Source: Chitinophagales bacterium
GTDB taxonomy: Bacteria; Bacteroidota; Bacteroidia; Chitinophagales; Chitinophagaceae
Assembly (NCBI GenBank): GCA_015654695.1
Contig: JAATGJ010000059.1
Span: 1-47,073, forward strand
Length of the DNA stretch: 47,073 bases
Reading direction: 5' to 3'
The notes under the pieces were generated by a model, which was not told the origin of the DNA, searched no databases, and saw only the letters and a program-made list of their open reading frames with translations. Below are positions 1 through 47,073 of the stretch, in pieces (the first letter of the stretch is position 1; every line of letters starts with the position of its first letter). Both the position numbers and the translations under genes were made by a program.

Positions 1-84
1 CTTTATTCGCCGTTCTTTATTCTCAGTCATACCAACATAAATGTAGTTTCTGGTTAAGCTATTAAGCGCATAGACGTAAAACAT
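1..84 (-). CDS. GIY-YIG endonuclease domain protein, second copy, cut by the window edge
   Basis: Minus-strand reading from the ATG at 84 gives the same first 28 residues as the complete gene at 280-528, including the YVY and YVG signatures of the GIY-YIG fold. The remaining two thirds lie outside the window, so I cannot say whether this copy is intact. It sits 23 bases after the hairpin that follows the broken tRNA-Leu copy, the same spacing as in the intact unit. The product would be a small nuclease-fold protein as described for the complete copy. Confidence 0.8.
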   Translation of the reverse strand, partial: MFYVYALNSLTRNYIYVGMTENKERRIK

Positions 85-106
85 GGCATTTGAAGAATTA
101 AAAGTT

Positions 107-136
107 AAAGCCGAAGTAATAAGTACTTCGGCTTTT
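107..136 (-). terminator. Hairpin after the broken tRNA-Leu copy
   Basis: The arms AAAGCCGAAGTA and TACTTCGGCTTT form a 12-bp stem with a 5-base loop. It is identical to the hairpin at 551-580 and lies just 3' of the tRNA pseudogene on the minus strand. The tail after it is T-poor, so termination is inferred from position and stem strength. Confidence 0.6.
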
Positions 137-153
137 TAGTGCCCGAGATCGGA

Positions 154-173
154 CCTGCCTGCCGGCAGGCAGG
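154..173. repeat. 20-bp perfect palindrome in the T-loop of the tRNA copy
   Basis: The sequence CCTGCCTGCCGGCAGGCAGG is its own reverse complement. The bases on either side join seamlessly into the intact tRNA-Leu sequence, so this is a clean 20-bp insertion with no visible target duplication. Confidence 0.9.
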
Positions 174-204
174 ATCGAACCGATACATCCTTGCGAACGG
201 CAGA

Positions 205-224
205 CCTGCCTGTCGGCAGGCAGG
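205..224. repeat. 20-bp near-palindrome at the anticodon loop of the tRNA copy
   Basis: Same element as 154-173 with one change (T for C at 213). It is inserted cleanly between the last anticodon-loop base and the first base of the 3' anticodon stem of the disrupted tRNA-Leu. Confidence 0.9.
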
Positions 225-248
225 TTTTGAGTCTGCTGCGTCTGCCAA

Positions 249-268
249 CCCGCCCGCGAACAAGCGGG
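249..268. repeat. GC-rich hairpin block at the D-loop breakpoint of the tRNA copy
   Basis: The block CCCGCCCGCGAACAAGCGGG can fold with CCCGC pairing to GCGGG. It is a different sequence from the other two palindromes but the same length, and it sits where homology to the intact tRNA ends, in the D-loop. Whether it is an insertion or a rearrangement junction is not decidable here. Confidence 0.6.
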
Positions 269-279
269 ATGTATAATAA

Positions 280-528
280 TTATTGCAAAGATTTCAGAGT
301 TTGCTTCAGAAATTCTTTTCCGACTCCTGACTTTAGAAATTTTTCTCTTTTTCTTGCTTCTATTCTTGTTAAAAATTCTTCGGTATAGAACAAAACAAAT
401 GGTCGGTAAGGTGCTGTAGTTTTATTATTCCCATTTTGATGTTGCTTTATTCGCCGTTCTTTATTCTCAGTCATACCAACATAAATGTAGTTTCTGGTTA
501 AGCTATTAAGCGCATAGACGTAAAACAT
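280..528 (-). CDS. Small GIY-YIG endonuclease-domain protein
   Basis: An 82-residue protein that is essentially one GIY-YIG nuclease domain. The N-terminus has the paired YVYAL and YIYVGMT strands, followed by the Arg-containing helix (KERRIKQHQNG). The C-terminal half has FLTRIEARKREKFLKSG, where the Glu of EAR is the usual metal-binding position. Family members resemble the UvrC N-terminal domain and are annotated as excinuclease-like or putative endonucleases; their cellular role in Bacteroidota is not settled. It lies directly downstream of the tRNA-Leu and hairpin and is part of a 444-base tandem unit. I infer the nuclease fold is functional; a substrate cannot be named. Confidence 0.88.
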   Translation of the reverse strand: MFYVYALNSLTRNYIYVGMTENKERRIKQHQNGNNKTTAPYRPFVLFYTEEFLTRIEARKREKFLKSGVGKEFLKQTLKSLQ

Positions 529-597
529 GGCATTTGAAGAATTAAAAGTTAAAGCCGAAGTAATAAGTACTTCGGCTTTTCAGTGCCCGAGATCGGA
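445..597. repeat. Direct repeat, copy 2 of the tRNA-Leu/GIY-YIG unit
   Basis: Partner of 1-153. Here the unit is intact: a whole tRNA-Leu, the hairpin at 551-580 and the complete GIY-YIG gene. The repeat period of 444 bases therefore spans one tRNA, one terminator-like hairpin and one small endonuclease gene, all read on the minus strand. Confidence 0.95.
551..580 (-). terminator. Hairpin between tRNA-Leu and the GIY-YIG gene
   Basis: A 12-bp stem (AAAGCCGAAGTA with TACTTCGGCTTT) and 5-base loop begin four bases after the tRNA 3' end on the minus strand. It probably ends the tRNA transcript or acts as a processing signal, and it separates the tRNA from the endonuclease start at 528. Confidence 0.7.
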
Positions 598-667
598 ATC
601 GAACCGATACATCCTTGCGAACGGCAGATTTTGAGTCTGCTGCGTCTACCAATTCCGCCACCCGGGC
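584..667 (-). tRNA. tRNA-Leu (CAA)
   Basis: The 84-nt minus-strand sequence folds as a class II tRNA. The acceptor strand GCCCGGG pairs with CTCGGGC (one G-U). The D-stem is GCG/CGC with TTGG in the loop. The anticodon arm is GCAGA-CTCAAAA-TCTGC, giving anticodon CAA for UUG leucine codons. There is an extended variable arm, and the T-arm is ATCGG-TTCGATT-CCGAT. The discriminator base is A and the CCA end is not encoded. It starts 21 bases after the hscB stop codon in the same direction, so it may share a transcript with hscB. Confidence 0.96.
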
Positions 668-688
668 AATTGATTTGGGGTTGCAATA

Positions 689-1198
689 TTACGCCTTTCC
701 GCTTAATTGATGTCTTATACGGTCTAAATATTTTTTCTTGTAATAGTATTCTTTTACCTGCAGCAACTCTTTTTCGGAAGTAGTATCTTCCTGGTAATTT
801 GTAATAATCTTTTTAACAGGTTCATATATTTCATTTTGCATGGCGTCAATCGCCGTTTTTAAATTGTCAATGGCCCCCTGGTCTTCCGCATCCATTAATT
901 GTTCATTTATTTCCAGCACTTCCATTAAGAAACCAGGCGGCAGCTCATATTTTTCTTCTTCTTCCAGCAGACCCTTTTGTTGTAAAACATATTTGATCGT
1001 TTCATCAGGATTTTTAAAAGCTTTATAAGCCTTATTTAATAAGGCTGATTTTTCCAATGATTCAGACTGGGCCTCCGTATTATCATTCACAAAATAATCC
1101 GGGTGATATTTCCGGCTTAATTCAAAAAACTTTTTATGCAGGGATGTTATGTCAACTTTTAACTGTACGGGTATCTCAAATAGTTCAAAATAATTCAT
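689..1198 (-). CDS. hscB: HscB, J-domain co-chaperone for Fe-S cluster assembly
   Basis: HscB delivers the IscU scaffold to the HscA chaperone and stimulates its ATPase during iron-sulfur cluster transfer, in the cytoplasm. The 169-residue protein opens with MNYFELFEIP, has the J-domain HPD motif at residues 32-34, and continues with the acidic C-terminal helical domain (LLEEEEKYELPPGFLMEVLEINEQL) that binds the scaffold. I chose the ATG at 1198; a TTG seven codons upstream is open but is not conserved in the family. It is divergent from the saccharopine-dehydrogenase-like gene and ends 21 bases before tRNA-Leu. No other isc genes are in the window. Confidence 0.93.
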   Translation of the reverse strand: MNYFELFEIPVQLKVDITSLHKKFFELSRKYHPDYFVNDNTEAQSESLEKSALLNKAYKAFKNPDETIKYVLQQKGLLEEEEKYELPPGFLMEVLEINEQLMDAEDQGAIDNLKTAIDAMQNEIYEPVKKIITNYQEDTTSEKELLQVKEYYYKKKYLDRIRHQLSGKA

Positions 1199-1199
1199 C

Positions 1200-1229
1200 T
1201 TGCTGCTCTGCTTTTTCAAATTACATTTG
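1200..1229 (+). promoter_or_regulatory. Bacteroidota-type promoter of the saccharopine-dehydrogenase-like gene
   Basis: TTG at 1200-1202, a 19-base spacer, and TACATTTG at 1222-1229 match the TTG/TAnnTTTG promoter form of this phylum. The predicted transcript would start near 1236 and carry a leader of about 65 bases. It overlaps the start of the divergent hscB gene, so the two may interfere. Confidence 0.6.
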
Positions 1230-1235
1230 CGCTTT

Positions 1236-1276
1236 GTTTTGAGAAAGCTTTTATTAGTTATTAATTATCTCAAAAC
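1236..1276 (+). promoter_or_regulatory. 9-bp inverted repeat in the leader
   Basis: GTTTTGAGA (1236-1244) and TCTCAAAAC (1268-1276) are exact reverse complements with a 23-base AT-rich loop. The repeat begins at the predicted transcript start and ends 25 bases before the ATG at 1302. It could be an operator or a leader stem; nothing further supports either. Confidence 0.4.
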
Positions 1277-1301
1277 AAACAATGACAACAAAGGTACGAC
1301 T

Positions 1302-2513
1302 ATGACAAGGATTGGACTGATAAGAGAAGGAAAAAATCCTGCTGACAACCGCGTGGCGCTGACACCCGCCCAGTGCAAATGGATATTGAAGAATTCCCAT
1401 GAGATCAGTATAGCGGCGCAAAGTTCTGCGGTCCGTTGCTTTGCTGACAAGGAATATGCCATGGCAGGCGTGGAAGTAAAAGAAGATCTTGGCGATTGTG
1501 ATATTCTTTTTGGGATAAAGGAAATACCCTTGCAAGAACTGATGCCGGGAAAGACCTATCTCTTTTTTTCCCATACAAAAAAGAAACAACCGCATAACCG
1601 GCAATTACTCCGGGCCATACTGGATAAAAAAATTACACTGATTGATTATGAATGCCTGGAACATGATGATGGACAAAGGATCATTGGTTTCGGATTTTTT
1701 GCCGGTATAGTCGGCGCTCATAATGGAATGATGGCCTATGGAAACAGGACAGGTCTTTATAAACTCGACAGGGTTTATAAACAACGGAGTTTTCGCGAAC
1801 TGATACATACTTATTTCGGTTTACGGTTGCCCAACGTAAAGATCGCTATCACCGGATCGGGCCGCGTGGCGCATGGCATACTGGAGATCATGAACCTGAT
1901 GGGCATACATGAAGTGGAACCGGAAGATTATTTACGCAGGAGATTTTCCTACCCGGTCTATACCCAATTGAAAGGCGCTGATCTTTACAAAAGCAAGATC
2001 ACCGGCAAATACAGCCGGTCCGACTTTCACGCCCACCCGGAAAAGTATGATTGCAGGTTTTTACCTTATACAGAACAAACGGATATATTAATGAACGGTG
2101 TCTATTGGGACAAGAACGTGCCAAGATTGTTTGAAAAGAAAGATGTGCACGCGGAAACTTTTATCATTCATACGATTGCTGATATTACAGATGATACTGA
2201 TGGTTCGGTACCGGTTAACCTGGGAGATCAATCCATTGAAGATCCTGTTTACGGCGTTGACAAAAATACATTGGAGAAAACGGCTCCCTATATAAATACT
2301 TCTATTGATGTAATGGCGGTGGGTAACCTGCCTAATGAATTACCCCGCGATGCCAGTCGTTATTTTGGGGAACAACTGATCAAGTTTGTGCTGGAAGACC
2401 TGCTGAAAGGCGGGTCGGATATTATTAACAGGGCCACCATCGCCAGGGATGGCGACCTGGCAAAGCAATTTGAGTATTTGAGGGATTACGCTAATGGTTC
2501 ACTTGCATCTTAA
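1302..2513 (+). CDS. Saccharopine dehydrogenase-like NAD(P)-dependent oxidoreductase (AlaDH/PNT family)
   Basis: The protein has 403 residues from the ATG at 1302. It opens with MTRIGLIREGKNPADNRVALTP, the signature of the alanine-dehydrogenase/transhydrogenase N-terminal domain as found in lysine-forming saccharopine dehydrogenases. A Rossmann segment follows (KIAITGSGRVAHGILEIM). These enzymes interconvert saccharopine with lysine and 2-oxoglutarate using NAD. The open frame extends 34 codons upstream, but those codons lie in the promoter and leader and look non-coding. No partner of lysine metabolism is adjacent, so the exact substrate is inferred from the family only. Confidence 0.8.
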   Translation: MTRIGLIREGKNPADNRVALTPAQCKWILKNSHEISIAAQSSAVRCFADKEYAMAGVEVKEDLGDCDILFGIKEIPLQELMPGKTYLFFSHTKKKQPHNRQLLRAILDKKITLIDYECLEHDDGQRIIGFGFFAGIVGAHNGMMAYGNRTGLYKLDRVYKQRSFRELIHTYFGLRLPNVKIAITGSGRVAHGILEIMNLMGIHEVEPEDYLRRRFSYPVYTQLKGADLYKSKITGKYSRSDFHAHPEKYDCRFLPYTEQTDILMNGVYWDKNVPRLFEKKDVHAETFIIHTIADITDDTDGSVPVNLGDQSIEDPVYGVDKNTLEKTAPYINTSIDVMAVGNLPNELPRDASRYFGEQLIKFVLEDLLKGGSDIINRATIARDGDLAKQFEYLRDYANGSLAS

Positions 2514-2547
2514 ATGCACATAACTTATTATTTATTTTTTAAGATGC
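2505..2547. terminator. Inverted repeat across the stops of two convergent genes
   Basis: GCATCTTAA (2505-2513) and TTAAGATGC (2539-2547) are exact reverse complements. They contain both stop regions of the convergent dehydrogenase and GH125 genes, with a T/A-rich loop. This fits a shared bidirectional terminator, though the 25-base loop is long. Confidence 0.45.
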
Positions 2548-3961
2548 CCGGAAATACAGAGCTTGTATGAATGATCATTTCTCCAAAAAGTGTATTAGCC
2601 CAGGCAAACCATTTGCGGGTAAATTTTGAAGAATCATCCTTGTGAAAAGATTCATGCATAAATCCTGTACCCGCATGGGTGCTCACTAATGTATCAATAC
2701 AGTTTTTTACTTCTTTTTCATTCACACTGGTGATAGCTCTTAAAATGATGCTCATCGGCCAGATGGTATCCGCACCGGTATGCGGCCCGCCCATTCCTTC
2801 ACCGGCTTTTCCTTTATAAAAAAATGGATTAGCCAGAGACAATACTACTTTTCGTGTATTAAGATATAAAGGGTCACCAGGATGTATAGCTCCCAGGTAG
2901 GGCAATGATAACAGGGAAGGTACATTCGCATCATCCATCAGGTGAAAGCTTCCGAAACCATTTACTTCAAAAGCAATGATTTTCCCGAATTTCGGATGAT
3001 TGATAATGCCATCTTCTTTCAGTGCATTCTTTACCTGTTGCTGAAGTTGTTTGGCTCTTGTTGCTATTTTGTTATCTGCAACAGCGGGCAAAGAACATAA
3101 TTCAGCTAATTTTCCTAATACGTCAATCGCAAACATATTGCTCGGTACCAGGTAAGGAAAAAGCGTACAGTCATCGCTGGGGCGGAAAGTCGAACATATT
3201 AATCCATTTGGTTTTACCGGGTAACCATAACCGCTTAATGGTACACCATCCGTAGCCCAGGCTGTAGTTCGCTGGAAAGTGTAAGGTCCGTTACCGGTAA
3301 GCCGTTGCTGTTCCGTAAAGGTTTGCAATACCAGGCGCATCGCTTCTTTCCATTCGTCGCCAAATAAACTGGTATCGCCGGTTTGTTTCCAGTAGCCATG
3401 TGCCAGCCTGATGGGATAACATAAACTATCAATCTCCCATTTACGTTCATGAATGCCGGGCTTCATAGCGGTGATATCATCTTTCCATTCACTTATTTTA
3501 TTGAAATCTTTATAAAAAGCGTTGGCGTATGGATCAAGCAGGATGCATTTAGCCTGTCGGTTAATTACTCCTGCGATCAGTTGCTGTAATTTTTTGTCAG
3601 TTTTTGCCAATGGTAAATAAGGCCATACCTGCGCTGTGCTATCCCGCAGCCACATGGCGTCAATATCACCGGTGATAACATAGGTATCCGGTTTGCCATT
3701 TATCATTTCAAACTCTACCGTAGTGTCTAGTGTATTGGGAAAACAATTTTCAAATAACCATGCCAGTTCAGGATTAGCGATCTGCTTTTTTAGTTTTAGT
3801 AGGGTAGCTTCCACTGCTTCACTGGTGAATTTCCGATCGGCCAGTGGCGGACGTTTGCTTTCAAAATTCACAGGGTTTGCAGCAAAAAGACCGGTAGGCT
3901 TTACCAATAATGCTGTAGCCAGTATGCCGCTGGTTTGAATAAATTTTCTGCGGGATTTCAT
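2528..3961 (-). CDS. Glycoside hydrolase family 125 (exo-alpha-1,6-mannosidase)
   Basis: A 477-residue exported enzyme of the former DUF1237 group, which removes terminal alpha-1,6-linked mannose from N-glycan-like chains. The N-terminus is Tat-like (MKSRRKFIQTSG, then a hydrophobic stretch to about residue 27). The family motif GDIDAMWLRDSTAQ is at 98-111. The later GGPHTGADTIWPMSI segment is also characteristic, and length is normal for GH125. It is a lone gene here, without a SusC/SusD pair or other mannosidases nearby, so it is not part of a visible polysaccharide utilisation locus. The neighbouring trmN6 gene is co-directional but separated by 41 bases. Confidence 0.9.
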   Translation of the reverse strand: MKSRRKFIQTSGILATALLVKPTGLFAANPVNFESKRPPLADRKFTSEAVEATLLKLKKQIANPELAWLFENCFPNTLDTTVEFEMINGKPDTYVITGDIDAMWLRDSTAQVWPYLPLAKTDKKLQQLIAGVINRQAKCILLDPYANAFYKDFNKISEWKDDITAMKPGIHERKWEIDSLCYPIRLAHGYWKQTGDTSLFGDEWKEAMRLVLQTFTEQQRLTGNGPYTFQRTTAWATDGVPLSGYGYPVKPNGLICSTFRPSDDCTLFPYLVPSNMFAIDVLGKLAELCSLPAVADNKIATRAKQLQQQVKNALKEDGIINHPKFGKIIAFEVNGFGSFHLMDDANVPSLLSLPYLGAIHPGDPLYLNTRKVVLSLANPFFYKGKAGEGMGGPHTGADTIWPMSIILRAITSVNEKEVKNCIDTLVSTHAGTGFMHESFHKDDSSKFTRKWFAWANTLFGEMIIHTSSVFPGILKNK

Positions 3962-4002
3962 GATGATGGGTTTTAAAAGCAGTGAATACTTATGTACTGC
4001 TC

Positions 4003-4734
4003 TTACATATAAAGATAGTAGTCTTTTAAAAGTTCGGTAAATACTTCCGTGTATTCATTTTTTTTATTCCGGGTAGCTATTTCATCCGTTATAGTTGCTG
4101 CTGGTTTTCCCAAATGGGCTTCGATCATAAAACGGGAATAACCGTGATTTTCAGACGGGCGGACAAATATTTTTTTTGTGATCGTTATTTTCTCCTGGTC
4201 AAATAGTTGATTTATTTCTTCGTGTCTTTTATAGGGAAGGAGCAGGTAAAATTTTCCATCCATCAATAAACCGGCAGCAATAATGGTAAGCAGATCAGCC
4301 AGTATTAATCCGCTGTCATGATGCGCTATATTTTTTTTATTGGCAGGAGATGTTAGTTCATTTTCATAAAAAGGCGGATTGCTGATGATGATATCATATT
4401 TATGAGGAAACGTAATAGCTAAGTCGTTTATGTCGCCATGAATAATATTGATTTTTTTCTTCCACGGAGAAGCGGCGATATTTTCAGCAGCCTGTTCCGC
4501 CGCCACTTTATCTATTTCAACTGCATCAATCATTACATCTAATTGCTGCGCCAGCACCAGGCTCAGTAAGCCAGTACCTGTGCCAATATCAAGCGCCTTG
4601 TTGATTTCAGGCTTCATAGTTCGGATTTCCCGGGCCACCCAGGCCGCAAACAAACAGGCGTCCGTCGTTACTTTCATGGCGCAGCGATCCTGGTGGACAG
4701 TGAATTGTTTGAACTGGAAATAGGAATTTGCCAT
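4003..4734 (-). CDS. trmN6: tRNA1(Val) (adenine-37 N6)-methyltransferase, TrmN6/YfiC type
   Basis: A SAM-dependent methyltransferase of 243 residues. The start MANSYFQFKQFTVHQDRCAMKV is typical of the YfiC family, where it contributes to tRNA binding. The SAM-binding motif is LDIGTGTGLLSL (48-59), and the catalytic NPPFY of N6-adenine methyltransferases is at 119-123. The predicted reaction is m6A at position 37 of tRNA-Val. It lies between GH125 and tsaD on the same strand; tsaD also modifies position 37 of tRNAs, so the two may share regulation, but there is no overlap. Confidence 0.88.
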   Translation of the reverse strand: MANSYFQFKQFTVHQDRCAMKVTTDACLFAAWVAREIRTMKPEINKALDIGTGTGLLSLVLAQQLDVMIDAVEIDKVAAEQAAENIAASPWKKKINIIHGDINDLAITFPHKYDIIISNPPFYENELTSPANKKNIAHHDSGLILADLLTIIAAGLLMDGKFYLLLPYKRHEEINQLFDQEKITITKKIFVRPSENHGYSRFMIEAHLGKPAATITDEIATRNKKNEYTEVFTELLKDYYLYM

Positions 4735-4801
4735 TATGATTTCAGATCTTCCACGAAAATAACATGATTGCCGAAAGGTATAAGAAGGGTATCTCCATCG
4801 T

Positions 4802-5884
4802 TCACCATTCCGCTCTTGCTGAAGAGCTTACTGACAGATCAGCAAAATCCCCGGCTAAATATTTATAATAACCGGTAATAGCGATCATCGCGGCGTTATC
4901 GGTACAATATTCAAAGGCAGGTATAAAAGTGCGCCAGCCATATTTACTGCCCGTTTCTTCAAAACCTTTTCTAAGACCACTGTTAGCAGATACGCCACCG
5001 GCGATACAGATGTCCGTAATGCCGGTTTCCAGTGAGGCTTTTTTTAGTTTATTCAATAAAATCGTAACGATCCGTTGCTGGATGGAAGCGCAGATATCAG
5101 CCAGGTTGTTTTCTATAAAGGTTTTCTTTTCTTCCTGCGTCGCTAAAAATTCTTCTTTATAAATGGTACTGGCGCCTGCGTTTTGTAAAAAGTAAAGAAT
5201 GGAAGTTTTCAATCCGCTGAAACTAAAATTCAATCCCGGTACCTGTGGCTCAGGAAACTTAAAACGACCCGGGTCGCCCTGCGCTGCATATTTATCAATC
5301 AATGGTCCGCCGGGATAGGGGAGTCCTAACAGCTTCGCTGATTTATCGAATGCTTCGCCTGCCGCATCATCAATGGTTTCACCGATCACTTTCATTTTAT
5401 ACGGCGATTCACATACTACGATCTGTGTATGTCCGCCGCTCACTGTTAAGCATAGAAAAGGAAAACCCGGTTTTGGGTCAGCAATAAGATTTGCCAGTAC
5501 ATGCGCCTGCATGTGATGTACGGCTATTAACGGTTTATTTAATGCCAGGGAAAGTGATTTGGCGAATTGTGATCCTACAAGTAATGAACCAATAAGACCG
5601 GGTGACTGGGTAAAAGCGATTGCATCTATATTTTGCATTTTGCATTTTGCGTTTTGCAACGCAGCCTCTGCAACAGGTACTATATTCTGCATGTGTGCAC
5701 GGCTGGCCAATTCAGGTACTACACCGCCATATTGTTCATGCACGGTTTGATTGGCTATGAAATTGGAAAGAATTTTTCCATCCCTGCAAACAGATGCCGC
5801 TGTTTCATCACACGAAGATTCTATTGCGAGAACAACTCCCAAACCCACTAAAGGGGGCTTTGCTACAGTCTGATTGCTTTGCAT
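4802..5884 (-). CDS. tsaD: TsaD, tRNA N6-threonylcarbamoyladenosine transferase subunit
   Basis: TsaD transfers the threonylcarbamoyl group to A37 of ANN-decoding tRNAs together with TsaB and TsaE. Conserved parts are AIESSCDET (20-28), YGGVVPELASR (52-62), the metal-binding HMQAH (124-128), SGGHTQ, and the C-terminal GGVSANSGLR. Two segments look foreign. Residues 76-85 (LQNAKCKMQN) are encoded by a four-fold heptamer repeat. The N-terminal extension before LAIESS (about 18 residues, containing KPPLVGLG) is encoded by DNA resembling an intergenic palindrome. TACATTTG, a -7-like box, lies at 5890-5897, only five bases before the ATG, so the true start could be further in. Confidence 0.93.
   Translation of the reverse strand: MQSNQTVAKPPLVGLGVVLAIESSCDETAASVCRDGKILSNFIANQTVHEQYGGVVPELASRAHMQNIVPVAEAALQNAKCKMQNIDAIAFTQSPGLIGSLLVGSQFAKSLSLALNKPLIAVHHMQAHVLANLIADPKPGFPFLCLTVSGGHTQIVVCESPYKMKVIGETIDDAAGEAFDKSAKLLGLPYPGGPLIDKYAAQGDPGRFKFPEPQVPGLNFSFSGLKTSILYFLQNAGASTIYKEEFLATQEEKKTFIENNLADICASIQQRIVTILLNKLKKASLETGITDICIAGGVSANSGLRKGFEETGSKYGWRTFIPAFEYCTDNAAMIAITGYYKYLAGDFADLSVSSSARAEW
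5631..5658. repeat. Heptanucleotide tandem repeat (TTTTGCA x4) inside tsaD
   Basis: Four consecutive 7-base units, the third ending in G instead of A, lie entirely within the tsaD coding region. Gain or loss of one unit would shift the frame; three units equal seven codons. Confidence 0.9.
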
Positions 5885-6015
5885 ATTTACAAATGTAGAA
5901 TGGTTTTACAACTTCAGAATCACTCTACTTTCTTTTCATTGCCTTAATGCAGAATTGATTACTATTCATGCCTCAAATATAGAAAGTGGTTACAAAATTT
6001 CGGAGTCTTCGTAAG

Positions 6016-6043
6016 CCTCCCCTTCAGGAGAGGTTTGGAGGGG
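6016..6043. repeat. Imperfect palindromic intergenic repeat
   Basis: CCTCCCCTTCAGGAGAGG followed by TTTGGAGGGG can fold back on itself in two registers. It lies in the short gap between the ABC permease stop and the tsaD promoter region. It looks like one of the C/G-rich dispersed palindromes common in Bacteroidota genomes; a genome-wide count would be needed to prove it. Confidence 0.5.
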
Positions 6044-6047
6044 TGAT

Positions 6048-7298
6048 TTACTTACTCCTTATCGCTACTACCGGGTCCATCTGCGCCGCCTTATAAGCTG
6101 GTATGATCCCTGCAATAATACCCACTGCGAGACAGATAAAAAATGTCCATATCATATTAGCGACAGAGAGATAAATAGGGAAATCCAATGCCTTACTGAG
6201 TATCTGTGTTAATAGAAAAACCAGCAGCAATCCCATTACACCACCAACAAAACACAAGAAAGAAGATTCAAGCAGAAACTCACTTAGTATCACACGTTTC
6301 TTGGCGCCCAGCGCTTTCTTCAGCCCGATCTGTCCCGTCCGTTCACGCACCGTAACGAACATTATATTTGCCACTCCAAAGAGACCAACGATCAGGCTGA
6401 TGCCGCCGATGACCGCACCCCCGATATTCAAACCCACGAATGCATCACTGACTGCATCGCTGAAATCATTAATATCGTTTAAAGCGAAATCTGCTTCTTT
6501 TGTCGGGCTTAATTTGTGAATAGCCCTCATGGTGCCGGTAAGATCATCTTTCAATGCTTTACTCGTTAAATCATCTTGTCCCTTCACCATAATAAAAGGC
6601 ATGGCCCTTCTTTCATCTATCAAATTGCGGGAAAATTTGTAAGAGAGAATAATACTTTTGTCAAAATCCCACCCGCCAAGCATCTGCTTGCCCTGTTTTT
6701 TGATAATGCCTATCACCAGCAGGTTTTTCCCGCGGGCCTTTAATTCCCTGCCTATGGCCACTTCTCCGGAACCAAATAATTTTTCGGCCACTTCATTGCC
6801 GATTACAACTGTATTACCACCAGTGTTAAATTCAGCATCTGAAATATAACGGCCATATTGTATCTCTACCGGCTGAATGTTGTCAAAGTCCTCAGTGATG
6901 CCATACATTTTTACATTCGACAGGATATTCCCTCCATACTCTATATTATCCTGGGCTTCAATTTTAAAAGCTATGAATTTGGCGCTTGCCGTTCTTTCCC
7001 GGATATGCTTCATCTCTTCATACTTCGGCGATGGCCGGTTCACATATTTCCACCAGGGATAATCCGGGCCGCCACCCCATTGCCATTTATCAATGTAAAT
7101 AGAATTAGACCCCATCGCTTTTATTTCATTCTGGATATTATGTTCGAGGCTATTGACGATAGCCAGCACACCGATGATGCAGAAGATGCCGATCGTAATG
7201 CCAAAGAGGGAAAGGAAAGTGCGGAGTTTATTCTTCCACAATTCCTGCAGCGCCATTTTAAAACTGCTGCCAACGATTTCTATCGTGCGGCGGATCAT
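6048..7298 (-). CDS. MacB-like ABC transporter permease
   Basis: The protein has 416 residues with the MacB/FtsX layout. A first transmembrane helix after the positively charged start ends around residue 50 (TFLSLFGITIGIFCIIGVLAIV). A periplasmic MacB_PCD domain follows, containing MGSNSIYI and GNEVAEKLFG. Three C-terminal helices complete it, the second preceded by the cytoplasmic RTGQIGLKKALGAKK loop that couples to the ATPase. Such permeases work in mechanotransmission or efflux of peptides, lipids or macrolides. No ATPase or membrane-fusion gene is adjacent, so its partner must be encoded elsewhere and the substrate is unknown. Confidence 0.9.
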   Translation of the reverse strand: MIRRTIEIVGSSFKMALQELWKNKLRTFLSLFGITIGIFCIIGVLAIVNSLEHNIQNEIKAMGSNSIYIDKWQWGGGPDYPWWKYVNRPSPKYEEMKHIRERTASAKFIAFKIEAQDNIEYGGNILSNVKMYGITEDFDNIQPVEIQYGRYISDAEFNTGGNTVVIGNEVAEKLFGSGEVAIGRELKARGKNLLVIGIIKKQGKQMLGGWDFDKSIILSYKFSRNLIDERRAMPFIMVKGQDDLTSKALKDDLTGTMRAIHKLSPTKEADFALNDINDFSDAVSDAFVGLNIGGAVIGGISLIVGLFGVANIMFVTVRERTGQIGLKKALGAKKRVILSEFLLESSFLCFVGGVMGLLLVFLLTQILSKALDFPIYLSVANMIWTFFICLAVGIIAGIIPAYKAAQMDPVVAIRSK

Positions 7299-7317
7299 GC
7301 GGCAAATTTACTGATTT

Positions 7318-7340
7318 GCCCGGGCCTTAAGACCCGGGCC
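7318..7340. terminator. GCCCGGG...CCCGGGC inverted repeat
   Basis: GCCCGGGCC and the following GACCCGGGCC can pair into a strong GC stem in the 64-base gap between the TPR lipoprotein and the ABC permease, both on the minus strand. No T-run follows, so it may be a repeat element or processing hairpin rather than a classical terminator. Confidence 0.4.
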
Positions 7341-7362
7341 ATGAGATATTCCTAAAATATCT

Positions 7363-8958
7363 TCAGGATCTTTTATTGCTGACTTTATTTGTATGCAGGA
7401 TCGCGGCATTGCTTTTTAATCTTTTTTCCGCTTCCTCCTTTCCTTTTACAGACAAAAGTTTATTTGGCGCTGTTTTCAATGACAATTCAAATTGCCGCAA
7501 TGCTTCTGCGGGTTTGTTTACTTCCAGCAACCATTCGCCGTACATTTCAAAAGATGGCTTTACAATCGAAGGCGGCCCATAGGCATACGTACTGCCGGTT
7601 TCAAGTTCAGTGGCCTGTTTCAAAAACTTTTCAGTTGCGTTCATATCTTTTTTCAACCATGCGCCCATGGCCTTTAACTCCAGTTCAATTACTTCCGTTT
7701 TCTGCAGGTCATTTCGTGTAGGCACGGACCTGCTGATGTTTCCGCAAACCTGCATGCCTGTACCGGACACTTTTGTTTCTTCCGTTAGCCGTTCACCCGC
7801 TAATTGCTGAATGACTTTAACCATACTGTCTGCATCGTTTTTATAATAAGCATCCATGCCTCTTACAAAATAATTCCGGGCACGGGCTAATATGTTCAGG
7901 TCATTCAGCGGAAAAGCAATTTCAGCAACGCCACTTGTGTAATCATTGGTTTCAGCGAGATAGGTTGTTTTTAAAAAAGTTACGTGGGCTCTTGCAGCAG
8001 CACTGGGCAGCGCCCTGCAATATTGTTCCATACTGTCCACCATTTTGCGTGCTATGTCTTTCTTTCCCTCTTGCAGGTAGCCGTATAATAACCAGTGATA
8101 GGAATGATAGCCCAATGCATCATTATCCAGTTTCTTTCTTTCCTTTCTTTGTTTTTCAGCCGCCCAGGAAACTATATTACTGCTTACTACTTTGTCCCAC
8201 AGTCCAAGCGCTAAATAAGTATGTGTGGGCATGTGTAGCGCATGGCCTGCCCCGGGTGCTACCATGGCATATTTATCAGCAGTAGCTAATGCCGCCGCCG
8301 CATGACCGGGATCATCATAGGCATGAATAACGTAGTGCAAAGCTCCCGGGTGCAATGGATTTCTTTCTAATACTTCCCGGGCAATGGCTGCGGCCTTTTC
8401 ATATTGTTGTGTACGCCGGTCCGCCGGATCCCAGCCGATCAGCGATAAACTGTAAAAGGCGGCTACTTCATTATTACCGGGATATTTTTTGTACAGGGTT
8501 TCCATGTATGCCGCATAGCTGCTGTCCCTTTCTGCTTTATTTCCGCTGCCATATAAAATAGTAATGCCTTTGATAAAATCTTTTTCCAGTTCTGTTGTTG
8601 CTTTACCGGCTCTATCTTCAGGTGCTGGCGCGAGTTGCTGCAGTATCTTGTTGCCTGTCTTATAATCCTGCTCCCTCCACAATGGATGATTATGCGTCAT
8701 GGCTTCGCCCCAATAGGTCATGACAAAACCAGGATCAAGTTTTCTTGCTTCAATGAATGCTTCTGCCGCATCTTCATATTCAAAACTATGGAGGAGCAGC
8801 ATGGCTTTTTTAAAAGCAGGTTGCGCTTCGGCTTTACCGGTGACGGTAAAATCTATCTCACCGAGTTTACCGGTTGATTTATCACTGCCGGAAGAACAAG
8901 CAACTAAAAGCAGGGCAGCAATGGCCAAACAGGCAGGTAAATATCTGGCGGAGCGCAT
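7363..8958 (-). CDS. TPR-repeat lipoprotein of unknown function
   Basis: A 531-residue protein with a lipoprotein signal: positive start, hydrophobic core and LVAC lipobox with Cys at 21. It is therefore probably anchored in the outer or inner membrane facing the periplasm. The body is helical with several tetratricopeptide-like blocks (for example FEYEDAAEAFIEARKLDPGFVMTY). It also has the conserved segments GEAMTHNHPLW, HYVIHAYDDPGHA and HALHMPTHTYLALG. The His-rich segments recur in a family of TPR proteins whose function I do not know. Nearest neighbours give no clue. Confidence 0.85.
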   Translation of the reverse strand: MRSARYLPACLAIAALLLVACSSGSDKSTGKLGEIDFTVTGKAEAQPAFKKAMLLLHSFEYEDAAEAFIEARKLDPGFVMTYWGEAMTHNHPLWREQDYKTGNKILQQLAPAPEDRAGKATTELEKDFIKGITILYGSGNKAERDSSYAAYMETLYKKYPGNNEVAAFYSLSLIGWDPADRRTQQYEKAAAIAREVLERNPLHPGALHYVIHAYDDPGHAAAALATADKYAMVAPGAGHALHMPTHTYLALGLWDKVVSSNIVSWAAEKQRKERKKLDNDALGYHSYHWLLYGYLQEGKKDIARKMVDSMEQYCRALPSAAARAHVTFLKTTYLAETNDYTSGVAEIAFPLNDLNILARARNYFVRGMDAYYKNDADSMVKVIQQLAGERLTEETKVSGTGMQVCGNISRSVPTRNDLQKTEVIELELKAMGAWLKKDMNATEKFLKQATELETGSTYAYGPPSIVKPSFEMYGEWLLEVNKPAEALRQFELSLKTAPNKLLSVKGKEEAEKRLKSNAAILHTNKVSNKRS

Positions 8959-9051
8959 AATGAATGATTTTCGTGTATCTAAATTTACAGCATTTTATTT
9001 CACAGCCGTTGCGATGATATGCACTGTCCTTTATGCACGGTGTGTGATATT

Positions 9052-9606
9052 TTATGCATTCAATCCGAGGTTCGTTGGCAAACCATCCAAACTTTTCAAA
9101 TTATTTTGCTGCACATATTCATGCATGCCATCAGCCCCTTTCTTTTCCGCCCATTCAAAATGAATATCTCTTTCACCAGTATAGTCATACAATGGCACAC
9201 CAAAACCACACGATGTTTGCACCAGGTCAATATCAGCGACGATGATCTGTCTTGTACTTGGATAAATTTTAAAAGGAGATGAATACTTTTCCCATTCATC
9301 AGTGCCCGGCAAAACAGCGAATCCTTTTCCATACAAGCGCAGGATATTCGGCGCGCCTTCAAATGAACAAAACATGATGGTAATGCGGCCATTCTCCAGT
9401 GTATGCGCCGAAGTTTCATTGCCACTGCTGATAAGATCCATGTAGGCAACTTGATGTTCAGACAGTACTTTGAAACAATCCAATCCTTTAGGTGAAAGGT
9501 TCACTCTTCCATTTGCACTTAAAGGAGCAGTAGCGACAAAGAATATATGTTGCTTTTCGATGAATTCTTTATGTGACGGTTTGATAAAGTCGTGGAGTTT
9601 TCCCAT
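9052..9606 (-). CDS. Pyridoxamine 5'-phosphate oxidase-fold family protein
   Basis: The protein has 184 residues starting at MGKLHDFIKPSHKEFI, the usual beginning of this PPOX subgroup; an ATG two codons upstream is also possible. Conserved features are FFVATAPLSANGRVNLSPKG, the flavin-binding split-barrel strands around YMDLISSGNETSAH, and the C-terminal SCGFGVPLYDY. Members bind FMN or F420-like cofactors or haem; the reaction is not defined for this subgroup. It is a single gene with about 90 bases to the TPR gene on one side and 177 bases to the DUF1801 operon on the other. Confidence 0.85.
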   Translation of the reverse strand: MGKLHDFIKPSHKEFIEKQHIFFVATAPLSANGRVNLSPKGLDCFKVLSEHQVAYMDLISSGNETSAHTLENGRITIMFCSFEGAPNILRLYGKGFAVLPGTDEWEKYSSPFKIYPSTRQIIVADIDLVQTSCGFGVPLYDYTGERDIHFEWAEKKGADGMHEYVQQNNLKSLDGLPTNLGLNA

Positions 9607-9736
9607 TTTCATCCTGTTTGCGGGTATGAAGATAGGAAGGAATCGTTATTTTGGTTTGCCGGTAACAGAACAGGTACGGGTACGGGTAATCGCAGAGACG
9701 CGGTTGTGTTTTTAACAAGCGGTTATTAACTAATCA

Positions 9737-9785
9737 ATTCTTCAGCATCTTTTTACATGCTGATTCTTCAACATCTTTACATCCT
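9737..9785. repeat. Short imperfect direct repeat in the gap downstream of the DUF1801 gene
   Basis: ATTCTTCAGCATCTTT and ATTCTTCAACATCTTT occur about 26 bases apart, each followed by TACAT. This is a two-copy degenerate repeat between the DUF1801 stop and the PPOX-protein promoter region. No function is evident. Confidence 0.55.
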
Positions 9786-9789
9786 CGTA

Positions 9790-10218
9790 TCAATTATCTA
9801 TTTCTTTCAGCAATTGCTTTATAATTTTCTTCAAATCCTTTTCTTTAGCCTTTGCATCATCCAGGCTATAAAATAATGCAAGCCGCCTGCCATCTTTGTA
9901 ATCACCCTCCAGTAGTCCTGATTTATCGGTTACACCCGCACCTCTTAAAAATATCAGCCGGATACAATCCTTTTTAAACAAATTAAATCCAACAATATAT
10001 CGTTTGTAATCTTTTGGATCAAAGGGTTTCATTTTGCCTGTATAATAAAACGCAGGGGCGTTCCAGTATATTCCTTCACCAATTTTTTTGTCCGTACTTA
10101 AAATACAGTTACGTAAATATTCAGCGACACCCGACAAAGGATGCTTGAGTTTGCTCATGAATTCATCCACCTTTCCAGGCTCAGAAATTCCTGCTGACAG
10201 GTTGGTTTCTTTTTTCAT
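9790..10218 (-). CDS. DUF1801 domain protein
   Basis: The protein has 142 residues. The pattern VDEFMSKLKHPLSGVAEYLRNCI, then KIGEGIYWNAPAFYYTGK, FNLFKKDCIRLIFLRGAG and a basic-acidic C-terminal helix is that of the DUF1801 (YdhG-like) fold, related to frataxin-like small domains. The biochemical role is unknown. It is the last gene of the minus-strand ArsR/SRPBCC/VOC operon, 11 bases after the VOC gene. Confidence 0.85.
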   Translation of the reverse strand: MKKETNLSAGISEPGKVDEFMSKLKHPLSGVAEYLRNCILSTDKKIGEGIYWNAPAFYYTGKMKPFDPKDYKRYIVGFNLFKKDCIRLIFLRGAGVTDKSGLLEGDYKDGRRLALFYSLDDAKAKEKDLKKIIKQLLKEIDN

Positions 10219-10229
10219 GTATTTATAGT

Positions 10230-10643
10230 TTATGCTTGTTGCATTTTACTCATATCCATATACAACACATTCCACCGATGCCCGTCCAGGTCGGAAAAAA
10301 TACAACCGTACATAAAGCCCTTCATGTCGCCGGGTTGGTGATTACTGCTGCCACCGGCAGCGATTGCTTTGGCTGCCATTTCATCCACTTCCTTTTTGCT
10401 TTGTGCATCCACAGAAAGTAATACTTCAGTTGTGTTTTTAGAAAGATCCGCTTCGTTATTGATACATTGTTTGAATGTCGGTTCATCAAAAAGCATGCAC
10501 ACTATATTTTTTTCGCCAATCATTAAACAGGCGGAGTTAGGCCCGTTGCCTTGTTGAGTGTTGAAGGTAAAGCCAAGTTTAGTAAAAAAGGCTTTTGATT
10601 TTTCAATATTTTTTACCGGCAGGTTGATCCAGAATTGTTTCAT
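10230..10643 (-). CDS. VOC-fold (glyoxalase/bleomycin-resistance type) protein
   Basis: The 137-residue protein is built of two beta-alpha-beta-beta-beta modules: FWINLPVKNIEKSKAFFTKLGF at the start, and EVLLSVDAQSKKEVDEMAAKA to the end with the closing segment GCIFSDLDGHRWNVLYMD. The fold binds metal and a small ligand in glyoxalases, dioxygenases and antibiotic-binding proteins; this subgroup is annotated as lactoylglutathione-lyase-like without proven activity. It is a member of the compact operon between another VOC gene and DUF1801. Confidence 0.87.
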   Translation of the reverse strand: MKQFWINLPVKNIEKSKAFFTKLGFTFNTQQGNGPNSACLMIGEKNIVCMLFDEPTFKQCINNEADLSKNTTEVLLSVDAQSKKEVDEMAAKAIAAGGSSNHQPGDMKGFMYGCIFSDLDGHRWNVLYMDMSKMQQA

Positions 10644-10680
10644 GGTTTATTGTTTTAATAGTTGTTTAGCTGTTCAATTT

Positions 10681-11058
10681 TTATTTTGCATTTTCATCTG
10701 GCTGGAAGATCCCAAAAACATTATTATCCGGGTCAATAAAATAGCCCTGCCAGCACCTGCCGGGAATAGCAAATTTTGGTAATGCCACCTGTCCGCCGTT
10801 AATAAGAATTAATTCCGAACTGGTATCAAAATCTTCTACCATGATGGAGCAGGTAAATGCATTGGTGCCGTGTCCGGGTGGGGGAGTATGTGCAGGACGT
10901 TTTAATAATCCTCCGTTTATTCCCATTGTTTCAATGCGGTAGTATTCGATGGGCACAAACTCTTCTTTTATGAAACGCCATCCAAAAATAGTGGCGTAAA
11001 ATGTTAGCAGGCTTCCGGGGTTGGACGCCTGGATCTCAAAATAGGCGACTGAGTTCAT
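10681..11058 (-). CDS. VOC-fold protein, second in operon
   Basis: The 125-residue protein starts MNSVAYFEIQASNPGSLLTFYATIFGW, the first VOC module. The second module ends IPGRCWQGYFIDPDNNVFGIFQPD, with the DPDGN-like turn typical of the family. Its low similarity to the neighbouring VOC gene argues against a recent duplication. It follows the SRPBCC genes after a 190-base gap that holds a large inverted repeat, so transcription from the ArsR promoter may be interrupted here. Confidence 0.86.
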   Translation of the reverse strand: MNSVAYFEIQASNPGSLLTFYATIFGWRFIKEEFVPIEYYRIETMGINGGLLKRPAHTPPPGHGTNAFTCSIMVEDFDTSSELILINGGQVALPKFAIPGRCWQGYFIDPDNNVFGIFQPDENAK

Positions 11059-11094
11059 AACTTTTTCGGTTAATTATTTAGGGTTATTTTTTTT

Positions 11095-11260
11095 GCACAC
11101 GGATGACACGGGTTAGACGGATGAACACAGATGCTTAATGCTGCTTTGCAGCATTAAGCCGGATTATCCATATTACTTATCTATAGTTGGACATACATCT
11201 TAAATTCTGCAAAGCAGAATTTATCCGTATTCATCCGTTGTATCTGTGTCATCCGTGTGC
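11095..11260. repeat. Long inverted repeat with two nested hairpins
   Basis: GCACACGGATGACAC (11095-11109) is exactly complementary to GTGTCATCCGTGTGC (11246-11260). Similarity continues inward with GGATGAAnAC-type words. Two smaller hairpins are nested inside: GCTTAATGCTG/CAGCATTAAGC around 11133-11158, and AAATTCTGC/GCAGAATTT around 11202-11222. The right arm overlaps the 3' end of the first SRPBCC gene and supplies its last codons. It resembles a dispersed Bacteroidota intergenic element. Confidence 0.85.
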
Positions 11261-11755
11261 TTGTATTTTCTCTAATTGCCTTGCTAACAATTTCTCCAGT
11301 TTTACAAAGCCCTCATTCATGCCACCTTCCATACCAGAACCGATCATCCCATCGCGGTCAGCTACTGATTTGAACACACTTTGAATTTTTAATAGTGTTC
11401 GTTCATCGGGAAGGGCTACAAATGTGGCTGTTTCTAAAGAAACGTGGCCACGTTCCGGTAATCCTTCAAACTCAAATGTCCTGATCATTCTTTCCGGCTC
11501 CAATACTTCGTGCATCACGCCGTTAAAACCATATTTGTTTCCTTTTTCATCGTAGTGGACAAAACGGTAAGCACCCCCGGAACGGTTATCATATTTTTCG
11601 ATCTCCATTTTTAGACGGTCGGGGCCTATCCATTGTATCAGCAGGTCAGGGTCACTGAATGCTTTGAATACTAATTCCCGCGGGGCGTCAAATTCCCGTT
11701 CAATAAAAAATTCCTGTTTGCCGGGTTCGGCGATGATTTTTGTTTGATTACTCAT
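11249..11755 (-). CDS. SRPBCC/AHSA1-family protein (third of three)
   Basis: The protein has 168 residues of the START/Bet v1-like AHSA1 group. The start EFFIEREFDAPRELVFKAFSDPDLLIQWIGP is the family signature, and the GGMNEGFVKLEKLLARQLE helix closes the ligand cavity. Such proteins in ArsR operons are small-molecule binding proteins of uncertain ligand. Its ATG overlaps the preceding SRPBCC stop by 4 bases (ATGA at 11752-11755), a sign of translational coupling. Its last codons run into the long inverted repeat, so the C-terminal tail may be acquired. Confidence 0.9.
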   Translation of the reverse strand: MSNQTKIIAEPGKQEFFIEREFDAPRELVFKAFSDPDLLIQWIGPDRLKMEIEKYDNRSGGAYRFVHYDEKGNKYGFNGVMHEVLEPERMIRTFEFEGLPERGHVSLETATFVALPDERTLLKIQSVFKSVADRDGMIGSGMEGGMNEGFVKLEKLLARQLEKIQAHG

Positions 11756-12249
11756 TGTTTTTTTGTTTTTAAAAGTTCATCCAGGTTATTATGTGCCATG
11801 GCGAATCCTTCTTTAAAGCCCATGCTGACGATTTTCTCCATGTCTTCTTTACTGGCAAAAGTGATGATGACGTTTACTTTGGTACCGGCGCCGGTAGCCG
11901 TAAATATATTTTCCCAATGCATATTGGGCAACTCAGTGTTTTTATTACCTGCTTCATCGCAAAATGCATCTTCAGCCGTAAACCATTTTAAATTTTCTAT
12001 TTGCAGGTAATTGAGCAGGCACCAGAATTTACTTCCATCCGGCCCCAGCATATAATAATGCCAGCGGCCACCTTCCCTGAAATCCATTGTTTTGGTGATG
12101 GCTTTAAAAGGAAGTGGCGCCCACCATTCCGCCAACAGCTCACTGTCCGTCCATGCCTGCCACACCCATTCAAGGGTTGCATCAAATTCTCTTTCCACCA
12201 GCATGGTAGTATCACTGGCAGGATCAATGTTGTAGATTGTTTGTTTCAT
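11752..12249 (-). CDS. SRPBCC/AHSA1-family protein (second of three)
   Basis: The protein has 165 residues. LVEREFDATLEWVWQAWTDSELLAEWWAPLPF is the family N-terminal motif, DFREGGRWHYYMLGPDG is the central strand pair, and the closing helix is SMGFKEGFAMAHNNLDELL. It overlaps both neighbours by ATGA junctions. The three SRPBCC genes differ clearly in sequence, so they are old paralogs or independent members. Role is presumed to be ligand binding under ArsR control. Confidence 0.9.
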   Translation of the reverse strand: MKQTIYNIDPASDTTMLVEREFDATLEWVWQAWTDSELLAEWWAPLPFKAITKTMDFREGGRWHYYMLGPDGSKFWCLLNYLQIENLKWFTAEDAFCDEAGNKNTELPNMHWENIFTATGAGTKVNVIITFASKEDMEKIVSMGFKEGFAMAHNNLDELLKTKKQ

Positions 12250-12692
12250 TTTTTAATGATTTGTAAGATTCTTTCAATTTTAGTTAAAGCCCCGTTCCAG
12301 CCATCTGTATAACCATGACGTGAAGCAGGATCCAGGTTTTTATGTTCCAGTACGATTTTTGTTTTTTCTCCCAGCGACTGAAAGCTCACGGCCACTTCAG
12401 ATATGTGGCCCGGTTCGCTTTTCCATTCCCAGGAATATACCAGGCTTTTATGTTCAATAATAGTTAAGAAGGTTCCCCTGCAGGTATGTTGAGTAAGATC
12501 GGAATCGCTGAACGTAATTTCAAAAGCGCCTCCGGGTTGTACATCCATCTTTACATTTTCAACCGTGCCATCTGGGTCAGAACCAAACCAAAGTTTGATC
12601 AGCTCGGGTTCTGTCCATGCTTTCCATAATAAGCTTACGCCGGCATCAAAAATCCTTTCTACAAATATTTCGTTTACTGTATTACTTTCCAT
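12246..12692 (-). CDS. SRPBCC/AHSA1-family protein (first of three)
   Basis: The protein has 148 residues. It starts [36 protein letters not shown], has the [13 protein letters not shown] strand, and ends with [20 protein letters not shown]. The gene overlaps the end of the arsR reading frame by 11 bases (12682-12692), the usual arrangement of ArsR-SRPBCC pairs. Because the upstream arsR frame contains an amber codon, ribosome coupling into this gene could be reduced. Confidence 0.9.
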
Positions 12693-13008
12693 GGCCCTTC
12701 TTTTTCAATTCTTTTAAAACATTATCAAGGCGGTTAAACCGGCTTTCCCACATTTGCCGGAAAGGTTCTAACCAGTCGGATACTTCTTTCATCTTTTTAG
12801 GATTTAAATGATAATAAATTTCACGGCCAGTCAGTTCCTATTTTACCAACTGGCATTCGGCCAGGATCTTAATGTGTTTGGATACGGCCTGCCGGCTGCT
12901 GTCAAAATGTTCGGCAAGGGCATTGGGTGTCATGGCCTGCAGGGCTATCAGGGTCAGGATGACTCTTCGCGTTGGATCGGCTATGGCCTGGAATACATCT
13001 CTTCTCAT
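12682..13008 (-). pseudogene. ArsR-family repressor gene with in-frame amber codon 57
   Basis: The minus-strand frame from the ATG at 13008 encodes [20 protein letters not shown], the winged-helix recognition part [20 protein letters not shown], then AECQLVK. A TAG follows at 12838-12840, and the same frame continues as [22 protein letters not shown] to a TAA at 12682. The full frame would be 108 residues plus the stop at codon 57, normal for ArsR/SmtB regulators of SRPBCC operons. The expected residue there is Gln, so one CAG-to-TAG change explains it. Either the regulator is truncated before the wing and dimer helix, or this is a sequencing error. No frameshift is present. Confidence 0.88.
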
Positions 13009-13038
13009 TACTGGTTGAATTTAATCTGCTACTGTTCG

Positions 13039-13074
13039 GTTGCAAATATAAGCGCAACTGATTGGTTTCACAAA
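13039..13074 (-). promoter_or_regulatory. Promoter and candidate ArsR operator of the SRPBCC operon
   Basis: On the minus strand, TTTG at 13071-13074, a 20-base spacer, and TATATTTG at 13043-13050 fit the Bacteroidota promoter form. The predicted start lies about 30 bases before the arsR ATG. GTTGC (13039-13043) and GCAAC (13054-13058) form an inverted repeat over the -7 box, where a repressor would block transcription. Confidence 0.6.
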
Positions 13075-13202
13075 ATATTTTTACAATTATTTTTTTTAAA
13101 GCAGGAATAAGGCTGAAAATACATGCCGTCAGTGAGATACCGGTTACCAGGCTATAGGTTGTAAGGCTTGCCAGCGAAGGAAATAATTCTTTCTTTTTTA
13201 AT

Positions 13203-13607
13203 CTATGAATTCGCAATGGGCCTGGATGATCGCGAGAACAAAAGATAAACGATATACAAGACTATCATAATAGAATCAGCAATGACGGCAGTACCTGCTC
13301 CGAGACCCGAATAGGAAATGCCTGATGACAGCACTAAGCTGATGAATATGATCTTGCTTATGCCTGCGATGACAAGGACGAACCGCCTTACCGCTGTATT
13401 GAAGGCTCCGTAAATGAGCATAATACCGACCAGGCCGATCAAGGCTCCCCAGTTGCGGACGATAATTTCTTCCACAGGGCCTTCAATCGTTTCGGCGAAA
13501 TTGGATGTAAGAGAAGCTTGCGGTGAAAACAATGCAAGAAACATAGTACAGGTTAATAGCCCTGAAATGAGCATAACCCATTTAAAGTTGGTTAAGAAAA
13601 AACGCAT
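13203..13607 (-). CDS. Small integral membrane protein, unknown function
   Basis: The 134-residue protein has four likely transmembrane helices: VMLISGLLTCTMFLALF near the start, WGALIGLVGIMLIYGAF, RFVLVIAGISKIIFISLVLS, and AVIADSIMIVLYIVYLLF. The extracytoplasmic loop between the first two contains ASLTSNFAETIEGPVEEIIVRNWG. I do not recognise the family. It is a monocistronic gene with spacers of more than 190 bases on both sides, first of a run of small single genes to 15.7 kb. Confidence 0.75.
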   Translation of the reverse strand: MRFFLTNFKWVMLISGLLTCTMFLALFSPQASLTSNFAETIEGPVEEIIVRNWGALIGLVGIMLIYGAFNTAVRRFVLVIAGISKIIFISLVLSSGISYSGLGAGTAVIADSIMIVLYIVYLLFSRSSRPIANS

Positions 13608-13841
13608 AGCTTAATAGTTTGGTTAAGGCAGATCGTATGTTGGGCTGTTGTATTAAAATTAAAAAAAAATCTAGTACACCAGCTATGAAATATTGTGTCA
13701 GCTTTATGCTTTAGTTGATGTTTCTGGTACCGTGATGTGCCTTCGTTATTGCTCAGTAAACCCTTAAAGAAGTTGCTTTTATTGGAATTTTTTACACAGT
13801 TCATGTTGTGTGCTGACTTTCTTCTGTCGCACCTGATTATG

Positions 13842-14246
13842 TTATTTTAGAAATGTCTGTGCTACAAAATAACCACCACCAATAACAATCAATGGCATCG
13901 AAATAGCCATAAGTACAATTGTCCAATTGAATGCTCCAAAATATGTCAAAAGTCTAGCTGTCGTTGGATTAGTTGGGTCATAGGCTATTGTAGCTTCCTC
14001 ACCAACATACCAATTTGCGGGCGAACTGGATGAGATATGCCGGTAAATAATTTCTTGATTTGTGCTTGTCTTGAATTTGAAAATTGGCTTATAGGTTACG
14101 CCATCAGTGCCATCTATTTTTTCAAGTTCAATCACAGTGCCAATAACTCGGTCACTTTTTCTTATAAACGCCAATGATTCTTTAAAAATTAATAGGGATA
14201 TAACCAATAGAATTATCCCAATTGTCAATGAAATACTATAAAACAT
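13842..14246 (-). CDS. DUF3592 membrane protein
   Basis: The 134-residue protein has two transmembrane helices, about residues 4-24 and 108-130, flanking a small beta domain. The domain carries GTVIELEKIDGTDGVTYKPIFKF and the closing GEEATIAYDPTNPTTARLL, which is the DUF3592 pattern. The function of the domain is unknown; it is common as a stand-alone membrane protein in many phyla. It follows the DUF1349 gene after a 46-base gap. Confidence 0.85.
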   Translation of the reverse strand: MFYSISLTIGIILLVISLLIFKESLAFIRKSDRVIGTVIELEKIDGTDGVTYKPIFKFKTSTNQEIIYRHISSSSPANWYVGEEATIAYDPTNPTTARLLTYFGAFNWTIVLMAISMPLIVIGGGYFVAQTFLK

Positions 14247-14292
14247 ATTTAATTACGGTTTGAGTTTGGCAGTGGTTAGCACATAGCAATTG

Positions 14293-14973
14293 TCACTCGC
14301 CCAAATACGGGTCTTTAATTTTTTTTGTTTGGTAATTGATGTTTGAAAATTTTACTTCACATTTATTACCTGTAGGTGATTGGGCTAAAAATCCAATTTT
14401 AAGGTCTTTTGTATTGTTAAATTGAAGATGCCGTACCAGGAACCATTTTTTATTGTCCACAGAGTAGTAAAGGGTAATTACATTATCTGCTTTCGCTATT
14501 TTATAAAACACTTTGTCGCTTTTTATTTCAACAGAATTACAATCATCCGAAATGTCTTTTGTAACAACGCTAACTACTCTTTTTGCCCCGGTATAATCTT
14601 TTTCAAAACAAAATTTAATCCAATTCAAACTGTCTTCTATTAAAACAATTGCCCCACCGTCCCATTTGTTTAAAAATGAATGCTGAATAGATGTTGAAAG
14701 AACAAAGTTATTGTCGGCTTTAAATAAAAGTTTGGGAGCATTGTCTGTATTATATGTTACGTTTGGATCTCTAAACATATCAGTTTTAGGCCCTGCCACA
14801 ATAGTTAAAATATCATTTTGAATACTATATTTCACCGGAGCATTGTCCCAGACAAGTGAATGGGGAATTGAACTGATTTTTAAAGAGTCTTTACCTTGAG
14901 CTATAGTTTGATGGTGAAGTCCAATAAAAAATAAAACCACTAGAAAATAAATTAGATAAAAATGTTTATTCAT
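14293..14973 (-). CDS. Secreted DUF1349 (concanavalin-like) protein
   Basis: I start it at MNKHFYLIYFLVVLFFIGLH (14973), which gives a signal peptide ending near IAQG; the open frame extends nine codons upstream. The body (226 residues) has DNAPVKYSIQNDILTIVAGPKTDMFRDP and the beta-sandwich segments WDGGAIVLIEDSLNWIKFCFE, VITLYYSVDNKKWFLVRHL and DLKIGFLAQSPTG. These are typical of the DUF1349/laminin-G-like family. It probably binds carbohydrate or acts at the surface; no catalytic residue can be assigned. Confidence 0.82.
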   Translation of the reverse strand: MNKHFYLIYFLVVLFFIGLHHQTIAQGKDSLKISSIPHSLVWDNAPVKYSIQNDILTIVAGPKTDMFRDPNVTYNTDNAPKLLFKADNNFVLSTSIQHSFLNKWDGGAIVLIEDSLNWIKFCFEKDYTGAKRVVSVVTKDISDDCNSVEIKSDKVFYKIAKADNVITLYYSVDNKKWFLVRHLQFNNTKDLKIGFLAQSPTGNKCEVKFSNINYQTKKIKDPYLGE

Positions 14974-15000
14974 TTTACAGTTATTAGGTAGTGTTGTCAT

Positions 15001-15231
15001 CCGTTGCCACCAAGGTCAGAGCTTGGCCGATGTGGCGATATTCCGTGTTGAGTCAGCCCGAACTGTTGCTGAGTAAAGATAATAAAGCTGAGAATATACC
15101 CTATAGCTTGGCTTTATTCATCAGTTGGATATGTCGCTGAGGAGCGATGTGAAGCTGAGAGTATATTCGTTAAGCCGCCATATACCTCTTGTTGGTTGAT
15201 GCTTTTTTACGCCCATAGACAAGAATTGACC
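15001..15231. other. Non-coding spacer with internal repeats
   Basis: No convincing gene lies here. It holds two copies of an AAGCTGAGA(A/G)TATA word (15085-15098 and 15152-15165), a TCGCT/AGCGA hairpin at 15134-15147, and the inverted pair AATAAAGC/GCTTTATT at 15081-15118. On the minus strand a GCTTAAC word follows the upstream gene. It may be a recombination spacer, but no known site is recognised. Confidence 0.5.
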
Positions 15232-15675
15232 TTACGGAGTTTTTGAGAAAATAAAGCACTTTTCTTCTACTTCCTTATCCCGGATAAGACATATTTGATT
15301 ATTTTGTTTGATTGCTCCTTTATAAGTTGTTTCTACAGACCCTTCCAATTTGATATCTTCAGATTCTTTATTGTTAAAATGAATAATAATATTCGATCCA
15401 TCAATTTTATATATTCCTTTTTGAGAAAATTTCTTGTCACGACCAAACCACTTAGATACGGATTGAGGATCATTTGAAGAAACCGATTGCAGATATACAC
15501 TTCCATCATCATAAAATCGCATGTATGTAAATATTTCAATATTAGCAGCGGGAACGCCCCCAGTTTTAGCTATGTATAGGCCGTCAAATAAAATAGTTGA
15601 TTTGGTTTCTGCCTGGGAATACGAACAAAAAGTTGTCGTGATTAGAAGTGTCACGAAGATTAATGTTTGTTTCAT
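15232..15675 (-). CDS. Small secreted protein, unknown function
   Basis: Starting at MKQTLIFVTLLITTTFCSYS (15675) gives a 147-residue protein with a signal peptide cleaved near SYSQA. The frame is open nine codons further upstream but without signal-like sequence. The mature part has a beta-rich pattern: ILFDGLYIAKTG, FTYMRFYDDGSVYLQS, and KGIYKIDGSNIIIHF. It resembles small lipocalin-like or stress-related secreted proteins of Bacteroidota that I cannot name. A TATTTTTG box lies at 15705-15712 on the same strand. Confidence 0.7.
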   Translation of the reverse strand: MKQTLIFVTLLITTTFCSYSQAETKSTILFDGLYIAKTGGVPAANIEIFTYMRFYDDGSVYLQSVSSNDPQSVSKWFGRDKKFSQKGIYKIDGSNIIIHFNNKESEDIKLEGSVETTYKGAIKQNNQICLIRDKEVEEKCFIFSKTP

Positions 15676-15824
15676 TGTGAGGTTTTTTAAAATAGCAGCC
15701 AAATCAAAAATAAGCGAAAGTTTGACCTGTTAGGTATTTCCTTTTTTGTCTATACCACTTATTGTCAATTAATGATCTGTATTGTTTGCTCTTAAAAACT
15801 TTCTTCAATACAACTGTCTCCTTC

Positions 15825-15858
15825 AAAAAAAATCCCACCTGCTTTCGCAAATGGGATT
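15825..15858 (-). terminator. Rho-independent terminator of the pfkA-pyk unit
   Basis: On the minus strand AATCCCA (15858-15852) pairs with TGGGATT (15837-15831) around a 14-base loop, followed directly by a run of eight T. It lies about 60 bases after the pyk stop. Confidence 0.8.
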
Positions 15859-15919
15859 AAAAATTTTGTAAAGGCTATTGGTATGAGATATAAAAATGAA
15901 CCGGTATATTACTGGTCTC

Positions 15920-17410
15920 CTAATCAAGTTTTGTGATCTTCAGTACATTCGTAGGCAGGTGCAGGTGTATGGGCGTACTTCCCGTACTTACCACAATGTC
16001 GCCGGTTTTTACAAACCCTCTTTCTTTCAGGATATTTATCTGGTCTGAAAAAATATCATCAAGACTGGTTTCTTCATCATAATAAAAAGCCCTGACACCC
16101 CAGCTAAGGCTTAGCTGGTTTACCAGTGATCTTTCTTTGGTGAAAATATATAAAGGAGATTTAGGACGATAACTGCTCAGTATAAAACCTGTGTAACCAC
16201 TTTGTGTCATACCCAGCAATCCATCAGCATTACAATCTTTGGCAAGGTTGCAGGCATTGTAACAGACAGCATCGCTGAGAAAAGAAGGGGAGTGGGCCTG
16301 TGGCTGCAATACTTCTTCCAGGTTATAACGATAATCTGTTTTTTCCACTTCTTCAATGATCTTGCACATGGTTTGCACTACCAGCACCGGGTGCTGACCG
16401 GTAGCTGTTTCGCCACTCAGCATTACGGCATCGGCGCCTTCCAGTACAGCATTGGCCACATCAGTGATCTCGCTACGGTTGGGTTTGATGCGGTCTATCA
16501 TGCTTTCCATCATCTGTGTAGCTACAATCACAGGCTTTGCACGATGGAGGCATTTGCGTATCAGTTGTTTTTGTATCAGCGGCACTTTTTCAATCGGCAG
16601 CTCTACACCCAAGTCGCCACGGGCTACCATGATACCGTCTGATTCTACAATGATATCCCTGATATTGACCAGGGCCTCCGGCTTTTCTATTTTAGCAATG
16701 ATCTTTGTTTTGCTTTTGTGTTTATTCAGGATGGCCCGCAGACCAGTGATGTCATCCACCTGGCGGACAAATGAAAGGGCTACCCAGTCCAGTTTTTGTT
16801 CAATGATGAAATCAAGATCAACCAGATCTTTTTCAGTTAGTGCCGGTAAAGATATTTTTGTATCAGGCAGGTTGATCCCTTTTTTAGAAGAGATAATCCC
16901 ACCGAGGGTTACTTCTACCTGTACATCATTATTGGGTAAAATTTTTGTTACCCTCACTTCCAGTTTACCATCATCTATCATAATGACATTACCGGGCTTT
17001 ACATCTTTGTGCAGGCCGGTGTAGGAAACATAGATCCTTTCCTTGGTGCCTACTAATTTTTCATTGGTGAAAGTGAGGATGTCTCCGGGTACAACAGGCA
17101 ATGAATTATTGATGATCTCACCCACCCGGAGCTTAGGCCCCTGCAGGTCGCCGAGTATAGCAATATTATAAGGTTCCGTTTTGTTGATTTTGCGGATATG
17201 CTCGATGATCTTCGCTTTGTCTTCGTGTGCACCATGCGAAAAGTTGAGACGAAAAACGTTGACGCCCGCCTGCACCAGTTCCAGCAATTTGTCGTACGTG
17301 TCACATGCGGGTCCAACTGTTGCTACAATTTTAGTGCGATGGTTGGTATGCAGTAAGCCTGCTTTCTTATCCATCTCTTTGTGAAAATACTTTTCTGCGT
17401 TTTTTGGCAT
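15920..17410 (-). CDS. pyk: Pyruvate kinase
   Basis: The last glycolytic step: phosphoenolpyruvate plus ADP to pyruvate plus ATP, cytoplasmic. The protein is 496 residues with the motifs HRTKIVATVGPA, FRLNFSHGAHEDK, GDLQGPKLRVGEI, the catalytic segment IIAKIEKPEAL, GIMVARGDLGVELP, and VANAVLEGADAVMLSGETA. The C-terminal domain ends normally. The first 22 residues (MPKNAEKYFHKEMDKKAGLLHT) extend beyond the common start; no better start exists downstream. It is co-directional with pfkA, 103 bases apart, and is closed by a T-run terminator, so the two probably form a glycolytic operon. Confidence 0.96.
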   Translation of the reverse strand: MPKNAEKYFHKEMDKKAGLLHTNHRTKIVATVGPACDTYDKLLELVQAGVNVFRLNFSHGAHEDKAKIIEHIRKINKTEPYNIAILGDLQGPKLRVGEIINNSLPVVPGDILTFTNEKLVGTKERIYVSYTGLHKDVKPGNVIMIDDGKLEVRVTKILPNNDVQVEVTLGGIISSKKGINLPDTKISLPALTEKDLVDLDFIIEQKLDWVALSFVRQVDDITGLRAILNKHKSKTKIIAKIEKPEALVNIRDIIVESDGIMVARGDLGVELPIEKVPLIQKQLIRKCLHRAKPVIVATQMMESMIDRIKPNRSEITDVANAVLEGADAVMLSGETATGQHPVLVVQTMCKIIEEVEKTDYRYNLEEVLQPQAHSPSFLSDAVCYNACNLAKDCNADGLLGMTQSGYTGFILSSYRPKSPLYIFTKERSLVNQLSLSWGVRAFYYDEETSLDDIFSDQINILKERGFVKTGDIVVSTGSTPIHLHLPTNVLKITKLD

Positions 17411-17513
17411 AGTGTGAATGTTAGGTAGTGGTTATTGGATACCGGGTGCAAGATACCGGATGCTGGAGTATTTTCTCATTCCTTATTTTTCATTTCTGGT
17501 TTCTTCTTCTTAC

Positions 17514-18497
17514 TTAAGAGGCCAGTATTTTTACGATCTTCATCCATTCTTCGCTGATCCCGCCTTTATTCTTTACGGCTTTTTCTAGGGGAATATAGTG
17601 CATCTTGTTGTTAAGGATACCTACAAATACATTATGTTTCCCTTCCATCAGGCATTCTACGGCATGATAGCCCATCCGGCTTGCGATCAGCCTGTCTATC
17701 CCGGTAGGAGACCCGCCCCGTTGTATATGTCCGAGTATCGCTACCCGTATTTCCGCATTCGGAAGATTTTCCTTTAATACTTTTTGCACTTCATTGGCGC
17801 CGCCAAATTCATCACCCTCTGCTACCACGATCAGGTTAACCAACTTTTTACGTTTTTCTTTTTCCTGCAATGATTCGATAATGTCCTTAATATTTGTTTT
17901 TCTCTCGGGTATCAATATGTTTTCGGCGCCTGTCGCAATGCCACTATGCAGGGCTATATATCCTGCATCACGACCCATTACTTCAATAATGAAGATACGG
18001 TCATGCGCATCCATGGTATCCCTTATCTTGTCTATTGCTTCGATAGCCGTATTGACCGCTGTATCAAACCCGATAGTATAGTCGCTGCCGTGAATGTCTT
18101 TATCAATAGTGCCGGCAATTCCGATACAGGGCATATCAAACTCCTTGCTGAATTTGACAGCGCCGCGGAAAGACCCATCGCCGCCAATGATCACAAGGCC
18201 ATCAATACCTTGCTTTTTCAGGTTGTCGTAAGCTTTTTTACGGCCGGGGGCTTCGTAGAATTCTTTGCACCTTGCCGTTTTAAGAATGGTGCCGCCCCGC
18301 TGGATAATGTTGGCTACAGAGCGGCCTTCCATTTTAAAAATATCCTCTTCGATCATGCCCTGGTAGCCTCTCATGATACCAAATACTTCGAGACCATGGT
18401 AAAGGCCAGTACGGACGACAGCTCTGATAGCGGCATTCATCCCTGGGGCATCGCCTCCAGACGTAAGAACTCCGATCCGGGAAACTTTTTTTGTCAT
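17514..18497 (-). CDS. pfkA: ATP-dependent 6-phosphofructokinase
   Basis: Phosphorylates fructose 6-phosphate to the 1,6-bisphosphate. The protein has 327 residues with GVLTSGGDAPGMNAAIR (9-25), the ATP-type GGDGS loop (105-109), MGRDAGYIALHSG, and ILGHIQRGGSPT. The Gly in GGDGS and Gly129 of the catalytic loop point to ATP rather than pyrophosphate as donor. The catalytic loop reads GTIDKDI (129-135) where most bacterial enzymes have GTIDNDI; both Asp residues are kept, so activity is expected. It is the upstream gene of the pfkA-pyk pair. Confidence 0.95.
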   Translation of the reverse strand: MTKKVSRIGVLTSGGDAPGMNAAIRAVVRTGLYHGLEVFGIMRGYQGMIEEDIFKMEGRSVANIIQRGGTILKTARCKEFYEAPGRKKAYDNLKKQGIDGLVIIGGDGSFRGAVKFSKEFDMPCIGIAGTIDKDIHGSDYTIGFDTAVNTAIEAIDKIRDTMDAHDRIFIIEVMGRDAGYIALHSGIATGAENILIPERKTNIKDIIESLQEKEKRKKLVNLIVVAEGDEFGGANEVQKVLKENLPNAEIRVAILGHIQRGGSPTGIDRLIASRMGYHAVECLMEGKHNVFVGILNNKMHYIPLEKAVKNKGGISEEWMKIVKILAS

Positions 18498-18661
18498 TAA
18501 TAATGCTATAACTGATTAAGAAAAAATCTTAAGGCATGAAGCAATCATCAGAACAGAACCTAAGTTCCAAAAATAAGATTTTTGTTTTTGATTGCGTGTT
18601 TTGTATCGTACATAATATCGCTGAATTCATACGAATAAGTGTTAGGATGCGGATTATTTGT

Positions 18662-18702
18662 AAAAAATACCCTCCATCACGTACAAAAAACGGGTATTTT
18701 TT
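18662..18702. promoter_or_regulatory. 11-bp inverted repeat upstream of a secreted-protein gene
   Basis: AAAAAATACCC (18662-18672) and GGGTATTTTTT (18692-18702) are exact reverse complements with a 19-base loop. They lie 27 bases before the ATG at 18730 and between divergent pfkA and the secreted-protein gene. The T-run could terminate transcription arriving from the left, but no gene points that way, so an operator or leader role is as likely. Confidence 0.5.
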
Positions 18703-18729
18703 ATCGTTTATTGGTATATATTTCTTTTT

Positions 18730-19467
18730 ATGAATAGATCACTATTACTGCTTTGCATCTTTTTCTCTGCAAAATGTTTTGCCCAGGCTGATACGGCCAA
18801 ATGGGTGAGAGCTTTTCCGGTTACGGGTTATATGGTGGATGTCAGCGATAGTATAAAACTGGTGCAGGTACAACTACCGGATGGAGTGACTATACCTGAA
18901 AAACAGGCGGGTGTGCTAAGAGGGATTTACCGGGATACACGTGCCGATACTATAGTCATAGGTACGGGAAGGTGTAACCTTATAAAGGGGAACTACTATT
19001 ATTTTACTGTTAATTATAAACAGAGCGGGAGGCAGCCCAGGGAAGGTGACCTGCTTTTTACATTTGTTAAGCCTGCACCAGTGTACCGGGGCCAGGTCAT
19101 AAAACTGGGGGCTTATTATATTGGCTTGCAAAACGTGTACGAGGACCCTTTCTATGACAGGCACACAATTTTTTCGCACTGGGGAAAAAGTGAAGAGGCT
19201 TCTGTTATTGATTCAATGGTGGCTGATATTCATTTTACCGGTAATTATTTTTTGGAAAATAACCCCGGGATGAATGTAAAGATCAAAGGCGGCAGGTATG
19301 ATGGTAAGATGGTGCTAAACATCATGGTGATCGCAACAAAGAAAGATGTAATTGACTTTTTAGATTACATCATCGCAAGACCGAATCTTTATGCAGGCAG
19401 GGAATGGAAAGTGTCTGAAATATTTGCTACCTGGGTATCGGAAGGCGCGCCAACTGTTATAAGGTAA
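18730..19467 (+). CDS. Secreted protein, unknown function
   Basis: The 245-residue protein starts with a signal peptide (MNRSLLLLCIFFSAKCFAQ, cleavage after CFAQ). The mature region has DGVTIPEKQAGVLRGIYRDTRADT, a YYYFTVNYKQSG strand and FVKPAPVYRGQVIKLGAYYIGLQNVYEDPFYDRHTI. I do not recognise a catalytic motif or a named domain. It is a single gene, divergent from pfkA, and follows an 11-bp inverted repeat. Confidence 0.75.
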   Translation: MNRSLLLLCIFFSAKCFAQADTAKWVRAFPVTGYMVDVSDSIKLVQVQLPDGVTIPEKQAGVLRGIYRDTRADTIVIGTGRCNLIKGNYYYFTVNYKQSGRQPREGDLLFTFVKPAPVYRGQVIKLGAYYIGLQNVYEDPFYDRHTIFSHWGKSEEASVIDSMVADIHFTGNYFLENNPGMNVKIKGGRYDGKMVLNIMVIATKKDVIDFLDYIIARPNLYAGREWKVSEIFATWVSEGAPTVIR

Positions 19468-19566
19468 CAGTAAAACTGATACGACTATGAATCTTCAGAT
19501 TTTTTAGCTAAGCTCCTTTGAAAGCAGTATTTTTCTATTTACCCGTAAAATATAAAAGTATGCATT

Positions 19567-19982
19567 ATGGGAGTAACAAAGAAATACCTGAATGAACTGA
19601 CGTATAAAGTGATCGGTTGTGCTATCGAAGTTCATAAACAATTAGGGCCTGGTTTATTGGAAAGCGTGTATGAAAAATGCTTTGTAAAAGAGTTAGAACT
19701 AAAAGGACTTCGCTATCAAAGGCAATTTTGGGTGCCATTAGAATACAAGGGGTTACAAATAGATACGGAATTAAGGTTGGATGTACTGGTAGAGGATATC
19801 TTATGTGTGGAATTGAAATCAGTGGTGGACTATTGCCGATCCATGATTCAATCCTGCTTACCTATATGCCAATGCTGCAAAAACCAAAAGGAATTCTGAT
19901 AAATTTTAATTGTGTCAATATTTTTAAAGAAGGCCAGAAGACACTGGTTAATAATTTGTTCGCTGCACTGCCGGATGAATAA
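19567..19982 (+). pseudogene. GxxExxY protein gene, frameshifted
   Basis: From the ATG at 19567 the frame gives NELTYKVIGCAIEVHKQLGPGLLESVYEKCF with the family motif GLLESVY, then DTELRLDVLVEDILCVELKSV. After this the product leaves the family pattern and stops at 19899. The expected continuation, LLPIHDSILLTYMPMLQKPKG and INFNCVNIFKEGQKTL, is present in another frame and ends at 19982. A single-base indel near 19830 explains it. The family has a PD-(D/E)XK-like nuclease fold and unknown role. The truncated frame loses the conserved C-terminal third, so it is probably inactive, unless the indel is a sequencing error. Confidence 0.88.
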
Positions 19983-19998
19983 TATCAGGAATAGTTGA

Positions 19999-20145
19999 AA
20001 CACATAGGCACATAAGAAACATAGAAATACACACATAGGTTTGCTATGTTTAATCTTGTATTTTTGGCAGCAATCTTAGCGAAAAATAAGAAGGAGGAAA
20101 TCCTGGAGGTGTGAAATCCTATGTGTCTATGTTTCTATTGTGGTA
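19999..20145. repeat. Degenerate inverted repeat built of CACATAG/GAAACATAG words
   Basis: The left arm (about 20001-20039) has CACATAGGCACATAAGAAAC and ACATAGAAAT words. The right arm (about 20117-20140) has CCTATGTGTCTATGTTTC, their reverse complement. The gap between the GxxExxY remnant and the RmlD-like gene (19983-20281) otherwise holds no gene. Confidence 0.75.
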
Positions 20146-20281
20146 AAAGAAAAAAAGAATTTGCTATCTCTTATTGTTAACGATTTTTTAGACTTGAATG
20201 GGAAGCCTGAGCATGAAAAGTATTTCGTGTAAAGATGTTTATTTTGTTTGAACCTGTCAGCATTTATATTAATGTAGCAAA

Positions 20282-21169
20282 ATGAAGATACTGATTACCG
20301 GCGTCAATGGCTTTCTTGGATATTATCTTACCGAACAACTATTGGCAAAACAACATACCGTCATTGCAACGGGCAAAGGTGAGTGCCGTCTTCCTTTCGC
20401 GCAGCAGGATAATTTTATTTACAGCAGTATGGATTTTACTGATCCGTTCAATGTGCATGACGTGTTTGAAAAACATGCGCCTGGAGTAGTGATACACGCC
20501 GGCGCTATGAGCAAGCCCGATGATTGCGAGCAAAACCAATGGCAGGCATATATAACCAATGTGGAAGCAACAGTGACCATGCTGTTAAATGCGGAAGAAC
20601 ATAAAAGCTTTTTCGTATTTATTTCCACTGATTTCATTTTTGACGGGGAAAGGGGTATGTATAAAGAAGAGGATGAACCCGGACCTGTAAACTTTTATGG
20701 CAAAACAAAGTTAGAAGCGGAAGATGCGGTGAAAGAATATGAACAGGGCTGGGCTATTGTGCGCACGGTACTTGTGTATGGTAAACCACAAATGGGTAAG
20801 GCGAATATCTTAACCGTTGTAAAAGAAAAGCTGGAAAAGGGTGAAACGTATAATGTAGTGGATGACCAGTCACGAACGCCTACTTATGTAGAAGACCTTG
20901 CTGCCGGGATAATAGCTGTAATAGAAAAAAAAGCAAAGGGCGTTTATCATATATCAGGTGAGGATATACTCACTCCCTACCAGATGGCTTGCAAAGCAGC
21001 TGTTCATCTTGGTTTGGATCAATCACTGATCAAAAAAGCTACGGCTGCTGATTTTTCTCAACCGGCTAAGCGGCCTGCCCGAACAGGATTTGCTATTGAT
21101 AAAGCAAAGAGAGATTTAGGCTATACCCCCCTATCTTTTGAAGAAGGTTTGAAAAAGACTTTTGAATAG
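20282..21169 (+). CDS. RmlD-like SDR protein (dTDP-4-dehydrorhamnose reductase family)
   Basis: The 295-residue extended short-chain dehydrogenase has the NAD(P)-binding GVNGFLG (7-13), the substrate-region STDFIFDG (115-122), and the catalytic Tyr139-Lys143 in YGKTK. The C-terminal half includes DDQSRTPTYVEDLA and GVYHISGEDILTPYQMA, as in RmlD. The family reduces dTDP-4-keto-6-deoxyhexose to dTDP-L-rhamnose. Because no rfbABC genes are nearby, a different nucleotide-sugar or unrelated keto substrate is possible. It is convergent with the DUF1684 gene, with 10 bases between stops. Confidence 0.85.
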   Translation: MKILITGVNGFLGYYLTEQLLAKQHTVIATGKGECRLPFAQQDNFIYSSMDFTDPFNVHDVFEKHAPGVVIHAGAMSKPDDCEQNQWQAYITNVEATVTMLLNAEEHKSFFVFISTDFIFDGERGMYKEEDEPGPVNFYGKTKLEAEDAVKEYEQGWAIVRTVLVYGKPQMGKANILTVVKEKLEKGETYNVVDDQSRTPTYVEDLAAGIIAVIEKKAKGVYHISGEDILTPYQMACKAAVHLGLDQSLIKKATAADFSQPAKRPARTGFAIDKAKRDLGYTPLSFEEGLKKTFE

Positions 21170-21179
21170 ATACCCGGCA

Positions 21180-21773
21180 TTAATGCTTGCCGTAATTCTT
21201 CTCTCCGGCAAGGATAGCAACAGTTAAATTATTTTCTTTCGGCGGTATGGGACAATTGTACTTCCCGCTTATATAGGCACAGTAAGGATTGTAGGCTTTA
21301 TTAAAATCAATCACCACTTTATCGCCAATGATATCATTAAAAGTAAGATCTATGTATCTTCCCGCTGTATAGGTCTCTTCCCCGGTAGTAAGATCAGTGA
21401 AAGGGAGAAATAATTGTTCCCTGTATTCTTCCACTGTCATCAATTGTTGAGACTGGTAGAGGCTGAGTTTAACAGCCGTATCATGAATAGTGAAATAAAT
21501 AGTTCCATACACCCGGAAAACTTTTTTCATCGTACCCGATGTTTCCATACTGAACCAGCTCCCGTTTTTTACTCTTTCAAACCGTGCAATGACCCTGTAG
21601 TTTTTATTGATGGGGAAAAAATGTAGTTGCTTTTTATCATCGCCCGTTACCACTTCGTGTTTTTCAATATACCCGTTGATAAAGGCCTGTAAAGAGTCAG
21701 TGTAAGTCTGCTGTGCGCTGCCAACAGAAGCAACTAATAGTAGTAAGGCTATAAAGAATTTTGTTTTTGTCAT
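21180..21773 (-). CDS. DUF1684 secreted protein
   Basis: The 197-residue protein has a signal peptide (MTKTKFFIALLLLVASVGSAQQ). The C-terminal motif FNKAYNPYCAYISGKYNCPIPPKENNLTVAI identifies DUF1684, whose strongly conserved Asn-Pro-Tyr-Cys and Cys-Pro-x-Pro-Pro residues suggest a binding or catalytic site. The earlier FTDLTTGEETYTAGRYIDL strand also fits. Function is unknown. It is downstream of ctlX on the same strand with 22 bases between, and could be co-transcribed with it. Confidence 0.9.
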   Translation of the reverse strand: MTKTKFFIALLLLVASVGSAQQTYTDSLQAFINGYIEKHEVVTGDDKKQLHFFPINKNYRVIARFERVKNGSWFSMETSGTMKKVFRVYGTIYFTIHDTAVKLSLYQSQQLMTVEEYREQLFLPFTDLTTGEETYTAGRYIDLTFNDIIGDKVVIDFNKAYNPYCAYISGKYNCPIPPKENNLTVAILAGEKNYGKH

Positions 21774-21795
21774 GATGTAAAAGTAAAACAGAAAA

Positions 21796-22710
21796 TTATT
21801 CCAAAACCGGCAAATGCACTTCCGCCATCATACACCTGGCGCTGCCGCCACCATTGGTCTCGATAGTTGTTAAAGAAGAATGGATGATCTTATTAAAAGA
21901 TACCAGCTTTTTCTTTTGCTCATCCGTCAGCGATTCAAAAGCCTGTGTTGACATCACCAGTAATTTATCACCCTGTTTATTTTCTACTTGTAACATATTA
22001 CCTGCAAAATGATTCATCTGGTGCAAATTAATAGCAATGATCTCTTTCCCGGTTTGTTGTATGGTAGTTTTTAGTTTTTCGTTTTCCTCTTTGTTTTTTA
22101 CAGAGTCAAGGCAAATGACAATGTATTTATCCCCTACACACATCATCACATTGGTATGATAGATATCCTGCCCGTTTCCATCTGTTGCATGAAACAAAGA
22201 AGCCGTATATCCCATCTGGTTACAAAAATCTGCCAGCACTGTTTCATTCGTTCTTGGAGAAAGACAGGCGTACGCGATCTTATTCTCCCTGTCCAGCACC
22301 ATACTTCCCGTTCCTTCCAGGAAAATATTTTCTTTTTCGTACCGGCTCAGGTCAATTTTTTTTTCAATCAAAAATTTTTTTCCGATAGTATCCAGCACAT
22401 GCTGTTTTCTTTCCGCCCGCCTGTTGACGGCATACATGGGATACAATAAAATACTGCCATCATCATGAAAAGAAACCCAGTTGTTGGGAAAAACAGAATC
22501 AGGCGTATGCGGTTCGTTAGTGTCTTCTACTACTGTTACGTCAATACCGTTTTGCCTTAGCACATTTACAAACGCGTCAAACTCATCCACGGCTTTGGCC
22601 TGTATATTGTCATCACTGCCTTTTACCTGGAAAGCATTGTTTACCGCTGTTTCGGCATTGTAGCCAAAATTCACCGGGCGTATCATCAGTATATGTGAAG
22701 TTGTTTGCAT
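21796..22710 (-). CDS. ctlX: CtlX, citrulline-utilisation hydrolase (amidinotransferase fold)
   Basis: The 304-residue guanidine-group-modifying enzyme has MIRPVNFGYNAETAVNNAFQ at the N-terminus, PDSVFPNNWVSFH for substrate carboxylate binding, FLEGTGSMVLDR, the catalytic His region DIYHTNVMMCVGD, and the nucleophilic Cys293 in NGGGSARCMMAE. CtlX members are linked to citrulline or related ureido substrates. It lies just downstream of an arginine-deiminase-like gene on the same strand, a functional pairing in which the first would make citrulline from arginine and CtlX would process it further. The gap between them holds an inverted repeat. Confidence 0.88.
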   Translation of the reverse strand: MQTTSHILMIRPVNFGYNAETAVNNAFQVKGSDDNIQAKAVDEFDAFVNVLRQNGIDVTVVEDTNEPHTPDSVFPNNWVSFHDDGSILLYPMYAVNRRAERKQHVLDTIGKKFLIEKKIDLSRYEKENIFLEGTGSMVLDRENKIAYACLSPRTNETVLADFCNQMGYTASLFHATDGNGQDIYHTNVMMCVGDKYIVICLDSVKNKEENEKLKTTIQQTGKEIIAINLHQMNHFAGNMLQVENKQGDKLLVMSTQAFESLTDEQKKKLVSFNKIIHSSLTTIETNGGGSARCMMAEVHLPVLE

Positions 22711-22725
22711 AAAAAATCAGGGATA

Positions 22726-22812
22726 GAAGTCGGAAGTCTGAGGTCAGAGGTTGGAAAGAGTCGTTACCATTCAAAAGTCTTTCCGAATTAAGGATTTCGT
22801 ACTTCCGACTTC
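22726..22812. repeat. Inverted repeat of GAAGTCGGAAGT type
   Basis: GAAGTCGGAAGT (22726-22737) is exactly complementary to ACTTCCGACTTC (22801-22812). Each arm extends with further related words (CTGAGGTCAG; CGTACTTCCGG). It fills the space between the arginine-deiminase-like gene and ctlX. Confidence 0.85.
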
Positions 22813-22824
22813 GTACTTCCGGCC

Positions 22825-24273
22825 TCACTCAACATCGTCCCTCAGCAACGGCATACTCATACAATGAAAACCACCTCTTGCCCTTGATAGTTCTGCGGAA
22901 GGCATGGTTATCAGGGTATCGTGCATATCCTCTACTTTTATTTCCCCGCTTTCTAATTTTGATACGAGTTCATGCGCATGAATAATGGTAAAGCCGGCTT
23001 CTTTAAAAGCTTCTACGGTTTTATCGTTGCGGTCATAGCCAAGTACCACACCTTCCTTTAGCGCCAGCAGGTTGCAGGAGTCAGTCCATTGCTCACGGGC
23101 GTCAAACGGAAATTCATTATTGCCGGAATAAATGAACTTTACTTCTTCTTTTGAATGAAGATCTTTTTCACTGATATCGGTCAGCAGTTCTTCAAGGTTG
23201 TCATAATAATCAGGATTGGAGGGGTCTTTTTTCCTGAATTGCGTGATCTCTATTTTATCTTCTTTTCTTTTCCCTTCCAGTATCCGTTGCACAGGGTCTG
23301 CATCTTCTTTCTTGATAGATTTTTTAGAAAAGTTGCCCAGCATTACCCACATATTTCTTTTCACCTGCGTGAAGATGGTATCAATATGCATATAATCCCG
23401 TTTCTTAGGGATTTTCACTACGGTGATCTTTTTCACAATATTCTTTTCAAACAATATAGTGATCACCTGGTGGGCTGCTTCCTGGCTGGTTCTTTCGCTC
23501 AGGCCGATCAACAGGTGATCTTTTGTTACCACCATGATATCGCCACCTTCCAGTGTTACTTTTTTATCATCTCCCTCTTTGGGTAAAAGAAAATGATGCG
23601 AAGTGTCAGGTATTTCAATAATATTATCCCGGTACGCCGCAAACATCGGGTGGTTGAAGAAGATATATTTCACCAGCAGCGCTTCCCTGGTTCTCGCTTT
23701 TTTAGCCGGTTTATTTAATAATACATGATCATTGATCACGATACCAATATCCCTTGTAAAAATAAGATTAGGCACAGGAGGGAAGAGCATTTCCTCTTCG
23801 TTCACGGAACCGCTGATAAAAACTTTTGCCAGTTGTACAGATGAAATGGAAGCCAGTTCATTTTGCTTCTGGTAAGAACAATTTTCTATAGCGCAAACAG
23901 AGGCAATTAACTTTAATCGTATTTCATGATCTTCGAGTATATCCGCCAGCAGCCATTGCAGCTCTACTACTTTATCAGACTGGAAAAAATCAAGGTGGCC
24001 CGGTTTGTAAAAATTGAATTTATTTTTTTTATCATCAATTTCTTTCAGGCGACCCTTTATCTTGCCTGGATCAAGAAAATACAGGAGCAGCTTTGTATAA
24101 TAATCATATTCTTTTCTCCGTATCGTTTCAAGATGAACGATATCTTCAAATAGCCAGTCCTGCGCTTTGGAGGGCACTACTTTTCCCAGGCCGCTGTCAG
24201 GACTATGAACGAGCAACCGTTTAAGGGTACCTACTTCAGATGTAACAGATATTTTATTGTCTTTTTTTGCCAT
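22825..24273 (-). CDS. Arginine deiminase-like amidinotransferase-fold enzyme
   Basis: The 482-residue protein is longer than classical arginine deiminases, mainly through an inserted region around residues 330-400. Recognisable parts are SEVGTLKRLLVHSPDSGLGKVVPSKA at the start, FTRDIGIVINDHVLLNKPAKKAR, LEGGDIMVV, HIDTIFTQV with the catalytic His, DSCNLLALKEGVVLGYDRN, and Cys471 in GGFHCMSMPLL. These match the deiminase catalytic set. Predicted reaction: arginine to citrulline plus ammonia. It is upstream of ctlX on the same strand. Exact substrate is inferred. Confidence 0.85.
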   Translation of the reverse strand: MAKKDNKISVTSEVGTLKRLLVHSPDSGLGKVVPSKAQDWLFEDIVHLETIRRKEYDYYTKLLLYFLDPGKIKGRLKEIDDKKNKFNFYKPGHLDFFQSDKVVELQWLLADILEDHEIRLKLIASVCAIENCSYQKQNELASISSVQLAKVFISGSVNEEEMLFPPVPNLIFTRDIGIVINDHVLLNKPAKKARTREALLVKYIFFNHPMFAAYRDNIIEIPDTSHHFLLPKEGDDKKVTLEGGDIMVVTKDHLLIGLSERTSQEAAHQVITILFEKNIVKKITVVKIPKKRDYMHIDTIFTQVKRNMWVMLGNFSKKSIKKEDADPVQRILEGKRKEDKIEITQFRKKDPSNPDYYDNLEELLTDISEKDLHSKEEVKFIYSGNNEFPFDAREQWTDSCNLLALKEGVVLGYDRNDKTVEAFKEAGFTIIHAHELVSKLESGEIKVEDMHDTLITMPSAELSRARGGFHCMSMPLLRDDVE

Positions 24274-24531
24274 GGTAATTCAATTTTTCAAATAACAGAC
24301 CAGGGAAGCTACGATGGCTTCATTGCCATTGGGTGCAGCCGCAACATTAATCCGGGATATAGAAATTGGCCGGCAGCATTCCGGAAAATTTAATAATGTG
24401 CGTCATATAAAAGGGAAAAAGCATAGAAACTGTAACCAGTTTACAAAAATAAGGCAAATGCACGGTCAACAGATTAACAACTTGGAGGTTGAAAGGTTCC
24501 GTTTCTTATTGACCTGTAAACTTACCCACTT

Positions 24532-25320
24532 TCATTCATGCGCTGCGAGGATAGGAACAGAACTATGGAAAACCAATTTTTTGGTGTGGCTGGCACTGAA
24601 CATTCTGTTGATGAAAGAATGATTTTTGGGAATGACGATCAGCAGGTCAATACTCCTGTCTTTGGTAAATTGTTCAATTGCCTCATAAAAATCATTCATG
24701 CCGATAAAATAAAATTCAGGATTGAATTCAGTAAACATTTTCTGCATACTATTTCTTTCGGCAAGGTATTCATCGGTCAGCGCTACGTAATGCTCATTGT
24801 CCACATTCACAATATGAAGGGTGGCATTGAACATATGCAGAACGGTTTTTATCGCCAGCGCCGGGGTGGTCATCTCTACGTTTTTGAAATCGGATGTCAG
24901 TGCGATATTCTTTATGCCTGCATAGTTGCAAACATGCGGTACGATCATCACCGGGCACACATTCTGATCAGCCATTTTGAGTGTATTACTGCCAGTGAGC
25001 AGTTGCTGCCATTCATCTTTTTCAGATATTCCCATTACGATCAGTTCAGCTGATTTCTGGTAAGCCAGCCTGCCGAGACAATCAATCAGGTTTTCGCCAT
25101 ACTCTTTTATGCATTCTATATTATCTGTAACGCCTTTTTGCAAAAATTCACTTTTCAGGCTTTCCAGGTATTTGCCTGCTGTTTCTGATTCTTCCTGGTC
25201 GCTGAACATGTTATATAGTATCACATGGGCGTCGGGATTCCCGCTTAGCATATCGGCAGCATACCGGGCCGCATTCAAAGAGGTTTCTGAAAAATCAACG
25301 GGGATGATTACATCTTTCAT
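24532..25320 (-). CDS. Universal stress protein, two UspA domains
   Basis: The 262-residue protein starts at MKDVIIPVDFSETSLNAARYA; the ORF is open 19 codons further upstream, but the Usp strand starts here. Domain 1 has VMGISEKDEWQQLLTGSNTLKM, close to the G-x2-G-x9-GS nucleotide-binding motif. Domain 2 (from about residue 140, GIKNIALTSDFKNVEM) has a degenerate motif (ASHTKKLVFHSSVPIL). Tandem Usp proteins in this phylum respond to stress or starvation and may bind ATP in one domain only. It is a single gene. Confidence 0.9.
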   Translation of the reverse strand: MKDVIIPVDFSETSLNAARYAADMLSGNPDAHVILYNMFSDQEESETAGKYLESLKSEFLQKGVTDNIECIKEYGENLIDCLGRLAYQKSAELIVMGISEKDEWQQLLTGSNTLKMADQNVCPVMIVPHVCNYAGIKNIALTSDFKNVEMTTPALAIKTVLHMFNATLHIVNVDNEHYVALTDEYLAERNSMQKMFTEFNPEFYFIGMNDFYEAIEQFTKDRSIDLLIVIPKNHSFINRMFSASHTKKLVFHSSVPILAAHE

Positions 25321-25393
25321 TGCAGTTTGTTTTGTTTTTAATCCGGACAAAGAAACAGAAAAAATCAGGCTTCGCAAATTATAGTATTACCCA

Positions 25394-26083
25394 TCAGGTT
25401 AATGCAAAATCAACTGCGGCAGCGGCATGTATCCTGGCCGTATCAAAAACAGGCACAGGGACATCCCGGGGCTGGATAAGCAATGGAATTTCTGTGCAGC
25501 CAAGTATTATTCCTTCTGCGCCATCAGCAATCATCTCCTGTATGACTGCAAGATAGCGGGCCCGTGTTTCATCTTTGATCAGCCCCCTTCCCAGTTCTTC
25601 AAAGATAGTTGTGTGGATAAATTGCCGGTCTTCCTCTCCGGGAATCATTGTATCAATCCCATTGTCTCTGAGTTTTGATGTAAAAAAGTCAAGCTCCATC
25701 GTAAACTTAGTACCGAGCAGGCCAATCCTTTTCAGGTTTTTACTTTTGATAGCAGCAGCAGTGGCAACAGCAATATGAATGACGGGCAAACCAATTGCAG
25801 CTTCAGCTTTTTCAGCTATGAGGTGCATGGTATTGGCGCAAAGCACAATGGCTTTTGCACCGGCATTTTTCAAATGTTCGCCGGCCTCAGCCACCATTTT
25901 GAGATTTGCCTCCCAGTCGTTGGCGTCATTATTTTTTTTAATGTCTGCATAGTTGAATGAATAAATAATGCATTCAGCAAAATTAAGACCACCCAGCTTT
26001 TCATTAATGCCTTCATTGATCAGTTTGTAATAATCCATGGTAGATACCCAGCTGATGCCTCCTATTAGTCCAAGTGTTTTCAT
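25394..26083 (-). CDS. Aspartate/glutamate racemase family protein
   Basis: The 229-residue protein has the cofactor-independent racemase layout. It opens MKTLGLIGGISWVSTMDYYK, with catalytic Cys82 in LCANTMHL and the second Cys196 in LGCTEIPLL. Both catalytic cysteines and nearby Thr/Asn residues are intact, so racemisation of Asp, Glu or a related amino acid is expected. Its ATG overlaps the stop of the upstream frameshifted cyclophilin-like gene (ATGA, 26080-26083), so the two were co-translated. Confidence 0.92.
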   Translation of the reverse strand: MKTLGLIGGISWVSTMDYYKLINEGINEKLGGLNFAECIIYSFNYADIKKNNDANDWEANLKMVAEAGEHLKNAGAKAIVLCANTMHLIAEKAEAAIGLPVIHIAVATAAAIKSKNLKRIGLLGTKFTMELDFFTSKLRDNGIDTMIPGEEDRQFIHTTIFEELGRGLIKDETRARYLAVIQEMIADGAEGIILGCTEIPLLIQPRDVPVPVFDTARIHAAAAVDFALT

Positions 26084-26501
26084 CTTAATTGTAGTTTTTC
26101 AAAGCCCAGTTCCTGTTCGCCCTGTTTCCATATCTTTTCACCCGGATCCTTCAGTAAAGCCAGGTCATCATCCATTACTTTTCCAAATATATTACCGCAG
26201 TCAACCAGTTTACCTTCGCCGTAAAATATACCCATGCACTTTGCGATCTTATTACGGCCTGGTTTCAACGGGGCAATTATAATTTCTCCGGCCATTGCAA
26301 ATATGGAAGCATTTTCCTGTGGTATGTCAAGAAGAGGCGCATCGGCAATCCATATCTCGGATCCCGATACCCTTGCGTGCAGGAAGGTTCGTGAAAAGGG
26401 CAGCGCTTTGAAAAAGCGTCGCAGGTTAACGGTGCGTGTACATAATAGAACTGGAAACGAATGGCCTGGTTATCCGCTGCCCGGATAGAGAAATCTGTCA
26501 T
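26080..26501 (-). pseudogene. DUF3830/cyclophilin-like gene with one-base frameshift
   Basis: From the ATG at 26501 the frame reads MTDFSIRAADNQAIRFQFYYVHAPLTCDAF, then turns to unrelated sequence. In the neighbouring frame the protein continues FFKALPFSRTFLHARVSGSEIWIADAPL and NASIFAMAGEIIIAPLKPGRN to a stop at 26080. The break lies at a five-T run on the minus strand (26411-26415); a six-T run would restore 140 codons. The joined product matches the small cyclophilin-like beta-barrel family (DUF3830 type) that often sits beside amino-acid racemases. A sequencing or assembly error in the homopolymer is as likely as true decay. The short intact 3' frame starting at 26295 is only the C-terminal half. 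Confidence 0.8.
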
Positions 26502-26586
26502 TGGATAGTTTAATTGGGTAAAGTTAATGAAGTTGGTAAATTTAGTTAACGGTATTATAGCTAATTTAGAACGATAATTTTTTGTT

Positions 26587-27165
26587 GTGACAAAAACAAG
26601 ATTAGAAGCATTCAGTGATGGCGTACTGGCTATCATTATCACGATCATGGTGCTGGAATTAAAAACCCCGCACGGGACGGACTGGCAGGCGATTAAACCA
26701 CTTGTGCCGGTTTTTATAAGTTATGTATTAAGCTTTACCCTTATCGCTATTTATTGGGGTAATCATCACCACCTGTTCCATACGGTGTCACATATTAACA
26801 GTAAGATCATCTGGGCCAATACGCATTTGCTTTTCTGGCTATCCCTTATTCCATTTGGCACCGGCTGGATGGGGGAGAATCATTTTGATACTATTTCTGT
26901 AGCTGTATATGCCGGATTGCTGGCTCTTTGCGGTATAGCCTATTATATTTTGCTTATGGTAATTGTAGGGAGCCATCCCGGCAATACCCATTTGCGTGAG
27001 CCACTTCGCAAACAATCGAAAAAAGGGATGGCCTCTGTCATCATTTATTTTTTGGCTATCCCCGTAGCTTTTATTCATCCCACTATTTCAGCTATACTTT
27101 TTTTTATGGTAACTATTATGTGGCTGATACCCGACAGAAATATTGAAAAGGCGCTGAAAGAATAA
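26587..27165 (+). CDS. TMEM175 (DUF1211) family potassium channel
   Basis: The 192-residue membrane protein starts with GTG at 26587. It opens TKTRLEAFSDGVLAIIITIMVLELKTP, with the family-defining FSD motif at 9-11, which lines the pore of bacterial TMEM175 channels. Six hydrophobic helices follow, among them FISYVLSFTLIAIYWGNHHHLFH. Known homologs form tetrameric K+-selective leak channels. It is divergent from the racemase/cyclophilin-like pair. Confidence 0.92.
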   Translation: MTKTRLEAFSDGVLAIIITIMVLELKTPHGTDWQAIKPLVPVFISYVLSFTLIAIYWGNHHHLFHTVSHINSKIIWANTHLLFWLSLIPFGTGWMGENHFDTISVAVYAGLLALCGIAYYILLMVIVGSHPGNTHLREPLRKQSKKGMASVIIYFLAIPVAFIHPTISAILFFMVTIMWLIPDRNIEKALKE

Positions 27166-27200
27166 AATGCATGTGATTAAAATTTGTCAAAAACATCCAT

Positions 27201-28109
27201 ATGAAAAAATTACTTGCTCTGTCATTTTTATATATGCTTGCATCCAATTATGCAACATCGCAGGTCATCATACCACTATATGAGAAAATACCAAACAGTA
27301 AACCTTCGGCTGATAGAGAAAAAAGCGTGGTAACAGATGGAATATTGCGGGTAAGTAAGGTTTCTGTTCCTTCTTTAGCTATGTACACAGCCACTACGCA
27401 AAATGATAAAAAAACAGCAGTGATCATTTGCCCGGGTGGCGGTTACGGTATATTAGCCGCCAGTCATGAAGGATCGGATGTCGCCAAATTATTTAATGAA
27501 TGGGGTATTACCGCTTTTGTATTAAAATACCGTTTGCCTGATGATTCTATCATGATAGATAAAACTATTGGCCCTCTCCAGGATGCACAAAGGGCTTTGC
27601 AGCTAGTAAGGGAGAATGCGCCAAAATGGAATATTGATCCGGCGAAAATTGGTATCATGGGTTTTTCAGCCGGCGGCCACCTGGCTGCTACAGCTTCTAC
27701 TCATTTCAGCAAAGCAGTTATTGATAATCCAAACAAGATTTCATTACGCCCTGATTTTTCCATACTGGCTTATCCGGTTATCAGTTTTACGGATAGCCTT
27801 GGGCATACAGGGAGCCGGAATAATTTGATAGGTAAAGACCCGTCGCTCGAAAAAATAAAGGAATATTCGAATGAGATGCAGGTAACTCCGAAAACACCTC
27901 CGGCATTTCTTGTACATGCCAGTGATGATAAAGTGGTGAAACCGGGAAACAGTATCAGCTATTATGAAGCGTTATTGAAAAATAATGTGTTGGCTGAATT
28001 GCATCTTTACCAGGAAGGCGGGCATGGCTTTGGGCTGAACAATAAAACGACAACTGATAAATGGGCGGAGAGACTGAAAAACTGGCTCCTGGCTAACGGT
28101 TATCTTTAG
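27201..28109 (+). CDS. Secreted alpha/beta hydrolase (carbohydrate-esterase-like)
   Basis: The 302-residue protein has a signal peptide (MKKLLALSFLYMLASNYATSQ). The hydrolase fold shows the oxyanion segment IICPGGGYGILAASHEG, the nucleophile elbow GFSAGGH, the acid in HASDDKVV, and the catalytic His in GGHGFGL. This set is typical of acetyl-xylan/sialate-type esterases of the BD-FAE/dienelactone-hydrolase-like group in Bacteroidota. Substrate is unknown; the presence of GH125 and GH13 in the window only loosely suggests glycans. The MOSC gene follows after 10 bases on the same strand. Confidence 0.88.
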   Translation: MKKLLALSFLYMLASNYATSQVIIPLYEKIPNSKPSADREKSVVTDGILRVSKVSVPSLAMYTATTQNDKKTAVIICPGGGYGILAASHEGSDVAKLFNEWGITAFVLKYRLPDDSIMIDKTIGPLQDAQRALQLVRENAPKWNIDPAKIGIMGFSAGGHLAATASTHFSKAVIDNPNKISLRPDFSILAYPVISFTDSLGHTGSRNNLIGKDPSLEKIKEYSNEMQVTPKTPPAFLVHASDDKVVKPGNSISYYEALLKNNVLAELHLYQEGGHGFGLNNKTTTDKWAERLKNWLLANGYL

Positions 28110-28119
28110 TAAAGCAGGT

Positions 28120-28911
28120 ATGAGTAAACGGATTGTTTCTGAAATATGGATTTATCCCGTCAAGTCACTGGGTGGCATCCGGCTGTCATCATCTAAAGTA
28201 TTACCCAAAGGTCTTGAGCATGACCGGCGATGGATGCTGATTGACGAAGAAAATAAATTCATGACACAAAGGGTTTATCCGCAGATGGCCCTTTTCAAAT
28301 TATCATGCGACCAGGGAAGTTTTATGATCCGTTACCGGGAAGAATCAATGAATCTTTCGATCGTTTCAGAAGGTAATTCTATTAAAGCTATTGTCTGGGA
28401 TGATACCGTTGAAGTATATGAAGTAAGCAAAGAGCATAACAATTGGTTCTCGAAAATTTTAGGAATGAATTGCCGGTTGGTTTCTTTCCCTGAAAATAAT
28501 ACAAGACCAGTTGATCCTCGTTATTCAATCAATAACGACCAGGTAAGTCTCGCAGATGGTTACCCGTTACTGGTCATTGGGCAAGCTTCATTAGATGATC
28601 TGAACGGACGGATGAAAAGTCCGTTGCCCATGAACCGGTTTCGTCCCAATATTGTTTTTACCGGCGGGGAACCTTATGAAGAGGACAGGTGGAGAAATTT
28701 CAGGATCGGTCTAAACCGGTTTACAGGAATAAAGCCCTGCTCAAGGTGCGTACTGACAACAGTGAACCAGGATACGGGTGTCAAAGGAATGGAACCGTTG
28801 GTAACGCTGGCCACTTATCGTAAGCGTGACAATAAAATTTATTTCGGTCAAAACCTTATTCCAATTGATCATCATAAAATTTCAGAAGGAGATGAGATCG
28901 TTTTGGAATAG
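28120..28911 (+). CDS. MOSC domain protein (mARC/YcbX-like)
   Basis: The 263-residue protein has the MOSC N-terminal barrel (SEIWIYPVKSLGGIRL and GLEHDRRWMLID) and a C-terminal MOSC domain with MNRFRPNIVF and the conserved Cys207 and Cys210 in PCSRC. The conserved Cys coordinates the molybdenum cofactor in YcbX and mARC, which reduce N-hydroxylated compounds. It lacks the ferredoxin domain found in some homologs, so an external electron donor is needed. It is probably co-transcribed with the esterase gene. Confidence 0.92.
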   Translation: MSKRIVSEIWIYPVKSLGGIRLSSSKVLPKGLEHDRRWMLIDEENKFMTQRVYPQMALFKLSCDQGSFMIRYREESMNLSIVSEGNSIKAIVWDDTVEVYEVSKEHNNWFSKILGMNCRLVSFPENNTRPVDPRYSINNDQVSLADGYPLLVIGQASLDDLNGRMKSPLPMNRFRPNIVFTGGEPYEEDRWRNFRIGLNRFTGIKPCSRCVLTTVNQDTGVKGMEPLVTLATYRKRDNKIYFGQNLIPIDHHKISEGDEIVLE

Positions 28912-28979
28912 ATTGAAAAACGCCGGATATAAATCACGACTTTTTATATTAAATTCATAGCTTCCTTAAAACTATTGCA

Positions 28980-31094
28980 ATGGCCATACCAGTATCTGCG
29001 AAAATTATATTGCCAATTTTTATCATCACTATTTTTCTTCAAGGCTGTACAGAAAAATCTTCACAGGCTTACAACAAATGGGAAGAATACCTGGGCGGAC
29101 CTGGCAGAAACCATTATTCATCTCTTACACAGATCAACCCGGATAATGTAAAAAACCTGAAAGTAGCGTGGACATATTCAGCGCCTGACAGCGGACAAAT
29201 GCAAATGACACCTATTATAGTGGATGGTGTATTGTATGGTGTGACGGCAACTGTGCAGGCATTCGCCCTTGATGCTGCAACCGGTAAAGAGATATGGCGT
29301 TTTGCTGATACATTGCAGGCATGGCATAGCACCAGCAGGGGAGTGGCTTACTGGAGTGATGGAAAAGATAAACGTATACTTTATACTATAGGCCCCAGCC
29401 TGGTAGCATTGGATGCTGTAACAGGAAAATTGATTGAAAGCTTTGGTGAAAAAGGTAAAGTTGATTTGCATACCGGCTTGCCCGAAAGCGCAAAAGACAA
29501 ATTCATTATATCTAATACACCCGGAACTATTTTTGAAGATATGATCATCATGCCTGTTCGTGTCGCAGAAGATGAGAACGCAGCGCCGGGTGATATCAGG
29601 GCTTTTAATGTACGCACCGGAAAATTGGTGTGGAGTTTTCATACTATACCTTATCCCGGCGAACCTGGTTATGATACATGGCCGAAAGACACCTATAAAA
29701 ATTCAGAAGTGGGAGGAGCGAATAACTGGGCGGGTATGGCTGTTGACAGAGATGCAGGCGTATTATTTGTACCCACTGGTTCTGCAGCGCCTGATTTTTA
29801 TGGCGCCCATCGTACAGGCGCAAATCTATATGCTAATTGCCTGCTGGCATTAGATGGTAAAACCGGGAAACTGATCTGGCATTACCAGTTTATTCATCAT
29901 GATCTTTTGGACAGGGATCCCCCCGCTCCGCCTAATCTTATACAGGTAAAACAAAATGGAAAGACAATTGACGCGGTAGCGCAGGTTACCAAACAGGGAT
30001 ATGTTTTTGTATTTGATCGTAAAACCGGTACATCTTTATTTCCCATTGAAGAAGTAAAAGTTCCTGCTTCCGGTTTGACAGGTGAAGTGGCATGGCAAAC
30101 ACAACCTGTCCCTTCATTGCCTGAGCCTTTTGCAAGACAGGCTAATGAACTAACAGAAAATGATATCAGCCCTTATGCGGAGAATAAAGAAGAATTGCTG
30201 AACATTTTCAGGAAATCTGATAAAAGATTATTTGCGCCTCCTGGTTTAGAAGGAACATTTTTATTACCGGGTTACGATGGTGGTGCGGAATGGGGTGGTG
30301 CAGCAGCCGATCCCGGTGAAGGTATCCTGTATGTGAATTCAAGTGAAATGGCATGGATACTGAAAATGGAACTTGCTACGGGCCAGGACAATTCTTTATC
30401 GCCTGGTGAAAATTTATATCTCAATTTTTGTTCCGCTTGTCATGGAAAAGATCTTTTGGGAAAACCACAAAGCGGTTATCCTTCCTTAGTTAACATAGAC
30501 CAGAAACGTGATAAAGATTTTGTTGATAAGCTTGTCGTATCCGGCAAAGGTATGATGCCCGGTCTTCCTTATATTTCTGACGAACAACGGAGAGCTGTAA
30601 TAGCTTTTTTATTTAATGAAGAAAAGAAAGAAGTTAAAACTACTGCAATAACAAACGGCAAACCTTTTCTGCCGTATAAACATGCAGGATATAATAAATT
30701 TTTAGACAGTAAAGGATTGCCGGGTATTTCGCCACCCTGGGGAACACTGAATGCGATTGATCTGAATACAGGAGAATATCTATGGAAGATCCCTTTTGGT
30801 GAAACACCGGAATTGCAGCAAAAAGGGTTTCCGCCAACGGGTTGTGAAAGTTATGGTGGCCCGGTTGTTACCGCCAGCGGTTTATTATTTATTGCTGCAA
30901 CTAAAGATGGAAAATTCCGCGCCTTTGATAAAAAAACCGGTAAGTTATTATGGGAAACGCAACTACCCGTACCTGCTTTTGCTACACCGGCTACTTATGA
31001 AATAAACGGGAAACAATATATAGTAATGGCCTGTGGTGGTGCAAAACTTGGAATGCCCAAAGGCAATACAATAATGGCATTTGCACTTGATTAA
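28980..31094 (+). CDS. PQQ-dependent dehydrogenase lipoprotein with an internal cytochrome c domain
   Basis: The 704-residue protein has a lipoprotein signal (lipobox FLQGC, Cys23). The first part is a PQQ-type beta-propeller (WEEYLGGPGRNHYSSLTQINPDNV at the start; repeated ALDAATGKEIW and FNVRTGKLVWSF blades). A class I cytochrome c domain is inserted at about residues 470-545, with haem site CSACH (484-488) and axial Met in GKGMMPG (525-526). The propeller then resumes (NAIDLNTGEYLWKIPFGE) and closes. Such quinohaemoproteins oxidise alcohols or sugars in the periplasm, passing electrons from PQQ to the haem. No pqq biosynthesis genes are near, so PQQ may be taken up. Confidence 0.9.
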   Translation: MAIPVSAKIILPIFIITIFLQGCTEKSSQAYNKWEEYLGGPGRNHYSSLTQINPDNVKNLKVAWTYSAPDSGQMQMTPIIVDGVLYGVTATVQAFALDAATGKEIWRFADTLQAWHSTSRGVAYWSDGKDKRILYTIGPSLVALDAVTGKLIESFGEKGKVDLHTGLPESAKDKFIISNTPGTIFEDMIIMPVRVAEDENAAPGDIRAFNVRTGKLVWSFHTIPYPGEPGYDTWPKDTYKNSEVGGANNWAGMAVDRDAGVLFVPTGSAAPDFYGAHRTGANLYANCLLALDGKTGKLIWHYQFIHHDLLDRDPPAPPNLIQVKQNGKTIDAVAQVTKQGYVFVFDRKTGTSLFPIEEVKVPASGLTGEVAWQTQPVPSLPEPFARQANELTENDISPYAENKEELLNIFRKSDKRLFAPPGLEGTFLLPGYDGGAEWGGAAADPGEGILYVNSSEMAWILKMELATGQDNSLSPGENLYLNFCSACHGKDLLGKPQSGYPSLVNIDQKRDKDFVDKLVVSGKGMMPGLPYISDEQRRAVIAFLFNEEKKEVKTTAITNGKPFLPYKHAGYNKFLDSKGLPGISPPWGTLNAIDLNTGEYLWKIPFGETPELQQKGFPPTGCESYGGPVVTASGLLFIAATKDGKFRAFDKKTGKLLWETQLPVPAFATPATYEINGKQYIVMACGGAKLGMPKGNTIMAFALD

Positions 31095-31144
31095 ACAATT
31101 TATGCCACGGGCTGTTTTGATATTTCCCTGTTGATTAAATTCTC

Positions 31145-32053
31145 ATGACGATACAAAAGCAAAAAACAAGAAACCGCTGGTTCCGGCGGTTATTACGGAT
31201 AATGATCGTTCTGATCGGTTTATTTATTATTGCCTGTTTTATTTTTGATCACTATGTGCAGTTTCGCAAATCAGATAAAGAACTGAAAAAAGTATTTGCG
31301 GAAAAAAATCTTGATGCTACAATCAATTATTATACTACACATGACAGGACTTTGCGATATGCCAGTTCCGGTGATGACAGTCTCCCTACGCTGTTAATGT
31401 TGCATGGCTCACCGGGTTCTATCAGTTACTACGCCGCCCGCTTTGCAGATACTGCGATCAGGAATCATTTCAAAGTATATGCAGTTGACCGTCCCGGTTA
31501 TGGCTATTCGGGTTTTGGCGATCCTGAACCTTCTATTCAAAAACAATCGGAAATGATCAGGCCCATACTCGATAGCCTGAACAAAGCCAAACATCCTATT
31601 ATTATCATGGGTGGATCGTATGGATCATCAGTTGCTTGCAGGCTGGCCATGGATCATCCTGAACTGGTAGATGGCCTGGTATTGACCGGGCCTTCATTAG
31701 GGCCTGGCATGGAAACATATCTTTGGTTTACACATATTGTCGAACATGCTTCGATCCGCTGGTTTATTCCCCGTTTATTCAAATCGGCGAATACGGAAAA
31801 AGTTTATCATAGAAAGGAACTGGAGAAAATGCTTCCTTACTGGAAGAATATACGGGTACCCGTTATATACCTGCAGGGTGAGAAAGATAATATTATTGAT
31901 ACATCCAATGCCGGTTTTGCCAGGCAGCAATTAGTGAACGTGCCTTATCTTGATATTAAATTTATAAAAGGCAGGGAGCACAGGCTCGCCCAGTTTGAAT
32001 GGCCAACGATCCGGGAAAGTATAATGAGAGTATATCAAATGGCGAAGAAATGA
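31145..32053 (+). CDS. Membrane-anchored alpha/beta hydrolase
   Basis: The 302-residue protein has a basic start followed by one transmembrane helix (MIVLIGLFIIACFIFDHYV, about 20-38), so the catalytic domain faces the periplasm. The fold shows TLLMLHGSPGSISYY, DRPGYGYSGFG, the nucleophile Ser in GGSYGSS, and a likely acid in LQGEKDNIID with a C-terminal His in GREHRLAQFEW. It resembles haloalkane-dehalogenase/epoxide-hydrolase-like hydrolases; the substrate is unknown. It follows the PQQ dehydrogenase by 50 bases. Confidence 0.85.
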   Translation: MTIQKQKTRNRWFRRLLRIMIVLIGLFIIACFIFDHYVQFRKSDKELKKVFAEKNLDATINYYTTHDRTLRYASSGDDSLPTLLMLHGSPGSISYYAARFADTAIRNHFKVYAVDRPGYGYSGFGDPEPSIQKQSEMIRPILDSLNKAKHPIIIMGGSYGSSVACRLAMDHPELVDGLVLTGPSLGPGMETYLWFTHIVEHASIRWFIPRLFKSANTEKVYHRKELEKMLPYWKNIRVPVIYLQGEKDNIIDTSNAGFARQQLVNVPYLDIKFIKGREHRLAQFEWPTIRESIMRVYQMAKK

Positions 32054-32071
32054 GCCTGTCAAAAATGTTTT

Positions 32072-32165
32072 GGAACACAACGAACACCAGGAAAACACGA
32101 AGCACACGACGGAATTATGTAACACATTTTTGTGTACTTCGGGTACGTTGTGTTCTTTGTGTTAC
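32072..32165. repeat. Degenerate inverted repeat of AACACAA/GAACAC words
   Basis: The left arm GGAACACAACGAACACC with related words (32072-32109) mirrors the right arm ending TACGTTGTGTTCTTTGTG (32123-32165). Alignment shows most bases matching with small gaps. It has the same style as the repeats at 11.1 and 20.0 kb but different words. Confidence 0.75.
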
Positions 32166-32292
32166 TTTTTTCTTTAAGACAACCTCTTCTTATGAAACAG
32201 CCATTGTCTTTCTGTTAACCTGCTGGATTTATTGCTTAGCAGGTATATGAAATTTTGATACCCATGAGGGTCAATTGTTTTTGGGTTATTAA

Positions 32293-32394
32293 GGTCCACC
32301 TGCGGATGTTCTGTATGAAAAGCAGAAGAGCCGTGAATTGGCAGGAATGCTGAATGACCTGGGCGACTACAGGGATAACCCGCTGTTTGAATAA
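32293..32394 (+). pseudogene. Possible 3' remnant of a degraded gene
   Basis: An open stretch of 33 codons between stops reads GPPADVLYEKQKSRELAGML then NDLGDYRDNPLFE and a TAA. The mixture of charged and hydrophobic residues looks like a real protein C-terminus, but no start or family is visible and upstream frames are closed. It lies in the 380-base gap before the NPP gene. It may be the tail of a deleted gene. Confidence 0.35.
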
Positions 32395-32432
32395 TACTAT
32401 ACTGGAAGAAAAATGAACTTGTCTTTATTAAA

Positions 32433-33737
32433 ATGAAACACGGTAATAGTTTGGCTGCACCTTACTACATTTGCTTTGTGAGAAAACTTTATTTATTTAT
32501 CCCGGTTCTTATTTATCATTTTAATATAGTTGCCCAGCCGGATACTGTGCAGCAGATCGTTGCCGGGAGAAAGAATAGCGTTGAACAGCAACAAAAGCCC
32601 TATGTACTATTAATATCTGCCGATGGTTTCAGGCATGATTATGCGGAAAAATATGGCGCGAAAACTTTACTGGCACTCAGCAGGCAGGGTATCAGGGCCG
32701 ATGCAATGATACCTTCTTATCCATCTCTTACTTTTCCCAATCATTATAGCATTGCCACCGGTTTATATCCTTCGCATCATGGGTTAGCCAGTAATTATTT
32801 TTATGCTCCGCAGCGCAGGCAATTTTATTCTATGAAAAAAACTGAAACGGTGAGGGATGGCAGTTGGTATGGAGGAACCCCGTTATGGGTACTGGCAGAG
32901 CAGCAGCAGATGCTTGCCGCCAGTTTTTACTGGGTAGGTACGGAAGCGGCTATCAAAGGAATTCATCCGACTTATTACTATTATTATAATGAGGATATCC
33001 CTGTTGACAGGCGGATACAGGTAGTAGTTGATTGGTTGCAGTTACCCCCGGAGCATCGCCCGCACTTTATTACTTTTTATCTTTCACAGGTAGATCATGA
33101 TGGTCATGATTATGGACCTGATGCGCCTGAAACAGGAAGAGCTGTAAGATGGGTTGACTCCGTTGTTCAAAAGCTAACTGTTGCCGTTACATCTACGGGA
33201 TTGCCCGTGAACTTTATTTTTGTAGCTGATCATGGCATGACAAAGATTGATAATGTAAATACCTTGCCTATGCCTGCGGCTGTTGATACCAGTAAGTTTT
33301 TTATTCCCCGGGGATTTGAACTGGTAGAGTTGTATGCAAAGAATAGAAGAGATATCAAACCCACTTATAAAAAACTAAAGAAGGAAGAAAAAGATTTTAC
33401 CGCTTATCTTAAAACGAACATGCCTGCACATCTTCATTACAGGAAAAAAGATGATGTAAAAGGAGTAATTGGCGACATATTGCTGATACCCACCTGGCCT
33501 AAAACATTTGGTTTTTCAACTACTAAACCTGACCCCGGCGCTCATGGGTTTGATCCGGCATTGGTGAAAGATATGCATACGATCTTCTATGCCTGGGGGC
33601 CAAATTTCAAAATGGGTATGCAGGTGCCCGCTTTTGAAAATGTGAATGTATATCCTGTGGTAACAAAAATTCTCGGGTTAAATTATACTGAAAAAATAGA
33701 TGGCGGCAAAGAACTGGCTGAAAAGATAGTAAAATGA
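32433..33737 (+). CDS. Secreted alkaline-phosphatase-superfamily nucleotide pyrophosphatase/phosphodiesterase (NPP type)
   Basis: The 434-residue protein has an N-terminal hydrophobic export signal (about 12-34, ending IVAQ). The metal site is complete. It comprises Asp64 in SADGFR, the nucleophile Thr100 in YPSLTFPNH, SQVDHDGHDYGP, VADHGMT, and the His of PGAHGFDP. NPP enzymes cleave phosphodiester or pyrophosphate bonds of nucleotides or lipids to scavenge phosphate or nucleosides. The spacing between motifs is standard. It is convergent with the GH13 gene. Confidence 0.93.
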   Translation: MKHGNSLAAPYYICFVRKLYLFIPVLIYHFNIVAQPDTVQQIVAGRKNSVEQQQKPYVLLISADGFRHDYAEKYGAKTLLALSRQGIRADAMIPSYPSLTFPNHYSIATGLYPSHHGLASNYFYAPQRRQFYSMKKTETVRDGSWYGGTPLWVLAEQQQMLAASFYWVGTEAAIKGIHPTYYYYYNEDIPVDRRIQVVVDWLQLPPEHRPHFITFYLSQVDHDGHDYGPDAPETGRAVRWVDSVVQKLTVAVTSTGLPVNFIFVADHGMTKIDNVNTLPMPAAVDTSKFFIPRGFELVELYAKNRRDIKPTYKKLKKEEKDFTAYLKTNMPAHLHYRKKDDVKGVIGDILLIPTWPKTFGFSTTKPDPGAHGFDPALVKDMHTIFYAWGPNFKMGMQVPAFENVNVYPVVTKILGLNYTEKIDGGKELAEKIVK

Positions 33738-33761
33738 ATAAACTATTTCGATAAATTACTA

Positions 33762-35519
33762 TCAGCCAAGTACCAGCACTTCCATAGCAGACAGCGTTAT
33801 TTCCGTTGTCCGGAATTGCCCTTGCTGAATACATGATTTAGGTGCGACACCCTGCCTGTTCAGCGGAAATAATATGTTCCAGTTTTTTCCTATCAAATTA
33901 ATGTGACTGTCAACCACAACATTAACAACAACTGTTTGCAAGGTATTCGTATTGGCGATTACCAAAATCTCCGTGTCATTCAGGATGCGGGAGTAAGCAA
34001 TGACACCGCCTTTAAAAGGAGAATAATCAAAGTCAATACCATTACCGCTGCATTTCCTGAAATACTGCCGGCCATAGCGTAAGGCTGGCTGATCATTATA
34101 TAGCTGGCTGAGTTCTTTAATATAAGTGAATAAAGGATGAGCGACAGAGAAAGCGTTTGCGTTGCCCCATAATGCTTCCCGTACAAATTCCCTTCTGTCG
34201 CCCCGGCCATCTAATCCCTGTTCAGTTCCATAATAGATACAGGATATTCCCTGCAGGGTCATCAGGCATGTCAATGCCAGTTTGGTCTGATCTGAAAATT
34301 GCGGTTGATGGAAACGTTCATTCAGATCGTGGTTGTCCAAAAAAGTAACATAGTACAAACCGGCATCACCATGCGAGCTTACAATTTTTTTCAATGCCTC
34401 TCTCCGGTTGTCAAAATGTTTTGCGAGTTCAGCAGGCGGAGCAAATCCTTTACAGACATCCACTAGTCTTTTGCGCATGGGAAAATCAATGGCGGCGTCA
34501 ACACCGATCATCTCCTCATCTTTTTCCGTATTCCGACCTATGAATTCGGCAATTCTTGCTTCATCATTATCCTGCCATACTTCACCAAAAGTGAAAAAAT
34601 TCTTTTTACCAATTGACAGCGCATATTCACGCATAGCATTTCCAAACACGCGGGCAAATTCCGGTTCTACATACTGCAGCGTATCAATCCGGTAACCATC
34701 CAGGTCAAACTTAGCGACCAGGTACTGGTAGGCGCTGATAAGATGTTTACGTACCGGGAATGTATTCGTTCCAGGATCTTTATAACCCGTTGCCAGTTCT
34801 TTCATCCGTGAAAAATCCCCATCATTCTCATTCCCGCCTTTGCGCCTGAAATATTTATTATCCTGCATTTCTTCCGGCCATATACCCGCATTTGCAGGCA
34901 GGTTATGAATTGCAGAAATATCTTTCCAGTCGCCTTGTGGTATCCCGTTCTCATCGCGCCAGAAAATTTCATATTCACCCTCGCTTCTGTATTCTCTTTC
35001 ATCCCGCATGCCCTCATAGTTAAAAAGGTCGCCGGTATGATTGAGTACGATATCAAGAATAATATAGATACCCATGCTATGCGCTTCATCTACCAGTTCC
35101 CTGAATTCCCTGTCAGCGATGGATGCATCCTGCGTGGCTGCAGCGGGGTTGTTGCAAAATCTTGGTTCTATGCGCATGAAATCAAATGTTCCATAACCGC
35201 CCCAGTAGTCACCGAACCATTGCGGGTTGATCAGTACAGGTGATAGCCAGATAGCGCCTGCGCCAAGTTGTTTGAGATAAGGCAACTGCTGGCGGATGCC
35301 GGCAAAATTTCCGCCCTGGTAGCTATTGCAGGGATAAGTGGGAGGTTTGGGCGTAGCGACAGGATTATTAAAGCGGTCAACGAGCAGAAAATAGATCCAG
35401 TGATCACGCCAGTCAGCAGGTGAAGGAAATGGATAAGGAATTCGATTGCCGTTTGAAGTAACTATAGTGGAAGGAGCCGCCTTCAGGATTTGAATAACGG
35501 CAGGGTCATTCAATTTCAT
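33762..35519 (-). CDS. Glycoside hydrolase family 13 alpha-amylase-type enzyme
   Basis: The 585-residue protein has the GH13 motifs in order: DIVLNH, GYRIDTLQ with the nucleophile Asp, FGEVW with the acid/base Glu, and FLDNHD. The N-terminus (WIYFLLVDRFNNP, then GGNFAGIRQQLPYLKQLGAGAIWLSPVL) is that of secreted or cytoplasmic amylase-like enzymes. A C-terminal beta domain ends TLSAMEVLVLG. No signal peptide is evident, so it probably works on maltodextrins in the cytoplasm. It is a lone gene rather than part of a maltose operon. Confidence 0.93.
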   Translation of the reverse strand: MKLNDPAVIQILKAAPSTIVTSNGNRIPYPFPSPADWRDHWIYFLLVDRFNNPVATPKPPTYPCNSYQGGNFAGIRQQLPYLKQLGAGAIWLSPVLINPQWFGDYWGGYGTFDFMRIEPRFCNNPAAATQDASIADREFRELVDEAHSMGIYIILDIVLNHTGDLFNYEGMRDEREYRSEGEYEIFWRDENGIPQGDWKDISAIHNLPANAGIWPEEMQDNKYFRRKGGNENDGDFSRMKELATGYKDPGTNTFPVRKHLISAYQYLVAKFDLDGYRIDTLQYVEPEFARVFGNAMREYALSIGKKNFFTFGEVWQDNDEARIAEFIGRNTEKDEEMIGVDAAIDFPMRKRLVDVCKGFAPPAELAKHFDNRREALKKIVSSHGDAGLYYVTFLDNHDLNERFHQPQFSDQTKLALTCLMTLQGISCIYYGTEQGLDGRGDRREFVREALWGNANAFSVAHPLFTYIKELSQLYNDQPALRYGRQYFRKCSGNGIDFDYSPFKGGVIAYSRILNDTEILVIANTNTLQTVVVNVVVDSHINLIGKNWNILFPLNRQGVAPKSCIQQGQFRTTEITLSAMEVLVLG

Positions 35520-35848
35520 CGGATAAAGTTTTGGTTCAATATGAAGTTAAGAAAATTGCGCCGGGAAAAAAGAAGAGATGATTAAAAATTGTTGTACTTT
35601 TTTCAGGAAGCCTGTACTGCGGCAAAGGTTGAAATCTATGATCAGGCAACCGGGAAAGAACAGGTATTATTCATGAGTTGCATAGAACTTTCTTTGTGTG
35701 GTATAAGTTGTTTAAAATATTTCCGGAAACTTTAAAATAACCCTGAACAAAAGTGCGGTAAAAAATAATATGCAATAGCAAGAGGATATTCATTTATGAA
35801 AATCATAGTATATTGTAAAAGAATGGTAATTAGAAAAGAAAACAATAG
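35520..35848. other. 329-base intergenic region
   Basis: No supported gene. A 42-codon open stretch at about 35606-35732 includes AAKVEIYDQATGKEQVLF, which could be a fragment of a lost gene but lacks a start. The rest is AT-rich and presumably holds the promoters of the GH13 gene (left) and the DUF6268 gene (right); no clear TAnnTTTG box is placed correctly. Confidence 0.5.
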
Positions 35849-36898
35849 ATGATAAAGTTCCGTATGAGTAAGGTGGCCTGTTTTTTTTATGTTTGTTTGT
35901 GCATGATCTTGTCTCTTACGTCTTCTTATGCGCAGGAAATATTTTCCTGGAGCAAGGAAAAGGAATATTGTAATCCTTCAGTGATAGGCCTGCCGAGGGC
36001 AAAAGCTGTAATAATAAAATATGAGCTCCAGCCGGGATATAAAATAATTTCAACAGGTAAGATGGGAAGTTATGGAAACAGTGAAGCTAAAATAGACCGC
36101 AACCGCCGCTGGGACCTTCGTCTCCGTTTTCCCATCGTCAACAAATCTTCTATCACCATTGCAGGGGGTATTAAGTATTCAATCGAGGAATTCCGGTTTA
36201 GTAACCACTCAACGAATAATTATGAGTTTTATAAAAATATGGAAGACCGCCCGCTAAAGAGTATAGGTATCCATTTTTATGTGGTGAAGCCAACAAAAAA
36301 TAAAAAATACTTTATCCTGCGCAGCAGCTTTGACCTGAATGGTGATTATGGTTCAGAGAAGTTTGGTAAAAGAGAATTCCTGAAATTTTCTGTTACGCCG
36401 CTGATCGGCTGGAAACAAAATGAAAACTTGTCTTATGCAGTCGGGTTTTCCTACGGCTATACATTCGGTGTACCGCTCATTGTACCTGTTATTTCTTTTA
36501 ATAAAAATTTCAATTGCCACCTGGGAATAGAAAGTGTGCTTCCTGTCAGCCTGAAACTTCGTTATACAAAAAATGAAAAGAATTTCTGGTATGCGGGGCT
36601 TGAGCTGGCTGGCGCGTCTTACCGGCTGGACAATGCAGGAACGCCATTCAGCGCTTACAACAAGCTTCACCTGTTCCGTTCAGAACTTCGTTATACACTT
36701 ACTTATGAAAGGGAGATACATGACTGGTTATGGTTGGGTATTGAAGGTGGTTACCGGCAAAATCTCCGCTTCAGTTTAAATAATGGCCCACGAACCAGGT
36801 CCAATGTCATCATTAGCAATAAACTCAACGGCGCAGCCGTGATCAATGCCAGCATTTTTGTGGTACCGCCGCAACAGTTTTTTAAGAAAAAGAAATAA
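35849..36898 (+). CDS. DUF6268-like outer-membrane beta-barrel protein
   Basis: The 349-residue protein has a signal peptide (from MSKVACFFYVCLCMILSL to SSYAQ). I kept the upstream ATG, though the Met six codons in is equally possible. The mature part has alternating aromatic and polar strands, such as KYFILRSSFDLNGDYGSEKF, LSYAVGFSYGYTFG, and LWLGIEGGYRQNLRFSL. These are typical of a 10-12-strand outer-membrane barrel, and the pattern fits DUF6268. Role is unknown; possibly a pore or an envelope structural protein. Confidence 0.8.
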   Translation: MIKFRMSKVACFFYVCLCMILSLTSSYAQEIFSWSKEKEYCNPSVIGLPRAKAVIIKYELQPGYKIISTGKMGSYGNSEAKIDRNRRWDLRLRFPIVNKSSITIAGGIKYSIEEFRFSNHSTNNYEFYKNMEDRPLKSIGIHFYVVKPTKNKKYFILRSSFDLNGDYGSEKFGKREFLKFSVTPLIGWKQNENLSYAVGFSYGYTFGVPLIVPVISFNKNFNCHLGIESVLPVSLKLRYTKNEKNFWYAGLELAGASYRLDNAGTPFSAYNKLHLFRSELRYTLTYEREIHDWLWLGIEGGYRQNLRFSLNNGPRTRSNVIISNKLNGAAVINASIFVVPPQQFFKKKK

Positions 36899-37017
36899 GG
36901 CATCCTGGTGAGCCTGTTCCGGGCATGCCATTGATGGTTCTCCTTTAGCCGCGATCTTATCACCAGCCGGAGTTTTATGCAAACATGGGAGCTTCCATAA
37001 CGGAGCATACTACGAAA

Positions 37018-37045
37018 AACAAAAAACCGGCATACTGACCGGTTT
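37018..37045 (-). terminator. Terminator of the 36-residue membrane-protein gene
   Basis: On the minus strand AAACCGG (37045-37039) pairs with CCGGTTT (37030-37024) over an 8-base loop, followed by a T-run. It begins about 32 bases after the stop of the small ORF and supports that ORF being transcribed on its own. Confidence 0.75.
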
Positions 37046-37076
37046 GCAATCTGTTAATGAGATGAACTGGTAATTA

Positions 37077-37187
37077 CTATTGATTGTAAGCCCACAGTGA
37101 AATCACTGCAGTCAGAAGAAATACACCGGCAATCACCAAAGTAGCCTGTACTTTTTCATCTTTTAATAAAGTGTTGATCTTTTTCAT
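37077..37187 (-). CDS. 36-residue single-span membrane protein
   Basis: A short gene below usual ORF cut-offs. From the ATG at 37187 it encodes MKKINTLLKDEKVQ, then ATLVIAGVFLLTAVISLW as one hydrophobic helix (about 15-32), ending AYNQ. Supporting signs are a plausible N-in orientation with a charged start, a T-run terminator 32 bases downstream, and an 18-base near-palindrome 31 bases upstream of the ATG. No family is recognised. It could be an assembly factor or a regulator of a membrane complex, or a chance ORF; codon choice looks ordinary. Confidence 0.65.
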   Translation of the reverse strand: MKKINTLLKDEKVQATLVIAGVFLLTAVISLWAYNQ

Positions 37188-37217
37188 GCACAAAAAATTT
37201 TAAGTATCGAAAAAAGG

Positions 37218-37235
37218 GTTTGGGACGTTCCAAAC
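37218..37235. promoter_or_regulatory. Near-palindrome upstream of the 36-residue gene
   Basis: GTTTGG and CCAAAC are exact reverse complements around GACGTT, giving an 18-base near-palindrome 31 bases before the small ORF start. It may be an operator for the small gene. Confidence 0.45.
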
Positions 37236-37376
37236 GAATACGGAGATTACGAAACCAAGTTTCTTTTGTGATTTTACAAAGGGTGGGAAAGAGGCAAATC
37301 TACACAATTAAAAGGTGCTGGTCAAGAAGTGAGGCATCTATTTTCAAATAAAACCATTTTTTTAATATTGGGCAAC

Positions 37377-38216
37377 TTATTGAAAAAGAGATAGTTGAAG
37401 GTTGACTGACCTGGTATATTTACGATTTGCCGCTTTTAAGGCCGGGCCAGCGCCATCAATAGTAAATAAAGGTGTCTCCTGGTAGCGGGAAGCGACGGTT
37501 ATTTTGGTGGCACCCGCTTGTCGGGTAAACAGATCATTTACCAGTTCAACTGAGTTATTATTTTTTGATAAATGCGATAAAAGTAAATGGCTTAAATGAT
37601 CGCCACGGTGATTTATAAACAGGTCCAGCGCCTGTGTATTGGATAAATGGCCTTTATCACCACTGATCCTTTTTTTAAGATGGTAGGGATATCCGCCTTT
37701 CTCCAGCATATCCTCACAATAATTCGTTTCCAGGAAAACGGCGTGGCACTGCTTAAAATATTTTTTTACCTGGTTGCAGGAAAATCCAATATCAGTAAAG
37801 ACCCCCACCTTCAATTGTTTATAGGAAATAATGAAACTATGGGGGTCCACAGCATCATGCGATTTGGTAAAGGCTTTGACAGATAATCCACCGATGGTGA
37901 CAGGCTTATTGGGGCCGAAGCCGGAGATCAAATGATCCTGTACAGGTATCCTGCTGTTTTGAAAAGTAGCTGAAGTGATATAAACAGGAAGCTGGTATTT
38001 TTTTGAAAGACCGGGGACGCCGGTAATATGATCTGTATGTTCATGCGAGACAAAAATGGCTTTGACAAGGGACATGGATAAGCCAAGTTTTTTCATTCTT
38101 CTTTCCGTTTCGCGGCAGGAGATGCCCGCATCTATTAACACAGCTTCGGTATCGTTACCGATATAGTAGCAATTGCCATTGCTGCCGGAATTCAATGAAG
38201 TGATAAAAAGTGACAT
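37377..38216 (-). CDS. YycJ/WalJ-like MBL-fold hydrolase
   Basis: The metallo-beta-lactamase-fold protein has 279 residues from the ATG at 38216 (MSLFITSLNSGSNGNCYYIG, the typical YycJ start); an ATG three codons upstream is less likely. Metal motif SHEHTDH is at 57-63, with further ligands in AFTKSHDAVDPHSF, GVFTDIGF, and LLSHLSKNNN near the C-terminus. YycJ proteins are 5'-exonuclease-like enzymes implicated in cell-wall regulation or mismatch repair. A single gene here. Confidence 0.9.
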   Translation of the reverse strand: MSLFITSLNSGSNGNCYYIGNDTEAVLIDAGISCRETERRMKKLGLSMSLVKAIFVSHEHTDHITGVPGLSKKYQLPVYITSATFQNSRIPVQDHLISGFGPNKPVTIGGLSVKAFTKSHDAVDPHSFIISYKQLKVGVFTDIGFSCNQVKKYFKQCHAVFLETNYCEDMLEKGGYPYHLKKRISGDKGHLSNTQALDLFINHRGDHLSHLLLSHLSKNNNSVELVNDLFTRQAGATKITVASRYQETPLFTIDGAGPALKAANRKYTRSVNLQLSLFQ

Positions 38217-38388
38217 GAGAATCAAAATTAAGGTATAGTCACAAATTTGATGGTGCTATTAAACTTATTTGCCTTATTAAATATCCGGGTACAGGGGAAA
38301 TAAAAATTACGATATTTGAAAACGTATTACGCAACCGGTCAGGGTGTTCCAACAGGGAAGAAACTAAAAAGAAAGAGAAACACAGAAT

Positions 38389-38772
38389 ATGAAAGCAAAG
38401 CTGACAGCATCAGCCCCTATACTGCTTGTAAAGGATGTTATTTATTCTGCCAACTGGTACAGGGATAAATTAGGATTTGAGATAGCCGGTTTTTACGGTG
38501 AACCGCCCGGTTTTGCCATCATTCAAAGGGATCATATGTATGTAATGTTTTGCAAATGCCCGCTTGAAAAAATTATTGCTAACTGGAAGGTAGTTGATAA
38601 AACAAGTAATGTTTACTTCTGGGTGGACGATGTGGAAAAATTATATGAAGAGTACAAAGCAAGCGGCGCTACCATAGATTGGGATCTTTGTACACAGCCT
38701 TATGGTGTAAAGGAATTCGGTATTAATGATCCGGAGGAATATGATATTGCTTTCGGGCAGGTCATAAGTTGA
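38389..38772 (+). CDS. VOC-fold protein (bleomycin-resistance-like)
   Basis: The 127-residue protein begins LTASAPILLVKDVIYSANWYRDKLGF, the first VOC strand-helix unit. The second unit has NVYFWVDDVEKLYEEYKASGATI and KEFGINDPEEYDIAFGQ. The pattern fits bleomycin-binding or extradiol-like members. The usual DPDGN turn is DPEEY here. It is the third VOC gene of the window but is not close to the two in the ArsR operon. It is monocistronic. Confidence 0.88.
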   Translation: MKAKLTASAPILLVKDVIYSANWYRDKLGFEIAGFYGEPPGFAIIQRDHMYVMFCKCPLEKIIANWKVVDKTSNVYFWVDDVEKLYEEYKASGATIDWDLCTQPYGVKEFGINDPEEYDIAFGQVIS

Positions 38773-38921
38773 CCTCTATAAGCCACACAAACTAACACAG
38801 TAGTAAATTTATCCTCAGCTATTTTTTCGTGGAAATACGAACGGGATTACTTTATTTATTGCGGGTACTTACCATTGCAGTTATCTTTTCCTGTTATTAA
38901 CTTGCATCTTCGTTCCACCTT

Positions 38922-39122
38922 ATGAAAAAGCTGTTATCCACCTTTTGCTGCATATTGTATATACATAGTATCGCTCAGTCGCCGGCAGATATCAAAGTCA
39001 TCTCTTCCAAAACGACCGGGGAGAAAGTGCTGATAAAAGCATTGGCTGTTATTGTAAACCCTGAAGGAAATAAAAAACCACCTGCACGAAAGATCAATCT
39101 TTCTTCAAATGAATGTCCTTAG
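38922..39122 (+). CDS. Short secreted protein, possibly truncated by a stop codon
   Basis: The 66-residue frame has a signal peptide (MKKLLSTFCCILYIHSIAQ) and a lysine-rich mature part (DIKVISSKTTGEKVLIKALAVIVNPEG). It ends at a TAG (39120-39122) after NECP. The same frame continues for 19 more codons (GKGSLHNVKFILQTKKAGS) to a TAA at 39182 with similar composition, so an ancestral gene of about 86 residues may have acquired a stop. No family recognised. Confidence 0.5.
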   Translation: MKKLLSTFCCILYIHSIAQSPADIKVISSKTTGEKVLIKALAVIVNPEGNKKPPARKINLSSNECP

Positions 39123-39227
39123 GGAAAAGGATCACTTCACAACGTTAAGTTTATTTTGCAAACGAAGAAGGCCGGTTCTTAATATGATTTCCTGGCATTG
39201 ATCACTATAGGAGGACGCAACCCGGTT

Positions 39228-39776
39228 TTATACCTGCGGAACCAGGCATTCTTTGAATTGGACTATTTCCACTCCTGATCTTCTTTTTAATAAATCAAGA
39301 AGTTCAGCTGCTGCTGTGTGCGGAATGAAATATTCCAGTATGTAGCCGTAGGTACAGCTTTCGTAGTAAGACTGGTATATATTCAGGAATTTGTAAGAAG
39401 GCACATGGCGATAGAAGTCAATCTCCATTTCGTCGTGACTTATAAATGCGATCAGTTTGGCATTGTTACCTTCTTCACCATGGTTGCATTCCATTTGCAG
39501 CGGAGTATAACCACCTGCCTGCACCACTTTTACATTGTGTTCAGGAAAATGCTCCGACCGGGTAGCATTCATAAAATTGAATTTGAAATCCTGGTCAGGC
39601 CATTCATGCTGTGATACATAACGGAATTTGCTTTTTGTTTCCGCTTCCTGCAGCAGGGTTGATTCTTCATGACCGTTAATCAGCCTCCTGGCATATTGTT
39701 CCCATTTTGTAACGAATTGATCGAATCCAAGATTGGTAATAAAGCCAACAAACTGTATGATAGTATCTTTTTTCAT
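39228..39776 (-). CDS. Conserved-looking hypothetical protein
   Basis: The protein has 182 residues starting at MKKDTIIQFVGFITNLGFDQF; the open frame extends 16 codons upstream but without support. Notable segments are FRYVSQHEWPDQDFKFNFMNATRSEHFPEHNVKVV, GGYTPLQMECNHGEEGNNAKL, and FIPHTAAAELLDLLKRRSGVEIVQFKECLV. There is no signal peptide or membrane helix, so it is probably cytoplasmic. I do not recognise a domain. Confidence 0.75.
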   Translation of the reverse strand: MKKDTIIQFVGFITNLGFDQFVTKWEQYARRLINGHEESTLLQEAETKSKFRYVSQHEWPDQDFKFNFMNATRSEHFPEHNVKVVQAGGYTPLQMECNHGEEGNNAKLIAFISHDEMEIDFYRHVPSYKFLNIYQSYYESCTYGYILEYFIPHTAAAELLDLLKRRSGVEIVQFKECLVPQV

Positions 39777-39824
39777 GAGCGAATGTTTAATAATGAAAGC
39801 TAAATAAGAAATTGTTTTTGTCAA

Positions 39825-40218
39825 TCATAAGCTGCCGGTTTTTGATCCCTTTATTTAAAACTGAGATGACTCTCAGCGTTGGCGATCGTAAAATAATTGA
39901 CATAAGTGAAAGACAAAATGGAGACATAATGGTCTGCACAACATGCAATATAACCTTTATTAGCCGTATTAGCCTTATTATCTGTTGCAGGAATACTCAT
40001 CCATGGCATAGTTGTTAATGAAAGATAAACTCAGGTGACTGATGCAATAAAAGTAAAAGGTGTAGCTTGATTTTCCTCGATGCTTTCTTCGTGGGCTCAA
40101 AAGAGAGAGAAAAGTAATTTCGGAGCGGATATTGATTTAACGCAATCAATTAATGCAATTGTTTTACCATTTGCGGTATAATAGAATTATTTCATCAGAA
40201 ACGCTGAACAACCAGCAG
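39825..40218. other. 394-base intergenic region without a gene
   Basis: No frame of gene quality is seen on either strand. The stretch is AT-rich near both ends and has no obvious large repeat. It separates the hypothetical gene at 39.2 kb from the tandem small-protein pair. Confidence 0.6.
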
Positions 40219-40422
40219 CTAATTTTTGCTAAAAGTTTTAAGAGGAAAATTTTTGACAGGAGTATCTAAAAATGCAGACAAAGCCTTCAGCCATACATCA
40301 TCTGCTTTGCCCAACGCAATGATATCCTGCAGGTATAAACATCTTTTGCGGTAATCTATATTTTCCAGTATGAAGCGGATTACCAGTTTTTTTGTCGCGT
40401 GAGAAGAAAATGTACGGGTCAT
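40219..40422 (-). CDS. Small protein, paralog A of a tandem pair
   Basis: The 67-residue protein carries FILENIDYRKRCLYLQDII and a C-terminal DTPVKNFPLKTFSKN tail. It shares roughly 37 of 66 aligned positions with the product of 40698-40898, and most differences are conservative (Lys/Arg, Asp/Glu, Phe/Tyr), which is strong evidence that both are translated. No transmembrane helix or signal peptide; predicted helical and cytoplasmic. No family recognised. The leader 30-50 bases upstream also resembles that of paralog B (CTGGCATnATTTT), so the duplication includes control sequence. Confidence 0.75.
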   Translation of the reverse strand: MTRTFSSHATKKLVIRFILENIDYRKRCLYLQDIIALGKADDVWLKALSAFLDTPVKNFPLKTFSKN

Positions 40423-40697
40423 ACGATGGGTTTATTAATAAGTGTAAAAATTATGCCAGCTTCCCGGTGGGGATAGAATGATATTTTCATTTTAGTTAAT
40501 TTAAATATCGGCAAGAAGAATCAATCATACCAAAAAATGTGATCAGTGGGAAATATTTTACTCTAAACGGGGTATATCAATTGTATGGGTGATGTATCGC
40601 AGAATATTTCAGATTGCATTATCCCGGTATTTGTGGAGTAGTGGACATGCGGAACGGTTTCGTCAGCAAAATGATCATATTGAACGTAAAACCGCCT

Positions 40698-40898
40698 TCA
40701 ATTTTTACTGAATGCCTGGGAAAAGCTACTGGCAGGCGTATCGAAAAATGCAGCCAGTGCATGCCGCCATATTTCGTTTTCTTTGCTCATGGAGATGATC
40801 TCTTGCAGGAATAAACACTTTTTGCGATATTCTATGTTTTCCAGTATGAATGTGAGCGTTAGTTTTTTTGTTAATTCGCAGGAATAAGTGTTGGTCAT
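40698..40898 (-). CDS. Small protein, paralog B of a tandem pair
   Basis: A 66-residue protein with FILENIEYRKKCLFLQEIISM, a WRHALAAFFDTP segment, and the same FSKN C-terminus as paralog A 276 bases downstream. The invariant Tyr-Arg-Lys-x-Cys-Leu-x-Leu-Gln core and the Phe-Asp/Leu-Asp-Thr-Pro turn mark the family. Both have a single Cys in the core; this copy has a second Cys near the N-terminus. Function is unknown; small helical regulatory or adaptor proteins are possible. Confidence 0.75.
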   Translation of the reverse strand: MTNTYSCELTKKLTLTFILENIEYRKKCLFLQEIISMSKENEIWRHALAAFFDTPASSFSQAFSKN

Positions 40899-41233
40899 AA
40901 GTAAGGTTTAGAATTTTGATTATAAAATCATGCCAGTTTTTCTGTTGATAGGAAAAGATAGTAGAAGTATCACCAGGTTCTCTGTTATACATCTCTTCCG
41001 ATATTTTTCGCCGTCGTTTATTTTCAGGATGCGTGACGATGATCTTTCTGTCAGAGTTTTCCCAGGCCCACCGACACGCGGGACAGAAGCTATTGGTTGC
41101 CGGTGATACCTAAAGCCGTTACAGGGGATACACAATACACGGGGAAAGGAATTGAGTATAACGTTAATTAAGTAATTTCATTCCGGTCTTTGGAATGATT
41201 TCTATTTCATAGAGCTGTCTCAAAACTAATTGT
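40899..41233. other. 335-base intergenic region
   Basis: No gene is supported. It contains the shared leader word of paralog B (around 40930) and, near the right end, TCTCAAAAC at 41218-41226, seven bases before the M20 peptidase ATG. The same 9-mer lies in the leader of the 1302 gene. Confidence 0.5.
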
Positions 41234-42769
41234 ATGAAAAAATATTTATTCTTCCTTTTTCTGAATTGGATGATTGCTCAATTCATTTTTGCCCAGTCAC
41301 CCGATCTCCTCACCGTCAGGAAATACGGGCAGCAACATGCGAGCAATATTATCACTGAGTTTACTGCATTTCTTTCTTTACCCAATGTTGCCAGCGATGC
41401 TGTTAATATTCAGAAGAATGCTGTTTTTATTATGGATATGATGAATAAACGCGGTATTCAGAAAGTTCAGCTCTTGCAGGCCAATACAACAGGGGTTCCC
41501 CCGGTTGTATATGGTGAGGTAATAGTTCCGGGTGCAAAACAAACCCTGGTTTTTTATGCGCATTATGACGGGCAACCTGTAAACCCCGCTCAATGGGCGA
41601 AAGGGCTTGCACCTTTTCAGCCGGCATTATTTTCAGGAGTCATAGATAAAGGCGGAACCAATATTTCTTTTCCTGCTGATGACAACTATAATAGTGAATG
41701 GAGGATATATGCCAGGGGCGCCTCTGATGATAAGGCTGGCGTGCATGCCATTTTGAATGCGTATGATGCTTTGAAGAAAAGCGGGTTGACACCCACCTGC
41801 AATCTTAAGTTTTTCTTCGAGGGAGAGGAGGAAGCAGGTTCTCCGCACCTGAACGAGATACTCGAAAAATACAAATCAATATTACAATCGGATCTGTGGA
41901 TCATTTGTGACGGACCGGTACATCAATCAGGAAAAAAACAAATCGCCTTTGGCGTTCGTGGCGATGCGCATCTTGATCTTACTGTATATGCTTCCAGGAG
42001 GCCTTTGCATAGCGGGCATTACGGCAACTGGGCTCCCAACCCGGCTATGATGCTGGCAAAATTATTGGCTTCTATGAAAGATGATGATGGTAAAGTGACC
42101 ATCAGGGGTTTTTATGATGATGTAGTACCCTTAAGCAATTCTGAAAAAAAGGCATTGCAGGAAGTACCTTCCGTTGATGAACAAATGAAGAGCGAATTGG
42201 GTATAAGCGCTGTTGAAACAAAAGGAGCTTCATTAAGTGAAGCGATCAACCAGCCTTCGTTAAATATCAACGGTATGCAAAGCGGCAACGTAGGTAAAAT
42301 GGCATCCAACCAGATACCTACTTATGCAACAGCCGTTATAGACCTCCGGTTGGTATTGGGAAATGATTGGCAGCGGCAGCAACAAAAGGTGATCAGCCAT
42401 ATCAAAGACCAGGGTTACTATGTGACCGATCATGAACCGGATGATGAAGAAAGAAAGAAATATGGAAAGATCATAAAAGTGATACCCGGAAGTGATGGTT
42501 ACAATGCACAGCGTACTTCTATGGACCTGCCGATCATCGAAAAAATAGTGAAGGCCGTGAAAGCCACTACCAAAGACCAGGTGGTGCTGCAACCTACTAT
42601 GGGCGGCAGTCTCCCGCTGTTCTTATTTGAAAAATACCTGGCTGCCAAAACGATTACCGTTCCTATCGCCAATCATGATAACAACCAACATGCGGAAAAT
42701 GAAAATATCCGTTTGCAGAACCTGTTTGATGGAATGGAGACAATGGCATCATTGATGATGATGAAGTAG
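41234..42769 (+). CDS. Secreted M20-family dipeptidase/metallopeptidase
   Basis: The 511-residue protein has a signal peptide (MKKYLFFLFLNWMIAQFIFAQ). The di-zinc M20 site is complete: His110 and Asp112 in YAHYDGQP, Asp in GASDDKAG, Glu-Glu in EGEEEAGSPHL, and the C-terminal His in NHDNNQHAENE. The lid domain occupies the middle (from about VRGDAHLDLTVYAS). Predicted to cleave dipeptides or N-acylated amino acids in the periplasm. A single gene. Confidence 0.93.
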   Translation: MKKYLFFLFLNWMIAQFIFAQSPDLLTVRKYGQQHASNIITEFTAFLSLPNVASDAVNIQKNAVFIMDMMNKRGIQKVQLLQANTTGVPPVVYGEVIVPGAKQTLVFYAHYDGQPVNPAQWAKGLAPFQPALFSGVIDKGGTNISFPADDNYNSEWRIYARGASDDKAGVHAILNAYDALKKSGLTPTCNLKFFFEGEEEAGSPHLNEILEKYKSILQSDLWIICDGPVHQSGKKQIAFGVRGDAHLDLTVYASRRPLHSGHYGNWAPNPAMMLAKLLASMKDDDGKVTIRGFYDDVVPLSNSEKKALQEVPSVDEQMKSELGISAVETKGASLSEAINQPSLNINGMQSGNVGKMASNQIPTYATAVIDLRLVLGNDWQRQQQKVISHIKDQGYYVTDHEPDDEERKKYGKIIKVIPGSDGYNAQRTSMDLPIIEKIVKAVKATTKDQVVLQPTMGGSLPLFLFEKYLAAKTITVPIANHDNNQHAENENIRLQNLFDGMETMASLMMMK

Positions 42770-42891
42770 CTATTTTGGAAAAACCGTATTATTCTTAACC
42801 AGCATCCGGCAAACCCGCTTTATGCAGTGTAATGCACTGGCTGCATGTTTCATCCCGTTCTTTTCTCAATTCAACCGTTTCCGCTTATAGA

Positions 42892-42920
42892 TTTACTAAA
42901 GGTGCGGCAACTTTAGTAAA
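42892..42920. promoter_or_regulatory. Perfect 10-bp inverted repeat before a lipoprotein gene
   Basis: TTTACTAAAG (42892-42901) and CTTTAGTAAA (42911-42920) pair exactly around a 9-base loop. The right arm ends 9 bases before the ATG at 42930, so it would be in the 5' leader or over the promoter. Candidate operator, or a hairpin that masks translation start. Confidence 0.6.
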
Positions 42921-42929
42921 AATAAAGTT

Positions 42930-43739
42930 ATGCGTTCAAAGTATTTATTACCAGCCATTGCTTTTGCAGCGTTCTTGTTTTCCTGTAAGCGGGAGAAAAT
43001 AATTATTCCTCCGCCAGCCAATCCTGGTTTGTTAAAAAGTATTGTGGTACCCAACCTGCCCTCACCTTATTACCACTTTGAGTACAATGCGGCCGGCCGC
43101 ATCAGCAAAGCTTCTTTCGCGAGCGGTATCAGGACGTATGAAGTCATTTATAGTGGTGGCAGGATCATTGAACTAAAGAACAATACCATGAACAACAAAA
43201 ACAGGTTGCAGTATATCTACAGTGACGCGGGCAAAGTTGATATTATACACTATATTAACGATGCGGGTGTGGTATTTAAGAGATGTTATTTCACTTATAA
43301 TGGCAATCAATTGCACCTGATAGAATGGGAGCGGAAAACAGATGCGGGTTTTGCTATGGAACGTACAATGGCCTTTGTTTACCAGGGTGATGGCAACCTG
43401 CTTGAGATCACCGGTCATTTTTATCCCCTTCCCGGGCAGGATGAAGTCACCTATGTTTCGCGTTTTGAACAATATGATGATAAAGTTAATACCGACGCCT
43501 TCTGGCTCATTCATGATACCAATGATCACCTTTTCCTGTTACCGGGAGTTCAATTGCAGAAAAATAACCCCCGAAAATTAATCCGGACCGGCGGGGGCAA
43601 TGATTATACAATTGATTATACTTATACCTATAATGACAGGAACGCACCCTTAACAAAGACGGGTGATGCCATATTTACCAGCGGTCCTAATGCAGGCCAA
43701 AGATGGCAGGCGAATGCGGCTTATAATTATTATCCATGA
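42930..43739 (+). CDS. Lipoprotein with YD-like repeat segments, unknown function
   Basis: The 269-residue protein has a lipobox (FLFSC, Cys19). The mature part repeats short beta hairpins of the YxYxxxGR/KI type: HFEYNAAGRISKASF, LQYIYSDAGKVDIIHYI, MAFVYQGDGNLLEITG, and IDYTYTYNDRNAPLTKT. This is like DUF4595 or RHS/YD-type repeats seen in Bacteroidota surface lipoproteins. There is no catalytic motif. Expression may depend on the inverted repeat just upstream. Confidence 0.75.
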   Translation: MRSKYLLPAIAFAAFLFSCKREKIIIPPPANPGLLKSIVVPNLPSPYYHFEYNAAGRISKASFASGIRTYEVIYSGGRIIELKNNTMNNKNRLQYIYSDAGKVDIIHYINDAGVVFKRCYFTYNGNQLHLIEWERKTDAGFAMERTMAFVYQGDGNLLEITGHFYPLPGQDEVTYVSRFEQYDDKVNTDAFWLIHDTNDHLFLLPGVQLQKNNPRKLIRTGGGNDYTIDYTYTYNDRNAPLTKTGDAIFTSGPNAGQRWQANAAYNYYP

Positions 43740-43761
43740 TCGCCGGAACGATGAGCAAGAG

Positions 43762-43779
43762 GCTGTTTCAAAAAACAGC
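43762..43779 (+). terminator. Hairpin after the lipoprotein gene
   Basis: GCTGTTT and AAACAGC form a 7-bp stem with a CAAA loop, 23 bases after the stop. There is no T-tail, so it may stabilise the transcript end rather than terminate by itself. Confidence 0.45.
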
Positions 43780-43870
43780 TATTGGATATCTGCCGGAAAG
43801 ATAATAAGACGGGAAACCTGTAAGTTTAATTATGATTTTCTTACCGGCAATGGATAGCTTTTAAATCAGC

Positions 43871-44418
43871 TCATTGTTGCAATGCTGTAACATAATTTTT
43901 GAATGTATCAAAGTCAACCGGTATAAGCTGGTCTTTTCCCGGGAAGCTATGGCCAAAAACTCCAACATATAACGGCACAGGAAGTCGCGGCGCAGCCCCT
44001 GCATCTGTTGTCTTCAGTTCTTTGATTTTCAGAAAAGCCCTGTTTACATGTATGCTGAAGTCGGACCATCCATAATCATAGAGGGAGCCACATTTGTTGC
44101 AACACCATAATTCATTATAGGCTTCCTTGCCTTTCTCCATCGTACTCATCGCAAAATATTTTTTTGCATGAGCAATAAAGCCCTCTGTCTCGCTGCAGTA
44201 AAAGGATTTACCCGTGTCCGTACAATCAATGCTTACGATCTGCCGGAACCGTGGAAAGGCGCATTGGCAACTGGTAGTATTGTAAAAAGCAAGCGTATCC
44301 TCTAAAAATTTCCAGAGCTTGTCCGTATTCTCCTGTATGGGTTTTATATGTTCCTCACGCGCCTCGTTTTGCTGTGCTGAAGACTTAGAAGGGTTAAATA
44401 TTTTTTGAAAAAATTCAT
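43871..44418 (-). pseudogene. Cys-rich hypothetical gene with a homopolymer frameshift near its start
   Basis: The ATG at 44418 opens MNFFKK, and after an A6 run the frame must shift by one base to continue IFNPSKSSAQQNEAREEHIK. It then stays open without another start through SCQCAFPRFRQIVSIDCTDT and ELWCCNKCGSLYDYGW to the stop at 43871. An A7 run would give a normal 182-codon gene. The Cys-x-Cys and Cys-Cys-x-x-Cys sites look like a zinc ribbon. The shorter open frame from 44149 is only the 3' half and is preceded by coding-like sequence without a start, which is why I extend it. The missing A at 44401-44406 may be a sequencing error. Confidence 0.75.
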
Positions 44419-44516
44419 AATTAATTCATTAATTAAAGATAAATATTATAAATAACCGAACTTATTCCTGGTTCATTTTAAATAATTATCTTCAGCACAA
44501 CATAAAACAGGTTGCT

Positions 44517-45635
44517 ATGAATTCCCGTCGTGAATTTCTTCAAAAACTTACCGCTTCGGCGATGGCCTTTTCCATTTTGCCTGAATTTGAAAACGAAATA
44601 ACTAAATATAACAATGACCAGCCTTATGATGGCCCTGTGCTGCGGGTAGCCATTATGGGACTTGGCAGTTATGGTACCCGAGTGGCCGAAGCCATGCAAT
44701 CCTGTAAGATGGCTAAATTAACAGGCGTCATCAGTGGTACGCCTGATAAAATTAAAAACTGGCAGACCAAGTATAATATCCCGGAAAAGAATTGCTATAA
44801 CTATGAAAATTTTGACAGCATTAAAGACAACCCGGATATTGATGCGGTATATGTCATTACACCCAATGCGTTGCACCATGGACAGGTGATACGTGTTGCC
44901 AAAGCAGGTAAACATGCTATTTGTGAAAAACCAATGGCGCTGAACGCGAAGGAAGGAGCGGAGATGGTAGAAGCCTGTAAAAAAGCGAATGTCAAATTAC
45001 TGGTGGGATACAGAATGCATTTTGAACCAAAGACACTTGAAATCATCCGGATGAGGAATGCAGGTGAACTGGGAAAGGTGCTGTTCTTCCAGGGACTATG
45101 CGGTTTTAGAATTGGTGATCCCACTCAATGGCGGCTCAATAAGCAACTCGCCGGCGGCGGTTCTATGATGGATATAGGTATTTATGCCGTTAATGGCTCA
45201 AGGTACATGATAGGCGAGGATCCAGTCTGGGTGACTGCGCAGGAAACCAAAACCGATCCTATAAAATTTAAAGAAGGTGTTGATGAAACCATTCAGTTTC
45301 AATTAGGCTTTCCGGGTGGTGCGGTGGCATCCTGTTTATCCACCTATATCATGAATAACCTGGATCGCTTTTTCCTGAATGGCGAAAAAGGATTTGCCGA
45401 ATTACAACCTTCTACCGGTTATGGACCTATCAAAGGGCGTACGAATAAAGGTGAATTAGATTTTCCTCATGTAACACATCAAACGGTACAGATGGATGAA
45501 ATGGCGGCTATTATTTTGCAGGGCAAACAACCCGTTGTACCCGTTGACGGCGAAGAGGGATGGAAAGACATGAAGATCATTGATGCCATCTTCCTGGCAG
45601 CAAAGACAGGTAAAAAAACAGCTATTAAATGGTAA
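44517..45635 (+). CDS. Tat-exported Gfo/Idh/MocA family oxidoreductase
   Basis: The 372-residue protein has a Tat signal (MNSRREFLQKLTASAMAFSI). The Rossmann domain has VAIMGLGSYGTRVAEAM; the family motif AGKHAICEKPMA carries the catalytic Glu-Lys-Pro. The C-terminal domain has GGGSMMDIGIYAVNGSRYMIGE, close to glucose-fructose oxidoreductases. Such exported enzymes carry a tightly bound NAD(P) and act on sugars or glycosides in the periplasm. It is a lone gene divergent from the Cys-rich gene. Confidence 0.92.
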   Translation: MNSRREFLQKLTASAMAFSILPEFENEITKYNNDQPYDGPVLRVAIMGLGSYGTRVAEAMQSCKMAKLTGVISGTPDKIKNWQTKYNIPEKNCYNYENFDSIKDNPDIDAVYVITPNALHHGQVIRVAKAGKHAICEKPMALNAKEGAEMVEACKKANVKLLVGYRMHFEPKTLEIIRMRNAGELGKVLFFQGLCGFRIGDPTQWRLNKQLAGGGSMMDIGIYAVNGSRYMIGEDPVWVTAQETKTDPIKFKEGVDETIQFQLGFPGGAVASCLSTYIMNNLDRFFLNGEKGFAELQPSTGYGPIKGRTNKGELDFPHVTHQTVQMDEMAAIILQGKQPVVPVDGEEGWKDMKIIDAIFLAAKTGKKTAIKW

Positions 45636-45706
45636 GAATATTGGGCGTCAATCAAACGATCGCTTCTTAGGTTATTTTAATTCGTTTTAAAGCTGCAACT
45701 CATTCA

Positions 45707-46084
45707 TCAACTTAGGATAGGAATTGATGATCTGTCCATGAAGATGATCTTCCCTTTCGCTATACCGGTATTGACCATTTCATCTGCACCGCTTGATGCA
45801 CCGCCGATTCTTAAAACAGCATCGCAGTGATCAATAAGCCGTACAGCAATGGGGTGAAATATCCTGTTGAATATTTCATCACCGGTTTGTTTTGATCCGG
45901 CCGCTTCTATCAGCGGAAGAGCGAACCATTCGCCTAATACGGGCATGTGTCCCATACCGTATAGCTCCAATGCCATATCAGTCATCGCTTTTACATTTGC
46001 AGCTATCAGGTCAGGGTTATCATTCGTGCCTGAGCGGTAAGGACCGGCTACTAGTATCATTAATGGTTTGTTTGCTGGGATCAT
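45707..46084 (-). CDS. DUF4406-like nucleoside 2-deoxyribosyltransferase-fold protein
   Basis: The 125-residue protein has the fold's MILVAGPYRSGTNDNPDLIAAN (phosphate/ribose site), MGHMPVLGEWFALP, and DHCDAVLRIGGASSGADEMV. The last is the DxxD...GGxSxGxxxE-like signature of small deoxyribosyltransferase/DUF4406 members. The expected role is hydrolysis or transfer at an N-glycosidic bond, unproven. Size is normal for the small type. A single gene, convergent with the oxidoreductase. Confidence 0.82.
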   Translation of the reverse strand: MIPANKPLMILVAGPYRSGTNDNPDLIAANVKAMTDMALELYGMGHMPVLGEWFALPLIEAAGSKQTGDEIFNRIFHPIAVRLIDHCDAVLRIGGASSGADEMVNTGIAKGKIIFMDRSSIPILS

Positions 46085-46316
46085 ATAAAGGTTTTGAATT
46101 TCGAAGTAACGGGAATATGCTCAGAATCGGGTATTCTTTTAGGCAACCGTTCATTTTATATAGTGGATGGGCATTTTTATTTCGCCAATGCCGCAGCCTG
46201 GGTTTCCCTGTTTCTAATATTGATACTTTGCACGAAAAATCAAACCGGTGGTAATCTAAATTGAGTATAGGTGAAGTTTTTCAATAAGCGTATTTTAAAT
46301 TTTTAAATCATTTATA

Positions 46317-46610
46317 ATGGATAGTAATCATTTATTCCCTGAAACACTGCCTCCCGCCAGGCCTGGTAAACTGTTTGGAAAAATAATGTTTTTTATTTTT
46401 TTCATCATCGCAGTCATTGCCGCCTGCATAGCTGCTATGTATTTGAGCATGGAAGAAAACAAGAATTCAGGAGGGACGGTTTACGGTGAGGGTTTGAGCA
46501 GGGGTATTGGCAAACTTTTTCTTACAGTAGCCGGTATATTTTTTTTCATTGCGCTTGCTATTTATATAAGCATCGCTTTAAAAATCAAAAGATGGTGGAT
46601 ATTTGGATAG
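46317..46610 (+). CDS. Small two-helix membrane protein, unknown function
   Basis: The 97-residue protein has two hydrophobic helices, about residues 24-43 (IMFFIFFIIAVIAACIAAMYL) and 68-88 (LFLTVAGIFFFIALAIYISIA). They are joined by a hydrophilic loop with Gly and Glu, and the protein ends with a basic tail (LKIKRWWIFG). No family recognised. It is flanked by 230 bases of spacer on the left. Confidence 0.7.
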   Translation: MDSNHLFPETLPPARPGKLFGKIMFFIFFIIAVIAACIAAMYLSMEENKNSGGTVYGEGLSRGIGKLFLTVAGIFFFIALAIYISIALKIKRWWIFG

Positions 46611-46742
46611 GGAAGACTGCAAATCAATGAGCTGTCTTTGAACTTCGTTTGTTTCTTCCCGGAAATATCAATGCATCAGCATATTTAAGGAGAGCCCGCC
46701 ATGAGCAAGCATTCGGGTATCTCTTTCTTATCAGCTCTTTAT

Positions 46743-47073
46743 TCAGCCCCGCAGGTGATACCCTTTTGTTTTTGTAAAAGCTCTTAAGCCGCTATGTGAA
46801 AGTGTTGCGCCAAAACCTGAATGTTTTCTGCCGCTCCAGGGTAATGCAGCGCTAACCCTGTCACAACAGTTCCAGTAACCGGTGCCCGCATTGATTTGCT
46901 GTAAAATAGCTGACGCTCTTTTTTTATCTGAACTATAAACTGAAGCTGTTAATCCATACTCAGTATCCTGCATCAGTTGTATCGCTTCGGCGTCATCCTT
47001 TACTTTCATAATGCCCATGACAGGGCCGAATGATTCATCTTTCATTATACTCGTGTTGTGGTTACCATTTACC
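46743..47073 (-). CDS. Aldehyde dehydrogenase, C-terminal part, cut by the window edge
   Basis: The minus-strand frame is open from the window end. It reads NGNHNTSIMKDESFGPVMGIMKV, with the conserved FGPV near the cofactor site, then SVYSSDKKRASAILQQINAG and the oligomerisation tail PWSGRKHSGFGATLSHSGLRAFTKTKGYH. This is the last ~100 residues of an NAD(P)-dependent aldehyde dehydrogenase. The catalytic Cys and Rossmann domain lie outside. The WNCCDRV segment is the usual YVNxxxR region near the C-terminal active-site wall, with changes. The ATG at 47045 is internal, not the true start. Confidence 0.9.
   Translation of the reverse strand, partial: VNGNHNTSIMKDESFGPVMGIMKVKDDAEAIQLMQDTEYGLTASVYSSDKKRASAILQQINAGTGYWNCCDRVSAALPWSGRKHSGFGATLSHSGLRAFTKTKGYHLRG

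Follow-up and report, generated by a model that had tools for sequence, protein, structure and literature searches.

A tandem tRNA-Leu and GIY-YIG nuclease unit, with relatives beside many kinds of bacterial tRNA gene, suggests an undescribed kind of selfish element living off tRNA genes

The repeated unit beside hscB

The stretch of DNA analysed here, referred to as the window, represents the whole of contig C132 (positions 1–47073; 47,073 nucleotides) of a genome of 5.42 Mb in 187 contigs. At the start of this contig, read along the minus strand, hscB is followed by tRNA-Leu(CAA), a terminator-like hairpin, a gene for a small GIY-YIG nuclease, a pseudo-tRNA-Leu, a second copy of the hairpin and the beginning of a second copy of the nuclease gene (Table 1). 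The direct tandem unit described in the first-pass annotation of this region was borne out, positions 1–153 being 99% identical to positions 445–597 at a spacing of 444 bp. The one-domain nuclease gene that it had called was likewise recovered, and its second nuclease copy does leave the window, being cut by the start of contig C132. The statement that tRNA-Leu is present twice had to be corrected, as only one tRNA is found by ARAGORN and the left copy is a hairpin-bearing pseudogene. Using the intact tRNA-Leu as a query of its own genome, one full-length match of 100% identity was obtained, with the other two full-length matches at 76% identity.

Table 1. Features at the beginning of the window, with the evidence for each
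Feature	Position	Strand	Basis
hscB	689–1219	-	ORF and domain match
Intact tRNA-Leu(CAA)	583–667	-	ARAGORN; Rfam RF00005, 56.4 bits on L002
Terminator-like hairpin, between tRNA and nuclease gene	551–579	-	Inverted-repeat output and sequence
Nuclease copy 1, complete (one GIY-YIG domain, 82 aa)	280–528	-	PF01541, E=1.2e-15
CCCGC-GAACAA-GCGGG palindrome, pseudo-tRNA edge on nuclease side	253–268	.	Read from sequence
Pseudo-tRNA-Leu (tRNA-Leu copy broken by palindromes)	139 to ~254	-	Alignment; no ARAGORN tRNA call
20-bp palindrome, end of pseudo-tRNA anticodon loop, one base off perfect	205–224	.	Exact insert, without target-site duplication
20-bp palindrome in pseudo-tRNA T loop	154–173	.	Exact insert, without target-site duplication
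Terminator-like hairpin, copy 2	107–135	-	Direct-repeat comparison
Beginning of nuclease copy 2 (28 codons up to the contig start)	1–84	-	Direct-repeat comparison

The two 20-bp palindromes of the pseudo-tRNA are of the CCTGCCTGCCGGCAGGCAGG type, for which 0.00 occurrences are expected by shuffling (search with up to two mismatches). The nuclease gene lies outside any intron or intein and is a free-standing gene downstream of hscB and tRNA-Leu. No integrase or recombinase gene was found in positions 1–667, where the longest other ORFs are of at most 66 aa and overlap the tRNA and the repeat, and with no other gene-sized ORF in the unit there is also no Y1 transposase (RAYT) gene within it. A group I intron was rejected for the window by Rfam scan, RF00028 not being detected at any of the nine own-genome nuclease loci (L001–L009). 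When 18 loci were scanned subsequently, a group I intron was found in L055 alone (positions 2258–2500; RF00028, 100.7 bits), after a tRNA-like 5' part and directly beyond a window-type nuclease gene; the intron and the cassette may share a site there.

The encoded protein of 82 aa is matched by PF01541 with 58 bits over residues 1–67, and its catalytic-type residues Y5, Y16, G18, R26, E50 and E62 are invariant in 19 aligned rows. With this fold and the Tyr, Tyr, Arg and Glu residues of catalytic type, it is a member of the GIY-YIG nuclease superfamily. The AlphaFold2 model (mean pLDDT 93.8) consists of one small domain, the nearest folds to which are UPF0213, SLX1 and then the catalytic domain of I-TevI, none of them with an E value below 0.001, while the best solved relative by sequence is the UPF0213 protein 1ywl (E=4.9e-6). 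Weak homing-endonuclease matches were returned by PHROGs and no match by NCBIfam. A phage origin was rejected, no match to the protein being found at an E value of 1e-3 in a phage collection of 50,697 records. A separate DNA-binding region beyond the catalytic domain is absent from this single-domain protein, and for this reason the unit is called homing-like here and not a seg gene.

The first-pass annotation had also suggested that the array may be longer than what the window holds, and contig C75 (L129) was found to carry a further unit end. There, the 3' end of one nuclease gene precedes a pseudo-tRNA whose palindrome is slightly altered, and beyond this a further nuclease copy begins, of which 17 codons match before unrelated DNA is reached. 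C75 is the far end of the window array, which has at least three units in all. As its pseudo-tRNA differs in the palindrome and is followed by a nuclease start of its own, collapse of a single unit cannot explain the array. Three single-contig genomes each possess one called tRNA with five nuclease copies, these arrays being associated with tRNA-Leu (450-bp period, neighbours 98–99% identical, plus a partial sixth copy), tRNA-Met (period of about 365 bp) and tRNA-Asp (period of 315 bp). The concern that the second copy could be an assembly artefact was thus dismissed, with the window array lying on two contigs and such arrays occurring in three single-contig genomes. At L076 and L022, a second or third tRNA copy is still called as a tRNA.

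Small GIY-YIG genes beside tRNA genes

Nine PF01541 matches (L001–L009) were identified in the own genome of the window, and at three of these loci ARAGORN calls a tRNA-Met, a tRNA-Leu and a tRNA-Lys 37–54 nt before the domain. By reading, palindrome-bearing pseudo-tRNA pieces lie beyond the nuclease at L001, L002 and L005, and tRNA-like remnants flank it at L003, L004 and L009, of which Rfam backs only the cut-off tRNA in L009; no tRNA was called at L006, L007 and L008. At L001 (approximately 1212–1343, nuclease-oriented), two more tRNA-Met 5' parts occur upstream of the intact tRNA, their anticodon arms replaced by hairpins and with no nuclease gene between them.

A PF01541 search was conducted on 39 genomes, including the own genome, and 84 small GIY-YIG matches were kept among the matches listed, leaving out those listed with frames of approximately 416–966 aa (UvrC-like and others, identified by length). 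An intact tRNA lies within 150 nt of 45 of these 84 listed matches (43 loci in 16 of the 39 genomes, representing 12 tRNA kinds), and nuclease and tRNA are co-oriented in all 45. These results lend strong support to the earlier claim of a nuclease travelling with its adjacent tRNA, and the architecture of the window recurs at many tRNA kinds. The other 39 of the 84 listed matches have no tRNA called within 150 nt, 10 of them with under 300 nt available on one flank, and they include a separate supported clade (99/97) of 15 small GIY-YIG rows with no tRNA called in the flanks of any member. GIY-YIG genes far from tRNAs, which the first-pass annotation had named as a point against its idea, do accordingly exist in relatives, but they do not refute the association.

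Two phylum scans with protein queries, of 345 genomes each, gave matches in 208 and 218 genomes. Of the 60 loci taken from these scans, 51 hold one or more nuclease ORFs lying no more than 220 nt from a tRNA (55 of 87 ORFs), and all 62 tRNA–nuclease pairs are on the same strand; the other nine loci, some of which are interior members of arrays, have no tRNA at this distance. The window protein, when compared with named genomes, yielded 20 loci in Bacteroidota, Ignavibacteriales, CPR groups and two unclassified records. In 17 of these the nuclease lies within approximately 100 nt of a called tRNA, which is a tRNA-Leu in 14 of the 17. With a tRNA-Met(CAT)-linked protein as the query, the 17 best loci (L176–L192) were all tRNA-Met(CAT) units, 16 being assigned by tRNA call and L180 via the array head in L207.

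The nuclease tree was constructed from 81 proteins and 92 columns, with L105, L009 and L104 left out as being unlike the rest or fragments, and 27 of its 77 inner forks are open. Labels were tested on 45 loci of 12 tRNA kinds with a tRNA limit of 220 nt, a set which differs from the 45 linked matches defined at 150 nt. The tRNA kind requires 20 changes on this tree, while shuffled labels require 32.7 on average and never fewer than 28 (0 of 2000 shuffles at or below 20), and the genome label requires 33 changes against 33.2 when shuffled (1123 of 2000 at or below). For 28 of the 45 loci, the closest protein from a different genome sits beside the same tRNA kind, with 4.0 expected. The nuclease phylogeny tracks tRNA kind and not genome, of which vertical inheritance of loci could partly be the cause.

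Orthologous hscB–tRNA loci with and without the unit, a comparison proposed by the first-pass annotation, were both found to exist. hscB was found in nine of the 29 genomes searched, followed by tRNA-Leu(CAA) in all nine, and a nuclease is present at this site in two (G000 and G005) and absent in seven (at one surveyed locus, L120, only approximately 340 nt beyond the tRNA were available). The nucleases of G000 and G005 fall in different lineages of the tree, and the site is one that has been entered by two nuclease lineages. The tRNA-Leu of the occupied G005 is identical to that of the unoccupied G002, so that a nuclease guided by the tRNA sequence alone would also attack the tRNA gene beside it. 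Self-protection therefore cannot lie in the tRNA alone, and either recognition needs the flank or there is some other block.

The window protein is 64% identical to a protein in a Wolfebacteria record and 54% identical to its best match elsewhere in its own genus, which has an internal stop, and host-to-host transfer would fit these values better than descent alone. The dN/dS ratio was calculated for 12 hand-chosen pairs, 11 of which are tRNA-linked. It ranges from 0.06 to 0.21 in six of the 11 (some of these values being rough, with dS above 1), dS being saturated in the other five, and is 0.07 in the twelfth pair, taken from the clade without tRNAs. The nuclease is under purifying selection.

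Partial tRNA copies and their palindromes

Pooling of the surveys gave 191 nuclease rows (counted before a duplicate locus was dropped) and 119 tRNA-linked units in 113 loci; some loci hold more than one unit and the units are thus not all independent. One locus had been fetched twice (L147 being L063) and was dropped, reducing the counts from 120 and 94 to 119 and 93. A pseudo-tRNA copy was counted at a score of at least 34, a threshold set by eye, and on this basis a partial copy of the same tRNA is found across the nuclease in 93 of the 119 tRNA-linked units, the other 26 having no copy that reaches this score, in one case because too little sequence was available. The partial copy keeps its outer end in 83 of the 93 and its nuclease-side end in 11. 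In type A units (tRNA, nuclease, copy; n=65) the 3' end of the copy is kept in 57 and the nuclease-side end in 10, and in type B units (copy, nuclease, tRNA; n=28) the 5' end is kept in 26 and the nuclease-side end in one. With the outer end kept and the nuclease-side end mostly lost, the copy resembles what is left of the outer part of a tRNA gene after splitting.

A GC-rich perfect hairpin is present in 71 of the 93 pseudo-tRNAs, compared with 7 of 93 intact tRNAs and 56 of 1860 equal control windows of the same loci. Among 76 inserts of at least 8 nt, 41 touch a loop, compared with approximately 36% of junctions (computed with the duplicate locus included), and 38 are hairpins by themselves, compared with 9.0 after shuffling. 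Certain places of insertion recur, namely the D-loop/D-stem boundary in type-B Arg copies (10 of 12), the 3' anticodon stem in Met copies (7 of 24) and the T loop in Leu (5 of 17), Ser (4 of 9) and, by reading, Glu copies (4 of 4); related copies may here share one old insertion. Exact 20-bp inserts occur at D, anticodon and T loops without target duplication. In the pseudo-tRNA-Ser T loop of L155, L159 and L163 there are two consecutive hairpins, recalling mitochondrial double-hairpin elements.

The palindrome core was found in 12 of the 39 genomes, mostly away from nuclease units. In G000, G006 and G020 the core CCTGCCTGCCGGCAGG, often in its full 20-bp form, is dispersed away from nuclease genes (L107–L116, L126–L145), and no nuclease match was found in the 21 distinct stretches with dispersed copies that were examined (23 loci, two fetched twice; more copies exist). 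An intact tRNA-Pro in L109 and an intact tRNA-Gly in L116 are each immediately preceded by the 20-bp palindrome (at position 1501 in both), with no nuclease match nearby, and these palindromes are possibly the footprints of lost units. The palindrome was rejected as a simple proxy for nuclease activity, given that the counts disagree and that the 21 dispersed stretches lack a nuclease match.

Proposed mechanism, competing readings and known systems

We consider the unit to be a selfish cassette of homing type, to which we assign a probability of roughly 60%: without an intron, it would use tRNA genes as its site, split the tRNA gene, restore it via a carried half and amplify. The small GIY-YIG nuclease would cut its own kind of tRNA gene, much as the first-pass annotation had suggested that it may cut tRNA-Leu genes and promote copying of the unit, and repair would copy in the nuclease gene together with one tRNA half. 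This would reconstitute a working tRNA on one flank of the insert, while the outer half of the original gene, pushed to the other flank, would persist as the pseudo-tRNA, in agreement with the anatomy observed. The nuclease gene follows or precedes the tRNA and is always co-oriented with it in the linked units seen, and given this constant orientation the two are probably expressed together by read-through. Direct tRNA repeats would allow break-induced recombination, from which the observed tandem arrays may have grown. In the weakest step of this scheme, the pseudo-tRNA hairpins would probably destroy the cleavage site or block mispairing with the working tRNA. In favour of the homing reading are the co-oriented tRNA linkage, the partial copies with their outer ends kept, the tracking of tRNA kind by the nuclease lineages, the two lineages at the hscB site, the low dN/dS values and the arrays in single-contig genomes. 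Several observations count against it: there is no added DNA-binding module, the nearest folds are UPF0213 and the structure-specific SLX1, 26 of 119 units have no copy, 39 of 84 matches (among those listed) and 9 of 60 loci have no tRNA nearby, and G005, which is occupied, has the same tRNA-Leu sequence as the unoccupied G002.

The UPF0213 and SLX1 folds also speak for a rival reading, in which the protein would be an SLX1-like structure-specific nuclease with short hairpins or cruciforms as its true substrates. The pseudo-tRNA hairpins would then be its mobile partners, as REP is for RAYT, and the tRNA, being rich in hairpins, would serve as a landing pad. The concentration of GC-rich hairpins in pseudo-tRNAs (71 of 93), the exact 20-bp inserts at three loops without target duplication and the presence of the core, chiefly outside the units, in 12 of 39 genomes are in keeping with this. 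We nevertheless regard it as unlikely, since G013 has 10 PF01541 matches and zero copies of the core, G020 has 28 pattern matches (both strands) and four PF01541 matches (in both genomes, among the matches listed), no nuclease match occurs at any of the 21 dispersed stretches, and the tracking of tRNA kind by the nuclease lineages is left unexplained.

Somewhat less probable again is a domesticated host gene, with the cassette serving the cell through, for example, tRNA-locus amplification or decoys against anticodon nucleases or phages. Each of the three single-contig five-copy arrays has a single called tRNA, so amplification there adds no tRNA dose (L076 and L022 are counter-examples), and the hscB site is occupied in only two of nine genomes. 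A service to the cell would, however, agree with the purifying selection, the conserved active-site-type residues and the tandem arrays beside tRNA genes, and it has a precedent in SegB, whose amplification of tRNA-Tyr serves phage T6 (PMC13096335). It is improbable that small GIY-YIG genes are simply tolerated at safe intergenic positions next to tRNAs and inherited vertically, with the pseudo-tRNAs being ordinary decayed tandem duplicates. Such passive neighbours would not be expected to lie on the same strand in 45 of 45 cases (among the matches listed), to face a same-tRNA copy that obeys the outer-end rule in 83 of 93, to cluster on the tree by tRNA kind and not by genome label, or to represent two lineages at one syntenic site, nor would the other clade be expected to have 0 of 15 tRNAs. 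In favour of passive inheritance, many kinds of element commonly insert at tRNA 3' ends, and the saturation of dS in five of 11 tRNA-linked pairs indicates that many of the associations are old.

Returning to the homing-type cassette, a more far-reaching form of this reading can be put forward only tentatively and we hold it to be doubtful. According to it, the units would constitute an undescribed and widespread class without intron or integrase in Bacteroidota, Ignavibacteriales and CPR, with lineages largely dedicated to one tRNA kind, in which a nuclease of fewer than 100 residues would act on tRNA-shaped or hairpin DNA, split a tRNA gene, regenerate it from the carried half, mark the left-over half with palindromes placed by its own action and expand in arrays. 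If the homing reading is right, a selfish nuclease able to restore the very gene that it interrupts is lodged at chromosomal tRNA genes of distant bacterial phyla. This would account for orphan GIY-YIG genes by tRNAs, for unusual tRNA pseudogenes and for tandem repeats at which assemblies break, and it would provide a bacterial counterpart to SegB as well as a natural system for asking how short palindromes insert without target duplication. No description of the unit in bacterial chromosomes was found in the open-licence full-text literature as judged by title or abstract start, an absence that is not proof, and the related nucleases beside many tRNA kinds in other bacteria suggest an undescribed kind of selfish element.

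Elements that integrate into tRNA genes (islands, phages and ICEs) restore the tRNA with a part that they carry and leave a truncated copy at the far end. The truncated far-end copy is shared by the units described here (outer end kept in 83 of 93), but the window unit differs in that no integrase was seen and in its 82-aa GIY-YIG gene, its length of 444 bp and its tandem arrays. RAYTs are Y1 transposases with REP palindromes as their partners, and the likeness lies in short GC-rich palindromes forming single or double hairpins; the window unit is without a Y1 transposase gene, however, and the hairpins of the cassette are enriched in tRNA copies. The GIY-YIG domains of UPF0213 (1ywl, 1zg2) and SLX1 are the nearest solved sequences and folds to the window protein, which is nevertheless unlike SLX1, a eukaryotic nuclease of branched DNA with SLX4 as its partner. 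One homing nuclease reportedly has a tRNA gene as its target, as the cassette would, but the cassette differs in having no group I intron at L001–L009. I-TevI and the Seg enzymes possess a separate DNA-binding region beyond the catalytic domain, which the window protein lacks, and seg proteins are longer than it. Repetitive hairpin and double-hairpin elements of mitochondria (PMC2800124) are similar in being short GC-rich palindromes with single or double hairpins, those of the cassette being enriched in tRNA copies.

The closest documented behaviour is that of SegB of T-even phages, which promotes tandem amplification of a 718-bp unit of tRNA-Tyr and segB, for which its authors propose microhomology (PMC13096335); intronless homing is likewise described for seg genes (PMC2988022). 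Both systems thus have an intron-less GIY-YIG nuclease beside tRNA genes and tandem amplification. SegB belongs to phage whereas the window unit is chromosomal, and the reported SegB repeat carries tRNA-Tyr, whereas the duplicated tRNA in window-type units is mostly broken by hairpins.
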